DNA from: Candidatus Poribacteria bacterium
Lineage (GTDB): Bacteria > Poribacteria > WGA-4E > WGA-3G
Direction of reading: 5' to 3'
DNA: 64,000 bases
Assembly: GCA_022821965.1 (NCBI GenBank)
Contig: JAJECN010000022.1
Coordinates: forward strand, 1 to 64,000
Both the position numbers and the translations under genes were made by a program. Positions within the stretch are counted from its first letter, which is position 1. Each line of letters starts with the position of its first letter. The notes beneath the pieces are model-generated. The model saw nothing but the letters and a program-made list of their open reading frames with translations. It was not told the DNA's origin and made no database searches. This document shows, piece after piece, positions 1 to 64,000 of the stretch.

Positions 1-1
1 A

Positions 2-205
2 AAAGTCGTTAAGCAACGGCACCAGATCTTCAAAGTTGATGTAAACAGCGGTGTTCAAACGCAATTGACACATGTTGGGATGCCAAGATTCGGAAATTTT
101 GGTGGGGATTGGTTTGACCCGGCTTATGCGTTACCTGTAGAGCCACAACCACACCTACTAACAACAACGTGGGCAAAAGTAAAAATTAAACATAATACTC
201 AATAG
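2..205 (+). CDS. TolB/PD40-type beta-propeller protein, C-terminal end only
   Basis: This is an open frame entering from the left edge, with 67 codons before a TAG stop. The visible residues include DVNSGVQTQLTH, which resembles one blade of a PD40/TolB-type propeller (a repeat reporting a value inferred for a target). They continue into a WFDPAYALPV stretch and a PQPHLLTTTW tail. From memory that tail recurs at the C-terminus of TolB-like proteins in Poribacteria-type genomes, probably periplasmic or exported. No start, signal peptide or other blade is in the window, so the function is inferred only from the tail. The next gene begins 25 bp downstream on the same strand. Confidence 0.6.
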   Translation, partial: KVVKQRHQIFKVDVNSGVQTQLTHVGMPRFGNFGGDWFDPAYALPVEPQPHLLTTTWAKVKIKHNTQ

Positions 206-230
206 TGCTAATCGGATTGAGGGATAAACA

Positions 231-2471
231 GTGCTAAATCACAAAAAAGAAAACATCATGAACCGTTCCTACAAGCGACAACGTTCCATGCGAGCGCTGC
301 TCTTTTCAAGCGTCGTCCACCTCTGCCTCGCCATCGTTTTTATGTTCTCATTCTATACGCAGAGACAGCATAACAACGAAGACATGCTGGCAGTGGAGTT
401 AATCGACCCGAAAGATGCCCCGGAAAAACGTCGCACCCTCAAACCGCCACCACCCAAAAAGCTACGGACACCACAGCAGACAGATCCTTCTACCGACTCA
501 AGCCAGCGACATCTGGACCTGATGGCTTCCGCGAATTTAATCGATGAAACCCTGCGCCAATCCGAGGAAGAACTCCTCCACAGTGCAACCAGATCCGTGT
601 CCGACACCGAGACAACACTTCCCGATGTGACGACAGCTGTGAAACAGTACAACAGCCGAGAAACACCGATCTTAGAAGAGGTTGCGAGTCCTTTTGAAAC
701 CACTGCAGGTGCAGGTGTAGACAGTCTACGGCAACGCGTTAAAGGTGACGGCAGTGGCGGATTTCATAAACTGGAGTCCACAGGTGCTTCCGAAATCGGC
801 ACGATTGGTGACGGAGATGGCACCGGCGACGCGGAAGGAACCGGTAAAGGTGATTCTACCAACCCTTTTGCTGACGCGCTCAAACACATCGCTGACCATA
901 TCATCGGAACACGAGAACTCGACAAGGTGAACGTCGTCTTTGTCCTCGACACGAGCGCAAGCATGCGTGATAACATACAGCAAGTTGCAGTAAATCTGTA
1001 CGCCATGACCGATGAGTTCGATCTCGTCAATTTAGAGTACCATCTCGGCATGTCGGAATTCAGTGTCCGACGGCAGGGTCAAAATCTGGAGATCCGATCC
1101 CTGCTGCCCGATGTCGGCATGCTCCGCAGACGGATGCAAAAAGCCACGCTCAGCGGGGACGAGCACGCGCTTGATGCACTCGCAGATACCCCCTATCGTA
1201 TCGACTTCCATGCCGATGCCGACAAATACATCATTCTCGTAACCGACGAACCCGCAAGCACCGCTTTCAAAAAGGATGGTGCTTATGATATGATGCGGGA
1301 AAAGGTCATCAAGGAATATCAACTGCAGGAAGTTCGCGTCAACGTGCTTGGGCATCCAGAACCCTTCCAGCAAGAGTTAGCCGAACTGACAGGTGGACTC
1401 TGGCAGCGCATTCCGGGAGACATCGGTAGTGCAACGACGCTGCCAAGTGATCGTGTCGCCAACGCAGGATTTCTCAAGGTATTTCGGGATATTGTCACCG
1501 ACCTTCGCCGAAACAGCGGCAAATTACTTTTCAGCATGGAATCTCAATTCGAGGTACTCCTTGAAGATGGCGACATCCCTATGAAAAAGTTGCAGCGCGA
1601 ATTCAAGCGGAACGGTATCTCTTTATCCAACGGTGGAAGTCTGTTTAATAATGCCAAAGTCTGGGAGAAAGAAAAGGGAGATCTATGGGTAATTACCGAT
1701 TATGTAAGCGGTCGCACTTATACCATTCGCAAAACCGGTGACAAATTGAACGTCTATGCTGGCGTCTATCCTGAAAGTTGGAATACCTCTGAAAATCTCA
1801 CCGCAATGCCCCAACGACATGGCAGGCGATGGCTCATAAACGACCAGCACAACAAGCGTATGTACACCATCCGAAGTGAAAAGAACCGATTGAACATCTA
1901 TGATGGCGCAGCACTCAGTGCAGCACCGGACAAGGCAGTGAGAGGATTTGAACCTATCGTGGACATCGTTGTTATGCTTGACTATAGCCGGAGTATGGGA
2001 GGCAAATCGCAAGCAATCATGCTCGGTTTGAGCACACTTATCGGTAGATTAGATATCCTGCCCATCAAATATCGGATCGGACTCATCCGTTTCGCAGAGG
2101 CGAAAGATGCCATCAAGGTCATCAACGGTGCGGTCGTGACACAAATGCCGCTCAATGAATCCATGCTGGAAAGCTACATGGAGGACCCATTTGGTGGAGA
2201 CGAGCATCTCATAGATGCAATTGTGGAAGGCGTTCCGAAAGTGAAATTCAGTCCGTATGCAAGCCGATTCTTGCTCATCTTGACAGATGAACCGACAACA
2301 GGCAAATATCCACCCGAACGGGCAATCAGTCTGTGCCAGTCGTTAGGCATCCGTGCCTACGTCATTGGACATCCGCGGGCTACGGATTTCCAGAAAGCTC
2401 TCGTCGAACAGACAGGTGGACGCTTCTTCACAATGCCGAAACACCTAAGCAAAACCTATCCAAACCAATAG
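231..2471 (+). CDS. Membrane-anchored protein with two vWA domains
   Basis: A 746-residue protein starting at a GTG preceded by GAGGGA at good spacing; an ATG 27 nt downstream is a weaker alternative. One hydrophobic segment (about residues 21-41) is followed by a proline-rich KPPPPKK stretch, so the N-terminus looks like a TonB/TolA-style anchor with the rest in the periplasm. Two von Willebrand factor A domains carry MIDAS motifs: DTSAS at about 240-244 and DYSRS at about 584-588. A Gly/Asp-rich linker lies near residues 170-210. vWA domains bind metal and protein partners; the partner is unknown here. The duplication within one chain is clear from matching phrases such as VTDEPAS and LTDEPTT. 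Function beyond adhesion or scaffolding is not assigned. Confidence 0.85.
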   Translation: MLNHKKENIMNRSYKRQRSMRALLFSSVVHLCLAIVFMFSFYTQRQHNNEDMLAVELIDPKDAPEKRRTLKPPPPKKLRTPQQTDPSTDSSQRHLDLMASANLIDETLRQSEEELLHSATRSVSDTETTLPDVTTAVKQYNSRETPILEEVASPFETTAGAGVDSLRQRVKGDGSGGFHKLESTGASEIGTIGDGDGTGDAEGTGKGDSTNPFADALKHIADHIIGTRELDKVNVVFVLDTSASMRDNIQQVAVNLYAMTDEFDLVNLEYHLGMSEFSVRRQGQNLEIRSLLPDVGMLRRRMQKATLSGDEHALDALADTPYRIDFHADADKYIILVTDEPASTAFKKDGAYDMMREKVIKEYQLQEVRVNVLGHPEPFQQELAELTGGLWQRIPGDIGSATTLPSDRVANAGFLKVFRDIVTDLRRNSGKLLFSMESQFEVLLEDGDIPMKKLQREFKRNGISLSNGGSLFNNAKVWEKEKGDLWVITDYVSGRTYTIRKTGDKLNVYAGVYPESWNTSENLTAMPQRHGRRWLINDQHNKRMYTIRSEKNRLNIYDGAALSAAPDKAVRGFEPIVDIVVMLDYSRSMGGKSQAIMLGLSTLIGRLDILPIKYRIGLIRFAEAKDAIKVINGAVVTQMPLNESMLESYMEDPFGGDEHLIDAIVEGVPKVKFSPYASRFLLILTDEPTTGKYPPERAISLCQSLGIRAYVIGHPRATDFQKALVEQTGGRFFTMPKHLSKTYPNQ

Positions 2472-2476
2472 ATGCG

Positions 2477-2500
2477 TTTTCAGTTATCGGTTATCAGTTA
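2477..2500 (+). repeat. Single arm of the GTTATCAGTT repeat family
   Basis: This short stretch of the form CAGTTATCGG-TTATCAGTTA lies between the vWA gene and the next start codon. It matches the arms of the longer inverted-repeat elements found elsewhere in the window, but no second arm is present here. Confidence 0.6.
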
Positions 2501-2512
2501 ATCGGAACAACT

Positions 2513-3679
2513 ATGGACACCACAATTCAAACACACATCGAAAACTTCTTCAAAGAATTAACAAAAAGCCCCCATCGCCAACCCGACATCGATTGGCTGA
2601 AACAAGCACTCTTCAACGTGCCGCGCCACCATTTCATCGAACAATACTACGACGACAGCGAACCTGATGGAATCGTTCACGTTGGATCACCAATCCCGAC
2701 CCCAGAACAACTGGAACAAATCTACTCCAACAGAGGCATGATGATCCGAGAGGAACCACACAGTGCAGCGTCCCAGCCCAGCCTTATTTTCGACATGCTA
2801 AAGGACCTCCAACTGACCCACGGACACAAAGTCTTAGAAGTTGGAACCGGAAGCGGATGGAACGCAGGACTGATTGCGTTCAGCGTAGGAGATGACAGCC
2901 TTGTCTACTCTGTTGACCTTCAAGCCGACTTGGTAGAGAAAGCGCGACAGCATCTGAACTCTGTTAGATTTTATCGTGTCAATCTGAGAACCGGTGATGG
3001 TGGACTTGGATGGAACAGCGAGACTTTTGATCGGATAATCGTTACAGTTGGTTCTCCCGATATTCCGCCAGCGTGGATTCAATCCTTGACAGACGACGGG
3101 ATTTTGGTGATGCCGCTCAAGACAAAAGCGGTCGGAGATCCAATTCTTCGACTCCAGAAACAGGGCGGCAAATTGACAGGGAAATTCACGCAATGGGCGG
3201 GTTTCATGAACCTGCAAGGCAATTTCAAATGCTCCGCTGAGGACGTGCTGGAACCATCTTCGGATCCAGTTGTAGAAGCCTTATTGCAAGAGGAATCGAC
3301 CTCTGTTCCATTTCCGACAGTTTTTGGAACCGATTGTGCCTTTTGGCTCCGCCTAAACGGAGTCCCGATACAAATGCTTGGAGAATACAAAGGGCAACGC
3401 GGAATGCACGTTGTCCTGCTGGATAAAGAATTGCCTGCCTTATATGTTCCTCAGTCCGTATACTCCACAAAGACCGGAAAGCGTATGGATGTCTACGGCA
3501 ATCCACAACTTGTGGACCGCTTCATCGAAGGAATAGAGGAATGGGTGAGTCTTGGAAGCCCCAAACTCACAGATTATCACATCGAACTCATTAATCCCGC
3601 CGAGTCAGACGACACGGCACCGTATAGTTACATCGACCAGAGACCGAATGCAACGCTAAAGTTCTCCTTAAATATGTAG
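2513..3679 (+). CDS. Protein-L-isoaspartate O-methyltransferase-like protein
   Basis: A 388-residue protein. The frame is open further upstream, but those codons overlap the vWA gene and an intergenic repeat, so the ATG at 2513 is chosen. Residues from about 60 to 230 look like the Pcm family: a conserved segment before the SAM site, then motif I VLEVGTGSGWNAG, a GDGGLGW motif, and DDGILVMPL. Family members methylate isoaspartyl residues of damaged proteins using S-adenosylmethionine. The chain is longer than the roughly 210-residue bacterial Pcm. The extra C-terminal 150 residues are unrecognised and could change the substrate, as in the Pcm-like enzymes used on ribosomal peptides. No ribosome-binding site is obvious. 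Confidence 0.75.
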   Translation: MDTTIQTHIENFFKELTKSPHRQPDIDWLKQALFNVPRHHFIEQYYDDSEPDGIVHVGSPIPTPEQLEQIYSNRGMMIREEPHSAASQPSLIFDMLKDLQLTHGHKVLEVGTGSGWNAGLIAFSVGDDSLVYSVDLQADLVEKARQHLNSVRFYRVNLRTGDGGLGWNSETFDRIIVTVGSPDIPPAWIQSLTDDGILVMPLKTKAVGDPILRLQKQGGKLTGKFTQWAGFMNLQGNFKCSAEDVLEPSSDPVVEALLQEESTSVPFPTVFGTDCAFWLRLNGVPIQMLGEYKGQRGMHVVLLDKELPALYVPQSVYSTKTGKRMDVYGNPQLVDRFIEGIEEWVSLGSPKLTDYHIELINPAESDDTAPYSYIDQRPNATLKFSLNM

Positions 3680-3723
3680 ACATTTACCAATAAGCGTCCG
3701 CTTAGCGAAGGCTCCAAAGTGGG

Positions 3724-3745
3724 GTTTTTGCTTGGGTGTTTCTTC
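3724..3745 (+). repeat. Copy of a dispersed 22-nt motif
   Basis: Starts GTTTTTGCTTGGG and ends TGTTTCTTC. Near-identical copies occur at 35183-35204 (inverted), 35228-35245 and 53443-53464. This copy lies between the isoaspartyl methyltransferase-like gene and moaB. Confidence 0.6.
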
Positions 3746-3815
3746 AACAAGTGTATCACTGAAAACTTTGTGGATTTTCAATCAGAAATGGTAACCGAAA
3801 GGAGCTGACACTATA

Positions 3816-4337
3816 ATGTCAACAACTTCTACAAGTACACAACAACACCGAGAAATGGCAACCGAAGAGGGACCTGTCGCCGTGGCGATCGTCACCGTGA
3901 GCGACACACGCACCCCCGAAACCGACAAAAATGCAGCATTCCTACGCGAACAACTTGCCGCAGAGGGAAACAGCGTCGCTGCGTATCAAATTATTAAAGA
4001 CGAACCCGACCAAGTGGCATCAGTATTAGACGAAATGGCGGAAAGCGATGCACAGGTCATCCTTTTCAATGGCGGCACCGGCATCGCCCCGCGCGATACC
4101 ACATTCGATATTCTCAATAGGAAGTTGGAAAAGACACTCCCCGGATTCGGTGAACTCTTTCGGATGTTCAGTTACGATCAAGTCGGTGCAGCAGCGATGC
4201 TCTCACGAGCAACCGCTGGCGTTTACCGCGGAAAAGTGGTCATCTCCACACCCGGCTCAACCGCAGCGGTGCAATTGGCATGGGAAAAGCTGATTGGACC
4301 GGAACTGCAACATCTGGCATGGGAAGTCGGACGCTAA
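3816..4337 (+). CDS. moaB: MoaB/Mog-type molybdenum cofactor biosynthesis protein
   Basis: A 173-residue protein with AAAGGAG 11 nt before the ATG. Residues 21-170 match the MoaB/MogA fold: AIVTVSDTR near the start, the molybdopterin-binding [13 protein letters not shown] loop at about residues 88-100, and a later FGELFR segment. Family members bind or adenylylate molybdopterin during molybdenum cofactor synthesis in the cytoplasm. The first 20 residues are Ser/Thr/Gln-rich and probably a disordered extension. No other mo- genes are adjacent, so it stands alone. The distinction between MoaB and Mog cannot be made from this sequence alone. Confidence 0.85.
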
Positions 4338-4340
4338 AAA

Positions 4341-4451
4341 GGTTATCGGTTTTCAGTTATCAGTTAAAGAAGGACTTCTGTAACAATTTACCTCTTTGGG
4401 GAGTCTATCAAGTTAGGGTAGATTGCCAATAACTGATAACTGGCAACTATT
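4341..4451. repeat. MITE-like GTTATCAGTT inverted-repeat element
   Basis: The left arm (GGTTATCGG...TTATCAGTTAA) and right arm (AATAACTGATAAC...CAACTATT) are inverted relative to each other. They flank a core containing TGTAACAATTTACC. The element sits between the convergent moaB and ecfT-like genes. Confidence 0.7.
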
Positions 4452-5308
4452 CACAATATTTCGCGTGTGAAAGTATAGATATCCCGCAACCACGACGCAT
4501 AATAGATACCGTTCGCATAGCAGAAATAGAGCAACTTCAACCCGACAATACCAACTAAACAGACAGACAAAACAGCGAGCAGCCCAAAATCCCACGCGCC
4601 CATCTTCAAAGTCCGCAAAGAGGTCCGTTGCACCGCTGCCTCCGGCGCAAACCCTCGACTCTCAACAGACTCACCGAGATGCGTCGCGTGGCGGATATTC
4701 CCCGCCAAGATTGGTCGGAAACTATTGATAACGCTTCGACAGGTCGCCAACAAATTCAATCGGAGATACCGGAACCCTCTGAGCCTTTGAGAACGGAAGA
4801 CAGCCGCCGCCTCGTTCGCAATCACCGGAATGAAATGCAGAGCGGTCGTCACCATAAAAGCGAGTGTCGCTGGCACACGTAACTGCGCTAACGCGAGGAG
4901 CAAATCCCGCGGTTGCGTCGTCCAGACGATGAAACATCCGATCACAAGCGTCGTGTTGAAACGAAGGGATTGGACAATCCCGTGAAACAATCCTTCCCGA
5001 TAGACGCGAATACCGCCCGTCATCTTCCCGAAGATCGGGAATTCCGCTGGTACGAGCGTAAACAGTACTGTGCGCGGAAATTCGTTATAGAAGATCGCCT
5101 GACTGTAAATTAACCCCCACGTCGTAAAAAAGAGAAAGACGCAGAGCAACCCGATCTGCCGCCATGTCGGGACGGATAACGCCACAAGCGCGAGACTCCC
5201 CAAAAAACAGACGAACAGTGCCGTTGGACTGTCCAGCAAGATGACAAGGCATCCGCCTATCAGCATCATCAATATTTTCGTGCGGGGTTCCAGTTTAGCA
5301 TTCTGCAT
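4451..5308 (-). CDS. Energy-coupling factor transporter transmembrane protein (EcfT/CbiQ family)
   Basis: A 285-residue polytopic membrane protein. Translation from MQNAKLEPRTK is chosen because that is where the family normally begins; the frame stays open for 18 more codons upstream without a ribosome-binding site. It has at least four hydrophobic segments. Toward the C-terminus is the ESRGF sequence, the x-R-G coupling motif through which EcfT contacts the ATPase pair. EcfT proteins transmit ATP hydrolysis to a vitamin- or metal-binding S component in the inner membrane. No ATPase or S component lies next to it, so the substrate (cobalt, biotin and others) is unknown and it is an orphan in this window. 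Confidence 0.8.
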   Translation of the reverse strand: MQNAKLEPRTKILMMLIGGCLVILLDSPTALFVCFLGSLALVALSVPTWRQIGLLCVFLFFTTWGLIYSQAIFYNEFPRTVLFTLVPAEFPIFGKMTGGIRVYREGLFHGIVQSLRFNTTLVIGCFIVWTTQPRDLLLALAQLRVPATLAFMVTTALHFIPVIANEAAAVFRSQRLRGFRYLRLNLLATCRSVINSFRPILAGNIRHATHLGESVESRGFAPEAAVQRTSLRTLKMGAWDFGLLAVLSVCLVGIVGLKLLYFCYANGIYYASWLRDIYTFTREIL

Positions 5309-5490
5309 TGTATGATTTTCCGTTTGATCTCCCAGACAAGTATAGCAGCCCCATTCCCTCATTTACCAATTAAAACTTCTCTTGCCCTTCTGATAAAAGG
5401 ATTAGGGCGGTTAAGTGGAAGAAGTTTCCAACCCCGACGGTTCCGCGCACCACCTCTTTCTGTAGGGGCAAACTCCGGGCATAATTTAAT

Positions 5491-5519
5491 TTGACTGAAA
5501 AGCCGAATTCGAGTACAAT
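5491..5519 (+). promoter_or_regulatory. Sigma-70-type promoter for the STAS gene
   Basis: TTGACT and TACAAT are separated by 17 nt, a close match to the housekeeping consensus. The -10 lies about 115 bp before the STAS start codon. The rest of 5309-5634 holds a short TGTAGGGGCAAAC repeat fragment near 5461 and no other gene. Confidence 0.55.
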
Positions 5520-5634
5520 CATTTATAGTAGGGCAAGTTTATGATAAAAACAAATTATGAATAATATGTCCTAACTCCAGTTTCTATGATTGAATCTATA
5601 TTTTTGTTCAGGGTAAAACAAAAGGAGAAAAATA

Positions 5635-5976
5635 ATGGCAACACAGGTTCGCCAGCAAGACGGTGTTACGGTTATAGAACCCAACGGTAGGATAGTTGGA
5701 TTAGCGGTATCAGAACTTCGGAAAACAATATCGGAACAGATAGAGGCTACCGATACGCCGCGCATCCTTATTAATTTTGCGGATGTCACCCAGGTTGACA
5801 GCGGAGGACTCGGTACCCTTATGGAAGCACGCGCCATGACTAACCAAAAGCAAGGACGTATCGGTGTCATCCATGTCGGGGAAAACATCAGAAATCTACT
5901 TGTTATGAGCCGAATCGTGAATCAGTTTGAACATTTTGAGAACGAGGATGCCGCGATTTCGGAACTATCCGCTTAG
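5635..5976 (+). CDS. STAS-domain anti-sigma factor antagonist-like protein
   Basis: A 113-residue cytoplasmic protein with AAAGGAG ahead of the ATG. The whole length is one STAS domain of the SpoIIAA/RsbV type. It has VIEPNGRI at the first strand, then INFADVTQVDSGGLGTL at about residues 45-61, which holds the region phosphorylated by anti-sigma kinases. Most members read D-S-S-G; here the second serine is glycine and a single serine remains as the candidate site. Family members release sigma factors or control other switches by partner exchange. No kinase or phosphatase partner is adjacent. A terminator follows, so it is probably monocistronic. Confidence 0.85.
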   Translation: MATQVRQQDGVTVIEPNGRIVGLAVSELRKTISEQIEATDTPRILINFADVTQVDSGGLGTLMEARAMTNQKQGRIGVIHVGENIRNLLVMSRIVNQFEHFENEDAAISELSA

Positions 5977-6005
5977 AATCCAAAATCCAACAGTCATGTC
6001 AAACA

Positions 6006-6037
6006 AAAGGGACTGGTCCAACAAGTCCCTTTTTTTC
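6006..6037 (+). terminator. Rho-independent terminator after the STAS gene
   Basis: AAAGGGACT pairs with AGTCCCTTT around a loop of about nine nucleotides and runs into seven or more T residues, 30 bp after the stop codon. Confidence 0.8.
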
Positions 6038-6105
6038 TCCTGCGACATCTCCGTCTTTCTGTAGGAGTGAGCTTCCGATCGCGACCTGTGGGAGAGTTTT
6101 TCAAT

Positions 6106-8775
6106 TTAGCAAACCAACGTCACGATAACAGACTCCTGACTCTCCACATAAGGCACGATCCACTCAAGCTGCTCATTACACTTGACCTGCCCCACACTAC
6201 ACTGATAGGAACCCGCCGCCAGCCCCCGAATAGAGATATGCGCACATTCCGCATGCTTGGACGGCTTCGACAGAACAAGCTCCAACCGCCGCAAATCTTT
6301 CGTAAGCGTCGCCTTCTCAATACGCGCCCGCACCGTCTCCAACGCTACACCGAGCGGTACAAATGCTGCCCTGACACCTAACCCATCTTGCGGAATAAGC
6401 GTGTAATCGTCCGGCGTTTCAGCGACAGCACACCCGTAGCTGACAAGCCCAAAATCCGGATCTTGAACGAGATAGGACTTTAACATACTCAAGTTACCGT
6501 AGAGTCCCATACCGACTTCACCGGAGAAACACCCGTTCCGATAGTAGTTATATTCCAGCGACCCCTTCTCCGGCGGGTTGAACCGCCACTCCCGACCGTT
6601 GTACCCCTTACCTGACGGATCCACACAACTCCAGACCGCCAAAGTCGCGCCGTAAGCCTTCTGCAGAAAATGCAGATCCCCCGTCTGCTCGAATCGATCG
6701 AAAAGCGGACGCGCCAACAGCGGTGTCGGATAACACCCAATATACCGCATATTCGTGCAGTAGGAGAACCACATCGGCGTAGCATCACGACTTGCAAGGA
6801 TTGTATCGACAGTCCGCTTCTTCAACGGTTCATCGTCAGCGACCTGTGCCAAGTAGTATAACGCCGCCTTCGAGGCGTGATCGAAACAATACTCCGAGGC
6901 GAACGGGTATTCCTCCTCAAGGAAAAACGGGAGACACCCCTCAATAGCCTCTCGGAGCGTCCGGTATTCAGCATCCATCCCCTCCATCTTCAACGATCTC
7001 AGGAGATGTACCAGAATCGGCGACCCCATCGGTGCATGCGTTTTCGACATATTGCCGCGATGGTAATCGATGTAATTCTTCGTCTCATAGACGCTCTCGT
7101 AGGTAGAATCGAGATAAGAAGTGAGCGCAGTGTTATAGGCGAGGTCGAGATACTCCAACGGCCCACGGCTCGTCTGTATCCCGTGCAACTTAGTAATCCG
7201 ATACATCTGATAATAGATGTTGTAGACGTGCGGATAGTTATAGATACGCCAGACGTAATCCCACCGCCGCCACGAACCCTCCCGTAGCCCGATGAGCGAG
7301 TTCAGCACCTGATAGTTGTCTTTGTCCTGCAGTTTGCCGTAAAGGAAATTCTCAATAAATTCATCAAGGGCGTGGATCTCCTCTTCATCAGGATAATAGG
7401 CGTTTTTCCCAGCGAGGAATACGGGTGGCGCGAAACACCGGTCATCGCTGCCCCCCATATCAATCGAGCCGCAAGGTGCCTCGTCCTCCACGATAAGCCT
7501 TTCAGCATCGTTGTTCCAGATACGAAAACTATAGTGGCAGAGGTCCTCTGGATCCTCAACCCGTTGATTCTCCACGATGAATTTCGCACGCGCTTTCATC
7601 AAATCTTCTATTGCTGCAATCCCCTTGAACAGCAGGTGTGTCCATTCACCATTTCCGTAGCGGATTGCTACCTTCTGTTCTCCCATCGCAGTGAGACGAA
7701 CGGTATACGTATAGCGATCCCCCCTCACTGCGACAGGTTCCACCTCAATACCACCGTCCGTTTCAATAGCCGTAATCCGTTTTTGACATCGGAGCAGCAA
7801 ATGCGCCGTCGTGCCGACTGGGAGCACCATCCCCGGCACAATCTTCACAGCGACGTTGCCGTTCTCGTATAACCGCTCGTTGATTTCGGTGTAGTCCTTA
7901 ACGCGGCACAGCGTAAATGCGAAAGTCCGTTTTTCCTCCGGTGCCAAAGTGAGCGAGCGGTGCCCGTTATACCAAGGCTCAACCACTGTCGCCTCGGAAA
8001 ACAGGTAAAACATGGAACCTTCACCCTTCATCATCTCTGTATTTGGGAACAATCCATATCCTGAAATTGCCTCAAGTGCAGTGTCGCCTTGTGGGAAAAT
8101 GAGCAAATGGTCGCCTTTACCACTTGCACGGGTCGCCAGGATATAGGATGAATGTCCGGAGACAAACGAACTCTCAATCACGCGTTGCTCAAAGACGTAT
8201 TTCGTAGACTCAACCGACCTGTGGTTGAATCCCTGTTTCTCATCGCCGATGTTGTAATTCGTATTCAGCGTGATCGGCAATCCTAGCTCACCGATTTGGA
8301 TCTGTGCTTGCGCCTTATTCTCAAGTGTGATCGTCCATAGAATCGAATCCTCACCAAATTCATAACGTTGCTCAATATCGAGATGCTGAAGCCCGCCTCG
8401 GTTGACAGAATTGCCCTGATAGCGGGTCGTTATCGAATCATCGTCATAACTCACCGTGCGGACATCGTCGCTGAGGAAGGTATGCATCGCGCCCCATTCT
8501 GTCTGATCCTCAAGGCGTGCTTTCAGCACAATATCGCCAGTCCAGCAGGGCATAGGGATCCGTTGTGCCTTTTCTGGAACATGCCGTTGCTTCCACCAGA
8601 TATTGAGGCGCATATTCTGCTCATTCCCGAAGAAGTTCGTGCCTTGCCTGTCCTCCGTCAGGTATAAGCCTTTGATAACACCGCTCCGTCTGTCCACATC
8701 AAGGATGTAATGTTCATTTGTTAAACGGAGATAGGCATCGTGCGGTGTGTAACGTGCGTATCGGACCTGTAGCAT
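6106..8775 (-). CDS. Large DUF5695-like protein, probably carbohydrate-active
   Basis: An 889-residue protein from the ATG at 8775, which follows GCAGGA. A TTG 25 codons upstream is open but has no ribosome-binding site. No signal peptide is seen. The N-terminal half is rich in beta-strand patterns and aromatic residues. The C-terminal half is helical, with repeated Tyr/Trp-rich segments such as WDYVWRIYNYPH and EYNYYRNGCF, suggesting a beta-sandwich followed by an (alpha/alpha)6 barrel as in many polysaccharide-active enzymes. From memory this layout matches DUF5695, which has no established activity. Acidic catalytic residues cannot be assigned. It is transcribed away from the dehydrogenase gene and seems to stand alone. 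Confidence 0.65.
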   Translation of the reverse strand: MLQVRYARYTPHDAYLRLTNEHYILDVDRRSGVIKGLYLTEDRQGTNFFGNEQNMRLNIWWKQRHVPEKAQRIPMPCWTGDIVLKARLEDQTEWGAMHTFLSDDVRTVSYDDDSITTRYQGNSVNRGGLQHLDIEQRYEFGEDSILWTITLENKAQAQIQIGELGLPITLNTNYNIGDEKQGFNHRSVESTKYVFEQRVIESSFVSGHSSYILATRASGKGDHLLIFPQGDTALEAISGYGLFPNTEMMKGEGSMFYLFSEATVVEPWYNGHRSLTLAPEEKRTFAFTLCRVKDYTEINERLYENGNVAVKIVPGMVLPVGTTAHLLLRCQKRITAIETDGGIEVEPVAVRGDRYTYTVRLTAMGEQKVAIRYGNGEWTHLLFKGIAAIEDLMKARAKFIVENQRVEDPEDLCHYSFRIWNNDAERLIVEDEAPCGSIDMGGSDDRCFAPPVFLAGKNAYYPDEEEIHALDEFIENFLYGKLQDKDNYQVLNSLIGLREGSWRRWDYVWRIYNYPHVYNIYYQMYRITKLHGIQTSRGPLEYLDLAYNTALTSYLDSTYESVYETKNYIDYHRGNMSKTHAPMGSPILVHLLRSLKMEGMDAEYRTLREAIEGCLPFFLEEEYPFASEYCFDHASKAALYYLAQVADDEPLKKRTVDTILASRDATPMWFSYCTNMRYIGCYPTPLLARPLFDRFEQTGDLHFLQKAYGATLAVWSCVDPSGKGYNGREWRFNPPEKGSLEYNYYRNGCFSGEVGMGLYGNLSMLKSYLVQDPDFGLVSYGCAVAETPDDYTLIPQDGLGVRAAFVPLGVALETVRARIEKATLTKDLRRLELVLSKPSKHAECAHISIRGLAAGSYQCSVGQVKCNEQLEWIVPYVESQESVIVTLVC

Positions 8776-8973
8776 AGTATCCTGCTCACTTTCAGTTTTA
8801 AAGGGGAATCCATTTTCCTTGAGAATACTCGCGTTAGGGGAATCTGTCAAGAAAAAAGCACTCTACACAGATACCGCCCATACGGGGCAGAGAACGCTAA
8901 GATACAAATAATCACCAAAATCCGATCCGCGATTCAGACAATTGACAAAATATTTAGACACCCAATGTTTCTA

Positions 8974-9002
8974 TTGACAGCCTCCCGAATTTATGATAAA
9001 CT
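8974..9002 (+). promoter_or_regulatory. Sigma-70-type promoter
   Basis: A perfect TTGACA box and TAAACT are separated by 17 nt, with the -10 ending 53 bp before the dehydrogenase ATG. Just upstream (8863-8893) is a CTACACAGATACC...TACGGGG sequence that recurs near 18923-18950. Confidence 0.55.
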
Positions 9003-9055
9003 TCGGCGTATCCAAACAACTCTCACAGACAATTCTACAACGAAGGAGACTATTA

Positions 9056-10003
9056 ATGGCTAAAATCAAGGTCTTGATTGCCAGTGGAATCAGCCAAGAG
9101 GTTGCGGATATGCTAAAGGATGCACCGCCAGAAGTGGAAATCAATTTTTTGCCGGAAGGCGAGCAGCTCAGCGACCACCTTTCAGATGTCGAGATCCTCT
9201 ATGGAACAGTGTCAGAGACGGCATTCCCACATGCGACTTCCCTTCAGTGGGTCATGCAGCCATTCGTAGGGGTGGAAGGCTCTATGTATCCCGCCTTTAA
9301 AGAGAGTGCTATCACACTCGTGAACAGTAAACGGCTGTATGGACCGCAGCTTGCTGAACACGCGTTCGCGCTGCTCCTCGCGCTGACACGAGGCATCAAC
9401 ACACAACTCGATTTGATGCGAGAGAAGGAATGGAAGTGGCTACCGTGCGCTGAGGTATCTGGAATGACGATGGGAATCCTCGGACTCGGCGGTATCGGTA
9501 GAGCCGTCGCACAACGCGCCAAGGCGTTCGATTTCAATGTGATCGCAGTAGACCCTGAACCGATGGATAAGCCAGATACCGTTGATGAGTTGGGACAACT
9601 GGATTGGCTGCCGGAGTTTCTATCTCGCTCGGAAGTCTTGACGGTCTGCTGTCCAATTACACCGCAAACCCACAAACTGCTATCTCATGCTGAATTTGAT
9701 GCGCTGCCAGAGGGCAGCTACTTCATCAACGTCAGTCGTGGAAAGGTAGTAGACGAGGAGGCACTGATCGCTGCACTGGAAAATGGGAAATTGGCGGGTG
9801 CAGGATTAGACGTAACCTATACAGAACCCTGTCCACCAGACAATCCGTTATGGACGCTCCCGAACGTGATTCTAACGTCCCATACCGCTGGCGCATCACA
9901 GAATATCGCCAAACGCGCGATGGAACTCTTCATTGACAACATGCACAAATACGTGAATGGTGAACCGCTCACCAACGTTGTGGACAAGGACAAAGGATAT
10001 TGA
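9056..10003 (+). CDS. D-isomer-specific 2-hydroxyacid dehydrogenase
   Basis: A 315-residue cytoplasmic oxidoreductase starting at the ATG preceded by GAAGGAG. The NAD-binding GILGLGGIGRA loop sits at residues 140-150. The catalytic triad is visible as Arg228 (NVSRGK), Glu257 (TYTEPCPP) and His276 (LTSHTAG). The family reduces 2-keto acids or oxidises D-2-hydroxy acids with NAD(P)H. The TEPCPPDNPLW segment is usual for glyoxylate/hydroxypyruvate-type or phosphoglycerate-dehydrogenase-like members, but the substrate cannot be fixed. A sigma-70 promoter lies upstream and a hicB-like gene follows 15 bp later, perhaps on the same transcript. Confidence 0.85.
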   Translation: MAKIKVLIASGISQEVADMLKDAPPEVEINFLPEGEQLSDHLSDVEILYGTVSETAFPHATSLQWVMQPFVGVEGSMYPAFKESAITLVNSKRLYGPQLAEHAFALLLALTRGINTQLDLMREKEWKWLPCAEVSGMTMGILGLGGIGRAVAQRAKAFDFNVIAVDPEPMDKPDTVDELGQLDWLPEFLSRSEVLTVCCPITPQTHKLLSHAEFDALPEGSYFINVSRGKVVDEEALIAALENGKLAGAGLDVTYTEPCPPDNPLWTLPNVILTSHTAGASQNIAKRAMELFIDNMHKYVNGEPLTNVVDKDKGY

Positions 10004-10018
10004 AATGGAGTACTTTTG

Positions 10019-10264
10019 ATGGAATACAAAATACCACTCCTTCTAACGCCACAACCTGAAGGCGGATATACAGTAACTTCCCCTCTGTTGCCTGAGTTGA
10101 TCACCGAGGGTGATTCGTTAAACGATGCATTAGAAAACGTCCAAGATGCCCTTGCGGCTGTCATTGAGCTCTATCAAGACATGGGACGTTCATTGCCGGA
10201 GAACACCCACATTCCTGACGCAAAGAGTCCCGTGTGGTTAGAAACGGTAGTATCGGCACCGTGA
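10019..10264 (+). CDS. hicB: HicB-family antitoxin
   Basis: An 81-residue protein from the ATG at 10019, with GGAG about eight nt upstream. It has the partial RNase H-like HicB fold: PEGGYTVTSPLLPELITEGDS is the typical start, followed by LNDALENVQDAL, the conserved helix. HicB binds and neutralises the HicA RNase and often represses the operon. No C-terminal DNA-binding domain is evident, as in the short HicB class. The stop overlaps the start of the following hicA in GTGA, so translation is coupled. The antitoxin comes first, the reverse of the classic hicAB order. Confidence 0.85.
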   Translation: MEYKIPLLLTPQPEGGYTVTSPLLPELITEGDSLNDALENVQDALAAVIELYQDMGRSLPENTHIPDAKSPVWLETVVSAP

Positions 10265-10473
10265 CATATCGAGAAGTTACTCGGAAATTAACAGCCCTTG
10301 GTTGTCAAGAACGAAAGAGAAGAGGTAGTGGATCGCATCGAAAATGGTTTAACCCCAATACCCAACAAGGCACTGTTGTTCCAGATTGGGGTAGACGCGA
10401 CCTGAAATTGGGAACGATTCGTACTGCTGTCCGTCAATTGGGAATCAATTGGCAAGATTTCCAAGACGCTTAG
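10261..10473 (+). CDS. hicA: HicA-family mRNA interferase toxin
   Basis: A 70-residue basic protein starting at a GTG that overlaps the hicB stop by four bases; the frame is open for nine more codons inside hicB. It shows the small double-stranded RNA-binding-like fold of HicA: TYREVTRKLTALGC at the N-terminus, then the GSGSHRKW segment with the conserved catalytic histidine, and the GTIRTAVRQLGI helix. HicA cleaves mRNA in a translation-independent way and is held inactive by HicB. The pair is intact and probably functional. The downstream gene is on the other strand. Confidence 0.85.
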   Translation: MTYREVTRKLTALGCQERKRRGSGSHRKWFNPNTQQGTVVPDWGRRDLKLGTIRTAVRQLGINWQDFQDA

Positions 10474-10492
10474 AATTACTGCATCAATCGTT

Positions 10493-11635
10493 TTAAGCCT
10501 CTATAGCGAAAGTTTCCAATGCTTCTGTGTCAATAACAACACCGAGTCCGGGCATATCATCAAGGACGAAAGCCCCATCTTCGACCCTCGGCTTTCGCGT
10601 GGTGATCTGCCCCTTCATTTCATACGCCTCAGGCGAATGTTCCATAATCAGGAAGTTCGGGATCGTCGCGGAAAATTGGACTGTTGCCGCAATCGATAAG
10701 ATGCCTCCACCGCCGATGTGCGGTGTTACTGGAATGTTGTAGGTGTCCGCGAGGCTCGCAATGCGTTTCCCTTCCGTGAGTCCAGTGCGTGCAATGTCCG
10801 GCATCGTAATATCGCAGGCGCGGCGTTCAAATACCTCCCGCAATTCAAAACGGGTGCGTGTCCACTCGCCAATAGCGACCGACATATCCAATGCTTGTGC
10901 TAACGCCGCTTGCCCAGGGATATCCTCCGGTACCGTCGGCGATTCTAACCACGTCACGTCCAATGCCTCAAGCCCGCGTCCGAGCAGGATCGCGTCAGGG
11001 ATGCTGTATTGGGTATGGACATCCACCATCAACTTGACCTGTGGACCCACCTGCTCGCGCACCGCTGTAACGATCGCCAAAATTTCCTCACGGCTGCTGG
11101 TGGCGTGAATCTTCAATCCGCCATAACCTTGTGCGACATATTCCGATGCCTTGGATGCCGCTGCTTCCGGTGTGCTGCCGCCCACACCAGCATACAGCGG
11201 AATCGTATCCCGATATCTGCCTCCAAGCACTTTGTGAACCGGTTTCCCCGTCGCTTGCCCGATGATGTCCCACAGTGCAATATCACAGCCAGCGAGCGCA
11301 TCGATAAAGAAGCCGGTGTAGTGTCCGCGCTCGCGCATCGCTGTGAACATACGTTGCCAAAGGTATTCCACATCAAACGGGTCTTTCCCCATTAGTATCG
11401 GACGACACAAATCCTCGACGATTGTTTTTGAGGTGCGCGGCGAGACAGGACTCTGCCCTTCGCCATACCCCACGATTCCGTCTGATGTGGTGATCCGCAC
11501 GACCATCGTTTCATGGTGCCGTGCGTAGATGCAACGCCATCCCTCAGCAGGTAAATAATAATTATCGGTCTGTTGTTCCGATGACTTCTCGGTTTGGTAT
11601 CTGAGCGCGAACGCTTCAACGTGTGTAATTTTCAT
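10493..11635 (-). CDS. Mandelate racemase/muconate lactonizing enzyme (enolase superfamily)
   Basis: A 380-residue enzyme from the ATG at 11635, with AGGGGA eight nt upstream; an extension of 34 codons is open but unlikely. It has an N-terminal capping domain with VVRITTSDGIVGYGEG and a C-terminal barrel. Metal ligands of the superfamily are visible as Asp in VDVHTQY, Glu in WLESPTVPED and Glu in AIGEWTRTR; HIGGGG lies near the end. The usual K-x-K base pair reads GLKIHA, with His in place of the second Lys, so the chemistry is probably a sugar-acid dehydratase or related reaction rather than classic racemisation. It is divergent to the DUF6785 gene. Confidence 0.85.
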   Translation of the reverse strand: MKITHVEAFALRYQTEKSSEQQTDNYYLPAEGWRCIYARHHETMVVRITTSDGIVGYGEGQSPVSPRTSKTIVEDLCRPILMGKDPFDVEYLWQRMFTAMRERGHYTGFFIDALAGCDIALWDIIGQATGKPVHKVLGGRYRDTIPLYAGVGGSTPEAAASKASEYVAQGYGGLKIHATSSREEILAIVTAVREQVGPQVKLMVDVHTQYSIPDAILLGRGLEALDVTWLESPTVPEDIPGQAALAQALDMSVAIGEWTRTRFELREVFERRACDITMPDIARTGLTEGKRIASLADTYNIPVTPHIGGGGILSIAATVQFSATIPNFLIMEHSPEAYEMKGQITTRKPRVEDGAFVLDDMPGLGVVIDTEALETFAIEA

Positions 11636-11778
11636 AACTAAACATCCCCTGATGCTCCCAATGGATTTTCTTGAACTTTTACCTGAATAAACGTAAAATA
11701 CAAAGAGAAGGTTCACATTTCTGCGAGAACACGTCAAGGCTTTTCACCGACCATTTATTCACTCACTAAACTCTCACG

Positions 11779-13719
11779 ATGTCTCCTTTGAGTTCACTGA
11801 CAGGTATGCCGATGCCCGAAAAAATCACCTTGCGCACTATCCTCATATCTTTGTTACTCCTACCATTCATTTACAAATGGCATATTGAGTGTGAGGCACT
11901 GCGATACACTTTCCCAACGTTGATGGCACCGTTCTACAGTGTTGTCTTCACACTGCTGGTCATAGCGGTGTTTAACATCGTGTTAAAAAAATATGCATCG
12001 AAACACGCCCTGACAGGTGGTGAACTAATCACGCTCTACGTCCTGATGTCAATAACATTATTGTTCATGTCTTATGACATGTTCCTTCCACTCGTCTCCA
12101 TTATTGTTCACGCCTTCTATTTCGGCACGCCTGAAAACGAATGGCGCGAGTTGTTCTGGGACCATCTACCGGACTGGCTGACAATCAACGATCCAAGAGT
12201 GCTCCGTGCTTTCTACCTCGGCGATGAACCACTTTTTCAAACCCATTATATAACGGAATGGATGATCCCAACCTTCTGGTGGTGTATATTCACTTTCGCG
12301 CTTATCTTCGTGATGCAGTGTATTAATGTTATCATCCGTAAGCAGTGGACGGAACAGGAACGTCTCGTATATCCGATTGTCGAACTCCCGTATCAACTCG
12401 CCTACAACACAAATCAATTCTTACGGAGCCGAGCCATGTGGTGGGGATTCGGCATCGCGGCTATTATCAGTCTCTTCAATGGACTTAACATCTTTTTTCC
12501 GTCAATTCCGGCTTTTCCGAATAAACACATACCGCTCAGTGGGTTATTCACTGAAAGACCGTGGACAGCCCTTCTCCGTGGCGGGGATGCGATCATTGTC
12601 TATCCGTTCGCTGTTGGACTCGGTTTCCTAATGCCGCTTGAATTGTTGACATCGTGTCTGCTCTTTTTCTTTTTATATAAGGTGCAATATTTCATCGCTA
12701 TCCTAACCGGACTGGAGAACGTTCCGGGTTTTCCTTATCCTTATGAGCAGAACATCGGTGCGTATATCGGCATCTGTGCGGTTGCCTTGTGGAGCACGCG
12801 TAGGCAGATCTGGCGGGCATTTCGTACAGCATTCATCCAACGAACAACAGCGGATGAGAAAGAACCGATACGCTATCGAACCGCATTTTTGGGAATCGTT
12901 TTTGGTGGAATATTCATCATCGGATTTGCGATGCGTGGTGGGATGGCGATGTGGATTGCTGTGCTATTTTTTGCTGCACATTTTGCTACAATTGCGATCC
13001 CGTTGACGCGTATTCGTGCGCAAATCGGTTTTCCTATTCACTCAACGACCTTTATCGGACCGCACCACAGTCTTGTTAGTTTGCTTGGCACACGGCGCAT
13101 CGGCACACGAAACTTGACATGGTTCTCGCTCTTTTTCTGGTTCAATAGAGACAATCGGAGCCACCCGATGCCGCACCAACTTGAGGCGTTTAAGCTTGCT
13201 GAACGGGGCAACCTTGACGTAAAGGGATTATCACGTTTAATGCTTATGTTGACAGTCATCGCGATGCCGTTGTGCATCCTCATGCTGGTAGGGACGTTCT
13301 TTGAGCTTGGCGTTAATTCCGGCAAGGTAGGCGGCCAGATTAACAGTTTTGGTGGGCGAGCGTATCGCTTTCTTGAGGGTTGGCTCACTTCGCCACAAGA
13401 TGCAAATCCAGGGCATATCGCTGCGATAACGATAGGTTTCGCCGTTACAATCTTGTTGTCCGTGGTCCGCAGTCGGTTGTTCTGGTGGCCGATTCATCCA
13501 CTCGGTTATGGTGTATCTTTTCATCTCCATCTCTTCTGGGCTGCATTTATCATCAGTGCACTTGCCAAATGGAGCGTTCTAAAATACGGTGGACTCGGTC
13601 TCTATCGGAAAACAGTACCACTTTTTCTCGGACTCGTATTAGGTGATTTTGTCATTGGGAGCTTCTGGAATATCTTAAGCATTTTCCTTGACAGACCGAC
13701 GTACACCTTTTACTATTAG
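11779..13719 (+). CDS. DUF6785/DUF6784-type polytopic membrane protein
   Basis: A 646-residue inner-membrane protein with about 12-14 hydrophobic segments. Loops carry LVYPIVELPYQLAYN near residue 195-210 and FPIHSTTFIGPHH near residue 420. This pattern fits the DUF6785 (N-terminal) and DUF6784 (C-terminal) families, which look like oligopeptide-transporter relatives of unknown substrate. The start is uncertain: ATG codons at 11779, 11806 and 11812 are in frame, and the second follows GACAGGT. The divergent neighbour is an enolase-superfamily enzyme, so a role in uptake of a sugar acid or related compound is possible but only inferred. Confidence 0.75.
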   Translation: MSPLSSLTGMPMPEKITLRTILISLLLLPFIYKWHIECEALRYTFPTLMAPFYSVVFTLLVIAVFNIVLKKYASKHALTGGELITLYVLMSITLLFMSYDMFLPLVSIIVHAFYFGTPENEWRELFWDHLPDWLTINDPRVLRAFYLGDEPLFQTHYITEWMIPTFWWCIFTFALIFVMQCINVIIRKQWTEQERLVYPIVELPYQLAYNTNQFLRSRAMWWGFGIAAIISLFNGLNIFFPSIPAFPNKHIPLSGLFTERPWTALLRGGDAIIVYPFAVGLGFLMPLELLTSCLLFFFLYKVQYFIAILTGLENVPGFPYPYEQNIGAYIGICAVALWSTRRQIWRAFRTAFIQRTTADEKEPIRYRTAFLGIVFGGIFIIGFAMRGGMAMWIAVLFFAAHFATIAIPLTRIRAQIGFPIHSTTFIGPHHSLVSLLGTRRIGTRNLTWFSLFFWFNRDNRSHPMPHQLEAFKLAERGNLDVKGLSRLMLMLTVIAMPLCILMLVGTFFELGVNSGKVGGQINSFGGRAYRFLEGWLTSPQDANPGHIAAITIGFAVTILLSVVRSRLFWWPIHPLGYGVSFHLHLFWAAFIISALAKWSVLKYGGLGLYRKTVPLFLGLVLGDFVIGSFWNILSIFLDRPTYTFYY

Positions 13720-14161
13720 GGTGAATTCTCAAAATGTGTAAACATCTTGTAGGAGCGAGCTCTGCTTTATGACCCCAGGGGTGAAAAAACAACTCCCACA
13801 GAAAACAACAGGATTTTCAGGTCTCTCAAAATTGACCGAAAACCTAAGCTACCAAAGGTCTGAGAAGCGATTTTGATAAACTTCATAGGCGGTTAAAGTG
13901 ATCAAATTTCTGTGGAGAATTCGACAGGTAATCTCGTCCTTTAAGGTGGCAGAAGTCAAAGGCGTAAGCAACTTTGAAGGCACATAAAACGAATTTGTGA
14001 ATTATAGATATACTATATGTTAATTTTCACAATGCGTATAGATATGAAAGTTATTCAATTAGATCTGGATAAATATATCTGAAACGCGCTTGACTTCACC
14101 AAGGGTATATGTTAATCTATTTGGAAACTAACATCTTATACCTCCGCGAAAGGTAAAGTTA
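13720..14161. other. Intergenic region with degenerate repeats and a promoter
   Basis: No gene is visible in these 440 bases. Near 13750 is a TGTAGGAGCGAGCTCTGC fragment of the palindrome family seen at 20033. The rest is AT-rich and unrecognised except for the promoter just before the antiporter gene. Confidence 0.5.
14090..14118 (+). promoter_or_regulatory. Weak sigma-70-type promoter before the antiporter gene
   Basis: TTGACT and TAATCT are separated by 17 nt and end 43 bp before the ATG. The -10 match is poor. Confidence 0.4.
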
Positions 14162-15199
14162 ATGGAACAATGGATTGAACATCTTATTATTGGATTACCC
14201 AGTCTCGCCCTCTTTCTGATAATTGCGGTGACGCTTTATACACTCGGCAAAGGTGCGGATTGGCTCGTTGATGAAGCAGTAATCCTTTCAACCCGATGGG
14301 GCTTAGGAAAAGCAGTCATCGGTGCAACGATTGTGAGCGTCGGCACGACAACACCAGAGGCGGCTGTCTCTGTCCTCTCAGCGATACAGGGAAAACCAGG
14401 ACTCGCACTCGGCAACGCAGTCGGTTCAATTATCTGCGATACAGGACTTATTCTCGGTTTAGCATCCCTCATTGCCCCCTTACCGCTTAATCGTCAATTG
14501 GCTTCACGGCTGTCAAATGTACAGGTAGGTGCCGGTATTCTCTTGGTAGTCGGCTGTTTTCCGTGGACCTCGCCAGCGCAAGTCTTCACGCAAGGTGGTG
14601 TTTTACCACAACTCGTAGGCGTTGTCTTCGTTATCCTTCTGGCATTATATATCTGGCAGTCCATCCGGTGGGCAAGTGCGGCAGGAGCGAATCCTGATAA
14701 CGGAGAAGAAGCGGATGCAGAGGAGGCAGGCGCGTTCGGAACGCTCATGAAACTCATCGGGTCAATCGCTATCATTGTCGTCTCCGCCCAGATCCTGATT
14801 CCGGCAGTGAGTATCATGGCAGAACGAATTGGCGTGCCGAAGCATATTATTTCAGCGACACTCGTTGCGTTTGGCACATCGCTCCCAGAATTGGTAACAG
14901 CGATAACGGCGGTTAGACGTGGACACGGTGAATTGGCAGTCGGAAACATTATCGGTGCGGATATTCTGAATGTGCTTTTTGTCGCTGGTGTCTCCGCTTC
15001 TGCGACGCAAGGCGGTTTACAGGCAGACGGACAGTTTTTCCAGTTTCTGTTCCCAGCGATGCTGTTTATCTTGATCGTCTTCCGATGCGGTATCTTCGTG
15101 TCAGGCGACCAACTGAAACGCCCGTTCGGGATCGTGCTGGTTGCGACATGGCTTTTGGTGACGATTCTGAGTTATGTGCTGTCAGTTGAGATGCATTAA
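14162..15199 (+). CDS. Calcium/sodium antiporter (CaCA family, YrbG-like)
   Basis: A 345-residue inner-membrane protein with about ten membrane segments. The two inverted alpha repeats that define the cation/Ca2+ exchanger superfamily are both present: VSVGTTTPEA followed by GNAVGSIICDTG in the first half, and VAFGTSLPEL followed by GNIIGADILN in the second. The acidic residues in TPEA and LPEL are the ion ligands. Such proteins exchange Ca2+ or other cations for Na+ or H+. A short acidic loop (about residues 180-190) separates the halves. AAAGGTAAAG precedes the start. A repeat element, not an operon partner, follows. Confidence 0.88.
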   Translation: MEQWIEHLIIGLPSLALFLIIAVTLYTLGKGADWLVDEAVILSTRWGLGKAVIGATIVSVGTTTPEAAVSVLSAIQGKPGLALGNAVGSIICDTGLILGLASLIAPLPLNRQLASRLSNVQVGAGILLVVGCFPWTSPAQVFTQGGVLPQLVGVVFVILLALYIWQSIRWASAAGANPDNGEEADAEEAGAFGTLMKLIGSIAIIVVSAQILIPAVSIMAERIGVPKHIISATLVAFGTSLPELVTAITAVRRGHGELAVGNIIGADILNVLFVAGVSASATQGGLQADGQFFQFLFPAMLFILIVFRCGIFVSGDQLKRPFGIVLVATWLLVTILSYVLSVEMH

Positions 15200-15200
15200 A

Positions 15201-15325
15201 TAGTTTTCAGTTATCAGTTTGCCTCGCAGTGAGAGTTAAGAGGTTTCTCGGTAACAATTGACCCTTCCCTGGAATATTCTAACAGAACGTGAATTGTTAC
15301 AAAGCACCTCTTTGAATTGAAAACC
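15201..15325. repeat. MITE-like GTTATCAGTT inverted-repeat element
   Basis: The left half (TAGTTTTCAGTTATCAG...AAGAGGTTTCTCGGTAACAATTGAC) is closely mirrored by the right half (GTGAATTGTTAC...CACCTCTTTGAATTGAAAAC). This is one of the clearest two-armed copies and shows that the inverted repeat extends well beyond the iterated outer motif. Confidence 0.75.
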
Positions 15326-15428
15326 AAAAGGGAACATTGCAATCCTTGGCAAATTTGTAAAAGTATGTGATAGTATAATTCTAAGTTTTGACGATCATTC
15401 AAAAAGTTTCTTTTAAGGAGGCACGACA

Positions 15429-16607
15429 ATGAGCAACGATCAATCACCTGAGAAAGAAGTCTATCGCGCCCCGGCTTTTGCTGATTTCAAACCGGAACTC
15501 TCGGCACCCGGATCTACACCCGAACGGTTGGCGCATTTAAGGGAACACGGGTTTGTCATCATCAACGATTTTGTTGACAACCCGTGGATTCCAATGCTCC
15601 GAGAGGCGGGCAGACGGGTTACACAAGCGTGCGCGCCAGAAAACGGTTATGACATCATCGACTGCTCAAAGGGATACGTTCATCGCGGCGGTGAGAGCGA
15701 ACCTTGGGCAATCCGAGGTATACTCCATCCGGCATTTAAAGAACCCGTTTTCGCTGAATTTTATGGGTCGCCAGATTTCACCGGTTTTGTCCAGTCGTGG
15801 TGTGGTGCAGCACCTGAAGACCTTGTTATGACGAACATACTCCTCTGGTGTAATCCGCGCAAAGGTGAGCATAAACTCGGATGGCACAGAGATACGACAT
15901 GGTGGGGCACTGGAGAGGGTTACTTCTCACAAGAAAGTCGCGTAGAAGGTCCAGAAGCCTATTCCGAGGAGGTTGAACGGATTCGCTGGAAAGAAATTCA
16001 AGAAGAAAATGAGAAGCGAATTACCGAACCGAAGGGTGTGGGTATGTTTTTAGCACTCGCAGATGATGAATGCCATGAACTTGTTGTAGGGAGTCATAGT
16101 CGTTGGCGGACCCCGCTTGAACATGACGTGCTGCTCCCAAAATCCATGAAGGATCAGGGGGTCCCCTATACACCGAGTTGGAACGGTACGGATCCACTCC
16201 CCGGACAGGTCGCAATTCGGCTCAAGGCGGGTCAGGCACTTATCCGTAACGGCACGACGATTCATACCGGACATACCGTACCTGAGCGCGAACGCAATAC
16301 ATTGTCAATCGGTTGGTCGAAGTGGGGTGGTCCGTCTGATGAGGAACCAAAAGTCGTCGATGCGCGATTCGCATGGCAGCTCGATCCTGCCGTCCGCGAA
16401 GCACTCCCGCACGAATGGATGAAAACAGCATGGGATCGTTGGTCAGCAAACTTCAAGCTTGGCGATAGGCTCGAAGACCGTTATGCTGGCTTTGACATCG
16501 AACGCATCAAAGCAGGCGAAGTGGTCGGATGGCGAACCGAATTGGAACGTCAAGCCGCCGCTGCAGGCGACAAGTGGGAACGATACCAGACGGTGTCTGA
16601 ATCCTAA
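15429..16607 (+). CDS. Phytanoyl-CoA dioxygenase family protein (PhyH)
   Basis: A 392-residue Fe(II)/2-oxoglutarate-dependent oxygenase with a strong AAGGAGG before the ATG. The facial triad is visible: His153 and Asp155 in GWHRDTTWW, and a distal His in the THTGHTV segment (about residue 280). A later arginine for 2-oxoglutarate is expected but not certain. The family hydroxylates varied small molecules, and the substrate here is unknown. It is somewhat longer than typical PhyH proteins (about 270-300), mainly through a charged insert near residues 170-200 and a C-terminal extension. It ends in its own terminator. A second PhyH lies at 21296-22159. Confidence 0.85.
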   Translation: MSNDQSPEKEVYRAPAFADFKPELSAPGSTPERLAHLREHGFVIINDFVDNPWIPMLREAGRRVTQACAPENGYDIIDCSKGYVHRGGESEPWAIRGILHPAFKEPVFAEFYGSPDFTGFVQSWCGAAPEDLVMTNILLWCNPRKGEHKLGWHRDTTWWGTGEGYFSQESRVEGPEAYSEEVERIRWKEIQEENEKRITEPKGVGMFLALADDECHELVVGSHSRWRTPLEHDVLLPKSMKDQGVPYTPSWNGTDPLPGQVAIRLKAGQALIRNGTTIHTGHTVPERERNTLSIGWSKWGGPSDEEPKVVDARFAWQLDPAVREALPHEWMKTAWDRWSANFKLGDRLEDRYAGFDIERIKAGEVVGWRTELERQAAAAGDKWERYQTVSES

Positions 16608-16622
16608 AGGCAAAAAATTTAG

Positions 16623-16650
16623 AGGCGGATCCGAGGATCCGCCTTTTTTG
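16623..16650 (+). terminator. Rho-independent terminator after the PhyH gene
   Basis: AGGCGGATCC and GGATCCGCCT form a tight GC-rich hairpin followed by TTTTTTGTTTTTTT, 15 bp after the stop codon. Confidence 0.85.
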
Positions 16651-16665
16651 TTTTTTTCCCGAGGG

Positions 16666-17652
16666 CTAAGCCGGTGGTGCAATCAGACGCACAAACGAGC
16701 GGGAAACCTCATCTAACTCCTCCCGAACTGCTGCATCAAGCTCCCAGCCGACACCGCCAAGCGTATCGTCAAGTTGTTCTATCGTATCGCTGCCACTAAT
16801 TGCGACAGTGACTTCAGGATGCGATAACACCCACGCCACAGCCAATTGTGCAGGCGTTTTGCCCAACTCAGCGGCGAGCCGTTTGAGTGTTACGACTACT
16901 TGTCCGGTCGCGCCGCTCATTCGCTGTGAAAATTCCTCACGTAACCGTGTTGCCCATAACGTACCAGCGGGTGGTGATTCATCGGGTGCGTAGACACCGC
17001 TCAATAAACCTACTGCTAACGGACTATAGCACATTACACCTAACCCTTCCTCACGCACCAAGCCGAACAACTCCGTCTCCATATCTCTGTTCAGCAGATT
17101 ATACATGTTCTGAATACACATATAGGGTGTTGCGTTGATTTTATCAGCGATCCAGAGTGCCTTACACGCCTGCCATGCTTGATGGTTACAGCAACCGATA
17201 TAGCGAACTTTACCGGAATGCACGAGATCATCCATTGCGCGAACCGTCTCTTCCTGCGGTGTCCCTTCATCATACGCATGAATGAGGTAGATATCAATGT
17301 GGTCAGTGTTGAGCCGTTTCAAGGAACGCTCGACCTCACGCATGATATGATATCGCGACAATCCAGCGTCGTTCGGACCTGGACCGATATTACTGAAAAC
17401 TTTTGATGTAATTACAACGTCATCGCGTTTGCCCTGAATGGCTTTGCCAAGTACCTCCTCAGAGCGACCGATATTAGCACGATCGTCCATAAGCCCATAG
17501 ATATTAGCACAATCGATGAAGTTAATACCGGAATCAATGGCGTGTTCAATGAGTCTTTGGGCTTCATTCGCGTCGCCTTGCCCTCTGAGTCCTAAGCCTA
17601 ATGCAAGTGGACTTACTTTAACGCCTGCTTTTCCAAAATTGACATATTCCAT
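16666..17652 (-). CDS. Aldo/keto reductase
   Basis: A 328-residue NADPH-dependent oxidoreductase with AAGGAA before the ATG. The catalytic tetrad is complete: Asp47 (FIDCAN), Tyr52 (IYG), Lys84 (TSKVF) and His125 (LIHAYD). Later, GCCNHQAW and AISGSDTIEQLDD match the cofactor-binding C-terminal half of the family. The sequence resembles the YdhF/voltage-channel-beta-like group of the superfamily. The physiological substrate is unknown. It is convergent with the PhyH gene and 43 bp downstream of the pseudouridine synthase gene on the same strand, so the two may be co-transcribed. Confidence 0.88.
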   Translation of the reverse strand: MEYVNFGKAGVKVSPLALGLGLRGQGDANEAQRLIEHAIDSGINFIDCANIYGLMDDRANIGRSEEVLGKAIQGKRDDVVITSKVFSNIGPGPNDAGLSRYHIMREVERSLKRLNTDHIDIYLIHAYDEGTPQEETVRAMDDLVHSGKVRYIGCCNHQAWQACKALWIADKINATPYMCIQNMYNLLNRDMETELFGLVREEGLGVMCYSPLAVGLLSGVYAPDESPPAGTLWATRLREEFSQRMSGATGQVVVTLKRLAAELGKTPAQLAVAWVLSHPEVTVAISGSDTIEQLDDTLGGVGWELDAAVREELDEVSRSFVRLIAPPA

Positions 17653-17695
17653 AGATAGATTTCCTTAACCTCTCATAGACTGATTTAGTTTATCC

Positions 17696-18703
17696 TCAAT
17701 CACGGGCTTTACTGCCATCTGTCTGCATTCGTAAGGCATTTACAACCCGTTGCATATCTTTCGGCATCGGTGCTGAAAAAGTCAAATTTTCGCCTGTACC
17801 TGGATGTTCAAAGCCGAGCACGCGCGCATGCAGTGCCTGACGTTTCAACTGAGCGAGTGCGTGTTTTAGTTCCGTTGTATCGGCATCATTCAAAGCACGC
17901 TGTTCACCGCCATAAATCGCGTCCCCAACCACTGGGTGTCCAATGTGCTGCAGATGCACGCGAATCTGATGGAGTCTTCCAGTTTCCAATGTCAGCTGAA
18001 CGAGAGCGAATTTGGCGTAGGTCTCTAAAACCTGATAGTGTGTGACAGCGTGTCGTCCCCCCGTTTCAACTGTCGTCATTCTCCATCGATCTCTTTGACT
18101 CCGAGCAATTCGAGCGTCAATCGTTCCTGTGGGCTTCGCAGGGGTACCACACACAATAGCGATATAGTGGCGCGTAATGCTATGCTGTTCAAACTGTACG
18201 GAAAGTCCGCGATGCACGACATCCGTTTTCGCGACAATGAGGACACCCGACGTGTCTTTGTCCAGTCTGTGAACAATTCCTGGACGCTCCACACCGCCGA
18301 TGCCAGAAAGGTCTGTCGGACAGTGCGCGAGCAACGCATTGACAAGCGTGCCGACATTCACACTGTTCGCAGGATGAACGAGCATGCCTGCGGGTTTATT
18401 CAGCACAATCAAGTCGCTATCCTCGTAAAGAATGTTAAGAGGAATTCGCTCAGGTTGAAGCGTCTCCAAAGGACGTGGCGGCGGAAGCGTCAAGCACACG
18501 CGGTCGCCGTCTCGGAGCAGATAACTCGGTTGTTTCGCTACTTTACCGTTGATGGTGACCTCACCCTTACGAATCAGTCGCTGAAGATAGGTTCGAGATA
18601 CCTCTTCAGTCGCATTGAGAAGAAACCGATCCAAGCGCTCACCAGACTGATTCGTTTGGATGTCGTAAACTCGGGTTTCATTTTTCATTGCGGAATTCTG
18701 CAT
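17696..18703 (-). CDS. RluA-family pseudouridine synthase (RluD-like)
   Basis: A 335-residue RNA-modifying enzyme. Residues 19-75 form an S4 RNA-binding domain (RLDRFLLN, then VTINGKVA). The catalytic domain follows, with LNKPAGMLVHP at 101-111 and the active-site HRLDKDTSG containing Asp148; GRLHQIRVHLQHIGHPVVGD is the conserved closing segment. Family members convert uridine to pseudouridine in 23S rRNA, and RluD-like ones act on helix 69, although substrate is not fixed by sequence. No clear ribosome-binding site precedes either ATG (18703 or 18688). Confidence 0.88.
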   Translation of the reverse strand: MQNSAMKNETRVYDIQTNQSGERLDRFLLNATEEVSRTYLQRLIRKGEVTINGKVAKQPSYLLRDGDRVCLTLPPPRPLETLQPERIPLNILYEDSDLIVLNKPAGMLVHPANSVNVGTLVNALLAHCPTDLSGIGGVERPGIVHRLDKDTSGVLIVAKTDVVHRGLSVQFEQHSITRHYIAIVCGTPAKPTGTIDARIARSQRDRWRMTTVETGGRHAVTHYQVLETYAKFALVQLTLETGRLHQIRVHLQHIGHPVVGDAIYGGEQRALNDADTTELKHALAQLKRQALHARVLGFEHPGTGENLTFSAPMPKDMQRVVNALRMQTDGSKARD

Positions 18704-19258
18704 CCATCGGTGGATGTTCTGACTGCTAAGCGTTTATACACGAAAAATATTTCTTCTTGACTCAAATCAACTCGGATTTGAACTTCAAGGCATTATACAC
18801 GCTCGGCTCATATTTGTCAATCGCTTCGATCACTGTATTCAGGGTCATTCCTTGTCGTACAATTTGGGTATGTAAATATTTTGTCGAACCCTACGGGGCT
18901 TGGTAGTGGAAGACAACGTTTTTCTACACAGATACCATCCCTACGGGATTCAAGAGGCTTTTGAAAGTTTCAAGGTTTCTGTGTAAAACTCGGTGCGGTT
19001 GGGAAACCGCACCTACCGGGTCCGGGGGTTGAAACGGTTGTTTTTCTAAAATTGACACCTATGGTGCGGTTGCGAACCGTGAAGAAATCCGCAGAAATAC
19101 CCAAGCAAAACCTACCGGGGCCTGGAGAGTCAAAATTGGACGAAAAAACCGAAAATTAAATAGCCCTGCTTGTCGTATAATTTTGATTTGACACTTAACA
19201 CGGAATATGATACGCTTTATTTATCTTACTTCTAAGTGCCCGACAATAGGGTGACATC
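18704..19258. other. Intergenic region with small palindromes and the truA promoter
   Basis: No gene is seen. At 18994-19015 GGTGCGGTT pairs with AACCGCACC. Near 18923 a CTACACAGATACC...CTACGGG sequence repeats one found at 8863. Around 19096 is a partial inverted copy of the GTTTTTGC motif. These look like fragments of dispersed short repeats. Confidence 0.5.
19188..19216 (+). promoter_or_regulatory. Sigma-70-type promoter for truA
   Basis: A perfect TTGACA is followed after 17 nt by TACGCT, ending 42 bp before the start codon. The -10 box is weak. Confidence 0.45.
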
Positions 19259-20074
19259 ATGCGAAATATCAAACTCGTGCTTGAATATGATGGCACGAAT
19301 TACCACGGATGGCAGATACAACCGAACCTCCCGACTGTGCAAGAAACAGTCGAGAAGAGTTTGACAAAACTAACCAAAAGCCCGATACAAATTATCGGGG
19401 CAGGGAGGACCGACAGTGGTGTTCACGCGGAAGGACAGGTAGCAAACTTCTATATAGATTCAGAGATACCGCTTGTTGCATTCCAGAAAGGGCTGAACGC
19501 CATTTTGCCACGGGATATTGTTGTCTGTGCTGTGACAGAGGTGCCCGCAGAATTTCACGCCCGCTTCAGTGCCACAAGCCGGCGTTACCGATACACGATA
19601 TTAAATCGGGCATACCCCGCTGCACTTTTCCGACAGACAAGCTACCTCTTCCCGAAGGCAATTGATGTTTCGCGGACAAACGACCTCTGCCAAATTCTGG
19701 TCGGAAAACAGGATTTCTCGTCTTTCCAAAAGATGGGAAGCGATCGGATAAATCCTGTGTGCGAAATCTATGAGGCTCACTGGTGGAAGAAAGAGCCGTA
19801 TATCTACTTTGAAATCGAAGCGGACGCGTTTTTACGAGGTATGGTTCGTGCGATCACCGGCACCCTCCTAACTCTTAACAGCACGTTTTGGAAATCTACA
19901 AGCTGCACGAAACGGACGAAATGCCAAGATGCCGAGAGGGAACTTCGCCGTATTTTGGAGGCAAAGAATAGAGGGGCAGCAGGGGTATCGGTACCCGCAC
20001 ACGGACTATCCCTCATTCAAGTTAGATATGATTGTGTAGGAGCGAGGATACAATCCTCGCCAGCAGCACTATAG
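19259..20074 (+). CDS. truA: tRNA pseudouridine(38-40) synthase
   Basis: A 271-residue enzyme that isomerises uridines 38-40 in tRNA anticodon arms. The catalytic GAGRTDSGVHA motif holds Asp52. DGTNYHGWQ near the N-terminus and FLRGMVRAITGTLL near residue 190 are also family signatures. The chain normally ends shortly after the HGLSLIQVRY segment, but here 12 or so further residues (DCVGARIQSS...) and the TAG stop come from a copy of the palindromic GCGAGGAT repeat that has inserted at the 3' end. The core enzyme looks intact. Confidence 0.9.
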   Translation: MRNIKLVLEYDGTNYHGWQIQPNLPTVQETVEKSLTKLTKSPIQIIGAGRTDSGVHAEGQVANFYIDSEIPLVAFQKGLNAILPRDIVVCAVTEVPAEFHARFSATSRRYRYTILNRAYPAALFRQTSYLFPKAIDVSRTNDLCQILVGKQDFSSFQKMGSDRINPVCEIYEAHWWKKEPYIYFEIEADAFLRGMVRAITGTLLTLNSTFWKSTSCTKRTKCQDAERELRRILEAKNRGAAGVSVPAHGLSLIQVRYDCVGARIQSSPAAL

Positions 20075-20167
20075 TAAGAACGGGTGTAGGAGCGAGGATA
20101 CAATCCTCGCCAGCAGCACTATAGTAAGAACGAGTGGTGAGCGAGGATACAATCCTCGCCAGCAGCG
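20033..20167. repeat. Tandem copies of the GCGAGGAT...ATCCTCGC palindrome
   Basis: Three units at a period of 50 and 49 bp each contain GCGAGGATACAATCCTCGCC, a perfect GCGAGGAT/ATCCTCGC inverted repeat, followed by AGCAGCACTATAG in the first two. The first unit provides the last codons and stop of truA. A related single unit lies at 25131-25166. Confidence 0.8.
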
Positions 20168-20200
20168 GTGAGGTGTTTTGTGTTTTCCGAAGTTCCATTA

Positions 20201-20254
20201 TTGGTTACAAAAAGTCCTCTTAACTGATAACTGATAACTGAAGACTGACAACTA
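20201..20254. repeat. Right half of a MITE-like GTTATCAGTT element
   Basis: TTGGTTACAAAAAGTCCTCTTAACTGATAACTGATAACTG... matches the right half of the full elements. No left arm is present, so it is a truncated copy lying just before the HD-protein ribosome-binding site. Confidence 0.65.
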
Positions 20255-20271
20255 CTTAAAAGGAGTTCTTC

Positions 20272-21285
20272 ATGAACTACGCCCAAGTCTTGAATGAATT
20301 GGAAACTTTAGTCAATGAAACCTTCGCACTTTGGGAGCACAACCGCGTCGGCTTCCAATGGCGACACTATACATGGAACCACACCATGCGTGTGCGTGCG
20401 ACGAGTATGGAACTCGGTAGACGGGAAGGCGGCGACGTGAAACTACTTGAAGTTGCCGGCACCCTGCACGACATCACTAAACGATATGACGGTGATTTTA
20501 AGACCGACGCGGAAGGAAAACGGGTCTTCAACCCTGAAGGTTTCTGGTTAAACGAGACGCTGACACCAGCAGGTCAGAACGTCGTTACCGAACTTTACAA
20601 CAAGCATAATCTCCACGGTAAGGTCCATCACGAATCCGGGGCAGTTATTACTGAGAATATCTTGGCGATGTACGACTTTGAACCGGCTTTCGTAGAAGCT
20701 GCGACAGCTGTTGTCTTCGCACATCTAAAGCCTACGAACCTCACAGAGGAGAACTTTAAACTGCTCTACAACAGGATCGAAAACCAGATCCTCTATGATG
20801 CTGATACCATGGATCCGAACGTCGGCTATACCGGTTTTTTCCGAAACATTCACATCCACTCCTATTTCGCACTTCAACGCGGAAACTTCGACTTAGAGGA
20901 TTATGTGCGGAACCTGCCGCGCTGGATTAACTCCAAGCAGGAATTCGTTGACAAACTTCTAACCGAATCCTCTCGTGAACTTGCCCAAGGGCGACAGGAC
21001 AGGAATCAGAAGCTTTTCTTGCAAATGGTAGATGAATTAGACGATATGGAGATCAATCGGAAATACGGGCTGCTCGGTATCATCGACTATTTCGTGAGTG
21101 TAACCGAAGACCCACACTTCCTGAATCAACTTGACCACCTGACAAACGAGTGGCTACCACAGCGAAGACAATGGTTGGCTGAAGAGGAAAAAGACGCATC
21201 CGCACGCGACCGCGCCCAAGCCGCAATTGATCGGGTTGACAATTTTCTGACCCTCATGACCAGCGAAAGTAATGGAGAAATTTAA
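20272..21285 (+). CDS. HD-domain phosphohydrolase-like protein
   Basis: A 337-residue cytoplasmic protein with AAAAGGAG before the ATG. It shows the metal-binding HD pattern: His in WNHTMRVR (about residue 36), the HD pair in GTLHDITK (about 66-67), and Asp in LYDADTMD (about 182). Further histidines in VHHESGA may complete a two-metal site. HD proteins hydrolyse phosphomonoesters or nucleotides; the substrate is unknown. The C-terminal third is helical and charged. The next gene, a PhyH oxygenase, starts 11 bp after the stop, so the two are probably one operon. Confidence 0.82.
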   Translation: MNYAQVLNELETLVNETFALWEHNRVGFQWRHYTWNHTMRVRATSMELGRREGGDVKLLEVAGTLHDITKRYDGDFKTDAEGKRVFNPEGFWLNETLTPAGQNVVTELYNKHNLHGKVHHESGAVITENILAMYDFEPAFVEAATAVVFAHLKPTNLTEENFKLLYNRIENQILYDADTMDPNVGYTGFFRNIHIHSYFALQRGNFDLEDYVRNLPRWINSKQEFVDKLLTESSRELAQGRQDRNQKLFLQMVDELDDMEINRKYGLLGIIDYFVSVTEDPHFLNQLDHLTNEWLPQRRQWLAEEEKDASARDRAQAAIDRVDNFLTLMTSESNGEI

Positions 21286-21295
21286 GGAGTTTTTC

Positions 21296-22159
21296 ATGAA
21301 TAACCCAACGACAGGTGAACATAGCGATGCCGCTCAATTTCCGTATCCAGTAGACCTTTATAGTTTTGACACGAGTGCGAAGGGGATCTCTGGCGGATTT
21401 CCATCCGTAACCGAGGCAGACATCGAATACTTCCATCAATACGGTTACCTCGTCATCAATGATGCTTTCAGTCCGACTGAAGTCGAAGATGCGTTAGCAG
21501 GGATGGTTCATCTCATGGATGGGAAATGCCCCGATTTCCGGGCGATTCAATTTGAACCGAAACTCGTCAAGCAGAAGGACGAAATGGAAGTTCAGGAGCG
21601 TCGAGACGCTATCAGGAAAATCTTTGGTTTTGTAGACTATGAACCGCGTCTGAATGCGCTGGCAGCCCATTCAGGTCTTCTCGGGGTGCTTGAACAAATT
21701 ATGGGGGATACCCCTGAATTGTTTCAAGATATGGCACTTGTTAAACCGCCGCGTCACGGGTCAGAAAAACCGTGGCATCAGGATTGCGCTTACTTCAACT
21801 TACCGGAAGGAACAACAGTTGTTGGCGTATGGATCGCGTTAGACGAAGCCACACCGGAAAACGGATGCTTACACGTCATACCGGGGTCAAATAATGAGGG
21901 ACCGATGATCCATTTTAAACGGCGGGATTGGCAGATTTGCGATACGGATGTGCCAATAGCACGTGACACAATGGTCCCACTCAAGCCAGGGGGTTGTCTC
22001 TTCTGGCACGGGTTGACACACCACGGAAGTCCTGTCAACCAATCGGAGCAACGGCGCCGCGCGCTACAGTTCCATTATAAACCGGCGAGTGCTGGCGAAG
22101 TCACAACACAAGAACGGATGGAGGTTTATGGTAGCGAAGGGAAAGATGTGGATTGTTGA
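21296..22159 (+). CDS. Phytanoyl-CoA dioxygenase family protein (PhyH), second copy
   Basis: A 287-residue Fe(II)/2-oxoglutarate oxygenase from the ATG at 21296, preceded by TAAGGAG. His161 and Asp163 (PWHQDCAYF) and the distal His in HGLTHHGSP give the metal triad; RRRALQFHYKP holds the candidate 2-oxoglutarate arginine. Length fits the family. It belongs to a different subgroup from the 15429 gene, as flanking motifs differ. Its close spacing after the HD protein suggests that the two act on the same pathway, but no substrate can be named. A repeat element follows directly. Confidence 0.87.
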   Translation: MNNPTTGEHSDAAQFPYPVDLYSFDTSAKGISGGFPSVTEADIEYFHQYGYLVINDAFSPTEVEDALAGMVHLMDGKCPDFRAIQFEPKLVKQKDEMEVQERRDAIRKIFGFVDYEPRLNALAAHSGLLGVLEQIMGDTPELFQDMALVKPPRHGSEKPWHQDCAYFNLPEGTTVVGVWIALDEATPENGCLHVIPGSNNEGPMIHFKRRDWQICDTDVPIARDTMVPLKPGGCLFWHGLTHHGSPVNQSEQRRRALQFHYKPASAGEVTTQERMEVYGSEGKDVDC

Positions 22160-22163
22160 AGAT

Positions 22164-22294
22164 TAGTTATCGGTTATCGGTTATCAGTTACCAGTTAAGA
22201 GGTGTTTCTGGAACAATCTACCTAAACTTGGAGTCCTTGCAGGAAGTCGTAAATTGTTACAGAGTCGCCCTTGAACTGAAAACTGACAACTATT
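22164..22294. repeat. MITE-like GTTATCAGTT inverted-repeat element
   Basis: Left arm TTAGTTATCGGTTATCGG...CAGTTAAGAGG, core GGAACAATCTACC and GTAAATTGTTACAG, right arm CCTTGAACTGAAAACTGACAAC. A further partial arm (ACCGATAACTGACAACTGA) lies at 22329-22364. Confidence 0.75.
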
Positions 22295-22367
22295 GAGACA
22301 GCTACGAATTCTGCAAACGCCACACGTTCAACCGATAACTGACAACTGATAACCGACAACTATTAAG

Positions 22368-23420
22368 CTACTTCGTCTGTTCAGGGAACGGCGCACGAAT
22401 GTCATAACGTCCTTCAACAAATACTGGTAACTTTCCACCTTCAACCAAAAGGTCAAGCGGGTTCGGGCGCGTTTTTAATGGGAAGGTTACAACGTCTTGG
22501 AGGCGCAACGATTCATAAATCGCCATCAGGATTTCTATGGTGCAAAGTCCGTGTTTGCCAGCATTGCGGTGTTCCTCAACATCACCTTCAATCCAGGCTA
22601 ACATCTCATTAAATTGATTCGGTTCGCTTTGGCGGGGTTCAATAACCTGCCATCCAGCAGCTTTGCTGTTGAGCACTTCAATTGTGCCGTTTTCACCGCG
22701 ACGGAGCTGCCCATCATCACCATAAACCGCATCGCCTCGGAGTCCGGGTTCCGGTAAATCGCTTTCATAGATCCCTCGGATACCGCCTTCAAAGCAGATT
22801 TCCGCCATGCAGAGGTCTTCTGTCCTCACACGGCGTTCCCAGCGATCAGTTTTGCGGGCAACTTGACCGATAAGCCACTGCGGTTCAGGGTCACCAAGTA
22901 TGTAACGCATTTCGTCGATCTCGTGTGTGCCACGGTTCAGCAACCCGTGTCCATCGCGACGGAGCATTGCTTGGGGTTGACCAATTGCCCCCTCTTGGAT
23001 CAGGCGGCGTGCTTCACAGTTTTGGCCACTAAAACGCCGTTGGTGTCCGACAACTAACTTGACATTGTGTTTGTCACAGGCATCCATCATGTCCTGTGCA
23101 TCGCCAACGGAAGCTGCCATCGGTTTTTCGGTAATAACACCCAACACGCCGTTTTCAGCAGCAGCGATTGTCGGTTCCGCGCGGACACTCTGCCACGTCG
23201 TGATACTGACAATGTCCAAGTCTTCTTTCTCGCACATTTCACCGAAATCGGTATAGTGGGTTGGAAGTGCGAATTCTTCAGCGAATTTTGCGGCGGATGC
23301 TTCACTGATGTCGGAAGCCGTGACCACTTCGGCACGCCCCGTATTGGTCCAATTATTTGCGTGGGAACGTCCCATGCCACCGCATCCAATAATTCCAACA
23401 CGATATGTTTTATCTGCCAT
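22368..23420 (-). CDS. Gfo/Idh/MocA-family oxidoreductase
   Basis: A 350-residue NAD(P)-dependent dehydrogenase with AAAGGG before the ATG. The Rossmann loop GIIGCGGMGRSH spans residues 9-20, and the family EKP motif appears as ITEKPMAAS at about 96-104. GHQRRFSGQ and a later NRGTHEIDEMRY segment hold the expected catalytic His/Lys-region residues. Such enzymes oxidise sugars, inositols or related alcohols; the specific substrate is unknown. It is convergent with the PhyH gene across a repeat-rich spacer and has no same-strand partner. Confidence 0.87.
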   Translation of the reverse strand: MADKTYRVGIIGCGGMGRSHANNWTNTGRAEVVTASDISEASAAKFAEEFALPTHYTDFGEMCEKEDLDIVSITTWQSVRAEPTIAAAENGVLGVITEKPMAASVGDAQDMMDACDKHNVKLVVGHQRRFSGQNCEARRLIQEGAIGQPQAMLRRDGHGLLNRGTHEIDEMRYILGDPEPQWLIGQVARKTDRWERRVRTEDLCMAEICFEGGIRGIYESDLPEPGLRGDAVYGDDGQLRRGENGTIEVLNSKAAGWQVIEPRQSEPNQFNEMLAWIEGDVEEHRNAGKHGLCTIEILMAIYESLRLQDVVTFPLKTRPNPLDLLVEGGKLPVFVEGRYDIRAPFPEQTK

Positions 23421-23437
23421 CTGTTATACCCTTTTAT

Positions 23438-23564
23438 TGTTATCAGTTATCGGTTATCAGTTCTATAGTTGTCAGTTAAGAGGGCACTTTGTACCAATTT
23501 ACGACTTCGTGGAGTCCACAAGTTTCGGTAGATTGTTACAAAAGCATTTCTTAACCGACGACTT
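23438..23564. repeat. MITE-like GTTATCAGTT inverted-repeat element
   Basis: Left arm TTATCAGTTATCGGTTATCAG, then TTGTCAGTTAAGAGGGC and TTTGTACCAATTTACG; right arm GTAGATTGTTACAAAAGCATTTCTTAACC. It lies immediately upstream of the oxidoreductase gene. Confidence 0.7.
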
Positions 23565-23739
23565 CTGTCTTACAAGAATCATATATTATCAGAGATTGCC
23601 TGTCAAGGCAAGGAAATTCTCGGAAAAAGAGCCACTTTATCCGCATATTAACTCTCTCTAAGACAACATGTGTTTTTTTGGACACAACTTCACAAACCGA
23701 AAAGCCTTGTAACGCCATAGTTTTGTAACATATATCCAA

Positions 23740-23756
23740 TTGGCATCGTTTATGCA
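23740..23756 (+). promoter_or_regulatory. Possible sigma-54 (-24/-12) promoter before murA
   Basis: TTGGCATCGTTTATGCA has GG and GC spaced as in -24/-12 promoters and lies about 55 bp before the murA start. The -12 box reads ATGCA rather than TTGCA. No enhancer site was identified. Confidence 0.35.
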
Positions 23757-23811
23757 GGTAGGAATAACACAATCCATATTCCGCGACGGAAATTTGTGAA
23801 GGAGTAGGCAA

Positions 23812-25092
23812 ATGCAAAAATTAATCGTTAAAGGTGGTACTCGACTTCAAGGGACAATCCAAGTCAGTGGTTGCAAAAACGCGGTCCTGCCTATAGCAGT
23901 CGCCGCCGCGATTCTCGGCGATGGGGTCAGTGTTCTCCACAACGTACCCAATCTAACAGATGTAAAAACACTCAGTGCAGTATTGGAAGGGCTTGGCGCG
24001 ACAATAAAACTCAAAGATTCCACACTTTACATTGAACCAATAAACCACTTAGAGTATGAGGCACCTTATGAACTCGTCCGAAAGATGCGTGCATCCATCT
24101 ACGTTTTAGGACCACTCGTGGCGAAACTCGGGAAGGCGAAAGTCTCATTTCCGGGCGGATGTGCTATTGGACCTCGTCCGATTGATTTGCATATTCAAGG
24201 GTTGGAACACTTAGGTGCGGAAGTCACAGTGCATAGCGGTTACATCTACGCACAAGCGGAACGTTTGAGGGGTACAGAGATGTATCTCATGGGTCAACAC
24301 GGACCGAGTGTCGGGGCAACAGCAAATGTTATGATGGCGGCGACCTTAGCAGAAGGCACTACGGTTATCCGTGGCGCAGCGTGTGAACCACATATTTCGG
24401 ACCTTGCGCACTTCCTCAACGCGATGGGAGCAGACATAGAAGGCATCGGCACTTCTGTCTTGACAATTCAAGGTGTCAAACAGTTACGGGGAACTGAACA
24501 TACTGTCATTTCCGATGATATTGAGGCAGGCACCTTTATGGTCGCAGGTGCTATTACCAATGGTGATGTTTATGTCGAAGGGATTGAGCCACAGCAAATT
24601 CCTGCCATCTCAGAAAAGCTTACTGAAGCAGGTGTCCAATTAGATTGGGACGATAACGGCGTACGTGTTACTACACCCGGTGAGATAAAGGGCATTGATG
24701 TAACGACTGCCCCCTTCCCAGGTTTCCCGACAGACATGCAGGCGCAAATTATGGGGCTGCTCTGCCTTGCATCCGGGACGAGTGTTATCACTGAAAATGT
24801 CCATACAGACCGGTACATTCACGCAGCAGAACTTAACCGCATGGGTGCGAACATCATGCTTGATGGCACCAAAGCTATCATTAATGGTGTCTCCAAACTT
24901 AGTGGTGCCCCCGTAATGGCTTCTGATTTACGCGCGGGTGCTGTCCTCGTTGCGGCTGGAATGGCAGCATCAGGTGAAACCGTTGTATCGCGCGTCTATC
25001 ACATCGACCGCGGATATGAATCAATCGAGAGAAAATTGAACGACATCGGCGCAAACATCACACGAGTGAACGACAGTGGCGAAGAAGTCTAA
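23812..25092 (+). CDS. murA: UDP-N-acetylglucosamine 1-carboxyvinyltransferase
   Basis: A 426-residue cytoplasmic enzyme catalysing the first committed step of peptidoglycan synthesis, transfer of enolpyruvate from PEP to UDP-GlcNAc. It has the paired inside-out barrel pattern. The early CKNAVLPI segment (residues 21-28) carries the substrate-binding Lys-Asn, and the active-site loop GGCAIGPRPID holds Cys117. DMQAQIMGL and RIYxxDRGYE-like VYHIDRGYE near the C-terminus are also conserved. Length is normal. GAAGGAG precedes the ATG. It stands apart from other cell-wall genes. A palindromic repeat and hisD follow. Confidence 0.93.
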   Translation: MQKLIVKGGTRLQGTIQVSGCKNAVLPIAVAAAILGDGVSVLHNVPNLTDVKTLSAVLEGLGATIKLKDSTLYIEPINHLEYEAPYELVRKMRASIYVLGPLVAKLGKAKVSFPGGCAIGPRPIDLHIQGLEHLGAEVTVHSGYIYAQAERLRGTEMYLMGQHGPSVGATANVMMAATLAEGTTVIRGAACEPHISDLAHFLNAMGADIEGIGTSVLTIQGVKQLRGTEHTVISDDIEAGTFMVAGAITNGDVYVEGIEPQQIPAISEKLTEAGVQLDWDDNGVRVTTPGEIKGIDVTTAPFPGFPTDMQAQIMGLLCLASGTSVITENVHTDRYIHAAELNRMGANIMLDGTKAIINGVSKLSGAPVMASDLRAGAVLVAAGMAASGETVVSRVYHIDRGYESIERKLNDIGANITRVNDSGEEV

Positions 25093-25130
25093 ACATTTAT
25101 GGTGAAATACACAATTATGTATATACCAAA

Positions 25131-25166
25131 AGAGGGCGAGAATACAACCCTCGCCAGCAGGGGGCA
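25131..25166. repeat. GCGAGGAT-family palindrome, single unit
   Basis: GGGCGAGAATACAACCCTCGCCAGCAGGGG is a diverged version of the tandem units at 20033-20167. It lies between murA and hisD. Confidence 0.6.
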
Positions 25167-25244
25167 GGTCTTGCTTCTATTGAAATGTAAACTTATTTTC
25201 ATAATTCACCATAGTCGCGAACAAAGAGGAAGGATTATTGAAGG

Positions 25245-26543
25245 ATGTTACAAATTGTCGAGACAGGTACCCAAGAGGCTGAGGATTTTCTCTCAAAGTT
25301 GAAGGCGCGGGGTAAGTTAACGGATGAAAGTATCTTAAAGACAGTCCGGCGTACTTTGAGCGATGTGCAAGCCGAAGGGGATAAAGCAGTTGTCCGATAT
25401 ACCCGCAAACTCGACGCCCCGCGTATTTCAGCAAAGGAACTAAAGGTATCACGAGAAGAAATTGGGGAAGCGTATTTAGAGGTTCCCTCTGAATTTATAG
25501 ACGCAATTACACACGCGAGAACAAACATCGAAAAATTCCACCAGAAGCAGTTACGGACATCATGGATGTCAACGGAGCCCAACGGTGTGATGCTCGGACA
25601 TCTAATTCGCCCCTTAAGGCGTGTCGGTGTTCATGTTCCAGCGATCAGCCAACTTCTCGTCTCGTCTCTACTGATGAACGTTATTCCTGCTATCGTTGCA
25701 GGTGTTGAAGAAATCGCTGTCTGTATCCCCCCGATGCGGAGTCGAGACATTAATCCCTATATGCTGGTTACTGCCTCGGAATGTGGTATCCGGGAAATTT
25801 ACAAATGCGGCGGTGCACAAGCCGTCGCAGCGATGGCGTACGGCACCAAAACCATCCCATCTGTTGATAAAATTGTCGGGCCCGGGAACCTCTATGTCCA
25901 ATTTGCCAAGAAAGAGGTTTACGGACATGTTGATATAGATAAATTAGCAGGTCCGAGTGAAATCCTTGTTGTCGCTGACAGCACAGCGGACCCAGATTAT
26001 GTCGCTGCAGATCTGATTTCACAAGCGGAACACAAAGCGGACAGTGCTGCGATTCTTGTCACACCTTCACTTGGGTTTGCGGAACAGGTCAAAACAGCTA
26101 TTGAGGTTCAAGGCGAATCCTTACCCCGTCACGATGAACTGACACAGTCTTTTGAAAATTACGGTGCTGCGTTTATCACCTCAGACTTAACAGAAGCCTT
26201 CGCGCTTGCCAATGAAATCGCGCCCGAACACCTTGAAATACACGTTGAAAATCCGTTTGAATGGGTCGGTAACGTCCAAAACGCGGGGGCTATCCTTATA
26301 GGTCCCTATTCACCGGAAGCTGTTGGTGATTACATTGCTGGACCGAACCATGTCTTGCCAACAGGTATGGCCGCACGCTACGCCTCGCCACTCAGTGTTG
26401 ACGATTTCCTGAAAAAGACAAGCCTAATCTCATACACCAAGGAGGCTTTAGAGGAGGTCACACCAGCAGTTGTTAAACTCGCTGAGGTTGAAGGACTTGA
26501 AGGGCACGCCGCCGCTATGAAAATCCGATTTGAAGACGACTAA
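25245..26543 (+). CDS. hisD: Histidinol dehydrogenase
   Basis: A 432-residue enzyme oxidising L-histidinol to L-histidine in two NAD-dependent steps. Family signatures are present in order: RRVGVHVP, the IYKCGGAQAVAAMAYGT segment, the NAD-binding VGPGNLYVQFAKK, zinc ligands in ISQAEHKAD, and the catalytic Glu/His pair in IAPEHLEIH. Length matches the family. GAGGAAGGA lies upstream of the ATG. No other his genes are adjacent, so the histidine pathway must be split in this genome. It probably forms an operon with the DUF1028 gene 30 bp downstream. Confidence 0.93.
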   Translation: MLQIVETGTQEAEDFLSKLKARGKLTDESILKTVRRTLSDVQAEGDKAVVRYTRKLDAPRISAKELKVSREEIGEAYLEVPSEFIDAITHARTNIEKFHQKQLRTSWMSTEPNGVMLGHLIRPLRRVGVHVPAISQLLVSSLLMNVIPAIVAGVEEIAVCIPPMRSRDINPYMLVTASECGIREIYKCGGAQAVAAMAYGTKTIPSVDKIVGPGNLYVQFAKKEVYGHVDIDKLAGPSEILVVADSTADPDYVAADLISQAEHKADSAAILVTPSLGFAEQVKTAIEVQGESLPRHDELTQSFENYGAAFITSDLTEAFALANEIAPEHLEIHVENPFEWVGNVQNAGAILIGPYSPEAVGDYIAGPNHVLPTGMAARYASPLSVDDFLKKTSLISYTKEALEEVTPAVVKLAEVEGLEGHAAAMKIRFEDD

Positions 26544-26573
26544 GCCTGCATATTAACATGGAAAACATATAAA

Positions 26574-27284
26574 ATGCTTCTCATTCCGCTTAGCCTACTG
26601 TTCCACCTTTCTGAACCCGATATATCCAATGAGAAACCCGTTTTACCTCCCGTCGCGACGTTTTCAATCGTCGGATACGATGCAGAAACCGGTGCGCTCG
26701 GAATTGCCGTACAATCCAAATTCTTCGCTGTCGGTTCGGTAGTGCCGTGGGCAGAAGCTGGTGTCGGTGCGATTGCAACTCAATCTTGGGCAAACACAAC
26801 ATACGGACCGAATGGATTGAAACTCCTCAAAAGCGGACTCTCCGCGGAACAGACTTTGGAACGTCTCGTCGCGGAAGATCCGGGGCGTGCCACCCGACAG
26901 GTCGGTATCGTAGATGCGAAAGGCAATATCGCTAACTATACAGGCGATGAATGCAACGAATGGGCTGGCGCAGTTTCAGGTAAACATTACACTGCGCAAG
27001 GCAACATTCTTGCTGGTGAAGATGTCGTCAAGGCAATGGGAAAAGCATTTGAGGAAACAGAAAGTGAATTGGCAGACAAATTGATGGCAGCACTTTTTGC
27101 TGGACAAGAGGCAGGGGGCGATACACGTGGACAACAATCCGCGGCTCTGCTCGTTGTTCAAGAGAATAGCGGTTACGGTGGTTTCAATGACCGGTATATC
27201 GACTTGCGGGTGGACGATGCCGAGAAACCGATCGAAGAACTTCAGCGGTTGTTGGAAATTCATAAGAAATTGGTGCCCCGATAG
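26574..27284 (+). CDS. DUF1028 family Ntn-hydrolase-like protein
   Basis: A 236-residue protein with a short hydrophobic N-terminus (LLIPLSLLFHL) that could be a signal peptide. The DUF1028 fold starts at ATFSIVGYDAETGALG, where the Thr-Phe-Ser is the position of the nucleophile in Ntn-type folds. It continues with AVQSKFFAVGSVVPWAEAG, ATQSWANTTYGP and QGNILAG. The enzymatic role of DUF1028 is not established, although an Ntn-hydrolase relation is known. It follows hisD at 30 bp and is likely co-transcribed. The start is only weakly supported by TGGAAAAC. Confidence 0.85.
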   Translation: MLLIPLSLLFHLSEPDISNEKPVLPPVATFSIVGYDAETGALGIAVQSKFFAVGSVVPWAEAGVGAIATQSWANTTYGPNGLKLLKSGLSAEQTLERLVAEDPGRATRQVGIVDAKGNIANYTGDECNEWAGAVSGKHYTAQGNILAGEDVVKAMGKAFEETESELADKLMAALFAGQEAGGDTRGQQSAALLVVQENSGYGGFNDRYIDLRVDDAEKPIEELQRLLEIHKKLVPR

Positions 27285-27311
27285 AAGGAAACAGTTTCAG
27301 GTTAGTTTGTA

Positions 27312-27749
27312 TCAATCATCTAACACAAGTGGGGATCGTTTAAAACGGGCGCGAATCTGATTCGCTGCCGATAATATCGCTGGCAACCGAATAAGCCGCC
27401 GTTCTAACCGCCGCTTACCGGGAAAATCACTGATAACCAGTCCCGTTAAAATTGTCAAAACACCTTGCCCTGGTATACCAGGCACAGACAGCAGTATCCC
27501 TACAATAACAAGCAGCCCTCCGAATATATTTTTCAGGCAAGATAAACAGATGCGAAAAATAGGGTTCTTGATCCGGCGGATCCGTTCTTTTGTTTTAAAA
27601 TAGTCTGAGGGCAAGGAAGCAAGTAATATTGTGCAACCAACGATGCTTGCGATGAAACTCACCACAGAGAAGATGACGAGTAAAATCCAATGTTCCACAA
27701 CCCAGCCGCTGAGCGTCCGCCAGTAAACTTTTAGGTCAATAAACGACAA
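27312..27749 (-). CDS. Small PGPGW-like integral membrane protein
   Basis: A 145-residue protein beginning at TTG with TTAGGAG seven nt upstream. Two hydrophobic segments (about 19-45 and 73-105) flank a basic cytoplasmic loop. The second contains VPGIPGQGVLTILTGLVI, which resembles the PGPGW family of putative transmembrane proteins, followed by a basic DFPGKRRLERRL tail. The function of the family is unknown. It starts 18 bp after the SDR gene stop on the same strand, so the pair is probably one transcript. Confidence 0.7.
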   Translation of the reverse strand: MSFIDLKVYWRTLSGWVVEHWILLVIFSVVSFIASIVGCTILLASLPSDYFKTKERIRRIKNPIFRICLSCLKNIFGGLLVIVGILLSVPGIPGQGVLTILTGLVISDFPGKRRLERRLIRLPAILSAANQIRARFKRSPLVLDD

Positions 27750-27767
27750 GAGAGTTCTCCTAACACA

Positions 27768-28541
27768 TTAGCGACGCGAAACGGCTCCCCCGTCAATCGT
27801 CATAATATCGCCACTAATATAGGCGGCTTCATCGGATGCGAGGAACAATACTGCGCCAATATAGTCCCATACTGTCGCACCGCGTTCAAGTGGAGGTGCG
27901 TCCGGTGAAACAGGGGGTAAATCGGGTAAGGAGTCATCTTCAGGAAGGTTCCGAGAAGCATTCATACCGGTTGGTGCACCGCCCCCCGGTGCTACCGCAT
28001 TCACAGTGATACCGTGTGGACGAAGCTCCAGAGCGAGACTGCGCGTGAGTCTATTCAGAGCCGCTTTGCTGACACAATAACTGAGAACGCCAACGTGTGA
28101 TTCTTCGGCATAAATAGATGAGTTGTTAATAATGCGTCCCTGTATTCCGTGTTCTATCATCACTTTAGCGACTGCTTGTGCACATAGCAAACATCCCTTC
28201 ACATTAACGCCCATCACCCTGTCAAATTGCTCTGGCGTTACCTCAAACAAAGGCTGTCCACCGAGAATCCCGGCATTATTGAACAGAATATCAATTCGTT
28301 TAAAGGTCTCTACTGCTGCATCTACAGCGTCCTGAACCTGTTCAGGCACGGTGACATCCAAAGACACAGCGATAGCCTTTCCACCTTCGGCGCGTACTTC
28401 CGCAGCGACAGCCTCTGCACTCCGGCCACCAGCAACAACGACCGATGCCCCTTCACGCGCGAATGCCAAACACGCGGCTCTACCGATACCTAAAGGTCCG
28501 CCTCCGCCTGTCACAAATGCGACCTTATTCTCAAAACGCAT
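27768..28541 (-). CDS. Short-chain dehydrogenase/reductase
   Basis: A 257-residue NAD(P)-dependent oxidoreductase with a strong AGGAGGG before the ATG. The cofactor loop TGGGGPLGIG covers residues 11-20, NNAG follows at 88-91, and the catalytic Ser141/142, Tyr155 and Lys159 are present (YCVSK). The NAVAPGGG segment and MTIDGG tail match classical SDRs. The loop carries an unusual GGGGPL insertion compared with TGxxxGIG. The substrate is unknown. It is followed by the PGPGW-like gene. Confidence 0.9.
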   Translation of the reverse strand: MRFENKVAFVTGGGGPLGIGRAACLAFAREGASVVVAGGRSAEAVAAEVRAEGGKAIAVSLDVTVPEQVQDAVDAAVETFKRIDILFNNAGILGGQPLFEVTPEQFDRVMGVNVKGCLLCAQAVAKVMIEHGIQGRIINNSSIYAEESHVGVLSYCVSKAALNRLTRSLALELRPHGITVNAVAPGGGAPTGMNASRNLPEDDSLPDLPPVSPDAPPLERGATVWDYIGAVLFLASDEAAYISGDIMTIDGGAVSRR

Positions 28542-28680
28542 CTAACCCTCCTGTACACAGTTCTTGTTCTTTGTTCCTCTGCGTTACACTATTTTACCAT
28601 AACACCCTTTAATTTGGCAAGGTTTTACCCGATTTTGGGCAGGAATAATACGTTTCTACAACATAGTCACCAATTTTAAC

Positions 28681-28710
28681 TTGACAAACTTTTGTAAAAC
28701 CTACTATTAT
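28681..28710 (+). promoter_or_regulatory. Strong sigma-70-type promoter
   Basis: A perfect TTGACA and TATTAT are separated by 18 nt, about 76 bp before the PQQ-like propeller gene. Confidence 0.65.
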
Positions 28711-28786
28711 AGTCAATAAGGTAAGGTAAGACGCTGAAATTTAGACATAGTTTCGCGTTTCATCAAGGAAAAAGGAAATCTCATAT

Positions 28787-30325
28787 ATGGAACGTCCCGA
28801 AAAACCAATTCGTTGGTGGCCCCTTTTTATTGTCATCACTCTCGCTCTCTTAGGCACTATAGCGACCTGGATCTCGGACGCAGGTCATCGTCAAGATAAA
28901 ATTCTCCTGACATCCGTGATCGTCATTGTCACGATCGTTTTGAGTTTACTATGGCTGTTATTCTTCTCCGAATTGAGATGGCATGTTAAACTGATTGCCC
29001 TCGCTGTGATGGGGTTGGGCGTTTTTCTCGGTACCAATCTATACCAATTCAAAGGATTTAATGGCGACCTCATGCCGGTTTTTGAAAGGCGTTGGCAGGA
29101 AAAACAAACTACTTTTCGGATGGTCTCTGGAAACATCCCAAATCCTCAAATGTCCATAATGGACTATTCACAATTTCTTGGACCGAATCGAAATGGGGTC
29201 GTGACCAATATTAAGCTAAACCTTGATTGGGAAACCCATCCACCTGAACTCGTATGGCGGCAACCTGTTGGTGCCGGTTGGTCAGGATTCGCAATTGCTG
29301 GGAATTCGGCAATCACACAAGAACAGGAAGGCGATTGGGAAAAAGTCGTGTGTTACGATTTGTACACCGGTAAGATAAAGTGGAGCCACAGAGATCAGGC
29401 GAGATACAATACCTCCCCTGCGGGTCTTGGACCACGAGCAACACCAACGATTTCAATGAACAGAGTTTATACCGTTGGTTCAACAGGGATTCTCAACTGC
29501 TTGGACTTTGAGACGGGGGAACAACTCTGGAGCACCAATATCTTTGAAGAGCATAAGGCAAAAATGCCGCCTTGGGGCGTAAGTATTTCTCCGCTTGTTT
29601 TGGGTGAATTGGTTATTGTCAGTGCTGGCGGCGCGGTTGCCTACCACAGAGAGACGGGTGAAATTGTTTGGACAGGATATAGGGTCCAGAGTGGCTATAG
29701 CTCACCATTTCTGACAACCTTGGCAGGTGCTGCGCAAATTGTGATTTTTAACCAAGGGTTAGTCACGGCGCATGACCCGTCGAGCGGAGAACTCTTGTGG
29801 AAACAACCGTGGCCCATCGTAGAATGTGTCGCACAACCCGTGCCGCTTCCAAATGACAAACTGCTTGTCTCAACAGGCTACGGTGTCGGTGCGAAACTAT
29901 TTCAAATTTCCCGTAACCCTACAGACGAATTCAACGTTTCGCTTATATGGGAAACGATCTCGTTTAAAGCCAAATTCACTAACATTATTCATCACAACGG
30001 CTATCTGTATGGACTTGATGACGGAATTTTCGCCTGTGTAAATCCGGCTGACGGGACACGCCAATGGAAACGGGGCAGGTATGGGCACGGGCAAACTTTA
30101 TTAATCTCGGATGTCCTGCTCGTGCTGACGGAATCTGGTGAAATCGTCCTTGTAGAACCCGATCCAGAGAACCATATAGAGCATGCACGTTTTGAGGCAC
30201 TAAAAGGGAGGACATGGAACACCCCAGCAATCGTTGGTTCCTACCTCCTCGTCCGAAATGACCAAGAAGCAGCGTGCTATCAACTACCAGTTATCAGCAC
30301 GAATGCCGATTTCAACATAAAGTAG
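28787..30325 (+). CDS. PQQ-like beta-propeller protein with N-terminal membrane domain
   Basis: A 512-residue protein. Three hydrophobic segments (about 10-27, 37-60 and 67-86) anchor it in the inner membrane. From residue 125 the sequence has the PQQ-like/outer-membrane-assembly propeller style: FLGPNRNGV, then repeated blades such as YDLYTGKIKWSH, LDFETGEQLWS and HDPSSGELLWK. These blades end in Gly-x-x-x-Trp, as in BamB and quinoprotein dehydrogenases. No dehydrogenase active-site residues were recognised, so a scaffold role is more likely than catalysis. A good promoter lies upstream. The beta-lactamase-like gene follows 86 bp later. Confidence 0.82.
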   Translation: MERPEKPIRWWPLFIVITLALLGTIATWISDAGHRQDKILLTSVIVIVTIVLSLLWLLFFSELRWHVKLIALAVMGLGVFLGTNLYQFKGFNGDLMPVFERRWQEKQTTFRMVSGNIPNPQMSIMDYSQFLGPNRNGVVTNIKLNLDWETHPPELVWRQPVGAGWSGFAIAGNSAITQEQEGDWEKVVCYDLYTGKIKWSHRDQARYNTSPAGLGPRATPTISMNRVYTVGSTGILNCLDFETGEQLWSTNIFEEHKAKMPPWGVSISPLVLGELVIVSAGGAVAYHRETGEIVWTGYRVQSGYSSPFLTTLAGAAQIVIFNQGLVTAHDPSSGELLWKQPWPIVECVAQPVPLPNDKLLVSTGYGVGAKLFQISRNPTDEFNVSLIWETISFKAKFTNIIHHNGYLYGLDDGIFACVNPADGTRQWKRGRYGHGQTLLISDVLLVLTESGEIVLVEPDPENHIEHARFEALKGRTWNTPAIVGSYLLVRNDQEAACYQLPVISTNADFNIK

Positions 30326-30411
30326 CTCTTACCACCGACAAATCCTTGCATTAATAACGCAATCCTCATATCGGTTGAGAGGAAAAGAATAAGAAAGGAA
30401 AAAACAGTAGA

Positions 30412-31347
30412 ATGCTCAGAGATATACGAAAGTCAGCTTTATTTTTATTCTGTTGTAGCATTACACTACTGTTTCCGGAATTTACGGCGTTAGCGGAAAA
30501 ATATTGGAACATACCGGGTAAATTTCAAGGTACAATTGATTCCCCTTTGGAAGCCAGTTTTGAACTCTACATCAAACACCGGCGGAATCGCCGGATATTG
30601 TCATCAACCGACCGGACGAGTTTCGTCGTCTACGACATTTCCAAAAATAAAAAATTAGTGTCGATCAACGAAGATCAGCAAATGATGGCGGCCTCGCTCA
30701 TCAAAAACTTTGTTATGCTCGCTTATTTTCACGAAGTCAGATATGGGCGGCAAGCACATACTGCTGTTAATAAGGGGCACCTCAGAGCAATGATTCAGTG
30801 GAGTTCAAACCCATCCACCAACTACTTTATTCGGTTACTTGGTGGACCGGCACGAGTAGATAAGATATTACGCGCTAATTATCCGTATTTTAAGCAGACC
30901 CGGATTGTTGAACAGATACCTCGAGGTGGACGCACCTATCGAAATATGACATCCGCCCGCGATCTCAGCACGTTCTTTTTGCACTTATGGCACGGGAGGC
31001 TCCCCCATTCCGAAAAAATGAAGTGGTACTTCAAACTCAAAAACGGAGATTATATCTTTAAGAAGACCTACATCCCTTCATCTGTGGCGGTTTACAACAA
31101 AACCGGCACCGTCTATGGATTAGTAGGAGACGGGGGTATATTGGTTCTTAAGGATCCACAAGGCAAACCAAGGCCCTATGTTTTTATCGGCATGATGGAG
31201 GACAGAACCAAAACAAACCGCAGAAATCGGTGGCAGTCCTTCGCCAATTGGAGGGATCGACGCACCTATATCCTGCGGCGACTCTCGGAACGTGCCTACA
31301 AGTACATTTACGAAAATCATTATGGCGGTAGACTCGCCCGCCGTTAA
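30412..31347 (+). CDS. Class A beta-lactamase-like serine hydrolase, exported
   Basis: A 311-residue protein with a signal peptide (ALFLFCCSITLLF, likely cleaved near residue 28). The penicillin-recognising fold is shown by its three boxes: S95-L-I-K98, S-S-N at 131-133 and the K-T-G triad near residue 230 (YNKTGTV). A Glu166-type deacylating residue was not identified, so it may be a low-activity transpeptidase relative rather than a true resistance enzyme. It acts in the periplasm. AAAGGAAAA precedes the start. The downstream gene begins 19 bp later, so an operon is plausible. Confidence 0.8.
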   Translation: MLRDIRKSALFLFCCSITLLFPEFTALAEKYWNIPGKFQGTIDSPLEASFELYIKHRRNRRILSSTDRTSFVVYDISKNKKLVSINEDQQMMAASLIKNFVMLAYFHEVRYGRQAHTAVNKGHLRAMIQWSSNPSTNYFIRLLGGPARVDKILRANYPYFKQTRIVEQIPRGGRTYRNMTSARDLSTFFLHLWHGRLPHSEKMKWYFKLKNGDYIFKKTYIPSSVAVYNKTGTVYGLVGDGGILVLKDPQGKPRPYVFIGMMEDRTKTNRRNRWQSFANWRDRRTYILRRLSERAYKYIYENHYGGRLARR

Positions 31348-31366
31348 TTGTTGTAAGGGAATTTCT

Positions 31367-32020
31367 ATGCGCATCGTTGACATCGGCAGACGCATTGAAC
31401 TCATACCAATTGACCCACACTTCCACGACATCACTATTGGACTCTACCGACAACAAATTACCGATCCAAATCTTGGAAAAGCCTTCCCTGCTTTCTTAGT
31501 GCATACCTATAGTCAGATTCCAGGTGCCACTGAAAGAATTGGAGAAGTTATACAATCAATGCAAATACTTGGGGGTATGCTGAAAACCTCCGAAGGTTTG
31601 CTCTATTTTCCTTGTAAAGATGCCCACGAAGCAGCGTGTCGTCGTGTCTTCTTGGAAGCATGTAAACTAGCGTCAAACACCCAAACCGAAGCACGTCCGT
31701 TAAATATACTTGATAGAAAATCACAACTTACCATCACAGTGGATTCGATCGGATCCGGTATCTATCGGGTTACAGCAAATGGTGAAGGAAGAGGTGCAGC
31801 ACGGCGAATTTCTGCGATTGCAGGGGGCTTGATGAAATTGGGTGAAATGGAGGGCATCGAAGCTGATAATAAAGATACAGTTGGTTTTGCTTGTGGACAC
31901 TCCCATGACGCACTTGTTGGGCTGTTACTGATTCGCGCGCCGAACGTCAGAGTTGTCCTCAGAGAAGAAGAGATGGGTGCTGCACGTGGCACGCTCTCTG
32001 CTCCAAGCCAACAAACATAA
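31367..32020 (+). CDS. Conserved-looking hypothetical protein next to a corrinoid-type methyltransferase
   Basis: A 217-residue soluble protein from the ATG at 31367, with GTAAGGGA upstream. I do not recognise the family. It opens with RIVDIGRRIELIPIDPHFHD, which has a His-rich edge. The middle contains GGMLKTSEGLLYFPC and the C-terminal third contains ACGHSHDALVGLLLIRAPN, so two cysteines and several histidines could bind a metal. It lacks a signal peptide. It ends 12 bp before the UroD-family gene and is almost certainly in the same operon, which suggests a linked function in methyl or corrinoid metabolism. Confidence 0.6.
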   Translation: MRIVDIGRRIELIPIDPHFHDITIGLYRQQITDPNLGKAFPAFLVHTYSQIPGATERIGEVIQSMQILGGMLKTSEGLLYFPCKDAHEAACRRVFLEACKLASNTQTEARPLNILDRKSQLTITVDSIGSGIYRVTANGEGRGAARRISAIAGGLMKLGEMEGIEADNKDTVGFACGHSHDALVGLLLIRAPNVRVVLREEEMGAARGTLSAPSQQT

Positions 32021-32032
32021 AGGAAATCGAAG

Positions 32033-33055
32033 ATGCAAAAGTCAATGACGAGTCGTGAACGCGTACTCGCCGCGCTCCGCAAGGAACAGACCGACCGAAC
32101 ACCGGTCTGTAATCCCACCTCTGTTGCGACTGTTGAACTGATGGATCTGGTTGATGCCCCTTTCCCACAAGCAAATCGAGAACCGGAACTCATGGCACGC
32201 CTCGCCGCTACCGGATATACTGAACTCGGATTTGATACCATCATGCCCGTTTTCACAATTATCCAAGAATCGAGTGCCCTCGGTTGTAAGATTCAGTGGG
32301 AACAGAAGGACAACTGGCCGACCGTTAGAATGCGAGAACCGATCTGGGAAGACGTTGACGATATCGTTATACCGAAAGATTTTTTGACCCATCCGGACAC
32401 GCAGTGTGTACTCGAAGCAATTAAAATCCTGAAAAAAGAATACGGTGATGAAGTCGTTATCATCGGGAAAACAATGGGACCTTGGTCGCTCGGCTACCAC
32501 TGCTTCGGCGTTGAACCTTTTTTGCTGCTCTCACTTGACGATCCCGGTAAAACAAAACTCGCTCTTGATCGGATGAAGGAGGCAACTGTTGAATTCGGCG
32601 TCGCACAAATTGAGGCAGGTGCCGATGCTCTTACGCTTCCAGACCACGCTACCGGCGACCTCGTTAGTGGCGAATACTACCAACGTTATCTACGAGACCT
32701 ACACATCGAATTTGTTGAGCGTATCCCCATTCCCTTAATACTGCATATCTGTGGTCGCACTGTTGACCGAATGGAATACATCGCACAAACCGGCATGGCT
32801 GCGTTCCATTACGACTCTAAAAACGAACCTCAGGAATCTATAGACATCATCCGAGATCGCATTGCTCTCATTGGAAACATCAATAACCCTGAAACGCTCT
32901 TTTCCAAAGAACCGGAAGACGTTAAAGCAGAGGTCGTAAAAAACCTTGATGCCGGGGTACCACTGATCGGACCGGAATGCGCGATCCCCCTTCAGACGAC
33001 AATCGAAAACCTACAAGCAATTCCGAAAGCAGTGCAAGAATGGCACCGGGCGTGA
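32033..33055 (+). CDS. Uroporphyrinogen decarboxylase-family protein, methylcobamide methyltransferase-like
   Basis: A 340-residue protein with AAAGGAAAT before the ATG. It has the TIM-barrel UroD fold beginning with MTSRERVLAALRKEQTDRTP. Instead of the porphyrin-binding arginines of HemE it carries the zinc-site pattern of the MtaA/MtbA branch: His237-x-Cys239 in LHICGRT and a later Cys in GPECAIP (about residue 316). MtaA-like enzymes move methyl groups from corrinoid proteins to a thiol. Which thiol or donor is used here is unknown. It follows an unrecognised gene and is followed by the dockerin-thioredoxin pair. Confidence 0.8.
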   Translation: MQKSMTSRERVLAALRKEQTDRTPVCNPTSVATVELMDLVDAPFPQANREPELMARLAATGYTELGFDTIMPVFTIIQESSALGCKIQWEQKDNWPTVRMREPIWEDVDDIVIPKDFLTHPDTQCVLEAIKILKKEYGDEVVIIGKTMGPWSLGYHCFGVEPFLLLSLDDPGKTKLALDRMKEATVEFGVAQIEAGADALTLPDHATGDLVSGEYYQRYLRDLHIEFVERIPIPLILHICGRTVDRMEYIAQTGMAAFHYDSKNEPQESIDIIRDRIALIGNINNPETLFSKEPEDVKAEVVKNLDAGVPLIGPECAIPLQTTIENLQAIPKAVQEWHRA

Positions 33056-33081
33056 GTATAAACCGCCTCCGGAGCAAATAT

Positions 33082-33690
33082 ATGAAAAAAATCGTAGCTT
33101 TACTGCTAATCACAAGTTTAATGCTGATAGGTTTGAGCGCAGGTCGCGCACAGGACGCAGATTTTGATGCTTTGACGGCATCCGATGTTAATGTTGATGG
33201 CATTGTAAATATCCTCGATTTGACGCTTATCGCTACGCACTTCGGTGAAACGCCTACCGAAGACCAGACCTCAAATCCAGATGTTAACGGCGATGGCGTT
33301 GTGAATATCCTTGATTTGACACTCGTCGCCAGCCATTTCGGCAAAAAATCGGGAATTCCCTTTGAAGTCACAGATGCAACTTTTGACGACATCGTTCTGG
33401 GTTCTGAACTCCCCATTGTCGTAGAATTTAAAGACGATACCTGACCGTTTTGTATACTGATGAGACCGGTGGTCGCAGAAGTGGCATTAGAATATCGAGA
33501 AACATTCAGTTTCGTTAAGTTGGACGTGAACACCCAGCGGGAAAAGACCTTGGAATATCGTATCCGTGGAACACCGACCTATATTGTATTCAAAGATGGA
33601 GAGATTGTAGGAGGGTTTGTTGGCGCAATGCCTAAGGCTGAATTGGTGCAACGAATCCTCGGGATCTTGGAGATTGAGGACCCTGAATAA
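33082..33690 (+). CDS. Predicted selenoprotein: signal peptide, dockerin repeats and thioredoxin with UxxC (in-frame TGA)
   Basis: Read through TGA at 33442-33444 the gene encodes 202 residues. Residues 1-23 are a signal peptide (KKIVALLLITSLMLIG). Two dockerin-type calcium-binding repeats follow (DVNVDGIVNILDLTL and DVNGDGVVNILDLTL). Then comes a complete thioredoxin fold: VVEFKDDT, the TGA, PFC, MRPVVAEVALEY, VKLDVNT and the cis-Pro loop GTPTYIVF. The TGA falls exactly at the first cysteine of CxxC (U121-P-F-C124). Codons on both sides are in one frame and the second half is not degenerate. A CGGAG site precedes the ATG. It is probably exported. The alternative, a pseudogene stopped at TGA, is unlikely because the neighbour has the same stop in the same place. 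Confidence 0.8.
33461..33477 (+). promoter_or_regulatory. Candidate bacterial SECIS stem-loop, first gene
   Basis: Starting 17 nt after the TGA, UG-A-GACC pairs with GGUC-G-CA around a GGU loop (six base pairs and one A-G mismatch). The apical G lies 24 nt after the TGA, inside the 16-37 nt range accepted for bacterial selenocysteine insertion elements. The sequence is also coding. Confidence 0.6.
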
Positions 33691-33749
33691 CTTGTGCGGA
33701 AAATAGAAATTGATTCGTTGCGAACCACTTTGATAAAAGGAAGAAACAG

Positions 33750-35165
33750 ATGAAAAGATTGATTTGTTTGCTGCTAATATTAAGTTTAGCACTGCTCGTT
33801 TCAACGGTGAGTTACGCCGAAGATACGGATACTGATATCCTAAGGGCAGCCGATGTCAATACGGACGGTGTGATAAACATCCTTGATCTGACCCTCGTCG
33901 CTTCTCATTTCGGCGAGACCCCTGCCAAAGACCAGAGTCCAAATCCAGATGTCAATAGGGACGGCATCGTCAACATCCTTGACTTGACACTCGTCGCCAG
34001 CCATTTCGGCAAAACCGTTCCGCCCCCTATAGTATTTGTTAGCACCCCGTTGTTTCTTAGCGTGAATCCAGAAAGCACCTCGCAGCTTGACATGAACGAT
34101 ACGATCACGCTTACTTTTGATAATATACCTGAAGACGTTAAAGTGAACACAGGGGTGGCTATAGTTGAGGGCAAAACTGTGAAAATTACAGGTCCTTTCA
34201 CTCAAGGTCCCCTTGCTCTGACAATCACTTGGACGGGTGGTACCCAAACGCTCAACTATACTGTGCGTCCATCTGTGGCTTTTGTTAGCGTGGATCCAAG
34301 AGCTGACACCGAACTTACTGTGAACGACACCATTATTTTTACCTTTGATAACACGCCAGATGAGGTTACAGTAAGTACAGGTGTCGCTACAGTGGAAGGC
34401 AAAACCGTGAAAATCACAGGTCCCTTTACTCCGGGTCCGCTTAACTTGACAATCACATGGAATGATGGGAGTCTAACATTTACTTACACTGTTGCCAAAC
34501 CAGATATCGATGCCCCCGATATTACCAGCGGAACCGTCAGCGATGGGGACAAAGATGTTGACCCTAAAGCGATTAACAGTGATGCGAGGATTGAAATTGA
34601 GTTCAGCGAAGAGGTAAGCGGTAACATCGCACTGCAAACCGCAGCAGGCGTTGACATCGGTTGGCTTGGCAGCGTTGAAGGTAATAAAGGGATCCTCGAA
34701 CTGGTGAAAGGGAAAGAACTTGGGAACGAGACAACTTACGTAACTTACGTAATTGTAGGGAAAGTTGCAGACGCTGCTGGCAATGAAACGGATATCCGTA
34801 TTACTTTTACCACCGACATCACATACGATGGCATTCCAATTGAAGTTAGCGACAAGACATTTGACACCGTTGTGCTCAAGTCTGATGTTCCCATCGTGGT
34901 TGAGTTTTATACGGATTGGTGACCATCCTGTAAAAGAATGGCGCCAGTTGTCGCCGACATTGCCTTAGACGAAAAGGACACATTTGTCGTTGCGAGGTTG
35001 AACAATGATGAGAATGGAGAAACAATCCGAAAATATCTGGTCAGAGGACAACCTATTTATCTTGTATTCCAAGATGGAAAGATAGTTGGACGTTTCGGAG
35101 GCGCGATGCCGAAAGACCAGTTTGTCCAGAAGATCCTGAGTGCTCTAAATATTGAAGGAAATTAA
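33750..35165 (+). CDS. Predicted selenoprotein: dockerin, Ig-like domains and thioredoxin with UxxC (in-frame TGA)
   Basis: Read through TGA at 34920-34922 it encodes 471 residues, starting after AAAGGAAG. A signal peptide (1-22) and two dockerin repeats (about 34-56 and 66-87) come first. Two near-identical Ig-like domains follow (about 92-170 and 172-249, each with EGKTVKITGPFT), then a third, SbsA-like Ig domain (253-358). The C-terminal thioredoxin has VVEFYTDW, TGA, PSCKRMAPVVADIALDE and cis-Pro GQPIYLVF. The active site reads W-U391-P-S-C394 against W-C-G-P-C in standard thioredoxin. It is an exported modular version of the preceding gene, about 60 bp away. Both contain the same rare recoding site. 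Confidence 0.82.
34940..34955 (+). promoter_or_regulatory. Candidate bacterial SECIS stem-loop, second gene
   Basis: GGCG pairs with CGCC starting 18 nt after the TGA. A further C-G pair closes a CAGUU loop and leaves one bulged U. The apical G lies 25 nt after the TGA, matching the position in the first gene although the stem sequence differs. Confidence 0.55.
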
Positions 35166-35186
35166 GGGAAGCGAGGATACTAGAAG

Positions 35187-35245
35187 AAACACCCCAGCAA
35201 AAACTCCCTCGCCAGCGGCAGTGGGGTGTTTTTGCTGGGGTGTTT
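35187..35245. terminator. Long inverted repeat, probable bidirectional terminator
   Basis: AAACACCCCAGCAAAAAC (35187-35204) and GTTTTTGCTGGGGTGTTT (35228-35245) are perfect 18-bp complements around a 23-nt loop. They lie between convergent genes. The arms are copies of the 22-nt dispersed motif. Confidence 0.7.
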
Positions 35246-35268
35246 TCCTGTTTCCTGACGAACTGGTA

Positions 35269-37167
35269 TTACAGACCATTTCGGTGATAAAACCACCACT
35301 CCACCAGAAGAAGCAAACACGCCGTGAGTGCAAACCAACGCCATATCTCCTGCGCGATGGGTTGTAAAACTACTCCGTCTGCTGAGTCTTCCAGCGTCGT
35401 TGACCTTGAAGAATATAGCAGTGCTGATTCTTTAGCGTTCAATAGGTTGATCGTGAACCGCTCAGGCTCCGTATCATCAGCAAGGAGTGTATAGATCCCT
35501 ATCTGATCTGTCTGGGTGAATATTGGATTGTTCAGTTCAACCGTTGTTTTATCGGGTTTCTGGACTTGAAAACCGATGTCCGCCATTGCTGAACCAATCC
35601 TTATTTGTTCTCCAGTTCGGAATGCATGCCGGGTTCTATCCTCTTGAAACAGAAGCGGTTGAAGCGGCGCAGTCCCTGCCTCAAACCATGCTAAACATTG
35701 ATAAACAAACTGCGGTGCGGCTGGAATTGTCAACGCGAAGGACGATATTTCAGTGTTGAACGCATCAAACTCAAAAACGAGAAGTTGACTATCCGACTTC
35801 CGACCGATCCATATAAGTGCCCCCTTCTCTGTCTCAATAAGCGAATCTCCCCAGAGTGGCAATTCTCGATGTCCAGATTTTTGCACCAGCACCCCTTGCA
35901 GCGATACACCCCTCATGAGTGGATGACCCTCATCCTCTTTGATGACGCGTGTAGGAGAACTAACCATTTCAACGGCAGAAACATCGTCAAAAATGAAAGG
36001 TAGTTGGCTGCCGGGGTTAATCAAGATTAGATGCGTTCCAGAGGCAACTTCAGAAAAAGTACCGAGAGCCTCGCGTCCGGTAGGCGTGCTACCATCAAAA
36101 ATTGTGAGATCCGCATCAACAGTGCCGTGATAATCCACAGGATCAACCTGCTCTAACTTCAGATGACTTCCGTATGATTTCAAAAGGTTAGAGAGCAAAG
36201 AATTTCGATTGTCGCTGACAAGCAAAATATGAAATGGAGGGACAGCAGATAGGATTGCCGAAGCACTGTTATCAAGTGGAAAGTCATCTTCGACATCAAG
36301 ATGTACGCTCATAATCTTCCCCTCTAAACCGCTCGGTTCCCCTGAAAACAGGATGGATTTAGTTTTACCGGGGGGGGTAGATACCGTTCTATCATCAAGG
36401 GAGACATTTTCGACCGCTAATCGAACGTCGAATTCTTTGGATACCTCTGTGAAGTTTTGAATCCCCACTAACACCTCGTATAGGTTCCCTACGACTTCAA
36501 CACTGAACCGGACGATACCGACATTATCCGTTTTCCCGCCCACTCCGATTTTATGGACAGGTAGCGATATATCCGGTAGGTTTTCAAAGGTATCGCTGAT
36601 AAAGACGATCTTGTCTTGTGGTGATTCGGCATAGCGCGTTGCTGCATCAAAGACGGGACGGAGATTTCGCGGGATATGGGTTGAAGTAATGTTTTCTATA
36701 GCACGGTGGAGTTTCGCTGTATCTGTCGTGAACGCTTGCTGAATATAGGTTTCGGGTGGATTCGTAGCCATGAGCATGATTCCACCACTCGCGGAGACCT
36801 CTTTAATGTACTTCTGCGCTTCCTGCTTTGCGAGTGTTAGGCGAGTTTCTCCCATCTCTGTTGATAACATACTCGCGGAATTATCAACGATAAGCATCGC
36901 TTTGCCGGGCATGAAACCCGGTTTGCGCAATGCGGGGCGCGCTATGCTGCATGTGAGAAGAAGTAACAACAGCACCTGTAGCAGCGGCAGCAGGAGGTTA
37001 CGAAGCTTTTGGAAAGGGACATTCGCTCTCCTGTCCTCATCGGTGGCGAGCCAAAGCATAATGCTGGGGACGAGGCGGGTATGGCGGCGCAATTTCAGGA
37101 AGTGAAGTGCCACCACAATAGGAATAACACCCAGCAGATAAAACGCGGTGGGGTTCAAGAACTGCAT
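35269..37167 (-). CDS. BatA-type vWA membrane protein
   Basis: A 632-residue inner-membrane protein. It begins with the BatA/aerotolerance N-terminal domain: FLNPTAFYLLGVIPIVVALH, a basic LKLRRHTR patch, and a second hydrophobic helix at about 57-75. A vWA domain follows with MIDAS motif D95-N-S-A-S. The middle and C-terminal parts are beta-rich (CARDB-like and glutamine-amidotransferase-like stretches), and a last hydrophobic helix is near residue 612-627 (WFALTACLLLL). Proteins of this type sit next to MoxR ATPases in many genomes, but none is seen here. No ribosome-binding site is obvious. The gene is upstream of nothing else on this strand. Confidence 0.82.
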   Translation of the reverse strand: MQFLNPTAFYLLGVIPIVVALHFLKLRRHTRLVPSIMLWLATDEDRRANVPFQKLRNLLLPLLQVLLLLLLTCSIARPALRKPGFMPGKAMLIVDNSASMLSTEMGETRLTLAKQEAQKYIKEVSASGGIMLMATNPPETYIQQAFTTDTAKLHRAIENITSTHIPRNLRPVFDAATRYAESPQDKIVFISDTFENLPDISLPVHKIGVGGKTDNVGIVRFSVEVVGNLYEVLVGIQNFTEVSKEFDVRLAVENVSLDDRTVSTPPGKTKSILFSGEPSGLEGKIMSVHLDVEDDFPLDNSASAILSAVPPFHILLVSDNRNSLLSNLLKSYGSHLKLEQVDPVDYHGTVDADLTIFDGSTPTGREALGTFSEVASGTHLILINPGSQLPFIFDDVSAVEMVSSPTRVIKEDEGHPLMRGVSLQGVLVQKSGHRELPLWGDSLIETEKGALIWIGRKSDSQLLVFEFDAFNTEISSFALTIPAAPQFVYQCLAWFEAGTAPLQPLLFQEDRTRHAFRTGEQIRIGSAMADIGFQVQKPDKTTVELNNPIFTQTDQIGIYTLLADDTEPERFTINLLNAKESALLYSSRSTTLEDSADGVVLQPIAQEIWRWFALTACLLLLVEWWFYHRNGL

Positions 37168-37170
37168 TAT

Positions 37171-37329
37171 AGTCGTCGGTTATCAGTTTTTGAATAGTTA
37201 TCAGTTATCAGTTAATAGGACTTACGCAGACATACAATAAATCGCATTACTACGAACCAGCTTTTCGTTAATGAGACGTATTTATTTAGAGATGGTTTTA
37301 CATGACAACTGACGACTGACAACCACTAC
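37171..37329. repeat. MITE-like GTTATCAGTT inverted-repeat element
   Basis: Left arm GTCGTCGGTTATCAG...TTATCAGTTATCAGTTAATAGGAC, right arm CATGACAACTGACGACTGACAACCACTACT. The core differs from other copies, so this is a diverged member. Confidence 0.6.
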
Positions 37330-37715
37330 TCCTCTTTCTCCTCGAGGCTTTGCATGACCTCCTCGGCATCGAGTCTGCCGACTTCACCATAGTTTTGAAG
37401 TTTTTCACAGGCTGCCCGGACCTTATCGTGTTCGTCAAGCTCCAAATAGAGATTCGCCAAATTTTTGTGCATCTCCCGAAACACGCCGGGCCAATTTCGC
37501 TCGCCTTCTTTATCAATAATACGGGTCGCATTCTCAAGCGCAGTGTTGACCACTTCGTCTAATGCTGCTTTGTCTTCATCTGAAATACGAAAATCCGCTT
37601 CTTGGCGTTTCTGATTATATGCTTTTAGTTCACCAAGCGCTTTATCGCACTGATTATATGTTTTTTCGATACTCAACGCACCTTCAAAAATTTTTGATAA
37701 GAATCCAAATTTCAT
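37326..37715 (-). CDS. Small helical hypothetical protein
   Basis: A 129-residue soluble protein with CGGAGATG before the ATG. It is all-helical and charged, with NLANLYLELDEHDKVRAACEKL resembling one TPR-like helix pair near residues 84-107. No family is recognised. There is no signal peptide. The 3' end touches a MITE-like repeat. It lies 59 bp downstream of the LamG gene, so the two may share a transcript. Confidence 0.55.
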   Translation of the reverse strand: MKFGFLSKIFEGALSIEKTYNQCDKALGELKAYNQKRQEADFRISDEDKAALDEVVNTALENATRIIDKEGERNWPGVFREMHKNLANLYLELDEHDKVRAACEKLQNYGEVGRLDAEEVMQSLEEKEE

Positions 37716-37774
37716 AGCATCTCCGAATACGTGTAGGGCTGAGGTGGAAGAGCCTCGCCCTACAACAAATTATC

Positions 37775-38560
37775 TTAAAAATCGGTTTTCAGTTCTCCCC
37801 ATGTCACTGCTAATTTGTCGCGTGCTTCAACGGCAAGCCAACCAAGCACACCTGGGAGACTCTGTTCCATTGATTCCTTAACCTCTTTTGCAGTCAACGC
37901 TTTAGCGTATATGACGACCTCATCAATAATGGCATCTTCAACCTTGTGGAGGTCCGGATTTTCGCCTGCACCGATGTAAATTGCCGCCTCTTTGAACTCG
38001 GGCCACTTAAAATTCTCTGGCTGCGCGCCGATAAATTCACCGTTGACATAGATTTTCCCATCTTTCCCATCGGCAACCATAACATAGTGATACCATTCTT
38101 TTAATTCAAATTGAAAATTCCCGAGACTCTTGTCGGCGTGATGTCCAGCATCCCAAAACGGGTTGAAACCGGGATTCACCATCGTGCGGAACTCACAACA
38201 GCCGCCGGCAGCGGCTTCAATCGAGATGATCCCATCGTACTCCACATGCTTATTTAGGAAGAACCACGCTTCCATTGTGATTTCCCCTATCTCCCCGATT
38301 GGAACGATAAAATCGTTCTGTTCCATTTGGACGACACCACCGCTCAGATGGATGGCTTTATTGAACGCACCTTTAACAAGCGAACCTTTCCCAACCAATT
38401 TTGCATCATTCCCGTTTTCAGAATCATCGGTGACTTTATTAGCACTCAACTTGTCAAAAGAGTAATAAACGAGGACATCCTTTTCCTCGACGGCATCGGA
38501 GAGACTCACCGCAAATACAAAGATCGCTGCAAGTCCGAACAGGATTAGACTTTTACGCAT
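37775..38560 (-). CDS. Exported LamG/concanavalin-like domain protein
   Basis: A 261-residue protein from the ATG at 38560, which has a strong TAAGGAGGG; codons further upstream are open but not needed. A signal peptide (LILFGLAAIFVFAVSLSDA) is followed by one LamG-like jelly roll. It has VLVYYSFDKLSANKVTDDS, GEITMEAWFFLNK, WYHYVMVADGKDGKIYVNGE and the closing IIDEVVIYAKALTAKEV. Such domains bind carbohydrates or proteins on exported chains. Catalytic residues are not evident. A GGCCEF double cysteine near residue 120 is unusual. Confidence 0.82.
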   Translation of the reverse strand: MRKSLILFGLAAIFVFAVSLSDAVEEKDVLVYYSFDKLSANKVTDDSENGNDAKLVGKGSLVKGAFNKAIHLSGGVVQMEQNDFIVPIGEIGEITMEAWFFLNKHVEYDGIISIEAAAGGCCEFRTMVNPGFNPFWDAGHHADKSLGNFQFELKEWYHYVMVADGKDGKIYVNGEFIGAQPENFKWPEFKEAAIYIGAGENPDLHKVEDAIIDEVVIYAKALTAKEVKESMEQSLPGVLGWLAVEARDKLAVTWGELKTDF

Positions 38561-38657
38561 TTTCGTTCCCTCCTTAAGTATTTCAACAAGAATTTTAACA
38601 CAAATCTGGAGTAGCGTCAATGCATTATACAACAAGTCTTGGAATTATATCAATTTT

Positions 38658-39026
38658 TTACCCGCGAATCGCAGCGAGTGTAAGACAGCCCCATCCCACG
38701 ATAAATGCCAACCCTCCGATTGGGGTAACGGCACCGAGCCACCGAATGCCTGTGAGACTGAGGATGTAGAGACTCCCCGAAAAGATTAAGATGCCAGCGA
38801 AAAAGCACCATCCCGATGTTACCGTGAGTTGATTTTGCCATTGTGTGACTGCCCACGCCGCAGCGATCAGCCCCAAACTATGGTACATCTGATACCGCAC
38901 GGCTATCTCAAACGTCTCAAGCATTTCTGGCGACAGCTTTGACCGAAGCGCATGTGCGCCAAACGCTCCGAAAACAACTCCCAATAGGCTCAAACCTGAA
39001 CCGAGTGCGAAGAAAAGATTCTGCAT
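38658..39026 (-). CDS. DUF423 family membrane protein
   Basis: A 122-residue protein with four hydrophobic segments and AAGGGAGG before the ATG. It shows the DUF423 (YgdD-like) pattern: GAFGAHALRSKL near residue 21, MYHSLGLIAAAW, the FSGSLYILSLTG turn, and the TPIGGLAFIVGW end. The function of the family is unknown. It is divergent from uppP. No operon partner is present on this strand. Confidence 0.88.
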   Translation of the reverse strand: MQNLFFALGSGLSLLGVVFGAFGAHALRSKLSPEMLETFEIAVRYQMYHSLGLIAAAWAVTQWQNQLTVTSGWCFFAGILIFSGSLYILSLTGIRWLGAVTPIGGLAFIVGWGCLTLAAIRG

Positions 39027-39136
39027 GGATGCCTCCCTTGAAAAATTAGGTTATTTTAGCACAGATGCCCGCAATAGGCAAACGTACGGAAAAATTTCGT
39101 CTTGCGAGTCAAGTTATTAAGTGCTACAATAACACC

Positions 39137-39967
39137 ATGACATTTTTTGAAGCGATTCTTCTCGGCATCCTACAAGGCTTAACAGAATTCCTACCGGTCA
39201 GCAGTTCAGGACATCTCGTCTTAGCACAGCAGTTTTTAGGACTCAAGGAGCCTCTCGTCTTTTTTGACGTAATGCTTCACGTTGGAACGTTAGCCGCCGT
39301 GCTTGTTGCATATCGTGATGCAATAAAGAGATTAGTGGTAGGCGGACTTTCCACACTTGGAAACCGCCAATTTTGGCGACAACCGAAGGGAACGCTCAAT
39401 AGTTCGGCTGAACTGAAGTTTATAGGGTTGATACTGCTCGGCTCTATTCCGACGGGTCTTATCGCCGTCCTGTTCAAGACAGAGTTAGAATCCTTTTTCG
39501 ATGAAGTTCGCCTCGTGAGCATGATGCTAATTCTGACTGGCGTTATTCTTCAATTACCGCGCCTCCGCAGAGAGAAAGCAGATAACACTGTTGGACAATT
39601 GAAAACATGGCACGCGCCACTCATCGGCATCGCACAAGGCTGCGCAATTACACCCGGCATCTCCCGCTCCGGCACGACAATCTCGCTGGCACTCTTCTTG
39701 GGAATCCCAGCAAAAACAGCTGCGGAATACTCCTTTCTGCTCTCAATTCCTGCCATACTCGGTGCGGTTGTGCTTAAAATCCGAGATGTTGGAGATACGA
39801 GTGTCCCGCTTCATATCATGGGGACCGGGATGCTCGCCTCGTTTATCGTCGGTTACATCGCGTTACGGTTTCTATTAGTCATGCTTAACCGAGGTAAATT
39901 CTCGGTGTTTTCCTACTACTGCATCGCTTTAGGGCTAACTTCGCTTTTAATCGCTTTAATCCAGTAA
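39137..39967 (+). CDS. uppP: Undecaprenyl-diphosphatase
   Basis: A 276-residue polytopic membrane enzyme that dephosphorylates undecaprenyl pyrophosphate to recycle the cell-wall lipid carrier. The start at 39137 is chosen because MTFFEAILLGILQGLTEFLPVSSS is the standard family beginning; the frame is open 24 codons upstream. The catalytic sites are both present: GLTEFLPVSSSGHL with its glutamate, and ITPGISRSGTT with the essential Ser/Arg. Its last 52 bases overlap a methyltransferase gene on the opposite strand. No strong ribosome-binding site is visible. Confidence 0.92.
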   Translation: MTFFEAILLGILQGLTEFLPVSSSGHLVLAQQFLGLKEPLVFFDVMLHVGTLAAVLVAYRDAIKRLVVGGLSTLGNRQFWRQPKGTLNSSAELKFIGLILLGSIPTGLIAVLFKTELESFFDEVRLVSMMLILTGVILQLPRLRREKADNTVGQLKTWHAPLIGIAQGCAITPGISRSGTTISLALFLGIPAKTAAEYSFLLSIPAILGAVVLKIRDVGDTSVPLHIMGTGMLASFIVGYIALRFLLVMLNRGKFSVFSYYCIALGLTSLLIALIQ

Positions 39968-40599
39968 GTCGCGACGCATCCAAGCACTTTTCTGTTGTAG
40001 TGTCGCATTTCTGGCACCACGCCGATACTCTCTAAGATGTCGCACATTTTCTTATCGTTCTGAAGCGTGTTCCGGATCCATTTTTTTCCAGTGCATCTAT
40101 AAATCAGACTGGCGAGATACATTTGTAACGGTTTCAGTCTGAAACGTTTGAGATAGCGAAGTGGAAACCCAAAACCGTGCCCAGAAATAGCAAGCACCCC
40201 ACCCGGTTTCAAAACTCGCGCGAGTTCCGTTAAAGCTACGCTGTCATCGGGCACATGTGGCATGACGAGGAAGCAGGTTACGAGATCAAAAGACGCATCT
40301 GCAAAGGGGAGCGTCGGGAGCGCGGCACGTAGCAAAGCGGGGGTCATAGAGGACTTTCCAATCAACTTCTCAATTTCAGAACGTCCACTCCTCAGAAAGA
40401 TCGCATCTACGTCAACACCAACAAGGAGTTCTGGAATATCAGCGGAGAGAGCAACAAGCAGATTTCCGGGTCCACATCCAACGTCCAACACCCTTTTGCC
40501 GTTAGCATTGATATCCAGAGCGTCAAGCTGTTTTCGTGTGATGCCGTGTTCTAATTCGCGGTAAGCATTCTGGATATAGGAACGGTGCCATTTTGTCAA
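39916..40599 (-). CDS. SAM-dependent methyltransferase (class I)
   Basis: A 227-residue enzyme starting at TTG with TATGGAG eight nt upstream. The SAM-binding motif I VLDVGCGPGN lies at about 37-46, the acidic strand-2 residue in VGVDVD at about 62-67, and DLVTCFLVMPHV, LKPGGVLAISG as motifs IV-V. The C-terminus beyond residue 150 has two basic helices and no known domain. The substrate is unknown. It starts one base after the polysaccharide deacetylase stop, so translation is coupled, and its 3' end overlaps uppP by 52 nt on the other strand. Confidence 0.85.
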   Translation of the reverse strand: MTKWHRSYIQNAYRELEHGITRKQLDALDINANGKRVLDVGCGPGNLLVALSADIPELLVGVDVDAIFLRSGRSEIEKLIGKSSMTPALLRAALPTLPFADASFDLVTCFLVMPHVPDDSVALTELARVLKPGGVLAISGHGFGFPLRYLKRFRLKPLQMYLASLIYRCTGKKWIRNTLQNDKKMCDILESIGVVPEMRHYNRKVLGCVATYWIKAIKSEVSPKAMQ

Positions 40600-40600
40600 T

Positions 40601-41488
40601 CTATTTTCTCCATACCAAAGAATTCACCCATCTGCCAAGCCTGTGTGGGATTGTTGTGAGTTCTGAGCGAAAGCGCGTAAGTCCAGCATCATCGGTAATC
40701 GGGATGGCCTTCAGGCGATACAGCGGAGTGTCCAGTGTGTTCCACCCTATATCTGTTGTGCGCGCCGATCGGAAACCGCTTGCCTTCACAATCTCAATCT
40801 CGCGCTCGGTATAATCACCGTTCGGGTAACTGAAATGGAAACATTCGATTCCCAAAAGTTTCTCTAAATCGGCTTTACTTTCCAGAATCTCGTGGTTACA
40901 TTCTGTTTCCGTGCAGCGGGGCAGGATCGGATGGAACCGCGTATGGGGTTGAAAATCAACGCTCTCCATCATATCTTCCATTTCCGTTACATTGAGTGCC
41001 TGTCTGTCTGGATACACCTTTTCAGGTTCAAAACCAGCCATATTTTTCAGGTGCGTTAACCGTTCCACATTCGACAGCCTTTTTAATCTTTCCTTTTCTG
41101 CCTTAGATTGTCCGTCTATTTTAAACCAGAAATGCCGGTGTGTATCAATAATTTGGGTACATACATAGAGCATCGGACGAACATGATATTGCTTGAAAAG
41201 TGGCAAAAGTTCGATATTGCCAGCGTGTCCGTCGTCCATCGTAATCACAACACTTTTTGGAGGGATCTGTGAGAAATCCTTTTGGTGGATGGCAGCGACG
41301 AAGGTGTCCAATGAGATAACTGTGTAATGGCGTGAGAGGTAGGCGATATGTTTGGCGAAAACCGTCGGTTTCGGATCGTGATACAAGAGGATAGAAACCC
41401 GATGCCGACACATCCACTCTCGGATAAGAAACGGCATGCCCGATAGACAGACAAAAATTGCTATCACATTTTTAAGAAAATTATGCAT
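40601..41488 (-). CDS. Polysaccharide deacetylase family protein
   Basis: A 295-residue protein with an N-terminal hydrophobic segment (KNVIAIFVCLSGMPFLI) that anchors it or acts as a signal. The NodB domain shows motif 1 as VITMDDGH with Asp85 and Asp86, motif 2 as the H-x(3)-H type HTRFHPI, and motif 3 as HFSYPNGDY. Members of this family remove acetyl groups from envelope polysaccharides with a metal site. It forms an operon with the methyltransferase that follows, which hints that the pair modifies one envelope glycan. Confidence 0.87.
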   Translation of the reverse strand: MHNFLKNVIAIFVCLSGMPFLIREWMCRHRVSILLYHDPKPTVFAKHIAYLSRHYTVISLDTFVAAIHQKDFSQIPPKSVVITMDDGHAGNIELLPLFKQYHVRPMLYVCTQIIDTHRHFWFKIDGQSKAEKERLKRLSNVERLTHLKNMAGFEPEKVYPDRQALNVTEMEDMMESVDFQPHTRFHPILPRCTETECNHEILESKADLEKLLGIECFHFSYPNGDYTEREIEIVKASGFRSARTTDIGWNTLDTPLYRLKAIPITDDAGLTRFRSELTTIPHRLGRWVNSLVWRK

Positions 41489-41659
41489 CTATGACATCGT
41501 CCCACAAGCACAGAAATCCGTTTCTGTTAAAATGTCCTTCTAACAGCGACCCATCCCAGACGATTATAGTATAACACAACTATAGTGAAATATAAAATAG
41601 ACAGACTTCTTTGTAGGAGGGAATTCCGATTCCCGACTCTTAACTGACAACTGAAAGGG

Positions 41660-41775
41660 GCGCAGCCCCGTACCGAAAGAAGTGGTTATGGACATCGCCC
41701 AAGTCGTCAAGCATATTGCCCAAACGCATATTTTGCGGGTGTTCGCGTATCTGATATTTATAGGTGCGTATTGGA
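41660..41775 (-). pseudogene. TnpB/OrfB N-terminal fragment
   Basis: The minus strand encodes RTYKYQIREHPQN, then LGNMLDDLGDVHNHFFR, which looks like the first helices of an IS605-type TnpB (K-x-Y-x-x-x-P...L...NH). The frame then runs into GGGGC-GCA-GCCCC, a small hairpin like the ends of such elements, and stops. There is no RuvC domain. Flanked by a half copy of the GTTATCAGTT repeat at 41633-41657. The rest of 41489-41961 shows nothing else. Confidence 0.5.
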
Positions 41776-41961
41776 TTATAGCGTATAGCGTCTTTAACCT
41801 CTTTCCAGTGGGTAGGAAACCGACACGCCACCAAGCGGTGACGCTGGAAATGTCTGCCAACGCTAAGATTTTGCATCGTGCTTCCTCTTAACTTGTAGGG
41901 ATTTTGCTCGAGTGTTCCCGCCGGATGTGGCTGTGCATTCTTGATAAAATCTCCCATAGTT

Positions 41962-43770
41962 TCACCCCCAAGTTTCCTCCTGCATCAAACTGGCTTGAAG
42001 ATTGAAGAGTTGGGCGTAGAGTCCGTCCGCTTTTATCAACTGCTCATGCTTCCCTTGCTCTGTAATCTTGCCGTTGTCTAATACAATAATCCAATCGGCG
42101 TTGATGGTCGCGGCTAATCTGTGCGTAACGAAAAGCGTCGTCACGCCGGACATCATTTCCTTTAGCTTCATGAATAACTCATATTCTGCTCTCGGATCAA
42201 GCGCAGCGGAGGGTTCGTCGAGCATGAAGAAACTTCCCTGCTTTGCCAATGCTCTGGCGAGTCCAACTTTTTTCCATTGTCCGCCGGAAAGCTCGGTGCC
42301 CCCAAACTCTTTTGATAAAATCTCAGAGAGCGTATTCGCATCAATTTCGGCGGATGGCGCGAAGCCCGCCTCGTCCAAAACTCGCACGACATCCGTATCA
42401 GCACCTTGACCGAGTAGCACATTCTCAGCAAGCGTCAAGGCATACTGGCTCGAATCTTGGAATAAGACTTTCGTATGTTTAAACCATTCTGAAGTGTTCG
42501 CAGGGGAAAGTGGGACCCCATTAACGAGGATTTGCCCTTCCGTTGGTGGATATAATCCGACTGCCATTTTCGCGATTGTGCTTTTACCGGCGGCATTCTC
42601 GCCAACAAGTGCTGTCATCTTACCCGGCTGCAACTCCAAGTTGATATCTTTGACAGCGAACGTATCCGATCCGGGATACTTAAACGAAACGCCTTGAAAA
42701 GTAATCGTCGGCAGCTTTCCGTTCATCAGAGGTTCCGGCGTTCCTGCGTCACTACTTTCGCTTTCTTCCACGGGGACTTCCATTTTCAGCACCCTTCGGA
42801 TGCTCAATACATACAATCCATGCTCGAATAGCGAAGAAATCCCAACAAAAACCTGATACGCAGTGCCCTGCGTGCTGTTAACAGCCTGAATGTACATGGC
42901 TATCATACCGACGGTCACCGTGCCAGCCTCAATCGATTGCAAAGTCATGAACAGCACAAGCACAAAACCCGCTGCCATACACAACCCACCCGCAATTTGA
43001 TAAACCATTCGTTTGAGACTTTGACGACGCTCCGCGGTGAACCAAGTCCTAAAAACTTGACTATATTTTTCAAAAAGCCAATCCATCGCATTCCAAATAC
43101 GGAGTTCTCTACAGGTGGTTCTACCCGACCAGATCCCAGATAGAAACCCCATTTTTCTCCTGAGAATTGATAACCGCTCGGTCAGTTCCCAACTCTGTTT
43201 GACAATGTATTGATCTAAAAGGATATATGGGAGCGTAATCGCGACGACGGCTGCCGCTAACCAAGGGCTTAACTGACTCAGTAGCCAGAACATCGACCCA
43301 AACATGACTAAATTGCTGCCTAAATTAATAATCGCCGTAAAGATTTGTGGGATCCGGTCCTTTGTGCCGTTAGCCATCTCCAAATTGTTATAGATCTCCT
43401 GGGATTCAAGCGAAATATAGGGTAACTTTGAGGTCTTTTCCATCAGATCCATCGTAATATCATTCAGGAGATGGTTCGAGAGGATACCGCCAAGCCAATC
43501 CCGAAGCGGCGTAACAATCCGCTGCACCGCAAAGAGACCACCTTGCAGCGCGAACACCAGACCCACCTCTCTAAGTGTTGCTGTTCCTTGAACGTAGTCA
43601 ACCGACCGGTCAACAACTTTACTAAAAATGTAAAGACTCGCAACCGGTTGAAGACTTAAAATCAAAGCCGTGAAGATTATAGATGTCGCCAAGAAAAAAT
43701 GTCTCCGCAACACAATCCATACTACCCAGAAAATCGCCATGAGTCGACGGAAGACATTGGTGCTTTCCAT
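41962..43770 (-). CDS. ABC transporter, fused permease and ATPase (exporter type)
   Basis: A 602-residue half-transporter with AGAAAGGAAC before the ATG. Six membrane segments occupy about 1-310. The ATPase domain shows Walker A GENAAGKST, the Q-loop in VLFQDSS, signature LSGGQWKKVG, Walker B FFMLDEPSAALD and the switch His in VTHRL. It is an exporter of the lipid/peptide/drug type; a single gene would act as a homodimer. Neither a second half nor a substrate gene is adjacent. The Walker A carries Ala in place of the usual Gly-x-Gly pattern, still within family range. Confidence 0.9.
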   Translation of the reverse strand: MESTNVFRRLMAIFWVVWIVLRRHFFLATSIIFTALILSLQPVASLYIFSKVVDRSVDYVQGTATLREVGLVFALQGGLFAVQRIVTPLRDWLGGILSNHLLNDITMDLMEKTSKLPYISLESQEIYNNLEMANGTKDRIPQIFTAIINLGSNLVMFGSMFWLLSQLSPWLAAAVVAITLPYILLDQYIVKQSWELTERLSILRRKMGFLSGIWSGRTTCRELRIWNAMDWLFEKYSQVFRTWFTAERRQSLKRMVYQIAGGLCMAAGFVLVLFMTLQSIEAGTVTVGMIAMYIQAVNSTQGTAYQVFVGISSLFEHGLYVLSIRRVLKMEVPVEESESSDAGTPEPLMNGKLPTITFQGVSFKYPGSDTFAVKDINLELQPGKMTALVGENAAGKSTIAKMAVGLYPPTEGQILVNGVPLSPANTSEWFKHTKVLFQDSSQYALTLAENVLLGQGADTDVVRVLDEAGFAPSAEIDANTLSEILSKEFGGTELSGGQWKKVGLARALAKQGSFFMLDEPSAALDPRAEYELFMKLKEMMSGVTTLFVTHRLAATINADWIIVLDNGKITEQGKHEQLIKADGLYAQLFNLQASLMQEETWG

Positions 43771-44231
43771 GGATATGTTCCTTTCTTTTTAGACAGATGG
43801 TTACCTGTCAAACGCCGTTACTGTTTCCAAAAAACCGTGTTTTAAAAGCCATCGGAAAGTCTTGCGTCCCGACATCCACACCCCAATCGACTTATTGATT
43901 CTAACATTTTTGGCACCTTTTGTCAAAAAAAGGACGGCGTTTCCTCCCCGCCCTAAAGGGCGAGGTTTGCGGAGTGCTTGGTGGTCTGATTTTCGGATTT
44001 TGCGATAAAATGCACTTTTTTCGCCATTTATGACATTTTTTCCCATTTTATGCACGCAAAGGGGGAAAAAAAAGCCTCTTTAAGAGTAGAAGGTGAGAGG
44101 TTTTGATTTTTCAGTTTCTTTCTGAATGAAAAGTCGCCTCACCTTCTATTGGTGCTGAAAACACCCATTAACTTTGAATTGACAGAAAGACGTATATTGT
44201 ATCGTAGAACTCATTCTGAAAGGAAAAACTA
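43771..44231. other. Intergenic region with IS605-type end hairpin, AT-rich repeat and a stem-loop element
   Basis: No gene is convincing here. CCCGCCCTAAAGGGCGAGG at 43949-43967 matches the hairpin at 47321-47340 beside a decayed tnpB. 44005-44092 is the AT-rich motif shared with 50905-51281. 44088-44147 is an imperfect hairpin element. The minus strand near 43801-43900 encodes a GRKTFRWLLKHG-like stretch that I cannot place. Confidence 0.5.
44088..44147. repeat. Nested inverted-repeat element before the M23 peptidase gene
   Basis: AGAAGGTGAG (44088-44097) and CTCACCTTCT (44138-44147) are perfect complements. Inside are TTTTCA/TGAAAA and CAG/CTG pairs, so the whole 60 nt can fold into one long stem. 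It could act as a regulatory RNA structure or be a small mobile repeat. Confidence 0.6.
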
Positions 44232-45842
44232 ATGCCCAAAAAGGTTTTTATCAGTATCTTAGCTATCAGTCTTATAGGTATCTTGCTAATTCCTATCGCG
44301 GGCTTTGCCCACAGAGTAGGAAGGGACACAGAAGAAGTACATAGGGTTATAGAGGTCTTGTATGACTTAGACCCAGAGGACGTACACGCCGAGGTTGTCC
44401 ATAACCATAATAACTATGAGGTACCCCGTTGGTTCGCCCCTAAACCCTGTGATGGTTATGAAGGTGGACATTCAGGATACGACGTTGCTCATGAGGATGA
44501 CGATGCTCGTTTCTATTCACTAACAGATGGAGAGGTCATTAACCTCAAACATCCTACAAATAATATTAAGGACCTTTCCTATATCTCTATTTACAATTCG
44601 GCACATAACAAAACAATATTCTATCTGCATCCAAGTTATATTGATGTAAGAATAGGAGACCGCGTTGAAGTAGGTGACTATCTTGGAAAACAAGGTGCTA
44701 CTGGCATTGCTACTGGTCCACATATACATCTTGAAGTCAGGCGCAATCGGTCAGTCCTTGCTTCTTGTGGTGCTGGTGCATCAAAACACACCAATAGACC
44801 TAACGAAAACCCTATTCCTTTTCTCTATGATCAAGCCAAAGACTTCAAAGAAGCTCAAATAAGGATCGTAAATAGACCTGATTTAGTCGTTGAAGTTGAG
44901 TTAGAGTCAATCACTTTGGAACCCGGAGATGAATTTAGACTCTATTCAACTCTTAAGAATCGGGGAACTGAGGAATCCGAAGCGACAATACTTCGGTATT
45001 ATAGTTCTAGCAATGACAGGATTACCTCAAATGATGAACAACTCGGCAGAGGCTTCCACAGACCATCTCTTGATCCTAATGAAACGATTCGGAGATATCT
45101 CCGCGTCACTGTCCCAGAAACACCTGGCACGTACTATTATGGGGTCTGTGTAGACGCTGTTGACAATGAGTCGGATACGGCAAATAATTGCTCTGAGGCT
45201 ATCAGCGTTATAGTCCGATCACCAGATGCCAATGCTGCAGATGTTAATGGCGATGGTATTGTGGATGTCGAAGATTTGATATGGGTTGCAGAAGAATATG
45301 GCGAAAAAGGGAACAACGATGCGGATGTCAATGGCGATGGCAAAGTTGATATAGATGACCTAATTTTGGTTGCAGAAGCCATAGATGATACTGCAAACGC
45401 GCCCGCTATCCGACCACAGGTGCAAGCCTTTTTCACCGAAGAACAACTTCGAGAGTTGCTCACCGAGACAAAGCTGCGGAAAAACATCTCTCCCAGTCAC
45501 CAGAGAGGTTTAACTCTTCTTGAACAACTTTTCAGACTGTCAATCCCCAAAAAGACTGCTCTCTTGGTGAACTATCCGAATCCATTCAATCCAGAGACAT
45601 GGATACCCTATCATCTCGCAGAAGCCAGCACGGTTTTGGTACATATCTATGATGTCCGTGGCAGGCTTGTCCGTTTTTTACAACTCGGACACCAAGCCGC
45701 AGGATATTATACCAACAAAAGTCGTGCGGCTTACTGGGATGGTAAAAATCAACTCGGTGAATCTGTCGCGAGTGGTGTCTATTTCTATACGTTCACAGCC
45801 GGGGATTTCTCAGCCACTGGCAAAATGTTGATTCGGAAATAG
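44232..45842 (+). CDS. Exported M23 peptidase with CARDB, dockerin and secretion-type C-terminal domain
   Basis: A 536-residue protein with GAAAGGAAAA before the ATG. After a signal peptide (ILAISLIGILLIPIAGFA) comes an M23 domain with zinc ligands His80 and Asp84 (GGHSGYD) and the H-x-H at about 173-175 (GPHIHLEV); this family cuts peptidoglycan bridges or is an inactive scaffold. A CARDB domain (about 225-330) follows, then two dockerin repeats (DVNGDGIVDVEDL, DVNGDGKVDIDDL). A C-terminal FlgD-Ig/type-IX-sorting-like domain has NYPNPFNPETW and a final GVYFYTF strand. The zinc site is complete, so activity is plausible. The cell-surface location is inferred. Confidence 0.85.
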   Translation: MPKKVFISILAISLIGILLIPIAGFAHRVGRDTEEVHRVIEVLYDLDPEDVHAEVVHNHNNYEVPRWFAPKPCDGYEGGHSGYDVAHEDDDARFYSLTDGEVINLKHPTNNIKDLSYISIYNSAHNKTIFYLHPSYIDVRIGDRVEVGDYLGKQGATGIATGPHIHLEVRRNRSVLASCGAGASKHTNRPNENPIPFLYDQAKDFKEAQIRIVNRPDLVVEVELESITLEPGDEFRLYSTLKNRGTEESEATILRYYSSSNDRITSNDEQLGRGFHRPSLDPNETIRRYLRVTVPETPGTYYYGVCVDAVDNESDTANNCSEAISVIVRSPDANAADVNGDGIVDVEDLIWVAEEYGEKGNNDADVNGDGKVDIDDLILVAEAIDDTANAPAIRPQVQAFFTEEQLRELLTETKLRKNISPSHQRGLTLLEQLFRLSIPKKTALLVNYPNPFNPETWIPYHLAEASTVLVHIYDVRGRLVRFLQLGHQAAGYYTNKSRAAYWDGKNQLGESVASGVYFYTFTAGDFSATGKMLIRK

Positions 45843-45934
45843 TATCAAATGCCCCTCCTAACTGGAGTAGTTGGTGGAGAAAGCACTTTCCAATTTTACC
45901 TTCTAGGATTTACATAAATAATGAGGAGAAACTA

Positions 45935-46519
45935 ATGTTCAAAAACATTTTTATAGTGGGTGTACTCTGTATCCTTACTATAGTTATATTCGGTTGTGCT
46001 GAAGAAAAGGTAGTAAACAGAATTATTTATATTGATCCCCCTGAGGACACTAAAGTAGTTCCGCCAGAATTGGAGGTTACACCCCCCGCGCCTGTGGTTG
46101 AAGACGTTCCGGATGTTCCACTGGAACCTGTGGTTGAAGACGTTCCGGATGTTCCACTGGAGCCTGTAGTTGAAGATGTTCCGGACGTTCTACCAGATGA
46201 ATTACGTATTGGCGACAAGGTTGTCGCTCAAAATGTGAATAAGATTTTGGAGGATGGAAAACCCCACGGTCTTCACACGCGAATTGAGCCAAAACTCGGT
46301 GATAAGTTTATATCGGGACATGTCTTTGACGGTGCCGTCGGTACGATCTTTGATGGTCCCATAGACGATGGCACTTATACATGGTGGCGCATTCTATGGA
46401 ACCTCAATGACCCAAATGTGACATGGATCCCAAACGTTGCAGACAAATGTAAAAATGCACAATGTTTCGTTTGGAGTGTAGAATCTATCAGGGGCGAGGC
46501 AGTTCTCATTAAAAAGTGA
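45935..46519 (+). CDS. Lipoprotein with PVVEDVPDVPLE repeats and SH3-like C-terminus
   Basis: A 194-residue protein starting after AATGAGGAG. The signal peptide ends in a lipobox (IFGC), so Cys21 is probably lipidated. Residues 55-90 contain a 12-residue unit (PVVEDVPDVPLE) three times, encoded by almost perfect 36-bp tandem repeats at about 46090-46198, which give an extended acidic, proline-rich spacer. The C-terminal 100 residues (LRIGDKVVAQNVN, then WWRILWNL) resemble a bacterial SH3 domain. It probably links something to the outer or inner membrane. It is 90 bp after the M23 gene and may be co-transcribed. Confidence 0.75.
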   Translation: MFKNIFIVGVLCILTIVIFGCAEEKVVNRIIYIDPPEDTKVVPPELEVTPPAPVVEDVPDVPLEPVVEDVPDVPLEPVVEDVPDVLPDELRIGDKVVAQNVNKILEDGKPHGLHTRIEPKLGDKFISGHVFDGAVGTIFDGPIDDGTYTWWRILWNLNDPNVTWIPNVADKCKNAQCFVWSVESIRGEAVLIKK

Positions 46520-46602
46520 AAAGGAGAAACTGATATTCAAAAACATTTTTCTGATTTTCATTTGACAGGAAAATGTATATAGCGTATCCTTAGAAAAGAG
46601 AA

Positions 46603-46622
46603 GCCCGCGCGGGAACGCGGGC
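46603..46622. repeat. GC-rich hairpin, probable IS605-type right end
   Basis: GCCCGCG pairs with CGCGGGC around CGGGAA. It lies on the 3' side of the decayed tnpB at 46719-47162 and could also stop transcription of the lipoprotein gene. Confidence 0.5.
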
Positions 46623-46718
46623 AAGAGATCCCGAAAGCGAGTTGGTGATTCACTGTTTCTAATTGTACCATCTGAAAAGAAAAAAGCCAAACGTTTTTTT
46701 CTTAAGATGTAAACGCCT

Positions 46719-47162
46719 CTAACACCCGTTAGAAGTGGCAATTAGAAATCGAATCCACCGACTTACTTTCCTCTTGCGCGAATACACCTTTTGTGCTTTC
46801 GCCAACTCTTCGGCGTTGTGTTTGTAGAACATTGGAGACGGGTATGGTTTTCCACCACTGCCAGCCAGAAAGTCTTTGATACCCACAAGCGTTCGCATTT
46901 CTCTAAACGACTGTGATAGACGCTTGAGCATATTTTGCAGAGACCACGAGTACGGAATATGCCAATACTGATATTTTTCAAGTTTCTTGAGTTTCGTCAA
47001 ATGCTTAGACTTTTCGCATACGAAAGACCTTTACCATAGCGGCGGTAATATCGCATAGAAAGTGCAATGAAATGATTCCTTACAACGCCTATGATATTCA
47101 AGTCGTTATGGAGATGCTTCAAGGACTTATCGTGAAAGAGTTTATGCGTCGTGTTTCGCATC
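46719..47162 (-). pseudogene. tnpB: IS200/IS605 tnpB, truncated and frameshifted
   Basis: Reading the minus strand from ATG at 47162, MRNTTHKLFHDKS, LHNDLNIIGVVRNHFIAL and MRYYRRYGKGLS match the N-terminal helical domain of a TnpB/OrfB. The frame is lost near 47000 and continues in another as LTKLKKLEKYQYWHIP, IKDFLAGSGGKPYPSP and LAKAQKVYSRKRK. The chain ends without the RuvC DED motif and zinc ribbon, so no nuclease can be made. A CCCGCCCTAAAGAGCGAGG hairpin lies upstream at 47321-47340 as the left end. The remainder of 47163-47400 shows no other gene. Confidence 0.75.
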
Positions 47163-47400
47163 GATTATCAGGTATCAGACGTTTATCTCCTGTCAAGTGA
47201 GAGGAAACCGACACGTTACCGAGAGGTAACACTTGACTTGTCGGTTCCGAACCTGATATGCTAATTAGACTACATTTTCAGGCGTTTATCAAGTAAAACG
47301 CCTTGGTCTAATTCACGAAAGCGAGACTGTATCCCCGCCCTAAAGAGCGAGGTTTTAGTCTCGAAGGTCTTGATAAATCCTCTATTCTTATCGCGACCTA

Positions 47401-48855
47401 TCACTTTTTGGAAGAGCTGGTGATTTTTCGGTTCAATCTCCCTAAAATGTCATAACTGAATGTTACAGAAAAAAACCAACCAAGTTTATCTACGTTCGTT
47501 GTTAAGTTCTTAGGGTCAACTGGATATGCATTTCCCTCCTGGTAGCCGTTAAGACGTTGGACAGACTTGGCAATTCCGCCAACAGTTAAGACGAACAAAC
47601 TGTCACTCGTTTTACCGGCTAAGATCGCACTTACGCCGAACATAGGTTGCGCGTTCTTAAAATCCAACTTCACAGACTGCTCACTTATAGAAGCGATTCC
47701 GGCTATGCCGCCACTAACAGCTGCCGCCCATCTAAAATTTCCGCTGTTTCGGCTCCAAAGAGGTAAATGCGCTAAACCCCCAAATGATCTACTGAGACGG
47801 TGCTGACCGCCCAACGCTATTTTTTTGTCAATCTTAGTATAGGATTCATCGTGTAAAGTGCTTATAAAAGCCCCCACAGTCGTGTGGATGCCGGATAAAT
47901 TTGTTGTGCTGGTCACGGTCACTACAAACATTTCCGACGTTAACTTCTTACTATATTCTGGTTTCGGTGTTATGACACAGATATATTCAATTCTCTCGTC
48001 CAGAAGACGATCCTGGCTATCGTTTTCAGCCCACGTTGCACCTTGAATTTCCTGAAACTTCTTCGTAATTTGCAGGAGCGCATCAACGAACTTTACTCTC
48101 TCTGGGGTGGAAGTATCCGATAAATCTTTTGGGATCCAAGACGGCGGATTGTCTTTTATCGGAGCATAAGCCTCGTGCACCGCTGCAATCGCTGCCTCTA
48201 TGTCGTTACAGATTTCTACGGAGGTGCCACGTTCCAAATCGAACTTCCCTTTCGCTGCATTGATAGCATCCGTTTTGATCTTTTCAAAATTTTCGGCTAT
48301 CTTGCCCTCATAGAACTCAGGGATCTCGGATCCATGAAGATGTTCATCCAATTTACCATCCAATTCTTTTACTGTAAGGACCTTGGCTTTTAAGCCCTCC
48401 ATAGCTTTCACGACAACTTTCGATGCCTCGGACTCCTTAGCCCGCCAATGCCTGAGGTTCTCATTGATCTTCTCAATGATGCCATACACTGTTGAGGGTT
48501 CACCTGAAGGTTTATCTACGTTTTTTGCCTCTCCTTTCACAGTAATTTTAACGGTGTAAAGGACGGTATTCACCTGATCCACTCTGAAGAAAATAGGCGT
48601 GTTCTTCGGCAACGAAACCGTAAAACCCGATAGAGTGTCCTCTTTCTGGTTCTCAGAGACTTTCACGACATGAGGATTCTTACTCATCGGTGCGCGGAGC
48701 ACAATCGCGACACCTTTATCAGGCACCGGTACTTTGGAAGTCTTTCCGTTTTTATCGGATTCAACCTCCGCAGCTGCTATCATCTGAAGTGAACCTATAG
48801 AAATACAAAAGATAATTCCGAACAATACAACGGTTTTCAATTCAAGCTTAAACAT
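47401..48855 (-). CDS. Exported hypothetical protein, 484 residues
   Basis: I do not recognise this protein. GGAAGGAG precedes the ATG. A signal peptide (VVLFGIIFCISIGSLQMI, cleaved near AAAE) is followed by a beta-rich region to about residue 130. A long helical section (about 130-260) follows, with IEKINENLRHWRAKE and KVVVKAMEGLKAK, and then a second beta-rich region. Pairs of aromatic and Gly residues in the last 150 residues (SFGGLAHLPLW, FRWAAAVSGG) resemble outer-surface beta strands. It stands 70 bp downstream of a C1 peptidase gene on the same strand and is probably co-expressed with it. Confidence 0.6.
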   Translation of the reverse strand: MFKLELKTVVLFGIIFCISIGSLQMIAAAEVESDKNGKTSKVPVPDKGVAIVLRAPMSKNPHVVKVSENQKEDTLSGFTVSLPKNTPIFFRVDQVNTVLYTVKITVKGEAKNVDKPSGEPSTVYGIIEKINENLRHWRAKESEASKVVVKAMEGLKAKVLTVKELDGKLDEHLHGSEIPEFYEGKIAENFEKIKTDAINAAKGKFDLERGTSVEICNDIEAAIAAVHEAYAPIKDNPPSWIPKDLSDTSTPERVKFVDALLQITKKFQEIQGATWAENDSQDRLLDERIEYICVITPKPEYSKKLTSEMFVVTVTSTTNLSGIHTTVGAFISTLHDESYTKIDKKIALGGQHRLSRSFGGLAHLPLWSRNSGNFRWAAAVSGGIAGIASISEQSVKLDFKNAQPMFGVSAILAGKTSDSLFVLTVGGIAKSVQRLNGYQEGNAYPVDPKNLTTNVDKLGWFFSVTFSYDILGRLNRKITSSSKK

Positions 48856-48925
48856 ATTTTATCTCCTTCCATCGAATCAGTGTGAAACTCACTAAACCCA
48901 TTTAACAACGATTAGCTCGGGGACT

Positions 48926-49798
48926 TTAAGAATCCTCCCCGAATTTGTCCGTATCAATCCATTCATTAGACAACAGAGACCACCAATCACGCGTAAGCCC
49001 TTTCAAAACGTAGTCATACGGTAGCCATCCATAGCCTTCATCACCCCAGTCCGCTCCCCAAGAATTGCGGATGAGAAGGGCACCAATTGTTTTCTTTCCA
49101 TTTCTTCGGTTTTCTATTTCAACACCATTATCATACCCCACAGCCATGACAGCGTGCCCTTCCGTGAAACTTTCGTTTTCTGAGGGAAACGGGATTTTCC
49201 CGTCTTCCGAGACTTCGTCAATTGACGTATAAGTACTGAACCCAAACATTGAAGGCAACTTAAGAGATAGATTTGCCTTAATATGACGAAGCAACTCGTC
49301 GGTGGAAGTCCCAACTGGATCTAAGCGATAATATTTATCGGCTTGATAGTTCTGTGCAAGCGCATAACAGAAAACGGACGGTTCGTCGTTAATTTCCTCA
49401 GGTACGCAATGGGATTCAGGAGGCACCCCGAAGAGAACCATAGCTTTCATGGTGTCCCGTAGAAAAGCCCCTTTGTCAGCCTCGTAGTTGAGTAATTTGC
49501 GAGTGACCTTGTAGAGAAAAAACGGAGAAGTCTCAAAATCCGTTCCATACGCCTTTTTTATGAAAAACTCAACAAGTCCAACCGCCGCATGTGCCGTACA
49601 AGAGTTGAACTCACCTTGATATTCAATAGGCGAGCACCATTCGCGGAGGTCAACAGATGGGTTCCGAACCTTCACATCTGAGATCGCTTCTACTTTAAGT
49701 TTCTTGTACATATCCGAAATACTCTTGGTTCCGAGCGTATAATCTCGGAAATCAGGAAGGTCTGGTAGCCATCCCCTCCCGAAAACTCTACTTGACAT
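48926..49798 (-). CDS. C1 (papain-type) cysteine peptidase
   Basis: A 290-residue enzyme with GAAAAGGAG before the ATG. The catalytic set of clan CA is clear: Gln61 (oxyanion hole) and Cys67 in YQGEFNSCTAHA, His215 in TEGHAVMAVGYD, and Asn245 in IRNSWGADWG. Bacterial papain-like proteases of this size often lack a long propeptide, as here, where the mature-like domain begins within 50 residues. No signal peptide is obvious at the N-terminus (MSSRVFGRGW), so export would need another route. A cytoplasmic or leader-processing role is possible. The downstream gene is an exported protein of unknown function. Confidence 0.85.
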   Translation of the reverse strand: MSSRVFGRGWLPDLPDFRDYTLGTKSISDMYKKLKVEAISDVKVRNPSVDLREWCSPIEYQGEFNSCTAHAAVGLVEFFIKKAYGTDFETSPFFLYKVTRKLLNYEADKGAFLRDTMKAMVLFGVPPESHCVPEEINDEPSVFCYALAQNYQADKYYRLDPVGTSTDELLRHIKANLSLKLPSMFGFSTYTSIDEVSEDGKIPFPSENESFTEGHAVMAVGYDNGVEIENRRNGKKTIGALLIRNSWGADWGDEGYGWLPYDYVLKGLTRDWWSLLSNEWIDTDKFGEDS

Positions 49799-50302
49799 GA
49801 TTCATTCTCCTTTTCATCAAAATCTTCGGGATGGAACCCTCGCGCTTCAGCGCGAGGCGGAAATCCCGCTCCTATAGTTGAAATTCAGACGTGTTAGCCC
49901 CTTTGTGTGGGCATCTGCTTCCACATTGAGATAGGTGTGTGCTTCACTTTTGACAGTAAAGCCTTCTTTCTTACTGCCGGGGTCTACTAGTAGCCTGTCA
50001 ACTTTCAAATGATGGATAAACACAGTTCGTAGTCGTGCGATTCATCGCACGTCTCAAGGCGCAATGAATTGCACCACTACAAACCATCTATCAGTTTAGA
50101 TGGGACAGACTACTAGTGTTCTGTCACCTCTAAGCTGATAGATTAGATTGGCAGGATACGTTGGGTTTCACTGCGTTCAGCCCAACCTACAACTCGCTCA
50201 TTGAGTTCTCCTAATTTGTAATTAGGCAAAATCTTTGCTATCTCACACCGTATTTTAACAGAGTTTTGTTACCAACGGTTTGTCAGCACAGCAAAAATCG
50301 CC
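49799..50302. other. Intergenic region with one GC-rich hairpin
   Basis: CCTCGCGCT and AGCGCGAGG at 49838-49857 form a perfect nine-pair hairpin with a TC loop, resembling the IS605-type end hairpins at 43949 and 47321. The rest contains no open frame worth calling. Confidence 0.5.
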
Positions 50303-50608
50303 TTACGACTTGTTAGAAAGGGTATCCTTCCAAATAAGTACAAAATCCACATGGAAATCATCTGGTTTGATCGTTGATCGACTTCCAGATTCTAAATCCT
50401 GTGTTAAATTTAAGGCATTTGAACCCGATTGTATTGCAAGGATTTCACCATCTGTGAATTCCAACTGTAAGACATCACTCTGATGAACGCCCTTAATATC
50501 CTCACGAATGCCAAATCGCACTTTTTTTACTGTTTTACCTTCCATCCTCGTTGCTTGGTCAGAAAAACGTTGATCAACGTCCTTAACTATCTTGGGTAGA
50601 GATGCCAT
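50303..50608 (-). CDS. Small hypothetical protein
   Basis: A 101-residue soluble protein with AAGGAGAC ten nt before the ATG. The middle (VKKVRFGIREDIKGVH, LQLEFTDGEILAIQSG) looks like a small beta barrel or ubiquitin-sized beta-rich fold. No family is recognised, and there is no signal peptide. It lies between the C1 peptidase gene and a tiny exported peptide, all on the minus strand. Confidence 0.6.
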   Translation of the reverse strand: MASLPKIVKDVDQRFSDQATRMEGKTVKKVRFGIREDIKGVHQSDVLQLEFTDGEILAIQSGSNALNLTQDLESGSRSTIKPDDFHVDFVLIWKDTLSNKS

Positions 50609-50699
50609 GGTTTCATGTCTCCTTATTGATTGGGGGTTAGCCGTTTCTTTTGCAGTGGATCAAAAAGGGACACCAGAGCAAAGCTAACCCATTGACTTT

Positions 50700-50840
50700 T
50701 TATACCGTGGGGCGATACCGCCCTTCTACATTTTTTGTGCTATCGCCTGTTTCTGTACGTCCGGAATGCGTATATGCTAAATCATAAAATAGCGCACCGG
50801 AAACCAACATCAAACTAAACGCTACTGCTCTTCTAAACAT
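50700..50840 (-). CDS. 46-residue exported peptide
   Basis: A short gene of 47 codons that ends at a TAA. It has a very good AAAGGAGAAAAC before the ATG at 50840. The product begins MFRRAVAFSLMLVSGALFYD, a compact signal-peptide or membrane-anchor pattern with two N-terminal arginines. It continues with a hydrophilic 26-residue tail (HSGRTETGDSTKN, then GRYRPTV). No family is known. It is 91 bp upstream of the 101-residue gene and on the same strand, so the two are probably transcribed together. Confidence 0.6.
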   Translation of the reverse strand: MFRRAVAFSLMLVSGALFYDLAYTHSGRTETGDSTKNVEGRYRPTV

Positions 50841-51308
50841 CGTTTTCTCCTTTAGGAAATTGAATCCACTTTTTCTGGATCAGTCCACATTTGTGAGATA
50901 GGAGCTGATGTTTCTATTAAAGAGGCTTTTTTTAAGCCGAAAACGTGCAAATTCGGCAAAAAAGTGCATTTTTTTTTTTGAAGAAAAAAATTTATTTCCC
51001 ACATTTTAGCAGAAAAACGTATCTAACCCCCGTAGTATAAGGGTTTTTTTATGGGTATATAGGCTCCAGTCGCTTTTCTCAATAAATGGGTAGGAAAAAA
51101 TAAATTTTCATTTTTTTTGATATTTTGCACGTTTTCCGATTAAAAAAAGCCTCTTTAAGAATAGAAACCCGAAGTTTCGTGTCAATAAATGGGTAGGAAA
51201 AAAATAAATTTTCATTTTTTTCGCATTTTGCACGTTTTCCGATTAAAAAAAGTCTCTTTAAGAATAGAAACCCGAAGTTTCATTAAAAACGGAAAGGTAA
51301 AAGTAAAA
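50841..51308. other. AT-rich leader region with repeated motif
   Basis: Copies of an AT-rich sequence occur at 50905-50990 (inverted), 51083-51180 and 51183-51281. The latter two are almost identical for about 98 bases. Shared blocks are AAATGGGTAGGAAAAAA, TTTTGCACGTTTTCCGATT and AAAAAAAGCCTCTTTAAG. The strong T runs at 50970-51020 could serve as a promoter region for the cluster starting at 51309. Confidence 0.6.
51083..51281 (+). repeat. Tandem pair of ~100-bp AT-rich repeats upstream of the glycosyltransferase cluster
   Basis: Each unit runs from AATAAATGGGTAGGAAAAA through TTTGCACGTTTTCCGATT to AATAGAAACCCGAAGTTTC. A related unit lies at 44005-44092 and an inverted one at 50905-50990. 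The second unit ends 27 bp before the first cluster gene, so it may carry its promoter or a leader-RNA signal. Confidence 0.65.
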
Positions 51309-53024
51309 ATGATTGGTTTTCCGAAGATATTGCACCAACTTCATCTCTTTGAAGAAGAGGGTGTCCCTTATGCAGCGGATCTCGACAAAGCGCGCGTCGT
51401 CGAACTCTCAGCTGTGATGATAGACATCCTAAAACTCGCAGAAACGCAAACCGATGATGCAATCGTCGAAACGCTGAGCACTTCTTACCAAGAGGACGAC
51501 ATCTCCGAGGCGTTTGAAAGATTCGCCGAACTTGAGAGAGAAGGTTTACTATTCAACCGCGGTGAGGACTTGGAGTGGAGTCTCGCAACGGAGAGTAAGT
51601 GGCGGAAGCTGCTTGTCGCGATACCCGGCATCAATGTAGACTCGTTTTTCGACATTGAAACATTGTCCGCCGGCACGAACATGGCACTTGCGCACATGAT
51701 CCAGCATCTCACCAAATACGCCGATCTCCACTTTATGGGTTCCCGAAATCGGAAGATCACAGACGGGGTGTATGAAGTCGATATCGGCATTGGGGATTTA
51801 GTACGTCTTCGCTCAAAGATCGCGGAGACCTACTACGGCATCCTTACCTTGCACCAAGAGCAGGATCGGTGGCTTCTGCCACTCTACCAGTACCCCGAAT
51901 TCCCGCCGATTCTCGTTCAGAATCACGCACCGCGCGGACACGGTGGACAGGCAATCAATTCGATGCTGCGACACTACGCCGCTATGCGAGATTATGACGG
52001 ATTTACAGCACCCTCAGATTACGTCCGCGACTTTTATTCACAGTACGTCTGGGATCCGAGCTTCTTCAATACCTTGCCAAACGGTGTCGATGCCACGCTG
52101 TTTAAGCCGATGGAGAAAATGGTCGCGAAACGAGAAATCGCCGCAGAGGTCGGAGATGACCGAATTGAAGAAGTCCGGACCGTCGGCTATCTTTCACGGG
52201 TGCAGTCGGAAAAAGGCGCGTCTGTCTACTTGAAGTTGGCGGAACTAAATCCGCATCTGATCTTTCTGATCGCAGGACCGAATATGGGCAGGTATGCCTC
52301 ACGAAAACTCCCTGATAATCTCGTCTATGTCGGCTTCCATCCACGCGAGCGGTTACCGCTTATCTACAACGCGTTCGATGTCTACTGTTTTATGTCAATG
52401 TCCGGTGAAGAAACATTCGGGTTAACAGTGCTCGAGGCAATGGCGTGTGGAGTACCGCCCATTGTCCCGAACTTCGATGGGGTGCCATCAGTTGTCGGGG
52501 ATGCAGGCTTGGTCGCTGACGCCGAGAACTTTAATCATGACGTAGCAACACTCGTGAGTTATCCCTGTCCGGTAGATTTTTCCGAGAAGATTAACCTATT
52601 GTTGGACGACGCAGAAACGTGGCTGGCGTTTTCGCAGAGGGCGAGGAAACGCGCGGTCGCATTCACTTGGGATAAAACTGCACGCAGGATTGTTCAGTTA
52701 TTTGAAGGGCTTCACCAGAAAAAGAAACTCGTCAATCCGAACAGACTCTTGAATGTGTTCACATCAACACAACCCTCGGAAGACGATGAACAGCAGCGAC
52801 TCAAATACAAGTCTCTCGTGTTGAGTATGAATGCGCATTACGAGCGGTGCCTCATGCGGGATGCGGCATATCCGATGAGCGTTGAAGATGGTGTCGCACT
52901 GAGTATCTTGAAAAACCACACAACCAGAGAAGCAGAGGCAATTCTCGCAGCACTCATTCCAGACGAAACGCAAGCAAGGACAACCCTCAAAAGGGTCCGA
53001 GGCTTAATCGATGGAACGGCATGA
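51309..53024 (+). CDS. Glycosyltransferase family 4-like protein with N-terminal PqqD/RRE-like domain
   Basis: A 571-residue protein from the ATG at 51309, after GGAAAGGTAAAAG; the frame is open upstream into the repeat. Residues 18-90 (YAADLDKARVVELSAVMIDIL, then YQEDDISEAFERFAEL) look like PqqD, the winged-helix RiPP recognition element that binds leader peptides. The rest is a GT-B glycosyltransferase: YLSRVQSEKGASVY at about 293 and the E-x(7)-E region GEETFGLTVLEAMACG at about 365-380 with GVP following. Members transfer sugars from nucleotide donors. Fusion of a leader-recognition domain to a glycosyltransferase suggests glycosylation of a peptide made in the cluster. It is the first gene of the group. 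Confidence 0.75.
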   Translation: MIGFPKILHQLHLFEEEGVPYAADLDKARVVELSAVMIDILKLAETQTDDAIVETLSTSYQEDDISEAFERFAELEREGLLFNRGEDLEWSLATESKWRKLLVAIPGINVDSFFDIETLSAGTNMALAHMIQHLTKYADLHFMGSRNRKITDGVYEVDIGIGDLVRLRSKIAETYYGILTLHQEQDRWLLPLYQYPEFPPILVQNHAPRGHGGQAINSMLRHYAAMRDYDGFTAPSDYVRDFYSQYVWDPSFFNTLPNGVDATLFKPMEKMVAKREIAAEVGDDRIEEVRTVGYLSRVQSEKGASVYLKLAELNPHLIFLIAGPNMGRYASRKLPDNLVYVGFHPRERLPLIYNAFDVYCFMSMSGEETFGLTVLEAMACGVPPIVPNFDGVPSVVGDAGLVADAENFNHDVATLVSYPCPVDFSEKINLLLDDAETWLAFSQRARKRAVAFTWDKTARRIVQLFEGLHQKKKLVNPNRLLNVFTSTQPSEDDEQQRLKYKSLVLSMNAHYERCLMRDAAYPMSVEDGVALSILKNHTTREAEAILAALIPDETQARTTLKRVRGLIDGTA

Positions 53025-53030
53025 TCAACG

Positions 53031-53156
53031 AGTTTTCAGTTTTCAGTTCGGTTTTTCTGCGAAAAACCTTTCAGTTTTCAGTTAAACGCCTGTGTCGGTT
53101 ACTTTTATTCTTACTGCCACAGTCGACCTCTTTAACTGACAACCGATAACCGTTAA
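53031..53156. repeat. MITE-like element with TTTTTCTGCGAAAAA insertion
   Basis: Left arm AGTTTTCAGTTTTCAG, a hairpin TTTTTCTGCGAAAAA, then CAGTTTTCAGTTAAACG; right arm TTTAACTGACAACCGATAACCG. The nested hairpin is shared with the copy at 56952-57093. Confidence 0.65.
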
Positions 53157-53168
53157 AGGAATAAAATT

Positions 53169-54884
53169 ATGGTATCCCGCACGCGCTACCGATTAAAACA
53201 GCATCATAAATTTGAACAAGACGACCAAAAGTATGTCGCGGACCTCGAAACCGGCGACATCGTTCAAATAAACGACATAGAATGGGAGATCCTATCGCGT
53301 TACGAATCGCAGACGCATCATCAGATCGTAGAGGCACTGAAGAAAGAATACAAACTAACCGCTATTTTTGATGGAATTGAACGTCTGGAACGACTCGGAA
53401 AACAGGGTTTACTTCTGCATCCAGCGGTCGAGAACGTAGGCGGTTTTTGCCGGGGTGTTTCTTCAAGGTCATCTCACCCTTACACAGATCGGAAACCCAA
53501 GTTATTGGTCCCCTTCCATTTCACCAAGGAGAAATCGGCGTTAGACTACATCACGAACCTCAACCGCTATCAGTCCTTGACGCACCTCGCCGAGTTCGCT
53601 GAGTTGGAAACCTTAGCTTTTCAGGAAGAAAAGAAAGAAGACGCTCAGGATCTTAACGAAGTTCGCGTGCGGAATATAAGTAGCACGAAAAGTGACCCCT
53701 TGATGCCTCCTTGGTACGCGATGGATGGATACGATGGTATCCTGCTCCTTTCACAATTCCTCACGGACGATCTGCCATACTATAGGATCCGCGATGTCCC
53801 AATCGTCCACTGCATAGAGGGGGACCAGAGGCTGCAACACGTTTTGCTAAGGACACTCCTGACGCTCTATGCGTTCCAAAGTTCAAAAGATACACTCGTC
53901 GTCAAAGCCTCATGGATGAAAGCGTGGCTCGCTGAATTGGGCGTGCCCGTGGAGAACGTGCGAGTGATTCCCGACGGTATAGACATCGTTGAACCAACCG
54001 GCGACAAAGCATTAGCAAAGCAGCACACCGCCGCCATTTTTGGCAAATCAATGTTCGTTGAGAAACCAGCTGTTGGGCTGATCTCTGGATTTGAACCAAA
54101 TCGCGGTGCGGCGTGGATTTCTGAATTCGCGCGAACCCACCCGCACCTCGCTATCTTCGTCTACGATGCGATGTTAGCGCAGCACTACCAACATCCGCCG
54201 GAGAATGTCATCATCTTCAGTGTCGATGATGAGGAAACCCGTGCCGTTTTACCGGTATTCTTTCAGGCACTCGACCTCGTGTGCTTCCCCGCGATGCCGG
54301 GCACCCCGCTCCCGATCGTCTTAGAGGCGATGGCGTTCGGGGCACCTTGTATCGCCATGACGAAATACGGGATGCCACCAGAGGTTATCGGTGCCGGGGT
54401 CGCCGTGGAGGCGGAATGGGATAACTTCGGCAATTTCCACGTGCCGATGGTGAAACTCTCAGAGACAATAAACCAGTGGCTACACCCTTCCGATGCACGC
54501 ACCCAATGCCAAGGTTTCGCGAAAGAGATCGTCCAGCGATATACCCGAAAAAACGCTGCACAAGCACTCATCCAAGTATTTGAGGAAGGCTTTCAACGAA
54601 GGACAGACAATTTCCGGACACCGCGCGCACTGTTCCCACCGATCTTCTGCCGTCGGTATGAACCCGACACAGGAACACTAAGGTCCAGCGTGTACCGGTT
54701 GGGAACAAACAGATATGACCACCTTGAGACCGCTTTAGCAGAGGTATTAACTGAAGGGCATACACCTGCTGAAGTTGTGTCGGTTTTCAAGCATTTCCAA
54801 CGGGATAGCTCTACTCCCGTTTGCGAGATAACTCGTGCTGGAAATGGGTTTCCTAACAATAATACGGAAACCAATCCCAAGTAA
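53169..54884 (+). CDS. Second glycosyltransferase with N-terminal PqqD/RRE-like domain
   Basis: A 571-residue protein with TTAAAGGAATAAA before the ATG. Residues 20-85 (YVADLETGDIVQINDIEWEIL, VEALKKEYKLTAIF) are again PqqD-like. A GT-B domain follows, with VIPDGIDIVEPTG, VGLISGFEPNRGA and TPLPIVLEAMAFGAP at about 375-390. The first Glu of the usual E-x(7)-E pair is not obvious, so this copy may be a partner with reduced activity. In-frame bases 53443-53464 are a copy of the dispersed 22-nt motif and encode GFCRGVSS at the RRE-GT boundary. The 54896 gene starts 11 bp after its stop. Confidence 0.72.
   Translation: MVSRTRYRLKQHHKFEQDDQKYVADLETGDIVQINDIEWEILSRYESQTHHQIVEALKKEYKLTAIFDGIERLERLGKQGLLLHPAVENVGGFCRGVSSRSSHPYTDRKPKLLVPFHFTKEKSALDYITNLNRYQSLTHLAEFAELETLAFQEEKKEDAQDLNEVRVRNISSTKSDPLMPPWYAMDGYDGILLLSQFLTDDLPYYRIRDVPIVHCIEGDQRLQHVLLRTLLTLYAFQSSKDTLVVKASWMKAWLAELGVPVENVRVIPDGIDIVEPTGDKALAKQHTAAIFGKSMFVEKPAVGLISGFEPNRGAAWISEFARTHPHLAIFVYDAMLAQHYQHPPENVIIFSVDDEETRAVLPVFFQALDLVCFPAMPGTPLPIVLEAMAFGAPCIAMTKYGMPPEVIGAGVAVEAEWDNFGNFHVPMVKLSETINQWLHPSDARTQCQGFAKEIVQRYTRKNAAQALIQVFEEGFQRRTDNFRTPRALFPPIFCRRYEPDTGTLRSSVYRLGTNRYDHLETALAEVLTEGHTPAEVVSVFKHFQRDSSTPVCEITRAGNGFPNNNTETNPK
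53443..53464 (+). repeat. 22-nt dispersed motif inside the second glycosyltransferase gene
   Basis: Starts GTTTTTGCCGGGG and ends TGTTTCTTC, one base different from the arm at 35228-35245. The frame is kept, so the motif is translated. Confidence 0.65.
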
Positions 54885-54895
54885 AAGGTATCTGA

Positions 54896-55792
54896 ATGTT
54901 ATACACTGATTTTGGAAAAACACTCGAATCACGGCTTAGATCCCGTGCGGACCTGTATCCACACGCAACCGAATACCATCGCGTCCGATTTGAGCAGACA
55001 ATTCACCATCTCTTGCACGCCATCTTGAAACAAGCAGCGGCACTGATACAACAACCCGATGTATCCTGGAAAAACACAGAAGAGATCGTCAGCGACATTC
55101 TCCACTGTGGGGAGATGGACGTAGCGCAGCTCTTCTCACTTGAAATTCCAAACGAATTGACAGCAGACAGAGATTTTGAGGCAGTCAAAACAAAACTCTA
55201 CGAAACGAAGTATTATCCTATTGGTGAACACCTGAATTACATCTCGTTTCCGCCTGCTTTAGAACGGAAGGCGTTTATCCATAAACACTTCAGCCGTTTC
55301 AAAGAGAAATCGCATTTCTGCGATCTCGGTTTCGGTCCCGGCGTCCTAACGGCGTTTATTTTGGAGCAAGACGCTTCGTGGCAAATTGAGGGTGTTGATA
55401 TTAGCAAGGACTGCCTTCACCACGCCCAACGGCTTTTGCAGAAAAAGAAGGTTTTAGCAAGGAGCACGTTGTCAGTTGGAGATGTCCGTAGTTTACCCTA
55501 TCCTGACGACACCTTTGATGTCGTTACCGCCGTTGAAGTGCTTGAGCATATCCCAAATCCCGAAGCGGGCTTGGCAGAAGCGATGCGCGTGCTGAAACCC
55601 GGTGGACACGTGATTACCGCGCTCCCGGTGCAATTGCCAATGTTAATGCACCTCTACGACTTCGATACGCCTGACGAAGTCTTAGCACTCTATGAAAAAG
55701 TCGGGCTTCAGGTCGTTGACTTTGAGACAAAGGAGTTCAAACTCCAAGCGGGTTCTTTTACAGATACGTTCGCATTGAGCGTCAACCCTTAA
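54896..55792 (+). CDS. SAM-dependent methyltransferase in the peptide cluster
   Basis: A 298-residue protein with AAAAGGTATC before the ATG. A helical N-terminal domain (about 1-130) precedes a class I methyltransferase core: CDLGFGPGV at about 142-150, GVDISKDCLHHA, PDDTFDVVTAVEVLEHI and LKPGGHVITALP. The helical extension may dock a partner or the substrate. The substrate is unknown, but its position 11 bp after the second RRE-glycosyltransferase makes a role in the same pathway likely. It has no signal peptide, so it acts in the cytoplasm before export. Confidence 0.82.
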   Translation: MLYTDFGKTLESRLRSRADLYPHATEYHRVRFEQTIHHLLHAILKQAAALIQQPDVSWKNTEEIVSDILHCGEMDVAQLFSLEIPNELTADRDFEAVKTKLYETKYYPIGEHLNYISFPPALERKAFIHKHFSRFKEKSHFCDLGFGPGVLTAFILEQDASWQIEGVDISKDCLHHAQRLLQKKKVLARSTLSVGDVRSLPYPDDTFDVVTAVEVLEHIPNPEAGLAEAMRVLKPGGHVITALPVQLPMLMHLYDFDTPDEVLALYEKVGLQVVDFETKEFKLQAGSFTDTFALSVNP

Positions 55793-55813
55793 ACGAAAGG
55801 TTTTTACTTTACG

Positions 55814-56950
55814 ATGTCAGTTTATGAATACTTTCTTATCCTTTTAGCACTTGCTTTCTGTGGGTATGCCAGTTATACCGACCTGAAAACGCAAAAGATT
55901 CGCAACTTCTGTTCGCTCGGACTCCTTTACGGCGGAACGCTGAGCCAACTGATGGCGTGGTATCTCGGAACAACAACACCGCTCTACATCTTAGCACTTT
56001 TCTTCGGGAGCGGACTCATCGCCTTCGCGTTCTATTGGTTCGGTATCTTCTCACCCGGAGATTCCAAACTCTTTTGGGGACTGTGCCTCATTTTCCCGCT
56101 ATCACTTTTCAGGAACCTAAGTGGAAGCCTGAGTTTCCCGCCATTGATACTCACACTGAATATCATTGTTCCGTATTCAGTCGGAATGTTCGGGTACCTG
56201 CTTTTCAAGTTTGTATTGATGCAAAACAAGCTGGCACTCCTTCAAGCGTTCTTTAGCGCAAACTTCCAGAAGGCAGCACTCCTCGAAAAACTTTTCAACC
56301 TGCTGTTCTTCATCGGTATCGGAACCGCGCTGACATTTCTTTTTGAATTGATCGGGTGGCAGCCCGACCAGTTTCTGCGTCTGGTTCTCGTTTTGGGAGC
56401 GTTCGCTTTAGTTCAGAAGTTACTATCGCCGATTCCGAAAACACCGGTCTATTATGCGATTATTGGGTTCGCGTGTGTATGGCTCTCGGTGCAGTCGGCT
56501 CCATCTGTGCCGGCATTTCTCGCCGGTTTCGCCTTTTTTTTAGGATTATATCTCGTCGTTTTTGTTATTGCCAAGCAGTTGGTGCTCGGTTTAGCAAGCA
56601 TAACATTCGACAATGCCGTTGACGTGAACGGGCTCCAAGTCGGTATGATTCCCGCCGAGCAGATTATTCGGGTGACACAACCCGATGGCTCCGTCCGCTA
56701 CGAAAGAAAGCAGGTCGGATTTTCAAGCAGTTGGGACGACAACGTCATTGTTTCACCCGATCCAACAGGACTTGACGCAGAAGACATCGCACAATTGCAG
56801 CATCTTGCGGCAGGGGGTGCACTTGCGGAACTTGAGAACCAGATAAGGATTCAACCCTCTATCCGCTTCGCGCCCGTGATTTCCATCGGGGCACTGATCA
56901 CGGTTCTCTGCCAAGGCCCCTTTTACCTGAAACTCATGCAGCTATTTTAA
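55814..56950 (+). CDS. A24 prepilin-peptidase-like membrane protease
   Basis: A 378-residue polytopic membrane protein, starting 21 bp after the methyltransferase stop. The two catalytic aspartates of the A24 family are seen: Asp23 in YTDLKTQKIRN (residues 21-31) and Asp83 in the G-D-S-K box (FSPGDSKLF). This family (PilD, TadV/CpaA) cleaves leaders of prepilins and similar substrates after a glycine on the cytoplasmic face. After residue 100 it continues with at least six more hydrophobic segments and a soluble region (about 285-350) that typical prepilin peptidases lack. Its neighbours suggest it may process the small peptide made downstream. Confidence 0.75.
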   Translation: MSVYEYFLILLALAFCGYASYTDLKTQKIRNFCSLGLLYGGTLSQLMAWYLGTTTPLYILALFFGSGLIAFAFYWFGIFSPGDSKLFWGLCLIFPLSLFRNLSGSLSFPPLILTLNIIVPYSVGMFGYLLFKFVLMQNKLALLQAFFSANFQKAALLEKLFNLLFFIGIGTALTFLFELIGWQPDQFLRLVLVLGAFALVQKLLSPIPKTPVYYAIIGFACVWLSVQSAPSVPAFLAGFAFFLGLYLVVFVIAKQLVLGLASITFDNAVDVNGLQVGMIPAEQIIRVTQPDGSVRYERKQVGFSSSWDDNVIVSPDPTGLDAEDIAQLQHLAAGGALAELENQIRIQPSIRFAPVISIGALITVLCQGPFYLKLMQLF

Positions 56951-56951
56951 T

Positions 56952-57093
56952 TGAGTTATCAGTTATCAGTACGATTTTTCTGCGAAAAATCTTTCAGTTA
57001 TCAGTTAAGAAACCTTGTGGCAGTGTCCATAACGGTTACTCCACAAAAAACTTCTTTAACCGATAACTGACAACCGACAACCGACAACTATTA
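56952..57093. repeat. MITE-like GTTATCAGTT element with TTTTTCTGCGAAAAA insertion
   Basis: Left arm TTGAGTTATCAGTTATCAG, hairpin TTTTTCTGCGAAAAA, then CAGTTATCAGTTAAGAAACC; right arm CTTTAACCGATAACTGACAACCGACAACC. It lies between the peptidase and the heme-protein genes. Confidence 0.7.
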
Positions 57094-57138
57094 TACGAAA
57101 GGATTACAAATCAACAGATTTTGATTTAATTTGCCTCC

Positions 57139-59001
57139 ATGAAACGTGCAGTCTTAATTTTAGTGCTTTTAACAGTAGCGGTAACATTACCGCCCCTTTA
57201 CTCACAATGGGCAGAGTCTCGGAGAATCAAACAGATACAGGAAGTGAAACAACAAGCACGAACAGTCTTCGGAGCTCCCTTAGAGACGATTCTCTCAGAA
57301 CTCGAAAGCGGCGAACCGCCCTCTGTGGTTGTCTTGTATACCGGCGGCACAGAGAGTCATCTCGAACCCTGCGGATGTTATCAAGAACAGTCCGGCGGAC
57401 TCCCAAGACGCGCCTACGCCGTGGAACAGATTCGGAAGCACGGGTTCCCGACTCTTTTGGTGGATGCTGGCAACATCTTTGATGGGCAAGAGGAAATTGA
57501 TGCGAAGCGATGCGAGGTCAACCTGAAGGCGATGTCCACAATGGAATACGACGCCGTCGCACTCAGTGAATCGGATCTCGCTTATGACGAAGCCTATCTC
57601 AGCCGACAACGCGCTGCTGCAATGTTCCCTTTCTTAGCACCGAATACGGAGCGCGGCAATTTCACGCAGCCGTTCATCATTGAACAAGCCGGACAACATA
57701 CTATCGGTTTTGTCGTAGGCGAAGCGAGTGCAGAAGTCGTATTGCAAGCAGATGTTATTGTCGCTTTGGGCGATCCCGAAAGCACCGCACACATTGATGT
57801 CGTTATCCGTCCCGATGACATTAAGACGACAGTATCTGAAGACGGAACATTTTATCTCGGTTGTCCGTCTGAAGGCAAAACGTTGGGTGTGTTAGCACTT
57901 TGGATGGATACCAACGGGAAACTCGCACGCCACAACGCCACACAACTCGCATTGACAGGCGAAGTCGGCGAGTCCGAACCGATCCGCCAACTGCTTACAG
58001 ATTTTTATAGAGATGTTACGACTGAAAACCCAGTGCAGGGCGCGCCGCTTTTTGCCAAGCAACTTTTAGAGCAACAACAAGAAAACGGGTACACCTCAGC
58101 AGCAGCGTGCCAGCAATGCCATGAACAAGAATATCTCCAGTGGTCAGCAACGCGCCACGCCTTCGCCTACCAAACACTCCTGAAAAAGGAGCGATACTTC
58201 GACGCAAGGTGTGTCGCCTGCCATACCACCGGATTTGGATATCCAACGGGTTTCCAGATAGGAGACCAAAACGCAACGCTCGAAGGTGTGCAGTGTGAAA
58301 CGTGTCACGGTCCCGGCAAACAGCACGTCGGCAACCCGAAAAAGAGCAATATCCGCAGCGGTGCCGATACATCGCTCTGTTTGCAATGCCATGACACAAA
58401 GCACTCACCCGGATTCACCGAGGTGGTCGCACTCCATACCAAGGATGTCGATCACAGCCGCCAACCGATGAACTTGGAGGAACTCTTGACCGCACGCACG
58501 GCACGGATGGGAAAACCGACGCTGGAACTCTTCGTGATGAGCTATTGCCCGTATGGCGTTCAGGCGGAAGAAAAACTGATCCCGATCGTCAAAAAATTTA
58601 GCGATAAAATCAACTTCAAACTCCAATTTATTGCCCAAGAGAAAGAGGAACCTTCCACGCAAGATATAACACCCTTTACGAGTCTTCACGGCTATCCCGA
58701 AGTCGCAGAAAATATCCGGCAGCTCCTCATAGCACGAGAATATCCCGATCAGTATCTCGACTATATTCTCTGCCGCGGCAAGAAACTCGACAAGAGCTGG
58801 GAGGAGTCTGCACAGAAACTCGGTATTGACGTAGCAAGGATTCAAAGATTATTTGACAATCCGGAGGCAGAGCAACTTTTCAGAGAAAACATTAAACGCG
58901 CCGCCGCACTCGGCATCAGAGCCTCCCCGACGATTTTCGTGGATGGGCATAAATTTCGAGCAAATCAATTACTACGAGCGAGTGGAACACCGTGCCAGTA
59001 A
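57139..59001 (+). CDS. Metallophosphatase-like, tetraheme c-type cytochrome and thioredoxin-fold fusion
   Basis: A 620-residue exported protein with an N-terminal membrane anchor (LILVLLTVAVTLPPLY). Three parts follow. Residues 60-290 look like a 5'-nucleotidase/metallophosphatase fold (TGGTESHLEPCGC, LLVDAGNIFD), although not every metal ligand is present. About 315-425 hold four CxxCH heme sites: CQQCH (324), CVACH (358), CETCH (385) and CLQCH (413), as in cytochrome c554-like proteins. Residues 456-615 are a DsbA/thioredoxin-type domain (LELFVMSYCPYG, later ASPTIFVDG) in which the second active Cys is Gly. The periplasmic redox role fits disulfide or side-chain chemistry on the adjacent Cys-rich peptide. 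There is no clear ribosome-binding site. Confidence 0.8.
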   Translation: MKRAVLILVLLTVAVTLPPLYSQWAESRRIKQIQEVKQQARTVFGAPLETILSELESGEPPSVVVLYTGGTESHLEPCGCYQEQSGGLPRRAYAVEQIRKHGFPTLLVDAGNIFDGQEEIDAKRCEVNLKAMSTMEYDAVALSESDLAYDEAYLSRQRAAAMFPFLAPNTERGNFTQPFIIEQAGQHTIGFVVGEASAEVVLQADVIVALGDPESTAHIDVVIRPDDIKTTVSEDGTFYLGCPSEGKTLGVLALWMDTNGKLARHNATQLALTGEVGESEPIRQLLTDFYRDVTTENPVQGAPLFAKQLLEQQQENGYTSAAACQQCHEQEYLQWSATRHAFAYQTLLKKERYFDARCVACHTTGFGYPTGFQIGDQNATLEGVQCETCHGPGKQHVGNPKKSNIRSGADTSLCLQCHDTKHSPGFTEVVALHTKDVDHSRQPMNLEELLTARTARMGKPTLELFVMSYCPYGVQAEEKLIPIVKKFSDKINFKLQFIAQEKEEPSTQDITPFTSLHGYPEVAENIRQLLIAREYPDQYLDYILCRGKKLDKSWEESAQKLGIDVARIQRLFDNPEAEQLFRENIKRAAALGIRASPTIFVDGHKFRANQLLRASGTPCQ

Positions 59002-59150
59002 TTTCAGATCGAAAAGCCATTAGAGAGCATGTCTAGCGGGAAGGCTTCACCCCAGCAGCGATAGTATTCGTCCTGGAGATGGTGTTCCCAACACTGTTCG
59101 GAAATCAATCTTGCCGGAACAGAAGCACCGGTAGAAAGGAGGTAACCGAT

Positions 59151-59405
59151 ATGAAGAACACCGTCCGTAGTAAAATCAGTGCCTTCCTCAAATCTGAGGA
59201 AGGGCGTATTGGTGTTAAATCACCCTTGACCTTGGGTGCCGCAAGCGCGAGTTTGTTGTTGGCTCAGGCAATAGTTACCCCCTCCGCTCACGCACATTGG
59301 GAGTGTTATTCAAATGATGACTGTTCGACAGGTGAGTATTGCGTTCCTTGGTGCGAGACGTGGATTGTAGGGACTTGTGGCAGATGGCACACTAATTGTG
59401 AATAA
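59151..59405 (+). CDS. Cys-rich precursor-like peptide
   Basis: An 84-residue product with an almost ideal AAAGGAGGTAACC before the ATG. Residues 1-20 are basic and helical (RSKISAFLKSEEG), followed by a hydrophobic stretch (LTLGAASASLLLAQAIV) and an A-H-A cleavage-like site at about 46-48. The remaining 36 residues hold six cysteines (52, 58, 64, 68, 76 and 83) spaced C-x5-C-x5-C-x3-C-x7-C-x6-C, plus four tryptophans. The EEG-then-hydrophobic pattern resembles the Flp prepilin cut site, although +5 is Lys rather than Glu. It could be a modified RiPP-like peptide, a pilin-like surface peptide or a knottin. No homologue is known to me. Confidence 0.75.
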   Translation: MKNTVRSKISAFLKSEEGRIGVKSPLTLGAASASLLLAQAIVTPSAHAHWECYSNDDCSTGEYCVPWCETWIVGTCGRWHTNCE

Positions 59406-59513
59406 CTTGATTCTTAATCAGGTTAACTAAGGATCTGCTAATTGATTGACAATCCATTTCCGGCGGTTCGCTGTCTCTGGCAGGGAGCCGCCATTACCAA
59501 AATAGAGTTTCCA

Positions 59514-60968
59514 ATGAATCCTAATATCTTCCGAGCGTATGATATCCGCGGCATTTTCGATGTAGACTTTGAACCGAAAGACTTCTATCGAATCGCGTGT
59601 GCGTATACCGACTGCTTTCAACCGAGAACCGTCGCGTTAGGACACGATGTCCGCGAGAGTTCACTCCAATTGTGCCAGCAAGTCGCCGCAGGGTTTCAAG
59701 ATTCCGGGGTCAATGTCCTGGATCTCGGTCGAGTTTCAACAGATATGCTCTATTTCGCCGTGGCGCACTACCAAGCAGACGGAGGAATTGTGATCTCGGC
59801 ATCTCATAATCCGGCTATGTATAACGGTATGAAATTAGTCCGCCAGCATGCCGCACCGCTCTCCGCTGATACCGGACTCTTTGATGTGCGCGATGCCCTT
59901 AAAAACGACCCCGCATTTGAGAAACAGAACGGACATGACTCGGGAACCCGTCGGTCAATGCAGTTCATGGATGCCTACCTATCACACCTCCGTTCGTTTG
60001 TAAATTTACAACGGTTGAGCAGGCGGCGAATTGTTATCAACGCTAATGGTGGACTCGCGGGACAGATTGCTGAACGCTTATTGGAGGACACACCGATTCA
60101 GGTGTGTAAGCAGTTGTTTGTAGAACCAGACGGGAGTTTCGCACAAATTCCGGCAGGTCGACCGGATCCGCTGCGACCAGAGAATCGCGAGCTCACCACG
60201 GAAGCCGTTCGGCAAACAGGTGCAGACTTAGCGGTCGCATGGGATGCTGATGCCGACAGATGTTTCTTCTTTGATGAAACTGGAGAGTTTGTTGAGGGTT
60301 GCTACATCACGGCGTTGCTTGCCGAGAGTCTCCTTCAGCGTGAAGGTGACGGCAGTGTCATTTTCGATCCGAGAGCCGTCTGGGCAGTAGAGAACGCTGT
60401 CGTTGCTGCCAACGGCATACCCATCCTCAACAGGTGTGGGCACTCCTTTATCAAGGCACGCATGCGAAAGACAGGTGCCCTGTTTGCTGGAGAGGCGAGC
60501 GGACACTATTATTTCAGAGACAATTTCTATGCAGATAACGGCATGATCCCCTTTCTGCTTATGCTTGAGTTGCTCAGCCTCCAACGAGTATCTCTCGCTG
60601 AAGCCGTGCACCGCCTACGAACCACATATCCGGTCTCCGGTGAGATCAACTTCTCGTTTGAGACCCATCATCATCTACAAGACACATTCGCTGCGGTCAG
60701 TGGTGCGATCCACGCTTGGGGCAATTCGTGTTTTGAAGCACCGATTGATGGGTTGTCCGTCAGGTTTCTGTCAGATTCCAGTGCTCCGGAGCGCGGCAGC
60801 TGGCGTTTCAATCTCCGGGAATCCAACACAGAGCCGCTGCTACGACTGAATGTTGAGGCTGTTGGGTGCGAGGCACTCCTCATCGAAAAAACGGCGAAAA
60901 TCAGTGAGAAACTCGAAAGCATCGGCGGCAGACGAGAAACAAAATTCCGATGGGAATCTGAGGAATAG
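59514..60968 (+). CDS. Phosphomannomutase/phosphoglucomutase
   Basis: A 484-residue enzyme from the ATG at 59514, where the family start MNPNIFRAYDIRG lies; a TTG 24 codons upstream is open. The phosphoserine loop is ISASHNPAMYNG (Ser about 97), the metal site is WDADADRCFFFD (about 242), the sugar-binding loop is GEASGHYYF, and the phosphate-binding loop is RESNTEPLLRL near the end. It interconverts hexose 1- and 6-phosphates and so supplies nucleotide-sugar donors. Its place at the end of the peptide cluster, 109 bp after the Cys-rich peptide gene, fits a glycosylation pathway, though housekeeping use is also possible. Confidence 0.9.
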   Translation: MNPNIFRAYDIRGIFDVDFEPKDFYRIACAYTDCFQPRTVALGHDVRESSLQLCQQVAAGFQDSGVNVLDLGRVSTDMLYFAVAHYQADGGIVISASHNPAMYNGMKLVRQHAAPLSADTGLFDVRDALKNDPAFEKQNGHDSGTRRSMQFMDAYLSHLRSFVNLQRLSRRRIVINANGGLAGQIAERLLEDTPIQVCKQLFVEPDGSFAQIPAGRPDPLRPENRELTTEAVRQTGADLAVAWDADADRCFFFDETGEFVEGCYITALLAESLLQREGDGSVIFDPRAVWAVENAVVAANGIPILNRCGHSFIKARMRKTGALFAGEASGHYYFRDNFYADNGMIPFLLMLELLSLQRVSLAEAVHRLRTTYPVSGEINFSFETHHHLQDTFAAVSGAIHAWGNSCFEAPIDGLSVRFLSDSSAPERGSWRFNLRESNTEPLLRLNVEAVGCEALLIEKTAKISEKLESIGGRRETKFRWESEE

Positions 60969-61078
60969 TCATCAGTCATCGGTTATCGGTCATCGGTTAA
61001 AGAGGGGTATGGTTTAATCAAAAACCTCTTGTAACTCTCACTGCGAGATAAACTGACAACTGATAACTGACAACTATT
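60968..61078. repeat. MITE-like GTTATCAGTT inverted-repeat element
   Basis: Left arm CATCAGTCATCGGTTATCGGTC, then GTTAAAGAGGGG; right arm CTTGTAACTC and AAACTGACAACTGATAACTG. It marks the boundary between the peptide cluster and the sigma-factor gene. Confidence 0.7.
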
Positions 61079-61085
61079 AAAACTA

Positions 61086-61115
61086 ATGACTAATTACTAT
61101 TGTATCTGGTATACT
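61086..61115 (+). promoter_or_regulatory. Possible sigma-70-type promoter for the sigma-factor gene
   Basis: ATGACT and TATACT are 18 nt apart, 85 bp before the start codon. Only the -10 is a good match. Confidence 0.35.
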
Positions 61116-61200
61116 CTTTGCGAAAAAAGCAAAAATCCCCTTATACTGATACACGGAAACCAGTTACCTCAAGGAACATTGCTCGCGATGGAGAATTCCA

Positions 61201-64000
61201 ATGGTAGAAGATGATGTTCAACTCATCCACAAGGTTTTGGCAGGCGACGACGACGCATTCACTGCTTTAGTCCGAAAGCATCAACAAAGTGTTCACGCAC
61301 TTGCTTGGCGGAGGATCAATGACTTTCAACTTGCCGAAGAGATTACGCAGGATACCTTCCTTCAAGCATACAAGAAACTCTCAACTCTCAAAAACCCCAG
61401 TCAGTTTTCGGGGTGGCTTTATGTCATTACGAATCGACTTTGTAATAAGTGGCTCCTAAAGAACAAATTTACAGTAAAATCGATAGAGGATGTCTCCATG
61501 GAAGAAATAGAGAACATATTTTATGAACGTTATATATCGGAGCAAAACGAAGAAGAAGCGCGCACGCATCGCCACAAACTCGTTAGAAAACTTCTCGACA
61601 AACTGCCAGAAAGCGAACGCACCGTCATGACGCTCTACTATCTCGGCGAAATGACGACAAAGGAGATTAGCAAGTTTCTCGGAGTGTCGGTGCACACGAT
61701 TACGAGTCGGCTGCAGCGGGCGCGAAAACGTTTACAACAGGATGAGGAACTCTTGGTTCAAGAGACGCTCGGGAGTATCCGATTATCTGAGAACCTAACG
61801 CAGGACATCGCGCAGAAAGTTTCTGACGTGAAGTTGACACCTTCTCCAACAAGCAAACCGTTCCTACCCTGGATGGCTTTCGGCGCGGCAGCAGTTTTCG
61901 TACTGCTGCTATTAAGTGCAAGCAATCAATACCTCGTTCGCTTTCAAAAACCATATAGTTTTGAAGCACAATCTGAACCAACAATTGAAATCGTTGACGC
62001 ACCTATCGTTCTTGATATTGACGCGAAACCAGCGGTGCGAAATCAGACAGGGCGCGCCGATACAACCAATCAGAGCAGCAATGCTGGCGTGCAAGTTTCT
62101 GAATCAGTCTTAGCCGCTAATGCACAAGGTGAATCGCTCAGACCCTCCGCAGCGCAATGGACACAAGCAACCGGTCCCCAAGGGGGTCCCGTGTCTGATA
62201 TATTTGCGACATCTGAAGGCGTGCTTTACGCCTTCTCACCAACAGGCACCTATAGGTTGGCAGCAAACGCTATGGCGTGGGTACCGGTTGACGTTGACGC
62301 TTCGACCGAAGGGGGGCGGGTTCCTATGACAGAGCATCAAGGAACACTCTATATTGCCGCTACTGATACGGTCTTTGCCTCAACCGATGACGGTGAGACA
62401 TGGAATACATTCTGCCCCCGCCCTGAAGGAAATGCCATTGGATTCATCATCGTGGATGGAAGACAAGGAACCGCCTCCGGTATTACAATGTATCTTGCCC
62501 TTGAGAATAAAGGTGTGTTCCGCGCTACGGATGCTGGCAAGCAGTGGTCTCTCCTTGACAATGGATTGAAGGGAAACCGAACGATTTCCACACTGGCAAC
62601 AATTGGAGACACGGTATTTGCTGGCACAGACAGCGGTCTCTACCGACTTAATAATTCAGGCGCGTGGGAACGCTTGCTCGTGGATGTCTCCGACACTATC
62701 TATGCCTTAGTGGTTTCTGAAAGTAGTCTCTATGTCGGAACAGGTCCTAATTTTCTTGCCTTACAACAGATTGGATCAGAACCAACGGAAATCGCGCAAA
62801 TGATGTTCAACAATAATTCAAGTTTGAGCAAAATTTTCTGCTCGACTGACCTCGGAACGTCTTGGGCTGACATAACGCCTACGGAGGGGTCTCACCCTAT
62901 AAGGGCACCATTTGGTATAAGTTTATCAGTCGCTGGTAGGACGATCTTAGTGCAAGCCACCACCCAGTTTCGGTCAAGAGATGGCGGAAAAACTTGGGTT
63001 GACCTTCGGGCTGGAATAGATTCGCTTAGACAAAATGTTTTTCCGTCTGTGGCAGTGAACGAGAACACCTTTTACAAAACAGGTTTGACTGGTATCTACC
63101 GCACGACCGATGCTGGCGAGTCGTGGCATCTCTTCATGGACGGGATGGTCGGAACCCGAATACTGGATCTGGTCTCGGTCAATCATAAACTCTATGCGCA
63201 TGCTGGTGGTGAAATTGTACAGTCAACAGATGGCGGTGAGTCGTGGAAATCCGTTCCGGTTGATGCGAATAAGTTTGCGCACAAACCGGTCAAAGCGGAA
63301 CAATCTCACCGCAATTTCTCTGCCGAGTCACGCTTAGCAATTGCTGGCAATACTCTTTACATAATTTCACCTGAAAAAGACAATCTGCGCGTCTTCCGTT
63401 TGTCAGCGGATGGCAATACCCTCATTCCAGTTCAAAGGGAAGCAGATGTTTCCTCCATTGAGTTGTTGGCAGATGGTAAACATATTGAACAAGTTCACGT
63501 ATCTGGAAATCATGAAGGAGACGATAACTCTGTAGAAACATTGCGGCGTAGAGAACATGAGCGAATTGGGGCGTTTGTCGTCAGTCGCGGGGTGCTTTAC
63601 GCAGAATACAAACGGCAGCTTTTCAAATGGAAACCCAGCGATGCGGCGTGGAAAGACACCGGATTGCTCGATACCGGTGAGCAGCCCGAAGCCGATTTGA
63701 AATGCGGGTTCAGGTTAGCCGTTTCAGGCGAGACTGTCTACGTCGGCAAACGGGATGGCAAGTTGTTCCAATCGCAAGATGCCGGAAGCAGTTGGAGAGA
63801 CATTACACCGAACCTCCCATTTCACTTCACCTGTTTCAAGGAAATTATGTTTGCGGGGTCAACGGTTTACATCGCGACGGACAGCGGCGTTTTAGCATCA
63901 AAAACCGGAGAACACTGGCGCGTCATTGCCGATGAAGTCGTTATAGATAGGTTCGCTGTGGACGGCATCACGATTTACGGTGCCGGTGATACGGGAGTCT
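61201..64000 (+). CDS. ECF sigma factor with membrane segment and beta-propeller sensor-like C-terminus (partial)
   Basis: Open to the right edge: at least 933 residues from an ATG preceded by ATGGAG. Residues 10-85 are sigma-70 region 2 (FTALVRKHQQSVHALAW, then EEITQDTFLQAYKKL). Region 4 lies at about 130-180 (LPESERTVMTLYYLGEM, HTITSRLQRARKRL). One membrane helix follows at about 222-239 (AFGAAAVFVLLLL). From residue 310 the chain has repeated BNR/Ycf48-like blades such as VFASTDDGETW, RTTDAGESWHL and QSQDAGSSWRD. This layout puts the propeller outside the membrane and the sigma domains inside, so a signal could gate the sigma part. No anti-sigma gene is visible. Confidence 0.85.
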   Translation, partial: MVEDDVQLIHKVLAGDDDAFTALVRKHQQSVHALAWRRINDFQLAEEITQDTFLQAYKKLSTLKNPSQFSGWLYVITNRLCNKWLLKNKFTVKSIEDVSMEEIENIFYERYISEQNEEEARTHRHKLVRKLLDKLPESERTVMTLYYLGEMTTKEISKFLGVSVHTITSRLQRARKRLQQDEELLVQETLGSIRLSENLTQDIAQKVSDVKLTPSPTSKPFLPWMAFGAAAVFVLLLLSASNQYLVRFQKPYSFEAQSEPTIEIVDAPIVLDIDAKPAVRNQTGRADTTNQSSNAGVQVSESVLAANAQGESLRPSAAQWTQATGPQGGPVSDIFATSEGVLYAFSPTGTYRLAANAMAWVPVDVDASTEGGRVPMTEHQGTLYIAATDTVFASTDDGETWNTFCPRPEGNAIGFIIVDGRQGTASGITMYLALENKGVFRATDAGKQWSLLDNGLKGNRTISTLATIGDTVFAGTDSGLYRLNNSGAWERLLVDVSDTIYALVVSESSLYVGTGPNFLALQQIGSEPTEIAQMMFNNNSSLSKIFCSTDLGTSWADITPTEGSHPIRAPFGISLSVAGRTILVQATTQFRSRDGGKTWVDLRAGIDSLRQNVFPSVAVNENTFYKTGLTGIYRTTDAGESWHLFMDGMVGTRILDLVSVNHKLYAHAGGEIVQSTDGGESWKSVPVDANKFAHKPVKAEQSHRNFSAESRLAIAGNTLYIISPEKDNLRVFRLSADGNTLIPVQREADVSSIELLADGKHIEQVHVSGNHEGDDNSVETLRRREHERIGAFVVSRGVLYAEYKRQLFKWKPSDAAWKDTGLLDTGEQPEADLKCGFRLAVSGETVYVGKRDGKLFQSQDAGSSWRDITPNLPFHFTCFKEIMFAGSTVYIATDSGVLASKTGEHWRVIADEVVIDRFAVDGITIYGAGDTGV

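Follow-up and report, generated by a model that had tools for sequence, protein, structure and literature searches.

Tandem dockerin-bearing thioredoxins of Candidatus Poribacteria are predicted selenoproteins

Two adjacent genes of Candidatus Poribacteria, denoted here A and B, almost certainly both encode selenoproteins, in which an in-frame UGA stands first in the redox motif of a C-terminal thioredoxin (Trx) domain. The genes lie in a window of 64,000 nucleotides, the whole stretch of DNA analyzed, which is part of contig C9 in an assembly of 5.7 Mb whose nearest relatives are Candidatus Poribacteria MAGs. We infer insertion of selenocysteine (Sec) from comparative evidence, namely the conservation of the UGA codon among relatives, the Sec machinery of the genome, the constraint on a hairpin downstream of the UGA in gene B and the ordinary use of TGA as a stop elsewhere in the window. 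Both parts of this prediction, that Sec is encoded and that the domain is a thioredoxin, are supported by comparison. An earlier note on this DNA, made from the sequence alone, had implied a recoded TGA at the active-site Cys position in two paralogous thioredoxins; the alignments, the machinery, the codon conservation and the constrained hairpin all bear this out.

Gene architecture and genomic context

Gene B (33750..35165, plus strand; orthologues in loci L018-L059) is predicted to encode a selenoprotein of 471 amino acids that comprises a signal-peptide-like N-terminus, a type I dockerin (PF00404; 33849..34001, E 2.3e-11), Ig-like repeats and a Sec-thioredoxin domain (PF00085; 34839..35135). 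The frame contains a single TGA (34920..34922, codon 391) in the context EFYTDW-U-PSCKRM, which places Sec first in the UxxC motif (WUPSCK), and terminates at TAA 35163-35165. Direct reading of the sequence agrees with the earlier note both on the coordinates of this W-TGA-P-S-C-K and on the residue number. Gene A (33082..33690, plus strand) encodes a predicted selenoprotein of 202 amino acids with a signal-peptide-like N-terminus, a type I dockerin (33181..33333, E 9.5e-13) and a Sec-thioredoxin domain (33364..33657, E 7.6e-19), and also has a single in-frame TGA (33442..33444, codon 121; DDTUPFC in the context EFKDDT-U-PFCILM). As had been claimed for the adjoining genes, the two TGAs align, and the Trx domains are 52% identical; gene A, unlike gene B, lacks the Trp that precedes the redox motif.

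The domain assignments are well above the Pfam gathering scores, with 79.6 and 68.1 bits for PF00085 in the two proteins (gathering score 23.5) and 48.6 and 44.1 bits for PF00404 (22.9). When aligned with Cys-containing thioredoxins, the TGA falls opposite the first Cys of the canonical Trx CxxC, and in the Cys paralogues of the same phylum it faces TGC or TGT. Against solved thioredoxins, the Trx domain of B gives a match at 5e-22, with Sec opposite the first active-site Cys, and the redox motif and the cis-Pro are at their canonical places (U/C38, C41 and P82 are invariant in alignment A3). An AlphaFold2 model of this domain, with Cys substituted for Sec, has a pLDDT of 91.2 and a pTM of 0.85, and its Foldseek matches are thioredoxins (TM 0.80-0.87, normalized by query length). 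Read by eye, the N-termini of A and B look like Sec-type signal peptides. Between the dockerin and the Trx domain, B contains repeated stretches, with a copy number that depends on the species; this region matches no Pfam model at the cut-off, and ‘Ig-like’ is a description. NCBIfam likewise has no model that matches the Sec-thioredoxins at the cut-off.

In same-genus relatives, the A/B pair is flanked by the same conserved neighbors as in the window, namely a URO-D family protein with an ordinary TGA stop upstream (32033..33055, plus strand) and a convergent BatA/VWA protein downstream (35269..37167, minus strand). The order of the two genes depends on the clade, with A before B in one and after B in another; the A-B order goes with UPFC forms and the B-A order with UIYC forms, within the same flanks (33082-35165 in the window and relatives L018-L026). 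In genus g4, A alone was seen in the three loci examined, with the same downstream gene as in the window.

The modular structure of B bears on the possibility that the UGA is mainly a regulated stop, such that the principal product is a dockerin (or dockerin and Ig-like) protein without the Trx domain, and readthrough with Sec is limited to times of abundant selenium. In B, the N-terminal part is a complete module on its own, and bacteria often insert Sec with partial efficiency. Against this, termination at the UGA would leave a broken Trx fragment in both genes, and the perfect, terminator-like 18-bp inverted repeat between the convergent genes (35187..35245, arms 35187-35204 and 35228-35245, no strand assigned) lies 3' of the TAA of gene B, not 3' of its TGA. 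We consider such regulation unlikely; it is compatible with Sec insertion rather than opposed to it.

Predicted SECIS hairpins downstream of the UGA

The selenoprotein prediction for gene B draws on a hairpin at 34940..34955 (plus strand), in which 34940-34945 pair with 34950-34955, with one C-U mismatch, around the apical loop AGUU (34946-34949). Codons 7-11 past the UGA, which start 18 nt downstream, after an invariant Met, show no third-base variation in any of the 190 degenerate cells across 38 distinct sequences. The encoded amino acids do vary in this frozen stretch (Ala/Val/Glu at codon 7, Pro/Thr/Ala at codon 8 and Ala/Thr/Ser at codon 11), and the third bases of the flanking codons vary as well. 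With the UGA as columns 1-3, the stem is formed by columns 21-26 and 31-36, and the pair 23-34 (34942-34953 in the window) is compensatory: C-G in 20 sequences, U-G in 9, U-A in 4 and A-U in 1. One sequence has A-G at this pair, and its inner pair 25-32 is A-U. One of 500 shuffles, and none of the slid controls, reached the covariation score, although relatedness inflates such counts. RNAalifold recovers the same stem, minus the mismatched pair, whereas folding of single sequences was no better than that of shuffles (z of 0.43 for B and -0.99 for A), and Rfam gave no match within the window at the gathering threshold. Bacterial SECIS elements are expected to form a hairpin soon after the UGA with a small apical loop that contains G (PMC1088965), and the B hairpin, with its AGUU loop, has this form. 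On the strength of one covarying pair and the synonymous freeze, the element in B is a predicted bacterial SECIS hairpin.

In gene A, the corresponding region (33462..33478, plus strand) can be folded according to two models that overlap (33462-33476, loop GGU; 33467-33478, loop GGUC), and each of these hairpins is partly supported. A third type of Sec-thioredoxin, C (UGFC/UGAC), occurs in the same genus (L060:6510, L061 on the minus strand, L077:9281, L078:1910 and L079:2044) and, about 31-44 nt past the UGA, may form a hairpin (GAUGC-AGUU-GCAUC).

Sec machinery and TGA as an ordinary stop

The genome encodes SelA, SelB, SelD and tRNA-Sec, all above the curated cut-offs. The tRNA-Sec (78 bits; called by ARAGORN as tRNA-SeC with the anticodon TCA, i.e. 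UCA) adjoins SelB. SelD itself (L015:1531, contig C15) carries a TGA in frame, within the motif KCAG-U-ASK, at the Sec position known from SelD selenoproteins (UxxK; table in PMC9312934). Across the phylum, SelB was detected in 76 of the 85 genomes and tRNA-Sec, searched with strict filters, in 74, the absences being mostly in incomplete genomes. Co-occurrence of SelA and SelB has been reported in sponge symbiont bins (PMC5649159).

Elsewhere in the window, TGA is the ordinary stop of 8 of the 36 long ORFs, and MnmE (contig C14) ends at TGA after its C-terminal CVGK. A global change of the code was rejected on these grounds. A reading of the UGA as an amino acid other than Sec, be it Cys via a tRNA-Cys(UCA) or Trp or Gly via a changed code, would suit a codon that stands at a Cys position, but is highly improbable given the continued termination at TGA, the full set of SelA, SelB, SelD and tRNA-Sec, and the constrained hairpin downstream of the UGA.

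Two other TGA codons in this genome are worth recording. The ORF at 8993-10003 of the window has a TGA stop beyond which the frame continues for 86 codons into what seems to be a distinct small gene, which starts at an ATG of its own and is HicB-like by eye; this arrangement is ordinary and could mislead a scan for TGA readthrough. Also, a Thioredoxin_7/TPR protein (L088:1322-2230, contig C14:13821-14729) has an in-frame TGA in DFYTDW-U-GSCSRL and is probably a further selenoprotein.

Conservation of the TGA codon

Relatives were gathered by protein searches of the phylum and of GTDB contigs, and the codons were then read. The active-site codon is TGA in all 29 distinct sequences of paralogue A, all 38 of paralogue B and all 5 sequences of type C, never TAA or TAG, and each of these sequences has Cys three codons past the TGA. 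The conserved TGA thus extends over a genus and further. In paralogue D, represented by four sequences (L060, L061, L064 and L077), the equivalent codon is TGC or TGT. Type C is located several kb away from D in three loci.

That the sequence on both sides of the TGA remains intact, as the earlier note had stated, holds across the relatives: the frame past the TGA is open in all 38 B and 29 A distinct sequences, for 81-91 codons in A and for 76-83 in B, save for one short copy of 51. In this copy (L027:3904-4062 and L059), which perhaps is decaying, the B orthologue stops at TAG 51 codons past the TGA, and the end of the Trx domain is lost. Past the TGA, the median dN/dS is 0.17 in A and 0.45 in B, which is indicative of purifying selection; the only moderate value in B stems in part from the suppression of synonymous change by the hairpin.

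A nonsense mutation, pseudogene or assembly error, with a dead Trx domain or a wrong base, has a practically negligible probability, even though TGA commonly serves as a stop in this genome, because 67 distinct sequences, drawn from many independent MAGs and including single-contig assemblies, have the same TGA codon ahead of a frame that is open and under purifying selection; pseudogenes and sequencing errors were rejected on this conservation.

A tree of the Trx domains, which is based on few columns and has many open forks, places the A sequences in one clade (100/100) and three of the D sequences with C within the Sec-bearing set (100/95); the fourth (L064) falls with canonical thioredoxins. 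The grouping of these three D sequences with C suggests past exchange between the Cys and Sec forms.

Proposed mechanism

If A and B are selenoproteins, a ribosome that reaches the UGA (34920 in gene B, 33442 in gene A) would encounter a SECIS within the coding sequence, about 18 nt downstream, which would bind SelB with Sec-tRNA(UCA), so that Sec would be inserted in place of termination, yielding a UxxC thioredoxin. Because of the signal-peptide-like N-terminus and the dockerin, the selenothioredoxin would be expected to act outside the cytoplasm. There, Sec391 would attack a substrate disulfide or an oxidized thiol, and Cys394 would resolve the intermediate. Re-reduction of the domain would most likely depend on the membrane protein DsbD, which is present in a single copy in the genome, on the same contig; VKOR, sought in the genome as an oxidant, was not found. 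Through its dockerin, the enzyme may be anchored to proteins with cohesin domains. In this genome, large ORFs (contigs C2, C57, C38 and others; L085-L087) contain 15 matches to cohesin domains and are possible partners of the dockerins. A broader scheme, in which the pair belongs to a surface-docked extracellular selenium redox system, with dockerins on Poribacteria cohesin scaffolds and variable Ig-like spacers, acting on extracellular disulfides or oxidants, is speculative and, on present evidence, doubtful.

Relationship to known selenoproteins and implications

Thioredoxin selenoproteins (PF00085, UxxC) are an established family (PMC9312934, PMC13188914), with which A and B share the domain, the in-frame UGA and Sec as the first residue of the CxxC motif. 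The differences are that, here, the Trx domain is C-terminal in an apparently exported protein with an N-terminal type I dockerin (and, in B, Ig-like repeats), that the genes form tandem paralogous pairs and that no NCBIfam model matches them at the cut-off. Other Trx-like selenoproteins, namely DsbA-like, DsbG-like, thiol:disulfide interchange and TlpA-like (UGC) proteins (PMC9312934, PMC13188914), are likewise Sec-containing thiol oxidoreductases of the Trx fold and belong to types that are usually exported, but they represent other Trx subfamilies, with no mention of a dockerin. The E. coli TrxA (PDB 2trx) agrees with them in its fold (TM 0.81, normalized by query length), in where the redox motif lies and in the cis-Pro segment, but has Cys32 where Sec is predicted here, whereas A and B are multidomain and have an apparent signal peptide; the same genome also encodes, as a separate protein, a thioredoxin with Cys that is of ordinary size (C7:65867). 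With the dockerin-bearing enzymes of cellulosomes, the pair shares the type I dockerin (PF00404) and the presence of cohesin domains elsewhere in the genome, but the cargo is a redox domain, not a glycoside hydrolase, and docking is putative.

Neither of the two selenoprotein reviews (PMC9312934, PMC13188914) mentions Poribacteria or dockerins, and literature searches that combined Poribacteria or selenoprotein with dockerin returned nothing relevant, which, given their partial coverage, is weak evidence. The recoding and the domain are known, and the dockerin architecture, the tandem pair and the spread through the lineage seem to be unreported in the literature and curated models searched.

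The Sec system is kept by most of the phylum, as the distribution of SelB indicates. The B hairpin, which shows frozen synonymous positions and compensatory changes in dozens of species, provides a clean case for SECIS recognition in an uncultured phylum, and the family as a whole offers a natural comparison of Sec and Cys, with Sec in A, B and C and Cys in D. Because automatic gene callers end genes of the A and B types at the TGA, a lineage-wide family of apparently exported redox proteins is likely hidden in the databases as truncated proteins.
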